Source: an uncultured SAR86 cluster bacterium (GTDB taxonomy: Bacteria > Pseudomonadota > Gammaproteobacteria > Magnimaribacterales > D2472). From it: 41,995 nt of DNA. The notes under the pieces are model-generated. The model did not search any database. It saw only the letters and a program-made list of their open reading frames with translations, and was not told where the DNA came from. A program made the translations under genes and the position numbers. Shown in pieces: positions 1 to 41,995 of this stretch (position 1 is its first letter; each line of letters begins with the position of its first letter). The stretch spans positions 1 through 41,995 of the forward strand of contig CABYHU010000008.1 of assembly GCA_902518715.1 (NCBI GenBank), in the 5' to 3' direction.

Positions 1-232
1 AGAGGCTGTCGAGGGTATTGTTCACTCAAACCCTTTTACTTCGGATTTCATTGGGAAGCCAGTGGTTGATTTGCCCATACCTGAAGAAGCAAGCATTGGT
101 GCAATTGTAAGAGATGAGAAAATCTTAATGCCCTCAAATGATCTTATGTTGAGTATTGATGATCACTTAATTGTATTCTTTACAGATAAGCAAGCTATAC
201 CTGAAATAGAAAACTATTTTAGAGAGGTTTAA
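1..232 (+). CDS. trkA: TrkA, potassium uptake regulatory subunit (C-terminal 76 residues only)
   Basis: The reading frame is open from the window edge to a TAA at 230-232; the 5' part lies outside. TrkA is the cytoplasmic NAD(H)-binding subunit that gates the TrkH/TrkG potassium channel-like transporter. The visible part matches the last RCK_C domain: it contains IGKPVVDLPIPEEASIGAIV, then MPSNDLML and a DDHLIVFFTDK stretch close to the end of E. coli TrkA. The trkH gene begins on the next base, so the two are probably translated together, as expected for subunits of one transporter. Confidence 0.9.
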   Translation, partial: EAVEGIVHSNPFTSDFIGKPVVDLPIPEEASIGAIVRDEKILMPSNDLMLSIDDHLIVFFTDKQAIPEIENYFREV

Positions 233-1663
233 TTGAATCAAGCTAAAGTTTTAAACTTCTTTGGTCTTTTGTTAATTATGTTTGGCATATCTTTTGCCAT
301 TCCTTTATTTGTTGCTATTTTTTATGGTGAGAGTCTTATAAGGGTTTTTGGGCTGGGCATGTCTGTTCTTGTTCTAGTGGGTTTTCTAAGTTGGTTTTTT
401 ACAAAAGACAATAAACAAGAACTTTCTCTAAGTGATGGTTTTGTTATAACTGTTCTTTTTTGGATTGTTTTATCTGTTTCTGGATCAATTCCTTTTATCT
501 TATTTGGCTTCGGTGTTGTTGATTCGTTTTTTGAGTCGATGTCAGGGATAACTACAACAGGTGCAACTGTTATCGCTGGTCTAGATGATCTCCCAAAATC
601 GTTATTAATTTATAGGCAGCTTTTGCAGTGGCTTGGCGGGATGGGTTTAATTGTATTGGCAATTGCTGTTATGCCGCTATTAGGCATAGGTGGTGGTCAG
701 TTATTTAAAACACAAACACCTGGTCCTATGAGTGAACAAAGGTTAACACCACGGATTACCTCTACAGCAAGAGCTCTTTGGTCTATTTATTTTGTTCTTA
801 CGGTTTTGTGTATCTTTGCCTACCGTTTGGCTGGAATGAGTTATTTTGATGCTGTTAGTCATGCTTTTAGTACAGTTTCTATTGGGGGGTTCTCAACACA
901 TGATTTGAGTATAGGATTCTTCAACAGCCTTTATATTGAAATTGTTTGTATAACTTTTATGTTGCTCTCTGCTATGAGTTTTGCAGTTCATTACAGTGCA
1001 ATATATAGAAAACAAGTTCTTAAATACTTTTATGATCCTGAATTAAGATTTTTTGTCTCGCTATTAATAGTTGTCCTCGGTCTGGTATGTCTATCATTAT
1101 TTGCCAATGATATTGATGACCCAATTAGAAGCGGTCTTTTCCAAACGGTATCAATCCTAACGACAACTGGCTTTTTAACTGACGAATATTCTAGTTGGCC
1201 AGCTTATATTAGTTTCATGTTGTTAGTTGGTGCGTTTATTGGTGCCTGCTCTGGTTCTGTTGGAGGTGGTATTAAATCTTGGCGAATTTTGATTATGTTG
1301 AAGCATGCTTACAAGCAAATCTTTAAGATAATACATCCTGATTCCATTAATACTATTAAGTTAGGTAAGAAAGTTGTGGACAGCAATGTATCTGAGGCTG
1401 TATGGGGATTCTTTTCTATATACATTATATCTTTTATGGTTTTACTTTTACTTGTTCTTGCAACTGGCCTAGATTTTATAAGTGCTTTTTCTGCCGTGGG
1501 TGCATGCCTGAATAACCTTGGTCCGGGACTGGGTGAAATCTCATCTAATTATGCAAATATTCCTTCAACCACAAAACTGCTGCTTTCTTTTGCGATGATA
1601 TTGGGCAGACTTGAGATTTTTACATTTCTTGTTGTGTTGATGCCAGCTTTTTGGAGAAGATAA
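233..1663 (+). CDS. trkH: TrkH, potassium uptake transporter membrane subunit
   Basis: A polytopic inner-membrane protein of 476 residues, close to E. coli TrkH (483). TrkH forms the K+ permeation path with TrkA bound on the cytoplasmic side. Four pore-loop repeats typical of the Trk/Ktr/HKT family can be seen: TTTGAT at 107-112, STVSIGGFST near 213, LTTTGFLT near 308 and CLNNLGPGLG near 425, each with its selectivity-filter glycine. The start is a TTG directly after the trkA stop; it gives an N-terminus that aligns with TrkH, and no ATG fits better. The stop codon is part of a palindrome shared with the convergent acyltransferase gene. Confidence 0.95.
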   Translation: MNQAKVLNFFGLLLIMFGISFAIPLFVAIFYGESLIRVFGLGMSVLVLVGFLSWFFTKDNKQELSLSDGFVITVLFWIVLSVSGSIPFILFGFGVVDSFFESMSGITTTGATVIAGLDDLPKSLLIYRQLLQWLGGMGLIVLAIAVMPLLGIGGGQLFKTQTPGPMSEQRLTPRITSTARALWSIYFVLTVLCIFAYRLAGMSYFDAVSHAFSTVSIGGFSTHDLSIGFFNSLYIEIVCITFMLLSAMSFAVHYSAIYRKQVLKYFYDPELRFFVSLLIVVLGLVCLSLFANDIDDPIRSGLFQTVSILTTTGFLTDEYSSWPAYISFMLLVGAFIGACSGSVGGGIKSWRILIMLKHAYKQIFKIIHPDSINTIKLGKKVVDSNVSEAVWGFFSIYIISFMVLLLLVLATGLDFISAFSAVGACLNNLGPGLGEISSNYANIPSTTKLLLSFAMILGRLEIFTFLVVLMPAFWRR

Positions 1664-1687
1664 CTATTTATAAATAGTCTTATCTTC
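1656..1687. terminator. Inverted repeat between convergent trkH and acyltransferase genes
   Basis: An 8-base arm GAAGATAA (1656-1663) pairs with TTATCTTC (1680-1687) around a perfect 14-base palindrome CTATTTATAAATAG (1664-1677), with two unpaired bases. The two genes stop at 1663 and 1664 with no spacer, so both stop codons lie in the hairpin. It is AT-rich and lacks a clear U tract, so a bidirectional terminator or 3'-end stabiliser is an inference. Confidence 0.45.
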
Positions 1688-2521
1688 AACTTCCTGTTTT
1701 TTGAATCTTTTGTACTCCCAATTGTAATCTTCGGGATTAATGTTGATAATATTTTCAATCTCTCTATTCATTGTTTTTGCACTATATTGTGATTTTTCTT
1801 TGTAGGTGCTCTTAGATCCATATCTTATATAAAGTTGGCTAGTAAGACTGTCAGAATGAATAGCCACAGAAACAATTGGTGCTTTTGTTTTAGAATGCAG
1901 AGATGGAATTAGATTTGTTGTATAAACTTTTCTTCCAAAAAAGTTTTCATAAACACCCATATTTTTAGCTGGAACCTGATCTGCAGCCATCGCTACAGCT
2001 TCACCCCTTTTTAGTGCCGAAAATAGCTCTTTAACGCCGGTGAAATTTGTTTCAAATACGTTTGAGCCACTTTTTTGTCTATTTTTTCTGACAAATTCGT
2101 TCAGTGCTTTTATTTTTATCGGTTTGAAAATGGCTGTAACATCTTCCTGGTTTGTTAATTGGTTTAACAACAAATCAACGCTTCTGTTGTGGGCAGAAAG
2201 AAGAATTAGTCCAAAGTCTCTGTTGGTTTGTGAATAAAGAAAACGGTTTTCGACTTTGAAAATACTTTTATTCAATATCTTTTGGCTTCTTGACAAGCAA
2301 AATACTGTCTCATAATAGGATCTTATGCTTTGCTTAACCGATCTTTTAAGTAAAAACTCTCTGTATTCTTTATTTTTTGAAGAATAGGCAATATTTATAT
2401 TAATTTTTGAAATTTTTACAATTTCCGTATTTAAAGCTAAAGCTACTAAAGTGATGAAGTCACAAAAAACATATCCGAGCCTTAGACTAAATGGAGAAAG
2501 TAAATAAAAAAATAATCTCAT
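1664..2521 (-). CDS. LpxL/HtrB-family lipid A biosynthesis acyltransferase
   Basis: A 285-residue LPLAT-fold protein of the lauroyl/myristoyl (LpxL/LpxM/HtrB) family, which moves an acyl chain from acyl-ACP to the hydroxyacyl chains of lipid A at the inner membrane. The catalytic HX4D motif is AHNRSVD (H111, D116). Family features follow: FKP at the substrate-side loop, ANKxR-like residues NEFVRKNRQKSG, and AMAADQVPA in place of the more usual DQ block. An N-terminal hydrophobic segment (about residues 3-35) fits a membrane anchor. Which acyl chain or position it uses cannot be told. It diverges from the glycyl-tRNA synthetase gene; an acyltransferase of this family also lies near trkA and glyQS in Pseudomonas, from memory. 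Confidence 0.85.
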   Translation of the reverse strand: MRLFFYLLSPFSLRLGYVFCDFITLVALALNTEIVKISKININIAYSSKNKEYREFLLKRSVKQSIRSYYETVFCLSRSQKILNKSIFKVENRFLYSQTNRDFGLILLSAHNRSVDLLLNQLTNQEDVTAIFKPIKIKALNEFVRKNRQKSGSNVFETNFTGVKELFSALKRGEAVAMAADQVPAKNMGVYENFFGRKVYTTNLIPSLHSKTKAPIVSVAIHSDSLTSQLYIRYGSKSTYKEKSQYSAKTMNREIENIININPEDYNWEYKRFKKQEVEDKTIYK

Positions 2522-2593
2522 TATCAGATATTGCTTACGATATTGTTAATAATATATTAATATCTTCATGAGAGGATATACGTCTAGAAAAAA

Positions 2594-3955
2594 ATGCCAG
2601 CTCAATCAATGGAACAATTAGTATCTTTATGTAAAAGGAGAGGGTTTATTTTTCAAACAAATGAAATTTATGGCGGTCTTCAGGGTGTCTACGATTATGG
2701 GCCTTTAGGTGTTGAGTTAAAGGAAAACTTAAAGAAGTCCTGGTGGGCGGCAATGGTCTACTCGAGAGATGATGTTGAAGGTCTTGATGCCTCTATACTT
2801 ACTAATAGAAAAGTTCTTAAATATTCGGGTCACGAGGATACCTTTACAGATCCACTGGTTGATTGTAGGGACTGTAATAATCGCATGAGAGCAGATCATT
2901 TAAAAGATAGTAAGTGCTTACATTGTGGGTCAACAAACCTTACTGAACCTAGACCGTTTAATCTAATGTTTAAAACAAACATTGGCCCTGTTGCTGACGA
3001 TGAATCTTATGCATATTTAAGACCTGAAACAGCCCAACAAATATTTACTAACTTCAAGAATGTAGTTGACTCAACATCAAAATCTATACCTTTTGGCATT
3101 GCCCAAATTGGTAAGGCCTTTAGAAATGAAATTACTCCGAGAAACTTTATATTTAGAGTTAGAGAGTTTGAACAGATGGAATTAGAGTTCTTTGTTAAGA
3201 AAGGTGAAGATGAAGATTGGCACAAATATTGGATTGAAGAAAGAATAAATTGGTGGGTCCAGCAGGGAGTTAATAAAGAGAAAATTGAAATTTTGGATGT
3301 TCCACAAGAAGAACTATCACACTACTCTAAAGCAACTATAGATCTAATGTATGAATTCCCTCATGGTGTGGAGGAGTTAGAAGGAATTGCAAATAGAACT
3401 GATTTTGACCTTGGTTCACATTCAAAAAATCAAAAAGATCTTGATATAGAAGCTGATGTCCTAAAAAATAAGGATTCAAACGCAAGGCTAGCTATTCAAA
3501 ATATTGATTCAAAGGAATGGGAAGTACCATATGTAATTGAACCATCAGCAGGGGTAGATAGGGGTGTGCTGGCCATATTGAATGAGTCGTATAAGGAGGA
3601 AACCCTTGAAAATGGGAAAAATAGAGTTGTATTAGCTTTAAAACCTCACCTCTCACCAATCAAAGCTGCTGTTATACCAATAAAAAAGAACGATTCGACA
3701 ATTGTCGATTTTTCACAACAAATTAAGAATAACTTGCAAAAACTGGGCCTAGGTAGGGTTGTTTTGGAAAATACAGGAAATATTGGTAAAAGTTATCGTA
3801 AACACGACGAAATTGGCACTCCAATCTGCATAACGATTGATTTTGACACCCTTGATGATAGAACAGTTACTGTCAGAGATAGAGATTCAATGGAGCAAAA
3901 GAGGGTAAAAGTTGAAAATTTAGATGATCTTTTAAAAAATCTGTTAGTAAAGTAG
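2594..3955 (+). CDS. glyS: Glycyl-tRNA synthetase, single-chain alpha2 (eukaryote/archaea-like) type
   Basis: A class II synthetase of 453 residues that charges tRNA-Gly as a homodimer. The start [19 protein letters not shown] and [13 protein letters not shown] are typical of the alpha2 form. A zinc-ribbon-like set of cysteines (C91, C94, C108, C111) lies in the early insertion, motif 2 is [21 protein letters not shown]-like at about 177-196, and motif 3 is near PSAGVDRG (about 318). The C-terminal anticodon-binding domain holds [11 protein letters not shown] and the [13 protein letters not shown] block. Most Gammaproteobacteria use the unrelated alpha2beta2 enzyme (glyQ+glyS), so this form is unusual here. 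The plsC gene starts 2 bases after its stop. Confidence 0.95.
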
Positions 3956-3957
3956 TT

Positions 3958-4671
3958 TTGGTTTTAATATTATTTCTTAGAAGCTTATTATTTAGTCTTT
4001 ACTTCTACATCTCGGTAATTGTGTTTACAGCGTTTTTTGTTGTTATCTCCCCATTTATTGGACTAAAAAAAAGATATGGTTTAACGAGTCGGTATATATC
4101 GTTGCTATTGATAGTTTTAAAATTTCTCTGTCGAATAGATTGGGAAGTTAGAGGTGATATTTTAGGTAAAAAACCTGTTGTTATAGCCTCGAACCACCAA
4201 GGTCTTTGGGAATCATTTTATTTACAAACCCTTGCGAACCCTTTAACCACAATTATAAAGAAAGAACTACTTTATGTACCTTTTTTTGGTTGGTCGCTTT
4301 ATCTTCTTAATCCAATTAAGATTAATAGATCAAAGAAGATTCAATCAGCAAAGAGGGTAATAGTAAGTGGGTCCCAAAAGCTATGTAATGGGTTTTCTAT
4401 TCTTTTATTTCCTGAGGGAACTAGAAAGATTCCGGGAAAGCAGGTTGGTAAATTTGCAAGGAGCGCTGCTGATTTAGCAATAAAGAATAATGTTGATTTA
4501 ATTCCAATTTATCACGATTCAGGTCTTTATTGGAAAAATAAAAAGTTCATAAAATTTCCTGGGACTGTTAAGGTGATTATTGGAACTCCTATTCAAGGAA
4601 AAGATTCATCTGAAATGACAAAAAACTTGGTAGATTGGATGAATAAAAAAGCTTCTATGAGTACAGAATAG
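3958..4671 (+). CDS. plsC: 1-acyl-sn-glycerol-3-phosphate acyltransferase (PlsC-like)
   Basis: A 237-residue membrane-associated acyltransferase, probably making phosphatidic acid from lysophosphatidate. It has an N-terminal membrane stretch (about 2-33), the motif SNHQGLWE (H80, E85), a KKEL block and FPEGTR (EGTR at 153-156). The acidic residue of HX4D is Glu rather than Asp; related proteins in other bacteria also carry HX4E, so it need not be inactive. TTG start 2 bases after glyS suggests coupled translation. In Pseudomonas a lysophosphatidate acyltransferase gene (lptA) likewise lies beside gyrB. A second PlsC-like gene is at 40270. Confidence 0.85.
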   Translation: MVLILFLRSLLFSLYFYISVIVFTAFFVVISPFIGLKKRYGLTSRYISLLLIVLKFLCRIDWEVRGDILGKKPVVIASNHQGLWESFYLQTLANPLTTIIKKELLYVPFFGWSLYLLNPIKINRSKKIQSAKRVIVSGSQKLCNGFSILLFPEGTRKIPGKQVGKFARSAADLAIKNNVDLIPIYHDSGLYWKNKKFIKFPGTVKVIIGTPIQGKDSSEMTKNLVDWMNKKASMSTE

Positions 4672-4689
4672 TTTTATGGGTACAAAAAA

Positions 4690-4692
<3 letters not shown>
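4669..4692. terminator. Short inverted repeat joining plsC and gyrB stop codons
   Basis: TAGTTTT (4669-4675) and AAAACTA (4686-4692) form a 7-bp stem with a 10-base loop. The plsC stop TAG is the first three bases and the gyrB stop TAG, on the other strand, is the last three. Either strand reads the stop followed by T residues. It is weak (one G-C pair per arm), so a role as bidirectional terminator is only suggested. Confidence 0.3.
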
Positions 4693-7687
<2,995 letters not shown>

Positions 7688-7690
7688 TTT

Positions 7691-8794
7691 TTAGATTAAA
7701 AGCGGCATCACTACATATTTTAAGTCTGGGTCGTCAGATGGGCTTATAAGACAGCTTTTGTCAGAGCCGTATAGATTTATATTGCAATCATTTGAATCAA
7801 TATTAGATAAAACCTCTTGGATATAGTTCACATTGAAAGCGATCTCCATATCTTCTCCATCATAATTCGATTTAAAACTTTCTTCGCCCTCTTCCTGTTC
7901 TGGATTATTTGCTGAAACTAAAACTTCATTTGATTTAATGTTTAATTTAATGCCTTTAAATTTATCACTTGAAAGGACGCTTACTCTACTTAATATTTCA
8001 GAAAGTTGTTTGGTGTTTGCTGATAAAACTGAGCTCTCGCCAGATGGAAGGACTTGTTCATAGTTTGGAAATTTGCCTTCAATTAACTTACTTACAAAAG
8101 ATGTTGAATCTGTTTTCAGCATAATGGTGTTTGATCCAAGAGAAAGGGTTACTTCTTCAGATGAGTCAGATAACAACTTCCCTATTTCGTTAATTGATTT
8201 TCTTGGTATTATTCCTGATATCTCGCCTGAGACACTTTTCGTTGTTGAGTTTGTTGATATAGCAAGCCTGTGAGCATCGGTTGTAACCGCTGTAATGTTT
8301 TTGTCTTCAATATTTAAATACATTCCATTAAGATAATGTCTCCAATCTTGATTACCCATTGCAAAAGACGTTTTGGTTATAAGATTTCTTAGCACAGATC
8401 CCAAAATAGTAAATTCTGTATTTTCACTTACCACATCAAAGACAGGAAAATCCTCACTAGGAAGAGTTGAAATGGAGTACTTTCCTGAGCCAGATTCTAC
8501 AGACAGCTTGTCGCCGTTCAAGAAAATAGAAATCTCTGATCCGTCAGGTAGAAGCCTGCAGAGTTCATTAAGTTTTTTCGCAGGTGCTGTTGTTGAGCCG
8601 GTGCTTTCAACACTAGTTGGAGTACATGTTGTTTGTACTTCTGACTCAAGATCGGTGGCAGTAATAGAAATATTGTTATCTTCAACTTTTAAAAGGACAT
8701 TAGAGAGAATTGGAAGTGCCTGCCTTTTTTCAACAACTCCAAGAGTTGAAGACAAAGCTTTAACAATCTCTGTTTTGCTAACTGTAAATTTCAT
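7691..8794 (-). CDS. dnaN: DnaN, DNA polymerase III beta sliding clamp
   Basis: 367 residues, the usual length of the beta clamp (E. coli 366). It forms a ring dimer that tethers polymerase to DNA. It opens with [20 protein letters not shown], has the three-fold domain repeat with TDLE (near 45), TDAHRLA (near 173) and the C-terminal YVVMPLL that forms part of the partner-binding pocket (the canonical E. coli end is YVVMPMRL). Its ATG shares one base with the dnaA stop (TGATG), which implies translational coupling. Confidence 0.97.
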   Translation of the reverse strand: MKFTVSKTEIVKALSSTLGVVEKRQALPILSNVLLKVEDNNISITATDLESEVQTTCTPTSVESTGSTTAPAKKLNELCRLLPDGSEISIFLNGDKLSVESGSGKYSISTLPSEDFPVFDVVSENTEFTILGSVLRNLITKTSFAMGNQDWRHYLNGMYLNIEDKNITAVTTDAHRLAISTNSTTKSVSGEISGIIPRKSINEIGKLLSDSSEEVTLSLGSNTIMLKTDSTSFVSKLIEGKFPNYEQVLPSGESSVLSANTKQLSEILSRVSVLSSDKFKGIKLNIKSNEVLVSANNPEQEEGEESFKSNYDGEDMEIAFNVNYIQEVLSNIDSNDCNINLYGSDKSCLISPSDDPDLKYVVMPLLI

Positions 8795-10089
8795 CAGTTT
8801 GTAAGGGACCTTATTAAGTTTTTGTAATCCTCTTCTAGGGAGCTGTTTTCCACCCTAAGTTCCTTAATTTTATTGCATGCATGTATTACGGTTGTGTGGT
8901 CTCTTCCGTTAAAGGCTTCGCCAATTTCTGGTAGACTGTGATTTGTTAGCCTTTTTGTCAGCGACATTGCTAGTTGTCTTGGTCTGGTAATAGAGCGACT
9001 TCTTCTTTTTGAAAGTAGATCTGAAAGCTTGATGTTGTAATATTCTGCAACAGTTTTTTGAATATTATCAATGCTAACCATCTTTGCAGATATAACGAAT
9101 AAGTCTTTAAGAGCATCCTTAACTAAAGGAATGTCTATTTCTTGGTTTGTAAACTTAGCGTTAGCGACAACTCGTTTTAAAGCTCCTTCAAGCTCTCTTA
9201 TGTTTGATCTAATTCTCTGAGCTATATATATAGCGCACTCATTAGGTAAGTGACAACCCATTGAGGAAGCTTTGGCGAGCAATACTGCTGCTCTAGTTTC
9301 AAGCTCTGGTGGGTCTATCACAACCGGAAGCCCCCAACCTAGTCTTGATTTTAATCTTTCTTCTAGGCCATCGATTTCTTTTGGATACTTGTCACAAGTG
9401 AGCACCATTTGATTATTTCTATCTAGTAGCGCATTAAAGGTGTGGAAAAACTCTTCTTGTGATTGCTCTTTTCCTGCAAAAAACTGAATATCGTCAATTA
9501 AAAGAGCATCAGCCGTCCTGTAGAAGTTTTTGAACTCGTTAATTGCGTTTAGTTGAAGGGCTTTGACCATATCAGCAACAAATTTCTCTGAATGAACATA
9601 TATCACTCTTTTTGATGGATCTTGGTTGAGAATCTCATTCCCTACTGCGTGCATTAGGTGAGTTTTTCCCAAACCAACACCTCCATATATAAATAAGGGA
9701 TTGTAGTCACCTGTCGGGTTTTGAGCAACCTGTTTTGAAGCTGCTAAAGCTAGATGGTTTGATTTTCCCTCCACAAAAGTATCAAAGACAAAAGACTCAA
9801 CTAGGCCTGGGTTGTTTTTTCTTCTACTGGAGGGCTTTTCAACATATTTATCAACAAATGTTGAGTTATTCTTGTCTTTAAATATTATTTTTGTATCCTT
9901 TGAGGCTACGACTTCATAAATGTGGCTTTTTAGATTATTTGAAACATAATTTAGTACAAAGTCATTTGGGGCGGAAATTTCTAATGAGTTTTCTTTAAAC
10001 TCTCCTTGAAGAGGCCTTATCCAGGTATTAAACTCATCTTGGCTGAGCTTTTTTTCAAGTTTTTTTGATATTTGGTTCCAGGTCTTCAA
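8794..10089 (-). CDS. dnaA: DnaA, chromosomal replication initiator
   Basis: 431 residues, a little shorter than E. coli (467), with a short linker domain II. Domain I opens with [22 protein letters not shown]; the AAA+ domain III has Walker A GGVGLGKT (136-143), Walker [14 protein letters not shown] and sensor/box VII region; domain IV has the DNA-binding signature [14 protein letters not shown] near the end. It binds DnaA boxes and opens oriC. First gene of the leftward dnaA-dnaN-recF-gyrB operon. One perfect DnaA box lies about 70 bp upstream of its start, suggesting autoregulation or an origin. Confidence 0.97.
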
Positions 10090-10249
10090 TTTCTATCCTC
10101 TTGGCTGTAGTCTAGCAAAAATTAACAAGATATCTACAGAATAACTAATAGTATTTCCTGTGGATAACTTGTCAATAACTTTATCTTCTTTTTTTGACAT
10201 AATTTTGTTTATTTTATGTATAATGCATCTCTAATTTTTACTACCAACC
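10090..10249. other. dnaA-rpmH intergenic region with DnaA box
   Basis: Divergent gap of 160 bp. TGTGGATAA at 10159-10167 is an exact DnaA box (reverse complement of TTATCCACA); ATATCTACA at 10130-10138 is a two-mismatch relative. This position holds oriC in Pseudomonas. Only one strong box and no change of strand composition is seen here, so it is more likely the dnaA autoregulatory region or a secondary cluster than the main origin. Confidence 0.6.
10194..10224 (+). promoter_or_regulatory. Probable sigma-70 promoter for rpmH
   Basis: TTGACA (10194-10199) and TATAAT (10219-10224), both consensus, separated by 19 bp, which is longer than the ideal 17. Transcription would begin near 10231, about 20 bases before the rpmH start. 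Confidence 0.55.
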
Positions 10250-10384
10250 ATGAAAAGAACTTTTCAACCAAGCAACCTTAAGAGAAAAAGAACTCATGGC
10301 TTTCGAGCTCGCATGGCAACCAAGGCTGGGCGTGCAGTTCTTTCAAGAAGAAGAAGAAAGGGTAGAAAAGTTTTGTCTGCATAA
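10250..10384 (+). CDS. rpmH: 50S ribosomal protein L34
   Basis: A 44-residue highly basic protein starting [20 protein letters not shown] and ending RKVLSA, a near-textbook L34. It is part of the large ribosomal subunit. The ATG follows the TTGACA/TATAAT promoter and rnpA begins one base after its stop. Confidence 0.97.
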
Positions 10385-10385
10385 C

Positions 10386-10664
10386 TTGTCTTTAAAACAA
10401 TTAAAAAAGATCTACTCAACCAATTTTGTAGCTGCGTCTTTAACCGGAAAGTCTGGTGTTTTTATTTCTACGCCTAAAAAGATTTTTCCTAAGGCTGTTG
10501 ATAGGAACAAGATTAAGAGAAGGATCAGGTCTATTATTTTTGATGCGGGTTTTGAGTCTACGTCTTTTGGGATTAAGTTAATCGTAAGGGAGGATTTTTT
10601 AGCTCTTAATTATAAAGAAGCTTATAATGAAATTAGCGCAGTAATAAAAAAGGCAGTTTTATAA
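10386..10664 (+). CDS. rnpA: Ribonuclease P protein component
   Basis: The protein cofactor of RNase P, which helps the catalytic RNA mature tRNA 5' ends. The RNR motif region is present as FPKAVDRNKIKRRIRS, preceded by GVFISTPKK. I chose the TTG at 10386, one base after the rpmH stop, giving 92 residues. The frame stays open upstream to 10296, but that stretch lies inside rpmH in another frame and gives an acidic EEEERVEKF segment that does not belong to the basic RnpA family. At 92 residues it is shorter than E. coli RnpA (119). Confidence 0.85.
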   Translation: MSLKQLKKIYSTNFVAASLTGKSGVFISTPKKIFPKAVDRNKIKRRIRSIIFDAGFESTSFGIKLIVREDFLALNYKEAYNEISAVIKKAVL

Positions 10665-12200
10665 ATGAAAAATTTTAACTTAAGGTTTTTATATTTATTC
10701 TTTGTTGCTTTGTTTGGGTACCTGTTGTTTTACTCATACACAAGCGAGCAAAACATTGCAAATACTGTAGACCAAGAAGAAGTAAGTACTAACTATTTAG
10801 CTGGTTTTAATGAGTCACAAATTCATATACTAGAAAACCCTCTCCTAGAGATAGTTGTTGATACAGTGAATGGAAACATATTGAGCTCTCGACTAAAAAG
10901 CTATCCGGTTGTACCTGGGTCTGATGGCGGTGTTAGAGTTCTTGGCTCGGGTCTTGATAGTGATGGTGAGCAAATGAGATTTTACATGTCCTCAGGTTTT
11001 GCAGATCTTGAGAGCGCTGGCCTTTCAAACAAACCAAACTTCTCTGTTGCGGAGTCAAGCAAAGAAAAGATTGTTCTAAAGTCTGACGGTTTATCAAAAA
11101 CAATAACCTTGTCTGAAGGTTATGAAATTTACATTAAAGACTCTCTTGATTCTTCGGTTATTTTGAAGCCTTATGCCCAAATGTTGAGAACCACGGGCAG
11201 GGGTTTTGACCTAGATGATATGTTTATCTCTCGCAGTTCTTATGTTGGTGTTGCTTTTAACACCAAAGATGATCCATATGTGTCTTACCGTTTCAGAAAC
11301 ATCGACAACATAAGTTTCGATGAGCGCGGCGGTTGGGTTGCTTCAGTTCAGAAATATTTTTTAGCTGCTCTAATTGGTTCCCGGGAAAACCTTTATAGAT
11401 ATTTTGCTCGCGAGCCGTCTGATGGTTCTGATATATATAGTTTTGGTTATATTGTTGAGTCATCAAACAACAACTCTTTTGAGCATAGGCTTTATATAGG
11501 TCCTAAAATCAGGAAAGACCTCCTTGCTGTTGCTGAAGATTTAGAGCTCACAATAGATATGGGGTGGTTTTGGTTTTTGGCCCAGCCTTTAGCCGCTCTT
11601 CTTACTGTTATTAATGGTTTTGTTAATAATTGGGGGCTCTCAATAATTGCATTAACTATTCTTATTAAGGTTGTTTTTTGGCCGCTAACTGGAAAAGGGT
11701 TTAGGTCTATGGCTAATATGAGGCGCGTTCAGCCAGAAATGCAGAGGATACAGGAGCGTTATAAAAACGATCGTCAGAAATTAAGTATGGAAATGATGAC
11801 TTTATATAGGAAAGAGGGTGTTAATCCTATGGGCGGCTGTTTGCCTATGTTGGCATCTTTTCCATTCTTTATAGCTTTATTTTTTGTTTTAAGGGAAAGT
11901 CTTGAGTTAAGACATGCGCCTTTTGGTTTGTGGCTTCAGGATCTTTCAGCGCCTGACCCGTTTTTTGTTCTTCCTGTGCTAATGGCGGCTCTTATGTACT
12001 TAACAACTCGCCTTAATCCAACTCCGCCAAACGCTGACCCAACACAGGTCGCTGTTATGAAGTTTATGCCAATTGGTATATCTGTGTTGTTTGTGTTTTT
12101 CCCTTCTGGGCTTGTTTTGTACTCGGTTGCCAACTCTGGCGTTCAGCTTATTCAACAGACAATGCTTTACAGAGAGCTTGGCGCCTTAGAAGATAAATAG
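10665..12200 (+). CDS. yidC: YidC membrane protein insertase
   Basis: Inner-membrane insertase/chaperone of 511 residues working alone or with SecYEG. An N-terminal membrane segment (about 5-23) is followed by the large periplasmic beta domain of Gram-negative YidC and then the conserved core: WFWFLAQPLAALL, GLSIIALTILIKVVFWPLT, QPEMQRIQERYKND, NPMGGCLPMLASFPFFIALFFVL, and a final pair of helices ending YRELGALEDK. The ATG follows the rnpA stop with no spacer. The small gene yidD, which normally lies between rnpA and yidC, is missing here. Confidence 0.96.
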   Translation: MKNFNLRFLYLFFVALFGYLLFYSYTSEQNIANTVDQEEVSTNYLAGFNESQIHILENPLLEIVVDTVNGNILSSRLKSYPVVPGSDGGVRVLGSGLDSDGEQMRFYMSSGFADLESAGLSNKPNFSVAESSKEKIVLKSDGLSKTITLSEGYEIYIKDSLDSSVILKPYAQMLRTTGRGFDLDDMFISRSSYVGVAFNTKDDPYVSYRFRNIDNISFDERGGWVASVQKYFLAALIGSRENLYRYFAREPSDGSDIYSFGYIVESSNNNSFEHRLYIGPKIRKDLLAVAEDLELTIDMGWFWFLAQPLAALLTVINGFVNNWGLSIIALTILIKVVFWPLTGKGFRSMANMRRVQPEMQRIQERYKNDRQKLSMEMMTLYRKEGVNPMGGCLPMLASFPFFIALFFVLRESLELRHAPFGLWLQDLSAPDPFFVLPVLMAALMYLTTRLNPTPPNADPTQVAVMKFMPIGISVLFVFFPSGLVLYSVANSGVQLIQQTMLYRELGALEDK

Positions 12201-13520
12201 ATGTCTGTAATTTACGCGCTTGCCACGCCACCGGCGCAATCTGCAATTTGTGTTTTCAGGGTTTCGGGAAAAGGCTGTCTTGACGCTCTTCCTGAGCTTT
12301 TTAGCTCACAACTTGTTGAGCCGCGCTATTTTTATAAGACTGAAATGCTAAGCAAGGGAAATTTTGTTGACTCAGTGGCGGTTGTTTTTTTTAAAGGGCC
12401 TAAAAGTTTTACTGGCGAGGATGGTTTTGAGGTTTATGCTCACGGAGGTCTTGCGGTAATGAGTAAGGTTGTAGAAGCTTTTGATGGAGTTGGTTTTGAG
12501 GAGGCTGAGCCAGGTGAGTTTTCGAAGAGGGCTTTCTTAAACAATAAAATTTCCTTAAGTCAGGCCGAAGCTGTTAGTGATCTAATTTCAGCTTCTTCAA
12601 AAGAAGAGGCATCGAAAGTTTCCTTGGTTCTTCGTGGAGACTTTGAGAGCAAGGTTTTTGATTTTTCTGGGCGGTTAGATGCTCTTCGAGTCTTGGTTGA
12701 AGGTGAAATTGATTTTACCGACGAAGACGAGGTCTTTGTTCAAAATCTAAAAGAGCTTGAGTGTGATGTGTCTCGCCTTTCAGCTGAGTTTTCAAGCTTT
12801 GCGGGCGCCTGCTCTTCAACGAAAGACAGTCTTAACAAGCCGCGAGTTTTGATTGCTGGGCCGCCTAATTCTGGTAAATCCTCTTTGTTTAACGCTTTGT
12901 TGAGTAGGGACAGGTCAATCGTGTCTTCGATAGCTGGTACAACAAGAGATTTTATAGATTCAGAGCTTGTTCTCCAAAATATAGTGTTAACCCTGGGCGA
13001 TAGTGCTGGTGTCAGAGACACCGATGACCTTATAGAGGGTGCTGGTATCAGCATTAGTTTTGGTGAAATAAAAAAATCTGATTTGGTAATCCTTGTTTTT
13101 GATGAAGAAACTAGAGGCTCTGTTTCTTTTTTTAAGGAGCTGCTTGATGAGCAAGAACACCTTTTGGTTTATAACAAGATAGATGTGTCAGATAAAAGGC
13201 CGCTGGGGTTTGATTTGTTTGTATCAGCGAAAGAAATGGATGGCTTGGGCGTCCTGCGTAAAACTTTAGATAAGAAGTTGTCGGTTGATAAAGGTGAAAA
13301 AGATCTTACTTATTTGGTCAGGGAAAGACATGTAAATATTTTTTCTGAAGTTTCCTCTAGATTAGACCTTGTATCATCTTCGATTAAAGCAAACGAATCG
13401 CTTGATGTTGTTGCTGAAAACTTAAAAGCTTGCAGAGATTTGTTAGCTGAAGTCGTAGGTATAAAAACAAGCGATGAGCTTTTGGGTGAAATTTTTTCTA
13501 GTTTTTGTATTGGAAAGTAG
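12201..13520 (+). CDS. mnmE: MnmE, tRNA modification GTPase
   Basis: With MnmG it adds the carboxymethylaminomethyl group to U34 of certain tRNAs. 439 residues: N-terminal tetrahydrofolate-binding domain, a helical domain, and a G domain inserted from about 215 to 360, with G1 GPPNSGKSS (220-228), G2 around TTRD, G3 DSAGVRDTDD (DxxG with Ser in place of the usual Thr) and G4 NKID. The C-terminus FCIGK holds the conserved catalytic-site cysteine. The ATG follows the yidC stop directly. Third codon positions are strongly T/G-rich, in contrast to mnmG, the next gene. Confidence 0.96.
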   Translation: MSVIYALATPPAQSAICVFRVSGKGCLDALPELFSSQLVEPRYFYKTEMLSKGNFVDSVAVVFFKGPKSFTGEDGFEVYAHGGLAVMSKVVEAFDGVGFEEAEPGEFSKRAFLNNKISLSQAEAVSDLISASSKEEASKVSLVLRGDFESKVFDFSGRLDALRVLVEGEIDFTDEDEVFVQNLKELECDVSRLSAEFSSFAGACSSTKDSLNKPRVLIAGPPNSGKSSLFNALLSRDRSIVSSIAGTTRDFIDSELVLQNIVLTLGDSAGVRDTDDLIEGAGISISFGEIKKSDLVILVFDEETRGSVSFFKELLDEQEHLLVYNKIDVSDKRPLGFDLFVSAKEMDGLGVLRKTLDKKLSVDKGEKDLTYLVRERHVNIFSEVSSRLDLVSSSIKANESLDVVAENLKACRDLLAEVVGIKTSDELLGEIFSSFCIGK

Positions 13521-13728
13521 TTAATTGTTTGTTGATAAATTGTTAGTTGTTTTTAGCGCTGTTTTTTATACACAAGATTTCAACCGCTTTGTTTCTTCTA
13601 AATTAAGGGTTTCTACACATGCTTATTAAAAGGCAAAAAGCCCTTATTTAAATAGCTTTTGATGGCTTATCAACAGTTTTTTGTATGCCTAATAATAACA
13701 ACAATAAATATATATAATTAATATTATT
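13521..13728. other. oriC: Candidate replication origin (oriC) between mnmE and mnmG
   Basis: 208 bp without a gene. TTATACACA (13566-13574) is an exact DnaA box of the TTATNCACA class. One-mismatch relatives are TGTTGATAA (13530-13538, reverse strand), TTCTACACA (13611-13619) and TTATCAACA (13667-13675). From 13690 to the mnmG start the sequence is almost pure A/T with TAATAATAACAACAATAA-like repeats, suitable as an unwinding element. Strand composition flips across this gap, and in E. coli oriC also lies beside mnmG. No GATC site is present, so Dam/SeqA-type control as in E. coli is not supported. mnmG must be transcribed from within or through this gap. Confidence 0.65.
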
Positions 13729-15549
13729 ATGAATAATAAATATGATGTAATTGTTATTGGTGGAGGGCATGCAGGATGTGAAGCAGCCCATGCTGCGCAT
13801 AGAAAAAAACTTAAAACTTGCCTGGTTAGTATATCAAAAAGCTCCATAGGTCAGATGTCTTGTAATCCCGCAATTGGAGGTTTAGGAAAAACACATCTTG
13901 TCAAAGAAATTGATGCGGCTGGCGGCATTATGGCAGAAGCAACCGACGCATCCGGAATCCAGTACAGGACTCTGAACACAAGAAAAGGGCAAACCGTTCG
14001 ATCACTCAGAGTTCAGTGCGACAGGGACAAATATAAAGAGGCTGTTCAAAAAATAATAAAAGGGACTGATATTGAAGTCATAGAAGCAGAGGTTGAGGAT
14101 ATTGAAATAAACAACGGTAAAGCAGAAGCTGTCCTACTAAATAGCGGAAAAAGAATAGATGGTAACGCGATAATTTTAACCACAGGAACTTTCTTAAAAG
14201 GAATAATGTATAAAGGCGACAAAAAAACCGAAGGTGGTAGAGTTGGTGACAAAGCTTCAGTAAAGCTGGCCAACAAACTTTATTCTTTAAAACTACCTAT
14301 GGGGAGACTAAAAACAGGAACCCCAGCAAGAATAAAGCTAACATCGCTTGATTTGGAAAGTATGGATGAGCAGCCGGGCGAGGAACCAACACCCTGGATG
14401 TCAAAAAAAGGCAAAAACAGAAAACATATAAAGCAGATAAGCTGCTATATAACAAGAACCAACATCGAGACGCATAAAGAAATCTCAGACAATATCAAAA
14501 AATCTGCTATGTATTCCGGAAACATAGTCGGTATAGGACCAAGATATTGTCCGTCAATAGAGGATAAAATCCATAAATTTCCACTAAAAGAAAGCCATCA
14601 AATCTTCATTGAGCCAGAGGGGGTTGATGTAGATCTTGTTTACCCAAACGGAATATCAACAAGCCTCCCCGAAGAAAACCAAAAAAGATTTATACAAACA
14701 ATAAAAGGTATGGAGAGCGCTGAAATAACGGAATACGGCTATGCCGTAGAGTATGATTTCGTAGACCCGAGAGCCCTTAACAAAACGCTCGAGCTTATAG
14801 ATGTTGAGAATCTGTACTTAGCAGGCCAAATAAACGGAACCACAGGATACGAGGAAGCAGCTGCGCAAGGCCTAATGGCCGGGGTGAATGCAAGTCTAAA
14901 AATATGCAACGAGGAAAGCCTTATATTGGAAAGACATGATGGTTATATAGGCGTACTAATAGACGACCTTACAAATCTTGGCGTGACAGAACCATACAGG
15001 ATGTTTACTAGTAGAGCGGAACACAGACTAATGTTTTCACAGGATAACGCCGAACAGAGACTTTTAGAGAAATTTTACAAAAAAGGGTTCGTCGAAAGTG
15101 AGCAATATAATAGATATTCAGAGCAAGAAGAAGCATATGAAAACTTCAAAAAGCTTAACGAGGTAAAAACAATACAAACAGAAAACAAAAAACAACAACT
15201 AAAAGACTTTTTAAAAAAACCAAACCCAGACTTGAAAAAAGTTGCCAAACTTATAGAAACCAAAGATCAAGAAAACCTTGAGCGACTTGCGAACGAGTGT
15301 AAGTACGAAGGCTATATAAAAAAACAACTACGAGAAATTAAAAGGAACGAAAAAAACCTAAAAAAACTCATACCCGAGACAACAAATTTCGAAGAGATAG
15401 AGGGGTTGTCAGCCGAAGTGAAAGAAAAACTCTCTGCAAGCAGGCCAAAAACAATCGGCGACGCTTCCAGAATAGAGGGAATAACACCAGCTGCAATAAG
15501 CTTAATTACTGTGGCAATTGCTAAAAACAGAAATAGAGATGTCACATAG
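13729..15549 (+). CDS. mnmG: MnmG (GidA), tRNA uridine-34 modification flavoprotein
   Basis: 606 residues, slightly shorter than E. coli (629). FAD-binding partner of MnmE in making cmnm5U34. It starts with the dinucleotide-binding motif VIVIGGGHAGCEAA (residues 6-19), followed by SCNPAIGGLGKTHLVKEIDAAGG and later NGTTGYEEAAAQGLMAG and FTSRAEHRL, all diagnostic. The C-terminal part is lysine/asparagine-rich and A-rich at DNA level. The last 11 bases overlap rsmG. First gene to the right of the candidate origin. Confidence 0.97.
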   Translation: MNNKYDVIVIGGGHAGCEAAHAAHRKKLKTCLVSISKSSIGQMSCNPAIGGLGKTHLVKEIDAAGGIMAEATDASGIQYRTLNTRKGQTVRSLRVQCDRDKYKEAVQKIIKGTDIEVIEAEVEDIEINNGKAEAVLLNSGKRIDGNAIILTTGTFLKGIMYKGDKKTEGGRVGDKASVKLANKLYSLKLPMGRLKTGTPARIKLTSLDLESMDEQPGEEPTPWMSKKGKNRKHIKQISCYITRTNIETHKEISDNIKKSAMYSGNIVGIGPRYCPSIEDKIHKFPLKESHQIFIEPEGVDVDLVYPNGISTSLPEENQKRFIQTIKGMESAEITEYGYAVEYDFVDPRALNKTLELIDVENLYLAGQINGTTGYEEAAAQGLMAGVNASLKICNEESLILERHDGYIGVLIDDLTNLGVTEPYRMFTSRAEHRLMFSQDNAEQRLLEKFYKKGFVESEQYNRYSEQEEAYENFKKLNEVKTIQTENKKQQLKDFLKKPNPDLKKVAKLIETKDQENLERLANECKYEGYIKKQLREIKRNEKNLKKLIPETTNFEEIEGLSAEVKEKLSASRPKTIGDASRIEGITPAAISLITVAIAKNRNRDVT

Positions 15550-16105
15550 CGACAAAATAGAGCTCTTTAAAGAAGAAACAATTAAGTTCAACAGGAAGCA
15601 CAATCTGATATCAAGAAAAAACACAGAGAAAATAATAGATGAGGCAATCGAAGAAGCGACAGCTCTTACAAAATACCTAAAACAACATAAAAACATTTTA
15701 GATATTGGAACAGGGAGCGGGCTCCCGGGCATACCTCTTGCAATTTTTAACGAAAATAAAAACGTATATTTATCTGAAAAAAACAACAAAAAAAACTATC
15801 ATTTAAAAAAAACAATTAAGCTGCTCGAAATAGAAAATGCAACAACCATCGGAAGCGCCAACAAAAACACAAAAATAAATAAAAAAGTAGATTGTGTTGT
15901 CACCAAGGCGTTTGCCTCCACAAAAAAAACAATAGATATAGCTAATAGTTTTTTAGAAAAGCCTTTTACCCTAATGCTATTAAAAGGAAAGCTTAAAACC
16001 ATCAACAAAGAGATCGCAGAAGCCAACATATCAAAAGAAAACTATGAAATAATAAAAATAGAAAACGAAAAAGAAAAACATATACTAAAAATACAAAATG
16101 AATAA
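15539..16105 (+). CDS. rsmG: RsmG (GidB), 16S rRNA m7G527 methyltransferase
   Basis: SAM-dependent methyltransferase of 188 residues (E. coli 207). The SAM-binding motif I is ILDIGTGSGLPGIPLAIF, and NLISRKN and a late LLKGK are family features. I chose the ATG at 15539 (MSHSDKIELF); the frame also has a TTG at 15518, seven codons upstream, which would lengthen the overlap with mnmG from 11 to 32 bases. The protein is extremely rich in Lys and Asn, matching the A-rich + strand in this segment. Its end overlaps parA by 8 bases. Confidence 0.92.
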   Translation: MSHSDKIELFKEETIKFNRKHNLISRKNTEKIIDEAIEEATALTKYLKQHKNILDIGTGSGLPGIPLAIFNENKNVYLSEKNNKKNYHLKKTIKLLEIENATTIGSANKNTKINKKVDCVVTKAFASTKKTIDIANSFLEKPFTLMLLKGKLKTINKEIAEANISKENYEIIKIENEKEKHILKIQNE

Positions 16106-16859
16106 AACCCTTGCCATTGCAAACCAAAAAGGGGGCGTAGGAAAAACAACAACAGCTGTAAACCTAGCTGCAAGTTTAGCGGCAACTGGCAGAAAAACCC
16201 TCTTAATCGACATGGACCCACAAGGAAACGCCACATCCGCAGCAGGGGTTACAAAAAACGAGGCAGATACACTTTATGCAACCTATTTCGAAGGGAAAAA
16301 CATCAAAGATGTAATTAAAGAAAGTAGAGACGGTTATTCAATTGTTCCCGGGGGGCAGGAGCTAATTGCGCTTGATGTTGATATAAGAGATAACCACAAA
16401 CAAGGCTTTCTCGCGTCACGACTTAACGATGTCCAAAACACATATGACTATACAATAATTGATACCCCGCCAACCTTAAACCAACTAACGACAGAAGCCT
16501 TGCTTTCATCAGCAGGAACACTAATACCGCTGCAGTGTGAGTATTATTCACTTGAGGGGCTAACGGACCTAATTAATACCATAAACGCACTATCATCCAA
16601 AACCAACACCAACAACAGGGTGATTGGTATTATTAGAACAATGGTGGATATGAGAAACAATTTAGCAAAAGAGGTTTCGCGAGAGCTTGAGACACACTTT
16701 GAGAAAGTTTTATTTAATACACTAATACCAAGAAATGTTAAACTTGCTGAAGCTCCAAGCTTCGGAATTTCTGCGCTACAACACAAAGCAGATTCTTTTG
16801 GCGCAATGGCTTACCTAGCTCTAGCCGGTGAGCTAATTAGAAGAGTTGAAAATGAGTGA
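16098..16859 (+). CDS. parA: ParA (Soj-type) chromosome partition ATPase
   Basis: 253 residues of the short chromosomal ParA class, which pulls ParB-parS complexes along the nucleoid. The deviant Walker A KGGVGKTT (with the signature lysine) is at residues 11-18, followed by LLIDMDPQGNAT and IIDTPPTLNQLTTEALLS. There is no N-terminal helix-turn-helix, as expected for chromosomal rather than plasmid type Ia ParA. It overlaps both rsmG and parB by 8 bases, so the mnmG-rsmG-parA-parB set is likely one transcript. Confidence 0.96.
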   Translation: MNKTLAIANQKGGVGKTTTAVNLAASLAATGRKTLLIDMDPQGNATSAAGVTKNEADTLYATYFEGKNIKDVIKESRDGYSIVPGGQELIALDVDIRDNHKQGFLASRLNDVQNTYDYTIIDTPPTLNQLTTEALLSSAGTLIPLQCEYYSLEGLTDLINTINALSSKTNTNNRVIGIIRTMVDMRNNLAKEVSRELETHFEKVLFNTLIPRNVKLAEAPSFGISALQHKADSFGAMAYLALAGELIRRVENE

Positions 16860-17682
16860 TAACAAATCTTTAAACCGCGGACTTGATGCCCTCTTAGGCG
16901 ATCAAAAACCTACTACAACAACAAAAGAAATCGACCTAGAAAAAATAACAGCTGGAAGGTATCAACCGCGACAAGAGTTTGATGATGTGAAAATTCAAGA
17001 ACTTGCTGACTCAATCAAAAAACACGGAGTTTTATCTCCAATCTTGGTTCGAGAGGCTGGGCTTGATAAATTTGAGGTCATAGCTGGAGAGAGAAGAGTC
17101 AGAGCTTCAAAAATCGCAGGTTTAAAAACAATTCCTTCTCTTGTTAACCAAAAAGAAGATCAAGAAGCCCTTGAAGCCGCGCTTATTGAAAACCTGCAGA
17201 GAGAAGACTTAAACCCAGTTGAAGAAGCCAAGGGATATGACCGACTGAAAAGAGAGTTTGAATTAACACAAGACGAAATTGCTAAAGCAACCGGTAAGGC
17301 AAGAAGCACAATAGCAAACTCTATGAGAATACTTTCTTTATCGCCAAAAATATTAGATATGATTTCTCAAGGATCTTTAGAAAAAGGGCACGCAAAGATT
17401 CTCTCAGGCTTGGAGACCACAAAATCAGAACAACTAGCAGAAGTAATTTCGCAAAAAAGACTCACTGTGAGACAAGCTGAGGCATTACTAAAGCCAGTTA
17501 AAAAAACAACAAAAACAAAAGAAAAAGATAGAGACACACTAAATATAGAAGATGAAATTAGCGAAAACTTTGGACACAAAACAGAAATAGACACAAAAAC
17601 AACCAAGACCGGTAAAGTATCAATTTTTTATCATTCACCAGATGAGTTGGAGACCATAATTCAAAAACTTCTTAAACTTTAG
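16852..17682 (+). CDS. parB: ParB (Spo0J-type) chromosome partition protein
   Basis: 276 residues using ATG 16852 (MSDNKSLNRGLDALLG), which overlaps the parA stop by 8 bases; an in-frame TTG at 16846 is a less likely start. It has the CTP-binding ParB core (YQPRQEF, IAGERRVRAS with the GERR motif, ENLQREDLNPVEEAKGY) and a helix-turn-helix (LTQDEIAKATGKARSTIANSMRI), a threonine/lysine-rich linker and a C-terminal dimerisation helix. It is expected to bind the parS-like site at 6624. Confidence 0.96.
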   Translation: MSDNKSLNRGLDALLGDQKPTTTTKEIDLEKITAGRYQPRQEFDDVKIQELADSIKKHGVLSPILVREAGLDKFEVIAGERRVRASKIAGLKTIPSLVNQKEDQEALEAALIENLQREDLNPVEEAKGYDRLKREFELTQDEIAKATGKARSTIANSMRILSLSPKILDMISQGSLEKGHAKILSGLETTKSEQLAEVISQKRLTVRQAEALLKPVKKTTKTKEKDRDTLNIEDEISENFGHKTEIDTKTTKTGKVSIFYHSPDELETIIQKLLKL

Positions 17683-17690
17683 AATTATCC

Positions 17691-18612
<922 letters not shown>

Positions 18613-18632
18613 GTTTATAATTTATATTTTAA

Positions 18633-18873
<241 letters not shown>

Positions 18874-18879
18874 TCACAA

Positions 18880-19350
18880 ATGAATATAAACGCTACATTA
18901 ATTTCACAAGCATTGATTTTTGCAGTGTTTGTTTACATTTGTTACAAATATATCTGGCCCCCAATTCTTTCTACTATGGAGGAGAGGGAAAACAAAATGG
19001 CCGCAGGTCTTGAAGCTGCAAAGCAGGCTGACGACTCCCTCGAGGAAGCTAAACTAACCTATGAAAAAGAGTTAAAAGAAGCTAAAGAAGAAGCTGCAAA
19101 CATTGTCGAAAAGGCCAACAAAAGATCTTCACAAATCTTAAATGATGCCAAAGTAAAAGCTGAAGCTGAGGCTGAAAAGATTATTGAATCAGGCTCCAAA
19201 AAGCTTGAAAATGAGGCAAACAAAACACGAGAAGAACTCAAACAACAACTTTCTTCTATCGTGGTCGAGACCGCATCAAAAATAATCGATGAAGAAATCG
19301 ATGAGAAAAAACATGAAAACATTATTAAAAAAGCAGCCAAGGAAATTTAA
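18880..19350 (+). CDS. atpF: ATP synthase F0 subunit b
   Basis: 156 residues, exactly the E. coli length. One N-terminal membrane helix (about 4-27, ending KYIWPPI) followed by a long charged coiled coil that forms the peripheral stalk holding F1 against F0. It starts 6 bases after the atpE stop, with no clear Shine-Dalgarno, and ends directly against the atpH start. Confidence 0.95.
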   Translation: MNINATLISQALIFAVFVYICYKYIWPPILSTMEERENKMAAGLEAAKQADDSLEEAKLTYEKELKEAKEEAANIVEKANKRSSQILNDAKVKAEAEAEKIIESGSKKLENEANKTREELKQQLSSIVVETASKIIDEEIDEKKHENIIKKAAKEI

Positions 19351-19884
19351 ATGTACGACCTAAAGCCACAAGCAAGACCTTATGCAAAAGCAGCATTTCT
19401 TGCAGCGGTGGAAGAGGGTCAAATAAATGAGATGTTTGGCGATTTAAAAGTTCTTTCTGAGGCTTGTTCAGATTCAAGCATCAACAAACTTATTGAAAGC
19501 CCAGAAGAAAAATCAGTAGTTATATCAACTCTAAAAGGTTTATTCTCCAACCAACCAGTTAAACTTACTGAAAACTTGTTAGATATTCTCGGAGAGAATG
19601 ACAGACTAAACTTACTTGCAGCTGTTGCTGAGATTTATGAGGATTTAATGCTCAAGCACAATGAAAGCAAAGTTATAGAGGTTGCAACTCCTAACAATGT
19701 CTCAGATGCAACAAAGCAGATTATCCTTAATAAATTACAAGAAAAACATGGAGACGGCTCAACTATATCCTTTACAAACGATTCAGATTTAAAAGCAGGA
19801 TTTGTTGTAAAGATCGGAGACGAGGTGTTGGACTTATCCATAAAAGGAAGAATCAAAAAATTAATTAATCAATTAAATATATAA
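19351..19884 (+). CDS. atpH: ATP synthase F1 subunit delta
   Basis: 177 residues (E. coli 177). Links the b-subunit stalk to the top of the alpha3beta3 head. It shows ARPYAKAAF near the N-terminus, NLLDILGENDRL in the middle, and the conserved C-terminal DSDLKAGFVVKIGDEVLDLSI-like block. The ATG immediately follows the atpF stop; AAGGAA lies 7 bases upstream in the atpF end. Confidence 0.95.
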   Translation: MYDLKPQARPYAKAAFLAAVEEGQINEMFGDLKVLSEACSDSSINKLIESPEEKSVVISTLKGLFSNQPVKLTENLLDILGENDRLNLLAAVAEIYEDLMLKHNESKVIEVATPNNVSDATKQIILNKLQEKHGDGSTISFTNDSDLKAGFVVKIGDEVLDLSIKGRIKKLINQLNI

Positions 19885-19893
19885 GGTGAAAAT

Positions 19894-21438
19894 ATGAGCG
19901 GACTAAACCCATCTGAAATTTCAAGTGTTCTCAAGGACAAAATTTCAGGGCTTGATCTAAAGGCTGAAACCAAAAACGAAGGAACCATTGTCAATGTTTC
20001 TGATGGAATTATCAGAATACATGGAATGGGCGATGTTATGTATGGTGAGCTCGTAGAGTTTGAAAATGGTGTTTTTGGACTTGCACTTAACTTAGAGCAA
20101 GACTCTGTCGGTGTTGTTGTCCTTGGCGATTACCTTGGGCTAAGTGAAGGTCAAAAAGTTACATGTACAGGTAAGATCTTAGAGGTTCCTGTAGGTGAGG
20201 AAATGCTCGGACGAGTTGTAGACGCTCTAGGAAATCCAATCGATGGAAAGGGGGAACTTAAAACAAAACAAACTGCCCCTATTGAAGTGGTTGCGCCAGG
20301 GGTTATTGCCAGACAATCAGTTGATCAACCAGTGCAAATTGGACTTAAATCAATCGATGCAATGGTTCCAATAGGAAGAGGTCAAAGAGAGCTCATTATT
20401 GGTGATAGACAAACTGGAAAAACAGCTGTAGCAATTGACGCAATAATTAATCAAAAAGGTACAGGAATTAAATGTATTTATGTAGCTATTGGTCAAAAAC
20501 AATCAACAATAGCTAATGTCGTAGCAAAACTTGAAGAGTATGGGGCAATGGAGCACACAATTGTTGTTTCAGCGGCAGCCGCCGATCCAGCTGCGATGCA
20601 ATACCTCTCAGCATATTCAGGTTGTGCAATGGGAGAATATTTTAGAGATACAGGGCAGGATGCATTAATTGTTTACGATGATTTGTCAAAGCAAGCAGTT
20701 GCTTACAGAGAGATATCACTATTGCTTAGAAGGCCTCCAGGTAGAGAAGCTTTCCCTGGAGATGTTTTTTATCTTCACTCAAGACTTTTAGAGAGAGCAG
20801 CTAGAGTGAATGCGGAATACGTAGAAAAAATTACCGAAGGAAAGGTAAAAGGTAAAACAGGATCTCTAACAGCCTTGCCAATTATTGAAACACAAGCCGG
20901 AGATGTATCTGCTTTTGTTCCAACTAATGTAATTTCAATTACCGACGGGCAGATATTTTTAGAAACAGATCTTTTTAATTCAGGCGTTAGACCAGCTATT
21001 GATCCAGGGCTTTCTGTATCAAGAGTTGGTGGAGCCGCACAAACTAAGATAATTAAAAAGCTTAGTGGTGGTATTAGAACAGACCTTGCTCAATACAGAG
21101 AGCTTGCGGCATTCTCACAGTTTGCATCTGATCTAGATGACGCTACAAAAGAACAATTAGAACACGGTAAACGAATTACTGAGCTTCTAAAACAAAAACA
21201 ATACTCTCCAATGAGTGTTGCTGACCAAGCTATGAGCTTATATGCAGCTGACAAAGGCTATATGAAGGACGTTGATATAGATAAAGTGGGCGACTTCGAA
21301 TCAGCTTTATTAGCTTATTTTGAATCAGAAAAATCTGATCTAAAAAAGCAAATCAACGATACTGGAGACTGGGATGATGATATTGAAAACCAGTTTAAGG
21401 AATTAGTTGAAGACTTTAAGAAAACACAAACATATTAA
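19894..21438 (+). CDS. atpA: ATP synthase F1 subunit alpha
   Basis: 514 residues (E. coli 513). Non-catalytic nucleotide-binding subunit with P-loop GDRQTGKT (170-177), the [12 protein letters not shown] block, the [25 protein letters not shown] segment and the arginine finger region [15 protein letters not shown] precedes the start at a good distance. Intact. Confidence 0.98.
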
Positions 21439-21441
21439 GAG

Positions 21442-23695
<2,254 letters not shown>

Positions 23696-23696
<1 letters not shown>

Positions 23697-24109
23697 TGAG
23701 TGAATTTAAAGTCAGTATCGTTTCATCAAATGAAGAAATATTTTCAGGCACAGCTGATATGCTTTATGCAACTGGATCCCTTGGTGAGATAGGTATTGCC
23801 CCAGGTCACTCACCTCTTTTAACAGGGTTAATGCCTGGCCCAGTTAGGGTTTGCAATCAAGATAATGAAGAAACTTTCTTTTGCAGCGGAGGATTCATAG
23901 AAGTTCAACCAGATGTTGTAACAGTTTTATCAGATGTTGCTGAAAGAGCTGATAGTATGGACGAAGCAAAAGCTATTGCTGCAAAAGAGCAAGCAGAAAA
24001 AGATTTAGCAGATAACAAAGATAACGTTGATTTTGCTAAAGCTGCTTCTCAACTAGCAGAGGCAGCAGCAAGACTCAAAACTATTCAAAAACTTCGTAAA
24101 AAGATTTAG
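23696..24109 (+). CDS. atpC: ATP synthase F1 subunit epsilon
   Basis: 137 residues (E. coli 139). N-terminal beta sandwich with GEIGIAPGHSPLLTGLMPGPVR and a C-terminal helical hairpin rich in Ala/Lys that can inhibit rotation. Start shares one base with the atpD stop, so translation is probably coupled. Last gene of the atp operon. Confidence 0.96.
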
Positions 24110-24110
24110 C

Positions 24111-24128
24111 ATAGGTTAAAAGACCTAT
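24111..24128 (+). terminator. Small hairpin after atpC
   Basis: ATAGGT (24111-24116) pairs with ACCTAT (24123-24128) around a six-base loop, just after the atpC stop and 4 bases before the glmU start. No U tract follows, so it may be a weak terminator, a processing site, or chance. Confidence 0.25.
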
Positions 24129-24132
24129 TAAA

Positions 24133-25485
24133 TTGAATATTCACACAATTATATTAGCCGGCGGCAAAGGCACCAGAATGCTTTCTCAAAAAGCAAAAGT
24201 TCTACAAGCGCTTGGCGGAAGAACAATGCTCAATCATGTTTTGACAACCGCCAACAAAATTTCTAATAAAATTTCTGTGGTTGTAGGCTTTGATAAAGAG
24301 GGAGTCGAAGAAGAAATAAAAAAAATTGGTATTAATGCAAATACTTATCTTCAAAAAGAACAGATTGGCACAGCTGATGCCGTAAAAACAACATTAAAAG
24401 ACATAGATAAAAACGAAAAAATCCTAATATTGTATGGAGATGTCCCACTAATTAAAAAAGAAACTCTTGAAAAACTCTGTAACCAAGAATCTGATCTATC
24501 AATACTAACAACAAACTTAAAAAACCCGACAGGCTATGGCAGAGCGCTAAAGGATAAAGAAAATAATGTTCTTGGGATTATAGAAGAGAAGGATGCTGAC
24601 TTAGAACAAAAGAAAATAAAAGAAATTTTCACAGGAATTTTGGTTACTAAAGGTGGCGTATTAAAAAATTTTATTCCAGAGATAGACAACAATAACTCAG
24701 CCAAAGAATTTTATTTAACCGACTTAATTGGCATTGCTCACAAAAATGGGTTTAAAATTAATACATTAAGCTCTTCGAATGAGGAGACAGCCGGAGCGAA
24801 TAATCGCATAGAGCAAGAAGAGCTAGAGAAAACTTTAAGAATTATGAAATCAGAGGACTTATTGAAAAACGGAGCAACACTTTTGGATAAAAGCAGGGTT
24901 GACGTACGCGGAGAGGTTAAAATGGGATCTGATTGTGTGATAGATGTTAATGTAATTTTTGAAGGGCATGTTGAGCTTGGAAACAATGTTGAAATCGGAG
25001 CCAACACTATAATTTGCGACACAAAGATTGGCGATGATACAAAAATACTGCCATTTTCACATATAGTTGAATCAGAAATAGGATCAAAGTGTTTAATAGG
25101 CCCCTATGCAAGACTTAGAGAGGGAAGCGTTATTTTGGATGGAGCAAGAATAGGTAATTTTGTTGAAACAAAAAAGACAAGTCTAGGAAGAGACTCAAAA
25201 GCAAACCATTTTACCTACCTTGGAGATGCTGAAGTTGGAGACGAGGTTAACATTGGAGCAGGAACCATAACCTGTAATTACGATGGAAAAGACAAACACA
25301 AAACAAAGATTGGTGATAATTCTTTTATTGGCACCAACTCATCACTTGTTGCTCCTGTAACCATTGGGAAAAATGCTTATGTGGGAGCAGGGTCAACCAT
25401 TACAAAAGATATACCTGATAACGCTTTGGGTGTTGGAAGAGGCAAACAAAAAAACAAAGAGAATTGGTCAAAGACTAAGAAATAA
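24133..25485 (+). CDS. glmU: GlmU, bifunctional N-acetylglucosamine-1-phosphate uridyltransferase / glucosamine-1-phosphate acetyltransferase
   Basis: 450 residues (E. coli 456). Makes UDP-GlcNAc for peptidoglycan and LPS. N-terminal nucleotidyltransferase: LAGGKGTRM (usual LAAGKGTRM), QIGTADAV, LYGDVPL, TGYGR, GANNRIE. C-terminal left-handed beta helix with hexapeptide repeats from about 240, and the acetyltransferase site GPYARLREG, NFVETKK, NHFTYLGDAEVG and GAGTITCNYDG. TTG start, chosen because MNIHTIILAGGKG aligns with the family. glmS follows after 2 bases, putting consecutive pathway genes together. Confidence 0.97.
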   Translation: MNIHTIILAGGKGTRMLSQKAKVLQALGGRTMLNHVLTTANKISNKISVVVGFDKEGVEEEIKKIGINANTYLQKEQIGTADAVKTTLKDIDKNEKILILYGDVPLIKKETLEKLCNQESDLSILTTNLKNPTGYGRALKDKENNVLGIIEEKDADLEQKKIKEIFTGILVTKGGVLKNFIPEIDNNNSAKEFYLTDLIGIAHKNGFKINTLSSSNEETAGANNRIEQEELEKTLRIMKSEDLLKNGATLLDKSRVDVRGEVKMGSDCVIDVNVIFEGHVELGNNVEIGANTIICDTKIGDDTKILPFSHIVESEIGSKCLIGPYARLREGSVILDGARIGNFVETKKTSLGRDSKANHFTYLGDAEVGDEVNIGAGTITCNYDGKDKHKTKIGDNSFIGTNSSLVAPVTIGKNAYVGAGSTITKDIPDNALGVGRGKQKNKENWSKTKK

Positions 25486-25487
25486 TT

Positions 25488-27314
25488 ATGTGTGGAATCA
25501 TAGGGGCAACTTCATCTAGGAGTGTAGACAAGATCTTAATTAAAGGTCTTCATGCTATGGAGTACAGAGGATATGACTCAGCAGGCGTTGCTCTTAACCA
25601 AGACAATGAGATTTTTAGACTTAGATCATTAGGAAAGGTTTCATCCCTTGAAGAGTTAATGATCAAAAATAAGCCAAGAGCAAAGTCTGGCATAGCTCAT
25701 ACAAGATGGGCGACTCATGGGGCTCCATCAGAAGAAAATGCTCACCCTCACGGTTCACATAATGAAATCTATATTGTTCATAATGGAATAATTGAAAATC
25801 ATGATGAAATAAGAGATAGACTAAAAAGCAAAGGCTATGAAATTGCTTCTGAGACTGACTCCGAGCTTATAGCTCATTTAATACATTTTAATAAAACAGA
25901 CTCGTCTTCAACTCTTGAGGCCTTGATAAAAGCAACCAAAGAACTTAAAGGAGCTTTTTCAATAGCTGCAATATCATCTCAAGAAAAAGGCAAAATATAT
26001 GCAGCTAAACAAAAGAGCCCGCTATTGATCGGAAAAGGCATTGAAGAAAACTTTGTTGCATCAGACCCTCTAGCAATTGCTAATATAACTGAAAAATTTT
26101 ATCTTCTGGAAGATGGAGACTTTGCAGAAATTACAAAAAATGATATTAAAATTTTTAACAGCAATAAAGAACCAATTCATAGAGAAGAGACAAAAATAGA
26201 TGCTACACCAACTTCAACAAGCAAAGGCAACTATACACACTTCATGGAAAAAGAGATTTATGAGCAACCAGATGCGCTAGGAAATACCATAAATGGAAGG
26301 CTTGGTGAACACGATGTACTGGATAATATTTTTGGTTTGGGGTCGAGTGATGCATTCAAAAATGTAAAAAGGATTCAGTTTGTTGCATGTGGCACTAGTC
26401 TTCATGCAGCAAAAACCGCCAGAAAGTGGTTTGAGGACATATGTGAGATGCCTTGTTATATAGATTTTGCAAGTGAATACAGATATAGGAATCCAATTGT
26501 TGAGGACCACACTCTCTTTGTAACAATATCTCAATCCGGTGAGACAGCTGATACATTGGCCGCCTTAGAGTATGCTCGTGCTGAAAAGTATGTTGGCATT
26601 GTTACAATCTGCAATGTTCCAACAAGCACTATGGCAAGAAATGCTGATTGGAAAATATTCACTAATGCAGGTCCTGAAATAGGTGTTGCATCAACAAAAG
26701 CTTTCACAACCCAATTAGCTGCTTTATTAATGCTCACTTTGTCGATTGCTAAAAGCCAAGATAAAAATGCTAAAAAAAGAAAACAAGCAACACAGGAACT
26801 GAGAGAAACCCCAGCATTAGTTGATCAGGCTTTTAGCTTAAAAGAAAATATCTCTCAAATAACACAAAACATCTCTACTAAACACAATGCATTATTTTTA
26901 GGCAGGGGAATGTATTTTTCTATCGCGCAAGAGGGAGCATTAAAATTAAAAGAAATATCATATATTCATGCTGAAGCTTATCCAGCAGGGGAGTTAAAGC
27001 ATGGTCCTTTAGCCTTAGTTGATGAGCAAATACCAGTTATTGCTCTTGCGCCTGAGGATAGTCTAGTTGAGAAACTTTTATCAAACCTCGAGGAAGTAAA
27101 AGCAAGAGGCGGGACTCTGTATGTTTTTGGAAACACAAACTCAACTATTGAAGTAAAGAAGGGGAAATTTATCAATATGCCTGATTGCGGAGACTATAAT
27201 GCTCCAATTATTTACACCATACCACTTCAAATTCTTGCTTATGAAGTAGCATGCTTGAGGGGAACAGATCTAGATCAGCCACGAAATCTAGCTAAGTCAG
27301 TCACGGTTGAATAA
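25488..27314 (+). CDS. glmS: GlmS, glutamine-fructose-6-phosphate aminotransferase
   Basis: 608 residues (E. coli 609). Makes glucosamine-6-phosphate, the first step toward UDP-GlcNAc. The processed N-terminus MCGIIGA exposes nucleophile Cys2; the glutaminase domain has HTRWATHG and HNGIIENHD; two SIS domains contain ACGTSLHAA, SQSGETADT and the C-terminal end DQPRNLAKSVTVE is canonical. No glmS ribozyme was seen upstream, as expected outside Gram-positives. It marks the end of the conserved block. Confidence 0.97.
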   Translation: MCGIIGATSSRSVDKILIKGLHAMEYRGYDSAGVALNQDNEIFRLRSLGKVSSLEELMIKNKPRAKSGIAHTRWATHGAPSEENAHPHGSHNEIYIVHNGIIENHDEIRDRLKSKGYEIASETDSELIAHLIHFNKTDSSSTLEALIKATKELKGAFSIAAISSQEKGKIYAAKQKSPLLIGKGIEENFVASDPLAIANITEKFYLLEDGDFAEITKNDIKIFNSNKEPIHREETKIDATPTSTSKGNYTHFMEKEIYEQPDALGNTINGRLGEHDVLDNIFGLGSSDAFKNVKRIQFVACGTSLHAAKTARKWFEDICEMPCYIDFASEYRYRNPIVEDHTLFVTISQSGETADTLAALEYARAEKYVGIVTICNVPTSTMARNADWKIFTNAGPEIGVASTKAFTTQLAALLMLTLSIAKSQDKNAKKRKQATQELRETPALVDQAFSLKENISQITQNISTKHNALFLGRGMYFSIAQEGALKLKEISYIHAEAYPAGELKHGPLALVDEQIPVIALAPEDSLVEKLLSNLEEVKARGGTLYVFGNTNSTIEVKKGKFINMPDCGDYNAPIIYTIPLQILAYEVACLRGTDLDQPRNLAKSVTVE

Positions 27315-27316
27315 TC

Positions 27317-27673
27317 TTGAGTGCAGAATTGAAACTCTCCAATCTTAGTGAAGATGAAATTCTTAGTATAGTAGAACCGATTATGGATAGTTGTTTGGAG
27401 GGTTCCAATGAGGGTGACCATAAAAAGCATACAAAGGATTTCACAGATAGAATGAAGTCCATAGTTACACCTGAAGAACTCAAAAGACAGTTATCAATTG
27501 AACCAAATATTTTTTGGACTAAAAGAGAGTTTGTGTGTTTATTTCGAAGAAGCGACTCAGTTGGAATTGTTTGGAAACAAAAAACTTCTTCAAGCAATGA
27601 CGAATTGATCAATCAAGCAATTTTTAAGGAAGAAGAGGGCAAAATTCTTATCGATCATTGCATGATATGTTGA
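27317..27673 (+). CDS. Hypothetical protein, 118 residues
   Basis: I do not recognise this family. TTG start 2 bases after glmS, so probably read through from glmS. The sequence is soluble, acidic at first (SNLSEDEILSIVEPIMDS), has a central EELKRQLSIEPNIFWTKREFVCLFRR and ends with HCMIC. The alternating charged strands could fit a small alpha/beta fold such as an NTF2-like protein, but that is a guess. No signal peptide or membrane segment. Confidence 0.6.
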   Translation: MSAELKLSNLSEDEILSIVEPIMDSCLEGSNEGDHKKHTKDFTDRMKSIVTPEELKRQLSIEPNIFWTKREFVCLFRRSDSVGIVWKQKTSSSNDELINQAIFKEEEGKILIDHCMIC

Positions 27674-27744
27674 TTTTTTATGAACAAAAAAGAAATTGAA
27701 TTTTATTTGAAGTTTCACAAAGGGTTCAGAAAAAACTATACTCT

Positions 27745-27800
27745 TAATTCTGCACTCAAATCTAATTTGTTGCTGTCGAGTAGACAGAACTGTCCACTTT
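27745..27800 (+). repeat. Dispersed short repeat, copy A
   Basis: TCAAATCTAAT (27756-27766) is identical to copy B and is followed by the core ending GTCGAGTAG (27775-27783). It lies in the 170-bp gap after the 118-residue gene. The left flank (CTGCAC) and right flank (CAGAACTGTCC) differ from copy B, so this copy is partly decayed. Confidence 0.5.
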
Positions 27801-27842
27801 TACAAGATTGTGGATATTAAATATTAGTGATAAAACATAAAA

Positions 27843-28229
27843 ATGAATAGAAAGTTCGTTTATTACATTATTTTTGCTATTTCTTTTTTGCTTTTTTCTA
27901 TAGTCCAGGATTACATAAGACCAAATTATGATGGTGCTAATGAAATAATAATTTATCTTCTTGGGGTTGCTCCAAATTTCTTGCCAGGAATTGGATTGCC
28001 TGCTCTGTTATATGTAGTAATTCCAGAAGTATCCAAACCTAATTCATCTTTATTTAAAAATCGACTCTATTGGTCAGTAGGAATCTCCATATCGGGATTA
28101 ATTGCCAATGAGTTCATTACAATTTTTACACCTGGAAGAGGTGTCTTCGATTGGAATGATATTCTATGGACTATAATTGGAGCGGGTTTATTTATATTGA
28201 TACACAGAAAGTTAAGATTTGATTCATGA
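27843..28229 (+). CDS. Hypothetical membrane protein, four predicted spans
   Basis: 128 residues, not recognised. Hydrophobic spans at about 5-23, 34-60, 76-96 and 105-122, ending with a short basic tail HRKLRFDS. The N-terminal KF-YY-I start and lack of a cleavage site suggest an inner-membrane protein with both ends inside. The stop overlaps the next gene by 4 bases (ATGA), so the pair is a translationally coupled unit. Confidence 0.65.
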   Translation: MNRKFVYYIIFAISFLLFSIVQDYIRPNYDGANEIIIYLLGVAPNFLPGIGLPALLYVVIPEVSKPNSSLFKNRLYWSVGISISGLIANEFITIFTPGRGVFDWNDILWTIIGAGLFILIHRKLRFDS

Positions 28230-28420
28230 TTTGTATTAAAACAGAAATACCAAAAGAAATTTGTGAAATAGATGATGAGTTAAAAGCAATTTATCATTCA
28301 CATGACACCGTTTGCATTTGGGTTTTCAAATCTAGAGAAGATAGAAATACTTTTATGAATGATACCGTTGGTATGAAGAAAGAAGAGAGAGAAAAACACT
28401 ATTTAGATAATTATGGATAA
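28226..28420 (+). CDS. Hypothetical small protein, 64 residues
   Basis: Not recognised. Soluble, acidic/mixed charge, with MICIKTEIPKEICEIDDELKA and a C-terminal KKEEREKHYLDNYG helix. Starts with ATG inside the last 4 bases of the membrane protein gene upstream. Copy B of the repeat begins directly after its stop. It might be the partner of the membrane protein, which is inference from overlap alone. Confidence 0.55.
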   Translation: MICIKTEIPKEICEIDDELKAIYHSHDTVCIWVFKSREDRNTFMNDTVGMKKEEREKHYLDNYG

Positions 28421-28422
28421 AA

Positions 28423-28481
28423 ATCAAATCACTGTTCAAATCTAATCAGTCACGGTGGAGTAGTTTTGAACAGCGATTTAG
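28423..28481 (+). repeat. Dispersed short repeat, copy B (complete hairpin)
   Basis: AAATCACTGTTCAAA (28426-28440) and TTTGAACAGCGATTT (28465-28479) are inverted arms of 15 bases with one mismatch. The 24-base loop holds the family core TCAGTCACGGTGGAGTAG (28446-28463). It fills the gap between the 64-residue gene and the lipoprotein gene. The clearest copy of the family. Confidence 0.65.
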
Positions 28482-28493
28482 AAGTAGAAAACT

Positions 28494-28952
28494 ATGCAAA
28501 CTAAGGGTTTATTTTTTTTTCTATTACTATTTGTTTTATCCTCATGCGTTTCCAATACTATCAATGTAAAACCTGATGCTGAAGAGTACTTACAGTTAGT
28601 CAATACGCCTGTATATGTAAAAAGGTCATCTGATACAGATCTATATGCTTTTGAGAATGAGCTAGATGAATGTATAAAAACATCTAACAATAGAGCAAAT
28701 AGATCTTCAAAAGTTGGTATTGGTTTTGGATCTTATTTAGCATTAGGCGGACTTTATACAATTGCAACTGCAAGTGGAGTTTTTGCGCCTATTTATGTTG
28801 CAGCAGGAGCTGTGGGAGGTGTCTTAGGAGGTTCAACAATTTTTGTTACAAATGCAACAAAGGAGTTTAGAGAATATTCTGGTCTTGAGAAATGCCTTGA
28901 AAAAAAAGGGCATGATGTAATTTTTTATGATGCTAAAAAATCAAAAGAATAA
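28494..28952 (+). CDS. Putative lipoprotein with glycine-rich hydrophobic segment
   Basis: 152 residues. Signal sequence LFFFLLLFVLSSC with a lipobox LSSC, giving a lipidated Cys18, so an outer- or inner-membrane lipoprotein. A long Gly/Ala-rich hydrophobic part (about 74-118, GIGFGSYLALGG, AAGAVGGVLGG) is like glycine-zipper membrane segments. Two further cysteines (DECIK and EKCLE) could pair. No named family recognised. It lies between repeat copies B and C, like a self-contained cassette. Confidence 0.7.
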   Translation: MQTKGLFFFLLLFVLSSCVSNTINVKPDAEEYLQLVNTPVYVKRSSDTDLYAFENELDECIKTSNNRANRSSKVGIGFGSYLALGGLYTIATASGVFAPIYVAAGAVGGVLGGSTIFVTNATKEFREYSGLEKCLEKKGHDVIFYDAKKSKE

Positions 28953-28959
28953 ATAGTGT

Positions 28960-29010
28960 TAGAATCAAATCACTGTTTAAAAATAGTCAGTTACTGTCGA
29001 ATAGATTTAA
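28960..29010 (+). repeat. Dispersed short repeat, copy C
   Basis: AATCAAATCACTGTT (28963-28977) is identical to the left arm of copy B, and GTCAGTTACTGTCGAATAG (28986-29004) matches the core. The right arm is lost where the end of the leftward gene at 29007 begins, as if another segment had joined within the repeat. Confidence 0.6.
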
Positions 29011-29690
29011 CCCAACTCTGCAATTAGTGGCGAGTGATCGCTATAACTAATCCACTCAGTATAAGAACCCACCTTTAATTCCAAAGGGTTTAGATTCTTA
29101 GAGTAAATATAATCAATGTGATATTTTTTTGACTCTTTTTTTGTATGGAAAAAAGTGGCGTAAGATTCTTTTCCAAAACCTTCATCTTTTAGTTTGTGGT
29201 AATTGCTTACAAAACCCAAGTCCACAAAATGATCATTTATATTATTGAAATTATTATCATTACCTTTTTTATCCCAGATTATTGAGTTATTAAAATCTCC
29301 AGCAACAATACACCTTTCATCATTATCACCAAACCAATCTCTATAGAAATTAATTGCATCAATAGTGTTGCCGCTTACCTCGGAACCAAATTTACTTGCT
29401 CTATGATTAAACGACCAAACACCAAGCAACTTCAGATCATCTGATCTAATAGGAAGAAAATTTATAAGATCTTTGTTATGAGTTTCATCAACAAAGAAAT
29501 CATTTTTCTTAGTTAAGACACCCAAACCCTTATTTTCATTTCTTCCAGTCCAAAAGTATTTATAGTTAGGAAAGAAATCAGATTTAAGTTTCTCACACTC
29601 TTGAATAAAGCAAATATCAGGACCATAAGAATCTATTAATTCAAATTTTTCTTTAAATTTCAGATTACAGTTCCAAGATATGATTTTCAT
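29007..29690 (-). CDS. Endonuclease/exonuclease/phosphatase (EEP) family protein, copy 1
   Basis: 227 residues with all EEP-fold landmarks: MKIISWNCN, IQECE (metal-binding Glu), VAGDFNNS, HIDYIYSK and the terminal SDHSPLIAEL with catalytic Asp-His. The family covers DNases, phosphodiesterases and phosphatases, and the substrate cannot be read from sequence. No signal peptide, so cytoplasmic. Its ATG overlaps the stop of the paralogue upstream by 4 bases (ATGA), so the two are co-expressed. They run opposite to all neighbouring genes. Confidence 0.8.
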   Translation of the reverse strand: MKIISWNCNLKFKEKFELIDSYGPDICFIQECEKLKSDFFPNYKYFWTGRNENKGLGVLTKKNDFFVDETHNKDLINFLPIRSDDLKLLGVWSFNHRASKFGSEVSGNTIDAINFYRDWFGDNDERCIVAGDFNNSIIWDKKGNDNNFNNINDHFVDLGFVSNYHKLKDEGFGKESYATFFHTKKESKKYHIDYIYSKNLNPLELKVGSYTEWISYSDHSPLIAELG

Positions 29691-30499
29691 AAGTTAAGTT
29701 CAGCAATCAATGGCGAGTGATCGCTGATTTTTCTTGTTCTAGGTTCTTGATCATAAAACACATCATCAACTCTCATACTAGATGTACAGAAAATATGATC
29801 ATATCTTCTGCCAATCCCTTTATTTGTAAACCAACTAAAAGACTCTTTCTCATATCCATGTTTAGATCTAAATACATCCTTCATATCTAAATCTGTATGA
29901 TTTTCAATAATGTTTCTTTCAGCAAGATCCCATCTTTCACCAGTACACTCATCCTTCCACTTGGGATTAACAGCAATTCTTACTTTTCCCCTTGAGTTTA
30001 CTTTTTGACTCCAGGTTATAACTACACCAGACATCAACTCTTGTTTTGGAGAATTAAAGTCACCAGTCAATATCATATTCTTAACATTCCTTTGTGATAG
30101 AAATTTATACAGACCTTCAAAATGCTCAACTTTAATAACTCCATTCGATGACCCTGGTGGAACATGGGTAGTGTGAACTTCATAATCCTGTATAGAACAA
30201 GATAAAACCCTTTCAGGAAAAGGAACTGGAGCAAACTCCTCTATATTAACAATAGGACTTTTAGATATTATTATTTGACCATATTTTCTTTTATTCACTA
30301 ATACAGACTTATCTTTAACGAAGTCGAAAGAACATATAACACTCTCATTGGCAAAATAGTCTTTTATAAAACCCTCTGAACCTAAAAGAACTTCTTGAAG
30401 TGTGATTATGTCAAAGTCTCCTTTTCTCAAATAATCACACTGTTCATTCAAATCTCGTTTGTTTGTTCGTGAATTTAAATTCCAAGTTATAACCTTCAT
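29687..30499 (-). CDS. Endonuclease/exonuclease/phosphatase (EEP) family protein, copy 2
   Basis: 270 residues. MKVITWNLN, TLQEV, LTGDFNSP, RYDHIF and SDHSPLIAELNL are the EEP metal and catalytic motifs; all are intact. It shares the general plan and the SDHSPLIAEL ending with copy 1 but the middles differ, so this is an old duplication rather than a recent one. First gene of the leftward pair; divergent from the DUF6994-like gene with a 32-bp gap that must hold both promoters. Role unknown; no toxin, restriction or secretion partner is seen. Confidence 0.8.
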   Translation of the reverse strand: MKVITWNLNSRTNKRDLNEQCDYLRKGDFDIITLQEVLLGSEGFIKDYFANESVICSFDFVKDKSVLVNKRKYGQIIISKSPIVNIEEFAPVPFPERVLSCSIQDYEVHTTHVPPGSSNGVIKVEHFEGLYKFLSQRNVKNMILTGDFNSPKQELMSGVVITWSQKVNSRGKVRIAVNPKWKDECTGERWDLAERNIIENHTDLDMKDVFRSKHGYEKESFSWFTNKGIGRRYDHIFCTSSMRVDDVFYDQEPRTRKISDHSPLIAELNL

Positions 30500-30531
30500 T
30501 CAATTATTTTAACTTATGCCATAATCCAATA

Positions 30532-31230
30532 ATGACAGAAATAGATATTCATTTTGATGTATATTCGGACACACCAAAAGGTAAAGATCCTGATGCCAAT
30601 AGTCCTACACTAAGAAAATTTCATAGAAAGTTGTGGAGTAAAGATCTTCCAAGTGGAAAAAGTTTTGATCTAGACTTAACTGTTCCCAAACTCTTACATC
30701 ACAAATCTGAATTAGGAGAGTTCACACTTTCAAGCGATTCGATTTGTCATACTTACAGTACTACTAAAAAAATGAAAGAAATAGTTGATCAAGTGGCAAC
30801 AACGGAAATAAATCATTTCTTTAAAACTGCTAGCACAATTGGCGGATACATAATTTTTCCAGCAAACAGGGTTGATAACAAAATGACCATAAATGGGGCA
30901 AGAGGATTGAATAGGAATATTAAAGACAGATTTGACCTTACTTTGCTTTGTATTAAAAACTTTTATGAAGGAAAAGACAGTCCGCTCAACAATGTTTTCG
31001 AAAGATATAAAGATTTTTTTTCTTTGTTTGGTCACTTTGAGGGATACACTAACTTTTTCTTACTAAATGATTTGGTAAAAGATGACTCATCCATTAATTT
31101 TTTCATACCATTTAATGGTTTTGAGAACAGTCCTCTACCTAGCAATATCGAGGAGTATTTGATTTATAAAGAAAATGTTGAAGATTTTATTAAGAAGAGG
31201 AATGATAAGATAACAAATGAATATAAATGA
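30532..31230 (+). CDS. DUF6994-like protein
   Basis: 232 residues. The pattern FDVYSDTPKGKDPDANSPTLRKFHRKLWSKDLPSGK, then SELGEFTLSSDSI, IGGYIIFPANRV with TINGARGLNRNIKDRFDLTLLCI and a final NFFIPFNGFENSPLPSNIEEY is one I associate with a widespread bacterial family of unknown function (DUF6994). The name is from memory and moderately sure. Cytoplasmic, no membrane segment. Divergent from the EEP pair; a repeat remnant follows the stop. Confidence 0.65.
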   Translation: MTEIDIHFDVYSDTPKGKDPDANSPTLRKFHRKLWSKDLPSGKSFDLDLTVPKLLHHKSELGEFTLSSDSICHTYSTTKKMKEIVDQVATTEINHFFKTASTIGGYIIFPANRVDNKMTINGARGLNRNIKDRFDLTLLCIKNFYEGKDSPLNNVFERYKDFFSLFGHFEGYTNFFLLNDLVKDDSSINFFIPFNGFENSPLPSNIEEYLIYKENVEDFIKKRNDKITNEYK

Positions 31231-31240
31231 GGGTCGGGTT

Positions 31241-31260
31241 AATTCCACTCTTTTACCGCT
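31241..31260 (+). repeat. Dispersed short repeat, possible remnant
   Basis: ACTCTTTTACCG (31247-31258) matches ACTCTGTTACCG of the copy at 31511 in 11 of 12 bases, but the GTGGAGTAG half is missing. It lies in the 36-bp gap after the DUF6994-like gene. Doubtful on its own; noted because of its position. Confidence 0.25.
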
Positions 31261-31266
31261 TAATAA

Positions 31267-31497
31267 ATGAATGAAAGTATAAAAAAGTTTTTTAAAAATG
31301 AGAGTTTGTTGATGAAGACATTCCCTTGGACAATAAATCTGACCAACATTTTCTTTTTATTTCTTGTCTTTTTTCCACCTATTTTTGTAAATGACCTTTT
31401 GCTGGAAATAACTCTTTATTTCTTAGCTTTAGGGTCTTGGGCGATTTACTACATTTTCTTTTTACGAGAAAAACTACTTAAAAAACTAAATGATTAA
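31267..31497 (+). CDS. Hypothetical small membrane protein, 76 residues
   Basis: Not recognised. Two membrane spans (about 24-42 and 46-66) between a charged N-terminus (MNESIKKFFKNE) and a basic tail (REKLLKKLND). Such hairpin proteins occur as holin-like, toxin-like or accessory membrane proteins; nothing here decides between them. Repeat copy D begins right after its stop. Confidence 0.5.
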   Translation: MNESIKKFFKNESLLMKTFPWTINLTNIFFLFLVFFPPIFVNDLLLEITLYFLALGSWAIYYIFFLREKLLKKLND

Positions 31498-31499
31498 TG

Positions 31500-31552
31500 T
31501 TGCTAAGGATACTCTGTTACCGTGGAGTAGAAGGAAATAGAGAACAGCAATT
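31500..31552 (+). repeat. Dispersed short repeat, copy D
   Basis: CTCTGTTACCGTGGAGTAG (31512-31530) is the core and GAACAGCAATT (31542-31552) corresponds to the right arm GAACAGCGATT of copy B. The left arm is not conserved. It ends against the start of the 36-residue open frame at 31553. Confidence 0.5.
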
Positions 31553-31663
31553 ATGGAATTTTGGGATAATATTAGTAAAGTACTTGACGTAATAACTGTC
31601 TTTATAGTGATTGTAATATTATTTAAAATTTCTAAAAAACTTTTTAAAAATAATGGTGATTAA
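31553..31663 (+). CDS. Possible 36-residue single-span membrane peptide
   Basis: MEFWDNISKVLDVITVFIVI begins the frame; one membrane helix (about 10-25) is followed by a basic tail KISKKLFKNNGD. The stop TAA is directly followed by the ATG of the next gene at 31664, the tight spacing seen for true genes throughout this window. Too short for certainty, and no Shine-Dalgarno is obvious. Confidence 0.4.
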   Translation: MEFWDNISKVLDVITVFIVIVILFKISKKLFKNNGD

Positions 31664-32059
31664 ATGAGCGAACTAAACAAACAAAATAAGATAATTACTT
31701 ATATTTTTGAATTGGGACTAATTAAAAGCGTAAACGAGACTAGAGAGTTTATGAGAGAAAATTCTTCTCCCTATGTTTTTAATTGCTCAGAACCTAAAAC
31801 CATAAGATTTGAGTGGTTTCTATCCGAAGATAAGAAGTCAGCAACATTAATAGAAATGTTTGAAGATAGCGATGCTGCTAAATTAAGATTAGAAAATCAC
31901 TCTGAAAGTCATCTTGTTAAGGAGTTTCCAGAATATTTTGAAATTAAGAGCTTTATTGTTTTGGGTGACATTAAACCTGATATGAAGGACAAGTTAGCGG
32001 ATTGGAATGCAGATTTAAGAGGAAATGTGGGTGGTTTTTTTAAAGGGTTAGACCAATAA
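31664..32059 (+). CDS. ABM-like (antibiotic biosynthesis monooxygenase fold) protein
   Basis: 131 residues. The stretch TIRFEWFLSEDKKSATLIEM followed by FEDSDAAKLRLENHSESHLV is the typical ABM / quinol-monooxygenase-like dimeric alpha-beta-barrel pattern. Such proteins act as small oxygenases or as ligand-binding dimers. Function here unknown. Cytoplasmic. It may be co-translated with the 36-residue peptide upstream. Confidence 0.65.
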   Translation: MSELNKQNKIITYIFELGLIKSVNETREFMRENSSPYVFNCSEPKTIRFEWFLSEDKKSATLIEMFEDSDAAKLRLENHSESHLVKEFPEYFEIKSFIVLGDIKPDMKDKLADWNADLRGNVGGFFKGLDQ

Positions 32060-32090
32060 TGAGAAATCTTGCCATAAACATTCTGCCAAA

Positions 32091-32378
32091 ATGGAAATAA
32101 ACTGGGTAGCAGCTGGTTGGATTATTGACATGATCTTAAATGGGTTCATCTGGCTTATCATTGCTGTGCTTTCTCTGCTATTGATAGATGCAACTGACAA
32201 ATGGACAAGAAAAGCAATTAAATTTATGGATAAAGCTGATAAATGGATCAGAAAACTTACAGAAAACTCATTTGATTGGGTAGAAAAGAAAAATCTTCAG
32301 ATACCCGCTAGCATTATATTGTTAATTATCTTTGGCACCCTTTCTCAACTAGGGATAATACCTAAACTAATAACCTAA
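32091..32378 (+). CDS. Hypothetical small membrane protein, 95 residues
   Basis: Not recognised. Two membrane segments (about 5-32 and 71-91) separated by an amphipathic, Lys/Asp/Trp-rich helix with the internal near-repeat TDKWTRKAIKFMD and ADKWIRKLTE. The design suggests a membrane-associated helical linker on the cytoplasmic face. It ends 7 bases before the signal-peptide protein downstream. Confidence 0.5.
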   Translation: MEINWVAAGWIIDMILNGFIWLIIAVLSLLLIDATDKWTRKAIKFMDKADKWIRKLTENSFDWVEKKNLQIPASIILLIIFGTLSQLGIIPKLIT

Positions 32379-32385
32379 ACCGAAG

Positions 32386-32844
32386 ATGAAACAATTAATA
32401 TTGGTAAGTTTTTTAATTGCTTTTAATGCTAAAGCTGACGACCATAGTGATATCAATAAATTGCTAGATGGTCTCCATGAAGATGCACATAAGGGCAATT
32501 TTGAGGCCTATTTTGATCGTTACAGCTCAGATGCTGTGTTTTTAGGAACAGACAAAACCGAGCGCTGGACTATACAAGAATTTAAATCCTATGCTAAACC
32601 AGCCTTTGAAGATGGACATGGCTGGACTTACAAAGTTATCGAGCGTAATTGGGAGGGAAGTGGTGATACACGCTGGTTTGATGAAATTCTTTTTAATGAA
32701 AAGTTAGGACATTGCAGAGGAACTGGAGTCGTTCAACTAATTAACGATGAATGGAAGATAGCCCATTATGCTTTAACCATGCTTGTTCCTAATTCAATAG
32801 CTGCAGACGTTGGATCTCAAACACAACAAGCTGACAGTCAATGA
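32386..32844 (+). CDS. Exported NTF2-like (SnoaL-type) protein
   Basis: 152 residues with an N-terminal signal peptide (MKQLILVSFLIAFNAKA, cleavage likely after AKA). The mature part reads DINKLLDGLHEDAHKGNFEAYFDRYSSDAVFLGTD, the classic opening of NTF2-like domains of the DUF4440/SnoaL type, ending with GTGVVQLINDEWKIAHYALTM. Periplasmic; ligand unknown. Its stop overlaps the sulfatase start by 4 bases (ATGA), so the two are produced together. Confidence 0.75.
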   Translation: MKQLILVSFLIAFNAKADDHSDINKLLDGLHEDAHKGNFEAYFDRYSSDAVFLGTDKTERWTIQEFKSYAKPAFEDGHGWTYKVIERNWEGSGDTRWFDEILFNEKLGHCRGTGVVQLINDEWKIAHYALTMLVPNSIAADVGSQTQQADSQ

Positions 32845-34577
32845 AACTTATTAAATTATTATTTGCTACTTTTTTTTCTTTATTCCCATTAAGCATTTAT
32901 CCAAATGATAAGCCAAATATAGTTTTAATCTTAATAGACGACCTTGGCCTAACAGATATACAAGCATATGGTGGTGAGATAAGCACGCCAAACATGGACT
33001 CTCTCGCTAGCGAAGGCATGCTTTTTACTAACTATCACACAACTCCAGAGTGTGCGCCATCAAGGGCTATGCTTTTGACTGGAATGGATAATCATAATAC
33101 CGGAATTCCAATGATTCCCGAAGTCTTACCTTGGGAATATCGAAATACTCCAGGTTATGAAGGTTATTTAAGAGATGATGCTCTTACAATTGCTGAAATC
33201 TTAAAACCAGCTGGGTATAGGTCATATATGACAGGAAAATGGCATTTAGCATTTGGCGGTCATGAGACAGCGGCATTACCTTTTAACCGAGGCTTCGATA
33301 AGACATTCATTTTGGATGCTACAGGAGGAAACAATTTTAGTCATCACTCATATCTTCCATACTATTTAGAGTCACCCTGGTTTAAGAATGGAAAGGAGAC
33401 AGAGCTCCCAGAAGATTTTTATTCAAGTGAATTCTTCGTTGATCAGATGATTGAATTCATTGAAGAAGACAAACAAATGGATTCACCTTTTTTTGCATAC
33501 CTATCTTTTCAAGCTCAACATATACCACTTCAAGCGCCACAAGAGTTTATCGATAAGTACTTAACAACATATGAAGAGGGTTGGGATATCTTAAGAGAGC
33601 AAAGAAAAAATAAGGCTGTTGAAAAAGGAATATTTCCTCCTGATAAGAAAATAGTTGACTCTATGTCTACTCTTGACAGTTGGTCAGCATTGGATCAAGA
33701 AAGTAAAAAAATGATTATTAAAAGCATGGCTGTCTTTGCTGGCATGCTTGATGCAATGGATTTTCATATTGGCAGATTTATGACTTACCTAAAAAAAGAA
33801 GGGCTTTATGAAAATACAATCTTTATAGTTACTGCAGATAATGGACCAGAAGGTAATGATCCCAGCGATCATGCCCCATGGAGAGAATGGTTTAAAACAA
33901 CTATTTATGATCGTGATTATGAAACTTTAGGTGATCAAGATAGTTATGTTTATATTGGAACTGAGTTTGCTCAAGCAATGGCAAGCCCAAGCCATTTATT
34001 TAAATTCCATATGTCTGAAGGCGGTCTCAGAGTGCCACTAATTATAAGCGGGCCAGGAATTGAAAAAGGAAAAAATCACAACTTCGCTTTTGTTACAGAC
34101 ATAGCCGCGACCCTCAGCGACATTGTCTTTGATGAAGTAGACGAAAGAATAATTGGCAAATCATTACAGAATTCTTTAGCCGGATCTGAAGAAAAAAACT
34201 ATCTAGACTCTGATTCAGTTGGCTTGGAGGTAACGGGGAACTCCGCACTTTTTAAAGGTGACTTTAAAATAGTTAGAAACAGACCACCAAATGGATCAAA
34301 TCAATGGGAGCTCTTTAATCTCTCTGAAGATCCAGGCGAAACAATTAATTTAGCGACAAGCATGCCTAACAAACTTCAAGAGCTGATTAAAGAATACGAA
34401 GCATATGCAGAGGAGAATGGAGTAATTGAACTTCCTCTAGACTATGAATGGGCAGCAGAAATGACAATAAACACACTTAAGAGAAACTACTTGCCTCTTA
34501 TTTGGAAAGCAGCCTTTTTTATCATTCTAGCCTTATCTTTAGTTGTTGTTTTAGTTCGAAGATGGCGAAATAGTTGA
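32841..34577 (+). CDS. Arylsulfatase-family sulfatase, formylglycine type
   Basis: 578 residues with signal peptide and, unusually, a C-terminal membrane anchor (about 549-571, followed by RRWRNS). Metal ligands DD (33-34) and the activation motif CAPSR (C71) are in place, so it is a cysteine-type sulfatase that needs conversion to formylglycine. TGKWHLA, TADNGPEGND and a late SEGGLRVPLI are further family motifs. It removes sulfate from a substrate that cannot be named. No formylglycine-generating enzyme is in the window. Periplasm-facing, anchored. Tail of about 35 residues follows the sulfatase fold before the anchor. Confidence 0.9.
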   Translation: MKLIKLLFATFFSLFPLSIYPNDKPNIVLILIDDLGLTDIQAYGGEISTPNMDSLASEGMLFTNYHTTPECAPSRAMLLTGMDNHNTGIPMIPEVLPWEYRNTPGYEGYLRDDALTIAEILKPAGYRSYMTGKWHLAFGGHETAALPFNRGFDKTFILDATGGNNFSHHSYLPYYLESPWFKNGKETELPEDFYSSEFFVDQMIEFIEEDKQMDSPFFAYLSFQAQHIPLQAPQEFIDKYLTTYEEGWDILREQRKNKAVEKGIFPPDKKIVDSMSTLDSWSALDQESKKMIIKSMAVFAGMLDAMDFHIGRFMTYLKKEGLYENTIFIVTADNGPEGNDPSDHAPWREWFKTTIYDRDYETLGDQDSYVYIGTEFAQAMASPSHLFKFHMSEGGLRVPLIISGPGIEKGKNHNFAFVTDIAATLSDIVFDEVDERIIGKSLQNSLAGSEEKNYLDSDSVGLEVTGNSALFKGDFKIVRNRPPNGSNQWELFNLSEDPGETINLATSMPNKLQELIKEYEAYAEENGVIELPLDYEWAAEMTINTLKRNYLPLIWKAAFFIILALSLVVVLVRRWRNS

Positions 34578-34619
34578 TAGCAAAGAAGCATTTAATAAGA
34601 AATATACTTGGTTTATACT

Positions 34620-34673
34620 ATGAATATGTGTGATTGTTGTGATTGCTGCGAGTGCACCTGCTGCTCAAAGTAA
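34620..34673 (+). CDS. Possible 17-residue cysteine-rich micropeptide or leader
   Basis: Open frame MNMCDCCDCCECTCCSK with 8 cysteines in 17 residues (3 TGT, 5 TGC) and 3 acidic residues, in the 108-bp gap between the sulfatase and beta-helix genes. TATACT lies 1 base upstream, which would place a promoter start inside the frame rather than before it. No strong Shine-Dalgarno. It could be a metal-binding micropeptide, a cysteine-sensing leader for the genes below, or chance. Confidence 0.3.
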   Translation: MNMCDCCDCCECTCCSK

Positions 34674-34685
34674 AAATCTGAAAAA

Positions 34686-35903
34686 ATGAAAAGAATACTT
34701 TTCTTTTCCGTTCCTTTATTAGTTGCTCTTAATCTTTTTGCCAAAGAAGTTTATATAGATCCAGGCCCTAACGCCCAAGAAAGACTCCAAGAAGCATTGA
34801 TTCTAATTGAAGAAGGCGACACCTTAATAATTAAAAGTGGCTATTATAAATTTGAAGATGGTTTATCGCTCGATGTAGATAATGTGATCGTCAAGGGTGA
34901 AGGTATCGATAGCACAATCCTAGATTTTAAAAATCAACAATCTGGAGCCCAAGGCTTATTAGTTACATCAGACAAGGTTACCCTCAGTGATTTCTCAATA
35001 CTTGATGCAAAAGGGGATGCCCTTAAAGTAATAGGAGCCAAAGGCATCAACATGATTAATCTTAAAACTGAATGGACAGGTGGTCCTAAAAGTACAAATG
35101 GTGCTTATGGATTTTATCCAGTTGAGTCAGAGGATGTTTTGATTGATGGTTGTGTTGCCATTGGAGCCTCAGATGCTGGCATATATGTAGGTCAGTCAAA
35201 AAATATCATTGTCAGAAATAGTGTTGCTCAATATAACGTGGCTGGCATTGAAATTGAGAACTCATATTATGCAGATGTATATAACAACCTAGCCTCCCAC
35301 AATACTGGCGGTATCTTAGTTTTTGATCTACCAGACTTACCCCAGCAAGGTGGGCACCATATAAGAGTCTTTGATAATAAATCCATTGATAATGATACAG
35401 ACAACTTTGCGCCCGAAGGGAATATTGTTGGCGAGGTTCCAAGAGGAACAGGAATCATTATTATGGCAAATTCAGATGTTGAGATCTTTGACAATCTAAT
35501 GAGCGGAAATGGTACGGTCAATCTTTCTATCGTCTCTTATGGAGATGAGACAGACGACCCTAACTATTATCCTCATCCAAAAAATATTCAGGTTCATGGG
35601 AATACTTATGGGCCTAGTGGTTTTGATCCAGATATTGAAACTGGGGATCTTGCAAAAGCTTTGTTTGAAATAAGTGGTGGAAATATGCCAGATATATTCT
35701 GGGACGGCATCGTTCCTCTTTCACAAATTATCTTTGGCCAACCAGATAATGAGAAGCTTATCATTGTTGAGGAAGATGCAAGCTTTTTAACTATTAAGCC
35801 AATTAAATACATGCTTGGATTTTCTGATCCAACAAACACAAACAAAGATGACTTTAAGGGCGAGATATCTCCTCTTAAAGAGATAAATATAGAAACGTTT
35901 TAA
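34686..35903 (+). CDS. Exported parallel beta-helix protein (TIGR03805-like)
   Basis: 405 residues with a signal peptide (MKRILFFSVPLLVALNLFA-K). The mature protein is a right-handed parallel beta helix with many NosD/pectate-lyase-like turns: GLSLDVDNVIVKGEG, NIIVRNSVAQYNVAGIEIENS, ADVYNNLASHNTGGILVFD, DVEIFDNLMSGNG. From memory this family (TIGR03805) is encoded beside the diheme cytochrome family TIGR03806, exactly as here, and the function of the pair is unknown. Starts 12 bases after the micropeptide frame; the next gene begins 5 bases after its stop. Confidence 0.8.
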   Translation: MKRILFFSVPLLVALNLFAKEVYIDPGPNAQERLQEALILIEEGDTLIIKSGYYKFEDGLSLDVDNVIVKGEGIDSTILDFKNQQSGAQGLLVTSDKVTLSDFSILDAKGDALKVIGAKGINMINLKTEWTGGPKSTNGAYGFYPVESEDVLIDGCVAIGASDAGIYVGQSKNIIVRNSVAQYNVAGIEIENSYYADVYNNLASHNTGGILVFDLPDLPQQGGHHIRVFDNKSIDNDTDNFAPEGNIVGEVPRGTGIIIMANSDVEIFDNLMSGNGTVNLSIVSYGDETDDPNYYPHPKNIQVHGNTYGPSGFDPDIETGDLAKALFEISGGNMPDIFWDGIVPLSQIIFGQPDNEKLIIVEEDASFLTIKPIKYMLGFSDPTNTNKDDFKGEISPLKEINIETF

Positions 35904-35908
35904 TTAAA

Positions 35909-36949
35909 ATGAGAAATACGGTTTGCTGTTTATTTTTATTAATATTCAGTACAAATACCTTTTCTGTAAATAGTAATCTAATTTTAGCTGACTCTTTCCC
36001 AGACAAATTGTCTGAATTTGAGTTCTTTGTTGATGATTCCGCTCAAGAACCTCATGAAAGAGTTATTCCATATGAGTTAATCTCAACACTGTTTTCTGAT
36101 TATTCTTATAAGCAAAGATGGGTATATGTTCCTAATAATGCCAAAGCATCATATGTGAAAGACTGGGTTTTTGATTTTCCAGAAGGTTCCGCATTGATTA
36201 AGACCTTTTATTACCCTGTTGATGAAAGAAACCCAGATCTTGGCAAACAGCTTTTAGAGACACGGCTCCTATTAAGAAAAAAAGATGGCTGGGAAGCGGT
36301 TTCTTATGCTTGGAACGAACAACAAAATGAAGCCTACAAAAAAATTGCTGGAAAAACCATAAATGCATCATGGATTGATTTCATGGGAGATGAAAGACAG
36401 GTGCGATATAGAGTCCCAAATGTAAATCAATGTAAAGAGTGCCACGCTGCTAAAGATTCTATAACTCCAATAGGGCCCAAAGCTAAAAATATAAATAAAC
36501 ACTATAGTTTTGAAGAAGGAGATTTTAACCAGCTAACATATTGGATGAAAAAAGAAATAATTGACAGCTTCCCGGAAGATTTAGTATCGCCAGTTGATTG
36601 GAGAAATGAAACTAAAGACATTAATGACAGAGCAAGATCTTACTTGGATGTAAATTGCGGCCACTGCCACTCACCAACAGGTAATGCAAACTCAACTGGG
36701 CTTTATCTAAACTTAGTCGAAACAAGAGATATTAATTTAGGTGTTTATAAAAAACCTGTAGCAACGGGAAGGGGAAGTGGAGGCAATAAATACTCTATAG
36801 TACCAGGCAAGCCTGATGAATCTATTTTGCTTTATAGAATGGAGTCCATGGATCCTGGAATCATGATGCCGGAGTCGGGGAGAGCCCTAACCCACCAAGA
36901 AGCAGTCGAGATGATTAGAGATTGGATAACTCAATTACCAAACAAATAA
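35909..36949 (+). CDS. Exported diheme c-type cytochrome (SO2930 / HNE_0200 family)
   Basis: 346 residues with signal peptide (to about residue 19). Two haem-binding motifs: CKECH (175-179) and CGHCH (250-254), with Met-rich GIMMPESGRALTHQEAVEMI, a possible axial-ligand loop, near the end. The N-terminal half (PYELISTLFSDYSYKQRWVYVP) is typical of the TIGR03806 family. Periplasmic electron transfer or an oxidase of unknown substrate. Five bases from the beta-helix gene, so one operon. Confidence 0.85.
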   Translation: MRNTVCCLFLLIFSTNTFSVNSNLILADSFPDKLSEFEFFVDDSAQEPHERVIPYELISTLFSDYSYKQRWVYVPNNAKASYVKDWVFDFPEGSALIKTFYYPVDERNPDLGKQLLETRLLLRKKDGWEAVSYAWNEQQNEAYKKIAGKTINASWIDFMGDERQVRYRVPNVNQCKECHAAKDSITPIGPKAKNINKHYSFEEGDFNQLTYWMKKEIIDSFPEDLVSPVDWRNETKDINDRARSYLDVNCGHCHSPTGNANSTGLYLNLVETRDINLGVYKKPVATGRGSGGNKYSIVPGKPDESILLYRMESMDPGIMMPESGRALTHQEAVEMIRDWITQLPNK

Positions 36950-36956
36950 TTGATCT

Positions 36957-37118
36957 TTACTTTTTTTTGGGCTTTCGCCAACTCAGTGCTGCACCAACTG
37001 CAACCCCAACCGCTATCCAAGTTGGCTCATTTGTAATAGCATAAACTGCTGCACCTATTGCAGTCCCAACTCCAACCCAAGCACCAGAGTTTTTTATGCC
37101 TTTTCTTTCATTTTCCAT
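36957..37118 (-). CDS. Small glycine-rich membrane protein, 53 residues
   Basis: Too short for usual ORF limits. From ATG (complement of 37116-37118) to TAA (36957-36959) it reads MENERKGIKNSGAWVGVGTA and continues with two hydrophobic Gly/Ala segments (WVGVGTAIGAAVYAI and WIAVGVAVGAALSW) parted by NEPT, with a basic tail RKPKKK. AAAAAGGGG lies about 7-8 bases before the start as a Shine-Dalgarno-like site. A glycine-zipper-type small inner-membrane protein. Convergent with the cytochrome gene, 7 bases apart. Unknown role. Confidence 0.6.
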   Translation of the reverse strand: MENERKGIKNSGAWVGVGTAIGAAVYAITNEPTWIAVGVAVGAALSWRKPKKK

Positions 37119-37210
37119 CAAATGCCCCTTTTTTATTGCATATTTTAGATTTAGAGCAATCTCTATGGCAAGACTTAGCCATTGCCAAATATTGTATAAT
37201 TATCCTAACC

Positions 37211-37609
37211 ATGAAAACTCACCCAATTACAGATAAGTTCGCTGCTGGATTATCAATAGCATGTGCATTGCATTGTTTGTTGGTACCGTCTTTTTTAATT
37301 GTTACCTCAGGAGCATTGGCGCTTTCTATTGATAATGAGTTAATTCATTGGGCTATTTTATTTTTAGCTATCCCAATAAGTGTTTATGCACTAATTACTG
37401 GCGTTTCAAACCATAATGATTATGCTGTATTTTTATTAGGTCTTGCAGGTTTAGGTGTTCTCACAGCCACAGCACTATCGGAAAGCTTTTTAACAGAAAC
37501 ATCTGTAATTATTTTTACATTGATAGGATCTGGTCTTGTGGTTTATGCGCACACAAAAAACTTTCAGCTTTGTAAAGAGCTTGATTGTGATTGCCATGAT
37601 GTTGTCTAG
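37211..37609 (+). CDS. MerC-domain membrane protein
   Basis: 132 residues from ATG 37211 (MKTHPITDKF). The frame is open further upstream to 37058, but that part covers the small minus-strand gene and lacks family sense. Four membrane spans; the first contains SIACALHCLLVPSF with the cysteine pair of MerC-like proteins, and the tail has CKELDCDCHDVV, a cluster of likely metal-binding Cys/His. MerC proteins move metal (mercury in resistance operons) across the inner membrane; outside mer operons the metal is uncertain. TATAAT at 37195-37200 may be its -10. Confidence 0.75.
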   Translation: MKTHPITDKFAAGLSIACALHCLLVPSFLIVTSGALALSIDNELIHWAILFLAIPISVYALITGVSNHNDYAVFLLGLAGLGVLTATALSESFLTETSVIIFTLIGSGLVVYAHTKNFQLCKELDCDCHDVV

Positions 37610-37627
37610 TAAAGACCTATAATTTTA

Positions 37628-37954
37628 ATGAATCCCTATATTGTTCTTTTTTTAGCAATAATATTTGAGGTAATAGGCACGATGCTTCTCCCGGCATCAC
37701 AAAATTTTACAAGACTAGTCCCAACTTCTATCTTACTTTTTTCTTATGGCATATCATTTTACTTCCTTGCTATAGTTACACAGAAGCTGCCCCTATCAAT
37801 TGTTTATGCTAGCTGGTCAGGCATAGGAGTATTTACCATAGCTTTACTTAGTTATATTTTTTACAAGCAAACACTTAACTGGCAATCAGTTGCTGGGCTT
37901 TTCCTTATTGTGATTGGTGTTACGATTGTAAATATTTATAAATCAGTTAATTAA
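37628..37954 (+). CDS. Small multidrug resistance (SMR/EmrE-like) transporter
   Basis: 108 residues, four membrane helices. The essential membrane Glu is E14 (IFEVIGT), followed by YASWSGIGVFTIALLSYIFYKQ in helix 3-4, the SMR fingerprint. Proton-driven export of cationic compounds or, in the Gdx subgroup, guanidinium; which one is not clear from sequence alone. It begins 18 bases after the MerC-like gene. Confidence 0.88.
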   Translation: MNPYIVLFLAIIFEVIGTMLLPASQNFTRLVPTSILLFSYGISFYFLAIVTQKLPLSIVYASWSGIGVFTIALLSYIFYKQTLNWQSVAGLFLIVIGVTIVNIYKSVN

Positions 37955-37960
37955 AAGAAG

Positions 37961-38596
37961 ATGATTAGCCTTGAAGAAGTTAAACCATTTGCTGAGGGCG
38001 GCAATAGAGTTTGCTATATCCATCCCAACAATAAAAGTATGTGTTTGAAGATTAGCAAACCAGAAGTAGTTAAAAAAATGCGCTCAAATGCACCTTGGTA
38101 CAAGAAGCTTAGATCAGAGAAAAGTTTTGACGATAACTACAGAGAGGAGAGTGCATACCAGCAAAGAGCTATTAAAGAAAACCCTCAAAAAATATGGAGA
38201 CATCTTGCAAAATGGTATGAATTTGTAGAAACCAGTAAGGGTTTAGCATCATGCACAGAGCTCATAACAAATAATGACAAAGTAGCCTTAAATCTAGAAG
38301 AATATTTATTTAGCAAAGGAAGAACCTCTGAAATTGATAAAGCTTTAAAAGAATTTGAGATATTTTTGAAAGAAACCAAACTACTAACAAAAAACATAAT
38401 ACCTCACAATCTTGCTGTAAAAGAAAACGACTCTGAGCTGACATTAAAAATAATTGATGGCCTTGGATGCATGTCTTTTATCCCCCTTCCAGAAATTAGC
38501 AATACTTTTGCAGACAGATATATTAAGAGAAGGGTTGAGTTAATGTATTCAAGGATTGAATGGGACTTATCTGGAAGAAAAGGAAGCTGGAAATAA
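37961..38596 (+). CDS. YrbL-family protein kinase-like protein
   Basis: 211 residues, the length of E. coli YrbL (210). It opens with FAEGGNRVCYIHPNNKSMCLKIS, similar to YrbL's GTGRHRKCYAHPEDAQRCIKI, and carries NIIPHNLAVKE, which resembles YrbL SLKPQNI, and IIDGLG in place of the kinase DFG-like site. The fold is thought to be protein-kinase-like. In E. coli the gene is under PhoP control; no PhoP box was identified here. Starts 6 bases after the SMR gene. Confidence 0.75.
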   Translation: MISLEEVKPFAEGGNRVCYIHPNNKSMCLKISKPEVVKKMRSNAPWYKKLRSEKSFDDNYREESAYQQRAIKENPQKIWRHLAKWYEFVETSKGLASCTELITNNDKVALNLEEYLFSKGRTSEIDKALKEFEIFLKETKLLTKNIIPHNLAVKENDSELTLKIIDGLGCMSFIPLPEISNTFADRYIKRRVELMYSRIEWDLSGRKGSWK

Positions 38597-38598
38597 GA

Positions 38599-39132
38599 AT
38601 GCTTATTTTGGTTGCAATTGAAGAAGAGCTGAAAAGATCTGAACTCCCCGATCATGAGATAGAGTATATCGGCGTGGGTAAAGTCAATGCAGTTTTTAAT
38701 ACCTTGAAAGCAATAGAAAAATACTCACCAACACAAATTGTAAATTTTGGAACAGCCGGATCCCTTGATGAAAACATAAAGGGACTTGTTGAGGTTTCAA
38801 GTTTTTTCCAAAGAGATATGGATGCATCACCTCTTGGTTTTAAAGTTGGTCAAACTCCATTTGAAGAAGATATCGAGATAACCTTTGGAAGAGAAGGAGT
38901 AACATGTGGCACTGGTGATATGTTTGTAACCAGTACACCAACTCTGATAACAGATATTGTTGATATGGAGTCCTATGCCATTGCGAAAGTGTGCAAACTA
39001 AAAAATATTGACTTTAGGTGTTTTAAATTCATTTCAGATAATGCAGATAATGAAGCAAATGATGACTGGGTTGACAATGTTTCACTTGGCGCAAAGCTAT
39101 TTATTGAAAAAATTTGTAGCTTAAAGGATTAA
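38599..39132 (+). CDS. Nucleoside phosphorylase / MTA-SAH nucleosidase-like protein
   Basis: 177 residues from ATG 38599, 2 bases after the YrbL-like stop; the frame is also open upstream inside that gene. IGVGKVNAVFNTLKAI and VNFGTAGSLDENIKG are the PNP/UDP-family nucleoside-binding motifs, and VDMESYAIAKVC is the conserved ribose-binding segment with the catalytic-region Met-Glu, then KFISDNAD. It is short compared with MTA/SAH nucleosidase (about 230 residues), with a compressed middle, so substrate (MTA, SAH, futalosine, other) is not determined. Confidence 0.75.
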   Translation: MLILVAIEEELKRSELPDHEIEYIGVGKVNAVFNTLKAIEKYSPTQIVNFGTAGSLDENIKGLVEVSSFFQRDMDASPLGFKVGQTPFEEDIEITFGREGVTCGTGDMFVTSTPTLITDIVDMESYAIAKVCKLKNIDFRCFKFISDNADNEANDDWVDNVSLGAKLFIEKICSLKD

Positions 39133-39139
39133 TATAAGA

Positions 39140-39979
39140 ATGATTTCTTCAGTAGACCATTTAATAATCGCAGTGAAAGATCTTGATCAAGCTATAAAAG
39201 ACTACGAAAAAGTTCTTGGTATTGGACCATGCTGGAAAGGAAAACACACCGAACTCGGAACAAAAAATGCTTTATTTAATTTTGAGAACACATACCTAGA
39301 GCTTTTGTCTCCATGCGATGCAGGTCCTGGAACAGAGCTTATTAATTCTTTACTTGTGGAGAAGGGAGATCATTTAGCAGGAATTGTTCTTGGAACACAA
39401 AACATAGAACATGCTCAAGAAGATTTAAGCAGAAATGGACATCCAGTTGAGATAAGGTCGGGTGAGGCAATCAACGAAAAAGATGGAAAAATAAGACGGT
39501 GGAAAAATATTTTTTTACCAAACACTCTTAGTAGAGAGTTATTTATCTTTATCATCGAACACATTGAAGGCAATCTTCCAAAGCATGAAAGCCAAGATTC
39601 ATCAAAAGTAAAAAAGCTTGATCATGTGGTAATAAATACACAGGATGCAGATGATTTTATAAGCATTTATAGAGATATTTATAAAATAAGATTGGCCTTA
39701 GATAAAACTATAGAGCATTGGAAGAGAAGAATGCTGTTTTTCAGAACAAATGCAACCACAATTGAAGTTATTGAAGAAAAAGATAAAAAAGAATCAGCTG
39801 ATGAGCTTTGGGGGCTTGCCTGGGAAGTGGATTCGATTGAGGATGCACACAAAAGATTGGTTAGCAATAATGTTGAGGTAACACCGATTAAAGAAGGACT
39901 TAAGAAGGGAACCTTGGTAGCTACCATTAAATCTCATACTTGTAATGTTCCAACGCTATTAATTGAACACCTCAAATAA
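39140..39979 (+). CDS. VOC superfamily protein with two domains
   Basis: 279 residues built of two vicinal-oxygen-chelate (glyoxalase/dioxygenase) domains: the first from DHLIIAVKDLDQAIKDYEKVLGI, the second from KLDHVVINTQDADDFISIYRDI. The first resembles Glyoxalase_3-type proteins (LELLSPCDAG, LAGIVLGTQNIEHA). Metal ligands His (VDH, LDH) and Glu (IEVIEE, LIEH) are plausible. Function unknown. The next gene starts right after its stop. Confidence 0.8.
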   Translation: MISSVDHLIIAVKDLDQAIKDYEKVLGIGPCWKGKHTELGTKNALFNFENTYLELLSPCDAGPGTELINSLLVEKGDHLAGIVLGTQNIEHAQEDLSRNGHPVEIRSGEAINEKDGKIRRWKNIFLPNTLSRELFIFIIEHIEGNLPKHESQDSSKVKKLDHVVINTQDADDFISIYRDIYKIRLALDKTIEHWKRRMLFFRTNATTIEVIEEKDKKESADELWGLAWEVDSIEDAHKRLVSNNVEVTPIKEGLKKGTLVATIKSHTCNVPTLLIEHLK

Positions 39980-40261
39980 ATGCCTAAGGGAACAAAATTT
40001 CAGATTATGGTTTGGAATGAGCTAAAAAAAATTCCAGAGGGTGAAGTAAGAACTTACAAGGAGATCGCTTTAGCTATTGGAAAACCAAATTCTGCTCGTG
40101 CTGTTGCAAATGCATGTGGGAAAAACCCAAGACCAATTGAAATACCCTGTCACAGGGTGATTAGGTCCGATGGATGTCTAGGAGGGTATAGTGGCAAAGG
40201 CGGGATTTCTACAAAGCGCAAACTTCTAAAAAGAGAGGGAATATCATTAAATAGATTATAA
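39980..40261 (+). CDS. MGMT-family DNA-binding domain protein, mini form
   Basis: 93 residues: only the C-terminal, DNA-binding/alkyl-accepting domain of O6-methylguanine-DNA methyltransferase. FQIMVWNELKKIPEGEVRTYKEIA starts the helix-turn-helix region, ARAVANACGKNP carries the arginine finger, and the acceptor motif IPCHRVI holds C57. Because Cys is kept, it is not an alkyltransferase-like protein of the Cys-lacking type, though such short proteins usually act as ATLs. Repair of alkylated guanine is the inferred role. ATG follows the VOC stop with no gap. Confidence 0.85.
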   Translation: MPKGTKFQIMVWNELKKIPEGEVRTYKEIALAIGKPNSARAVANACGKNPRPIEIPCHRVIRSDGCLGGYSGKGGISTKRKLLKREGISLNRL

Positions 40262-40269
40262 TACGATCT

Positions 40270-40860
40270 ATGAATTTTAAGTTTCCAGATAGTTACAAGG
40301 CGAACAGACCTAAGCCATTTCAATGGCTTGGTAAAATATTAATAAAGCTTTCTGGATGGAAAATAAAAGGCCAAATATCAGATCTGTATGAAAACAAGAA
40401 GTTTGTTGCTATCGTTGCGCCACATACATCAAACTGGGATGCAGTGGTAGGCTTGGCGGCTATTGCAGCAGTTGACTTAAAAGTATATTTCATAGGTAAA
40501 CACACGGTCTTCAAAGGGATATTGGGAAAATTCATGAAATATATGGGAGGTATTCCTGTTGATAGATCAAAGCCAGGTGGGCTTATAAAAGACCTACTCA
40601 GGCAAGTTGAAGATAAAAAAAATGGACTTATTGGTCTTGCACCAGAGGGGACAAGGTCAAAAGTAGGTGAGTGGAAAACAGGATTCTTAAGAATTGCTAG
40701 AGAGCTTAATTCAGGAGTTGTGTTAGTTTCACTGGATTTTCTTAAGAAAGAGTTAGTTTTTGGTAAAGAGTTTATGCCAACTGGAGATGATAAGCAGGAT
40801 ATTTTGAATATCAAAGAATACTACAATGCTTTTACACCAAAAAATCCAGCCAACTTCTAA
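40270..40860 (+). CDS. LPLAT-family acyltransferase (PlsC-like, second copy)
   Basis: 196 residues. HTSNWD (H52, D57) is the HX4D motif and APEGTRS (EGTR 126-129) the second; PVDRSKPGG lies between. This short, soluble-looking form with WKTGFLRIARE is common in Gammaproteobacteria as a 1-acyl-glycerol-3-phosphate acyltransferase-like protein of uncertain substrate. It has no N-terminal membrane span, unlike the plsC at 3958. Convergent with the esterase; stop codons overlap (CTAA). Confidence 0.82.
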   Translation: MNFKFPDSYKANRPKPFQWLGKILIKLSGWKIKGQISDLYENKKFVAIVAPHTSNWDAVVGLAAIAAVDLKVYFIGKHTVFKGILGKFMKYMGGIPVDRSKPGGLIKDLLRQVEDKKNGLIGLAPEGTRSKVGEWKTGFLRIARELNSGVVLVSLDFLKKELVFGKEFMPTGDDKQDILNIKEYYNAFTPKNPANF

Positions 40861-41995
40861 AATAAATCCAATACTTTACAAATCTCAGAACTCTCATGAC
40901 TTCTTTGATATATCTCATCATCTAAAATAAGAGTTGAATCATCAGACGAATCATATTCTGGCCATAGCACCGCATCATCATTATTAGGATTCCCAGTTTG
41001 AGCAAAAGATAACCAGTAAGATTGAATCTCTCTGGTTAGTTCTTTGTCAGCCTCATTTGTTGGTAGCCACTCATCATGAGTATCAAAAACGTAAGGAAGT
41101 TCTGCACCATGAAAGGCTCCATATTTTTTTGCCAATTCATTATCTCTAACCCTATTAAATTGATATACCCAGGTTTTACCTCCTTTTTTTCTTAACTCTT
41201 CAGCCATAAATAAAGAAGGGCAAACAAAATTTTTAGCTGTAATTAATAGATCCATCTTTCTAACAGGATCTTTAATATCATCTAGAAGATGCAAAAGCTT
41301 TATTTTTTTCTCAGGAGTTGTTTCCTCATCTAGCCATAGACTGATATTCACATTCCCATCAAAATATAAGGACCATTCATCATTGTTTGATCCAATCAGA
41401 AGATCTACTTTTTCAATATTCCAGCTTTTAAAAGTATCAGATAAGTTTCCAATCATAGAGAAACCATCATCAACATAGTTAAAGTAGTGCTCAGCATACA
41501 CTTCTTCTGAAACCTCAAGTATTTCTTCAGCGCTAACATTTTTTAAATTTTTAAGTGATGGATCTTTAAAAGAATTTGCAAAACTATTTGCCAGTTTTCT
41601 AACATTTGAGCCTGAAGTTGGATAGGTAAAGGAAGATCCGCCACTTTGATGGATTGCTTTATGAAATAAATTTTTGCTTAAGGGAGAAGCTATTAAATGA
41701 CTTATACCCCCAGCGCCTGCTGATTCACCAACTAAAGTAACATTAGATGGATCACCGCCAAAAAAAGAAACATATTTTTGTATCCATTCAAGGGCCAAAA
41801 TCTGATCATATAAAGCAAGATTAGGGCTTTCAATATCAGGATGAGAAAAAAACCCAAATACTCCAAGACGATATGGAATACTTATAAGTATAAAGCCTTT
41901 GTTAGCAATATTATGACCATGATAATTAGGCTCATATGCCCAGCCAGCTTTATTGCTTCCACCGTGAATATAAACAATTACAGGTAAATTATTTT
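40857..41995 (-). CDS. Type-B carboxylesterase (partial, 5' end outside window)
   Basis: The frame is open from the window edge leftward to TAG at 40857-40859, about 379 residues; family members have about 500, so the first 120 or so are missing. An internal TTG at 41798 is not the start, since upstream residues continue the family sequence: VIVYIHGGSNKAGW (oxyanion hole), IPYRLGVFGFF, and LALYDQILALEWIQKYV. Nucleophile Ser is in VGESAGAGG, catalytic His in FHGAELPYVFD and an acid residue lies between. Hydrolyses esters of unknown type (para-nitrobenzyl esterase group). Confidence 0.92.
   Translation of the reverse strand, partial: NNLPVIVYIHGGSNKAGWAYEPNYHGHNIANKGFILISIPYRLGVFGFFSHPDIESPNLALYDQILALEWIQKYVSFFGGDPSNVTLVGESAGAGGISHLIASPLSKNLFHKAIHQSGGSSFTYPTSGSNVRKLANSFANSFKDPSLKNLKNVSAEEILEVSEEVYAEHYFNYVDDGFSMIGNLSDTFKSWNIEKVDLLIGSNNDEWSLYFDGNVNISLWLDEETTPEKKIKLLHLLDDIKDPVRKMDLLITAKNFVCPSLFMAEELRKKGGKTWVYQFNRVRDNELAKKYGAFHGAELPYVFDTHDEWLPTNEADKELTREIQSYWLSFAQTGNPNNDDAVLWPEYDSSDDSTLILDDEIYQRSHESSEICKVLDLF

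Follow-up and report, generated by a model that had tools for sequence, protein, structure and literature searches.

A mirror-image, distance-decaying composition gradient centred on a predicted E. coli-type oriC in SAR86 bacteria

How can a chromosomal origin carry, on its own flanks, the compositional sign of a terminus? The question is raised by the 208-bp gap between mnmE and mnmG in a stretch of 41,995 nucleotides (hereafter ‘the window’), which is one contig of a 24-contig SAR86 genome (1.06 Mb, 85% complete); the closest relatives of this genome are SAR86 cluster bacteria, largely single-cell genomes. The leading strand of bacterial chromosomes usually has an excess of G and T, and the original prediction was that this gap is an oriC at which strand composition flips in the opposite sense. 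The third-position hand counts offered with that prediction are exactly reproduced (T24 G15 A12 C9 for the first 60 codons of mnmE; A24 C14 T7 G5 for the first 50 codons of parA). Its description of flanking operons that point away from the gap is half right: the gene order is gyrB-recF-dnaN-dnaA (− strand), then rpmH and rnpA-yidC-mnmE (+), the gap, and mnmG-rsmG-parA-parB-atp (+), but the rpmH-rnpA-yidC-mnmE genes are directed into the gap, and the actual divergent gene point is dnaA-rpmH, near 10.1–10.2 kb.

The gap is nevertheless well supported as the chromosomal origin, as the original prediction had it. The support comes from an E. coli-type junction of unwinding element (DUE) and R1 box that is found SAR86-wide, and from gene orientation in G010, a complete 1.23-Mb SAR86 genome from a different genus that we used for whole-chromosome tests: its origin is thereby placed at the mnmE-mnmG end of the chromosome, and its terminus near 630 kb. 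From these features we predict an E. coli-type oriC that opens beside mnmG. The exact DnaA box and the three one-mismatch relatives that had been listed for the gap are all present (Table 1), so that the 208 bp hold four boxes with no more than one mismatch. A single one of these matches exactly, and they include an R4-like distal box. Viewed from mnmG, the gap reads TTATTAGG-N12-TGTTGATAA, and the oriC of E. coli K-12 contains TTATTAGG-N12-TGTGGATAA, with equal spacing. The likeness between the two origins thus takes in the TTATTAGG-N12-TGT(G/T)GATAA junction, the position next to mnmG, the AT-rich unwinding side that faces mnmG, and an inverted R4-like box at the far end. They differ in that SAR86 has mnmE where E. 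coli has mioC, in that the SAR86 boxes are weaker, and in that a strong A-to-G composition gradient, absent from E. coli, runs through the SAR86 flanks.

Table 1. Coordinates in the window of the predicted origin, its DnaA boxes and the flanking zones of strand asymmetry
Feature	Position	Strand	Observation
E. coli-type oriC (predicted), mnmE-mnmG gap	13521–13728		Top DnaA-box density in window; layout kept across four SAR86 families (26 genomes); DUE-R1 junction at E. coli spacing
DnaA box TTATCAACA, mnmE end	13530–13538	−	One mismatch; R4-like in position and orientation
DnaA box TTATACACA	13566–13574	+	Exact; conserved within genus
DnaA box TTCTACACA	13611–13619	+	One mismatch; from box search of window
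R1-equivalent DnaA box TTATCAACA (TGTTGATAA viewed from DUE)	13667–13675	+	Separated from TTATTAGG by 12 nt, the E. coli K-12 distance; box or near-box here in most SAR86 genomes
AT-rich unwinding element	13688–13728	−	TTATTAGG on − strand at 13688–13695, followed by CTAATARNAAYAACAATAA-TATATA (as read on + strand), the best-conserved stretch of the gap in the alignment
DnaA box TTATCCACA, dnaA-rpmH gap	10159–10167	−	Exact; divergent gene point; edge of strong left arm
Outer left flank (gyrB, recF, dnaN, dnaA on − strand)	4690–10089		Polarity as left arm, decaying, gene direction opposite; G/(G+A) 0.41, 0.36, 0.32, 0.28 per 1.5-kb bin, z +6.4 to +2.4
Left arm (rpmH, rnpA, yidC, mnmE)	10200–13520		+ strand T-rich; G/(G+A) 0.44–0.46 vs about 0.22 expected
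Right arm (mnmG, rsmG, parA, parB)	13729–17682		+ strand A-rich; C/(C+T) 0.45–0.53, dropping to 0.38, vs 0.21 expected
Outer right flank (atp operon)	17740–22500		Polarity as right arm; C/(C+T) decays to 0.27–0.34

When 26 SAR86 genomes are aligned, each of the four families keeps the R1-box region and the CTAATARNAAYAACAATAA-TATATA element in some variant, with more boxes towards mnmE, and a CTAATA element is conserved across the families in almost every genome. The gap also contains (T/C)AA triplets, but relative to the published polarity of the B. subtilis-type DnaA-trio (3'-GAT-5') they seem to lie on the opposite strand. The TTATCCACA box of the dnaA-rpmH gap is more conserved across SAR86 than the boxes of the mnmE-mnmG gap; it may serve dnaA regulation or act as an auxiliary initiation site. 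No consensus match to parS (up to two mismatches) was found near the origin, either in the window or in G010, though parA and parB are present (16098–17682 in the window); the dif and parS searches used E. coli and B. subtilis consensus sequences and gave nothing usable. In 11 whole SAR86 genomes (G000, G002, G003, G010, G013, G015, G033, G038, G040, G042 and G045) we found DnaB in every case and no match to DciA; above-cut-off matches to PF01695, a model that would include DnaC, occur only at dnaA itself. The helicase loader of SAR86 is therefore unrecognisable by the DciA and PF01695 models.

Around the predicted oriC lies an island of strand asymmetry, which is strong for approximately 4 kb and fades across 8–9 kb on each side. 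On the + strand, TA skew at fourfold sites is +0.47 in yidC and +0.44 in mnmE, then −0.23 in mnmG, −0.51 in rsmG and −0.35 in parA; values close to zero are found in gyrB-dnaA and the atp genes, and the edges of the skew fall near operon ends. The flip at 13.5 kb is far beyond chance: across 442 kb of the window's own genome its statistic is 13.3 (SD 1.91, hence 7 SD), against a maximum of 7.1 elsewhere. The genes concerned contrast in G010 as they do in the window, and the flip there is the strongest in composition on the entire chromosome. In TA skew it ranks 1–2 of 2460 positions (the other being the neighbouring 500-bp step), and at transition-type synonymous sites it ranks first, at 24.1 with an SD of 2.4 (10 SD), the next best value outside the island being 7.6. 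The predicted reversal of the skew sign at the origin is thus correct as a local statement. The further description of a + strand that is T/G-rich to the left whatever the gene direction, and A/C-rich to the right, holds strongly only for 10.2–13.5 kb and up to about 17.7 kb, respectively; in dnaA-gyrB, however, TA skew is near zero even though the + strand remains G-enriched, and beyond 17.7 kb the + strand is only weakly C-rich. The cumulative T−A maximum in the window falls at 13690, at the edge of the CTAATARNAAYAACAATAA-TATATA element, and a pooled fit over the window's family puts the switch 98–225 bp inside mnmG; together, these two estimates locate the switch at the DUE to within a few hundred bases.

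The asymmetry has a distinctive base-change class. We profiled the leading-template strand (+ to the left of the gap, − to the right) at twofold and fourfold sites: G/(G+A) is 0.43–0.48 near oriC and declines to 0.25 at 9–10 kb (rho −0.84), with slopes of −0.026/kb on the left and −0.024/kb on the right, while C/(C+T) is flat at 0.20–0.26 (rho 0.10, not significant). In consecutive 1.5-kb bins to the left of the gap in the window, G/(G+A) is 0.46, 0.44, 0.41, 0.36, 0.32 and 0.28, a series that is unbroken across the change of gene direction at dnaA-rpmH. Amino acids shift in the same sense: relative to outgroup orthologues, the proportion of Ile to Val is lower in MnmE and higher in MnmG, RsmG and ParA (I/(I+V) of 0.38 vs 0.59 for MnmE, 0.68 vs 0.57 for MnmG and 0.76 vs 0.61 for RsmG). 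Like the canonical GC and TA skew of bacteria, this pattern changes sign at the origin; unlike it, the sign near oriC is opposite, the effect is local, and it is driven by A/G instead of C/T.

The contrast is present in SAR86 families f1–f4, strongest in the window's own family and weaker in f3 and f4. The difference between mnmE and mnmG ranges from 0.08 to 0.73 in SAR86, as against −0.03 in other Gammaproteobacteria (SD 0.03, n=6), and the signal is absent near oriC in E. coli, although oriC adjoins mnmG there too. A codon bias intrinsic to mnmE and mnmG was rejected, since orthologues from other Gammaproteobacteria do not have it; because the two genes may not flank an origin in every one of these outgroups, such bias is mainly what the comparison excludes. 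Our survey of the literature, which covered open papers incompletely, returned no report of skew in SAR86, nor of any bacterial chromosome with a deamination gradient centred on oriC. It appears that an ordinary E. coli-type oriC is here combined with an unusual and so far unreported origin-centred gradient of mutation type.

Three explanations have little probability. One was part of the original prediction: that the lineage as a whole has an inverted strand bias. Fourfold sites in G010 are indeed weakly inverted over entire replichores (lead minus lag GC4 −0.119, SD 0.015; TA4 −0.042, SD 0.007), and the cumulative GC4 and TA4 maxima fall within about 0.7 kb of the gap; this weak inversion may reflect mutation or codon selection on leading-strand genes. 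The raw GC skew of the G010 replichores is nevertheless canonical (right +0.041, left −0.052), the skew of its intergenic DNA is weakly canonical, and the strong signal is limited to a few kilobases over which it fades, so that a lineage-wide inversion is largely refuted and retains, in our estimation, very little probability. In this relative the raw cumulative GC-skew minimum lies 114 kb away from the gap (maximum at 632.6 kb), on account of which skew-based origin callers would misplace the G010 oriC. No more probable is an effect of transcription-linked mutation or of codon choice in the flanking operons: the left arm is one operon and its coding strand is T/G-rich, as transcription-exposed coding strands can be, but orthologues elsewhere lack the bias and the gradient tracks distance; transcription as the cause is rejected because the coding-strand bias of the right arm is opposite, yet polarity persists through the oppositely directed dnaA-gyrB genes. 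It is also improbable, if slightly less so, that skew is canonical and that forks meet at the gap, which would be a local mini-terminus between two flanking initiation sites (for example dnaA-rpmH and a site beyond parB). Inward forks would yield the canonical signs of a G/T-rich leading strand, and the best-conserved DnaA box is that of the dnaA-rpmH gap; the switch, however, is located at the conserved DUE-R1 junction, and beyond the arms the polarity fades without changing sign.

The mirror-image gradient instead suggests that one template strand stays bare for unusually long at the start of copying. We hypothesize that leading-strand synthesis starts late at oriC, that its template is consequently single-stranded for kilobases, and that A-to-G changes are fixed there by deamination; to us, the case for this account is finely balanced. 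At initiation, two helicases would move outward from oriC, and continuous copying of each leading-strand template would begin late and then catch up over several kilobases. Such a late start could arise if each leading strand were the opposing fork's first, distant primer, extended back across the origin. The leading template (+ on the left, − on the right) would then be single-stranded for longest near oriC and for less time with distance. Adenine on the bare strand would be deaminated to hypoxanthine, which would be poorly repaired without EndoV and AlkA, and the resulting loss of A would leave an asymmetry that is mirrored across oriC, decays with distance and has the reverse sign of the usual leading-strand skew. 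In the SAR86 genomes searched, EndoV and AlkA_N were found in 0 of 11 and UDG in 11 of 11; this combination could explain why the lasting mark would be that of adenine rather than cytosine deamination. Several considerations count against the account: the TA-skew edges lie close to operon ends, EndoV and AlkA are, to our knowledge, absent too from many organisms not known for such a gradient, and a zone of several kilobases is long relative to Okazaki fragments.

Recent substitutions bear on this reading in a mixed manner. When changes within the genus are polarised on the leading template, three of four segments favour A>G; rates are 0.196 for A>G vs 0.084 for T>C in the right arm, and 0.211 vs 0.095 in the outer zone, where all the genes are leading-coded and a coding-strand effect is therefore not separable. 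The exception is the left, mnmE-side arm, in which small counts show no excess of A>G (5/101, vs 18/274 for T>C); the bias may therefore be weak now in the window's genus, or may not be mutational. Within the genus, synonymous transversion divergence is also approximately threefold lower from 10200 to 19900 (rnpA to atpH) and changes abruptly at dnaA-rpmH. A uniform zone of low mutation was rejected, as low synonymous divergence is inconsistent in other genera; the block is for that reason probably patchwork recombination, which may in turn distort the polarised counts.

The mnmE-side arm keeps alive the idea that selection maintains a T-rich strand to the left of oriC and an A-rich strand to the right, whether for the structure of the origin domain, for strand-specific motifs or for nucleoid or segregation proteins. 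The unbiased recent changes, the reduced synonymous divergence that the block shows within the window's genus and the position of the arm ends near operon ends would all fit; other genera do not generally share the low divergence, though, amino acids are shifted too, and the effect is a gradient of base class (A/G only) rather than a motif, and we judge selection unlikely. Marginally less unlikely is a process that is linked to replication but not to single-stranded DNA, namely leading-strand synthesis near oriC by another polymerase, or by a replisome still immature, whose errors have a different spectrum, or a reduction there of C-to-T changes on the complementary strand. Such a process would have the same strand symmetry and position, and G/(G+A) alone cannot separate a gain of A-to-G from reduced G-to-A; on the other hand, a polymerase switch predicts a step, and the combination of smooth decay with flat C/(C+T) is the known pattern of deamination in single-stranded DNA.

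The late-start account has precedents. The region separating chloroplast origins bears A-to-G gradients, as does a multi-origin R6K-like plasmid of E. coli (Krishnan and Rao 2009, PMC2695485); in the chloroplast work, a strand-specific A-to-G gradient with distance is read as a record of time spent single-stranded (PMC2695485). The SAR86 pattern resembles these D-loop origin gradients in its A-to-G class, in its presence at synonymous sites and in being linear with distance in opposite directions; it differs in belonging to a bacterial chromosome with a single DnaA-type oriC, in a zone of <10 kb and in affecting the leading-side template strand. Transition gradients in mtDNA are attributed to a single-stranded replication intermediate (PMC8565317), and the strand-asynchronous replication of vertebrate mtDNA is similar in its strand-specific transition gradient, ascribed to single-stranded time, but mtDNA also has a gradient of cytosine deamination, whereas SAR86 has flat C/(C+T) and a zone that extends in both directions. 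As to the priming arrangement, the first primer on each strand in E. coli is the leading-strand primer for the opposing fork (PMC13220808), and in yeast, too, the first primer serves the leading strand of the opposing fork (PMC6344338). We tentatively extend the proposal, with rather less conviction than we have in late synthesis as such: replication in SAR86 might start in a D-loop-like manner, the leading template being bare for kilobases on either side of oriC through late leading synthesis, possibly in connection with a helicase-loading system that is so far unrecognised (neither DciA nor a separate DnaC-like protein was matched), and leaving a permanent A-to-G scar.

The establishment of leading strands at bacterial origins is known mainly from purified systems; if a late start is the cause, base composition alone would record how leading-strand synthesis is set up at the origin of a bacterial chromosome. 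It would also supply a comparative test for late leading-strand starts that is applicable to any genome, a warning that GC-skew origin callers can go astray near such origins, and a fine-scale origin call for SAR86, which is largely uncultivated and is among the most abundant groups of the surface ocean. SAR86 has a strain in culture whose genome is closed (PMC11582366), and the late-start mechanism is therefore directly testable.

Two features of composition lie elsewhere in the window. Fourfold TA skew is an outlier, at +0.38, in a trkH-like gene (233–1663) 12 kb away from the mnmE-mnmG gap. At 29007–30499 on the − strand, two neighbouring endonuclease/exonuclease/phosphatase-like ORFs have third positions that are A-rich on the + strand.
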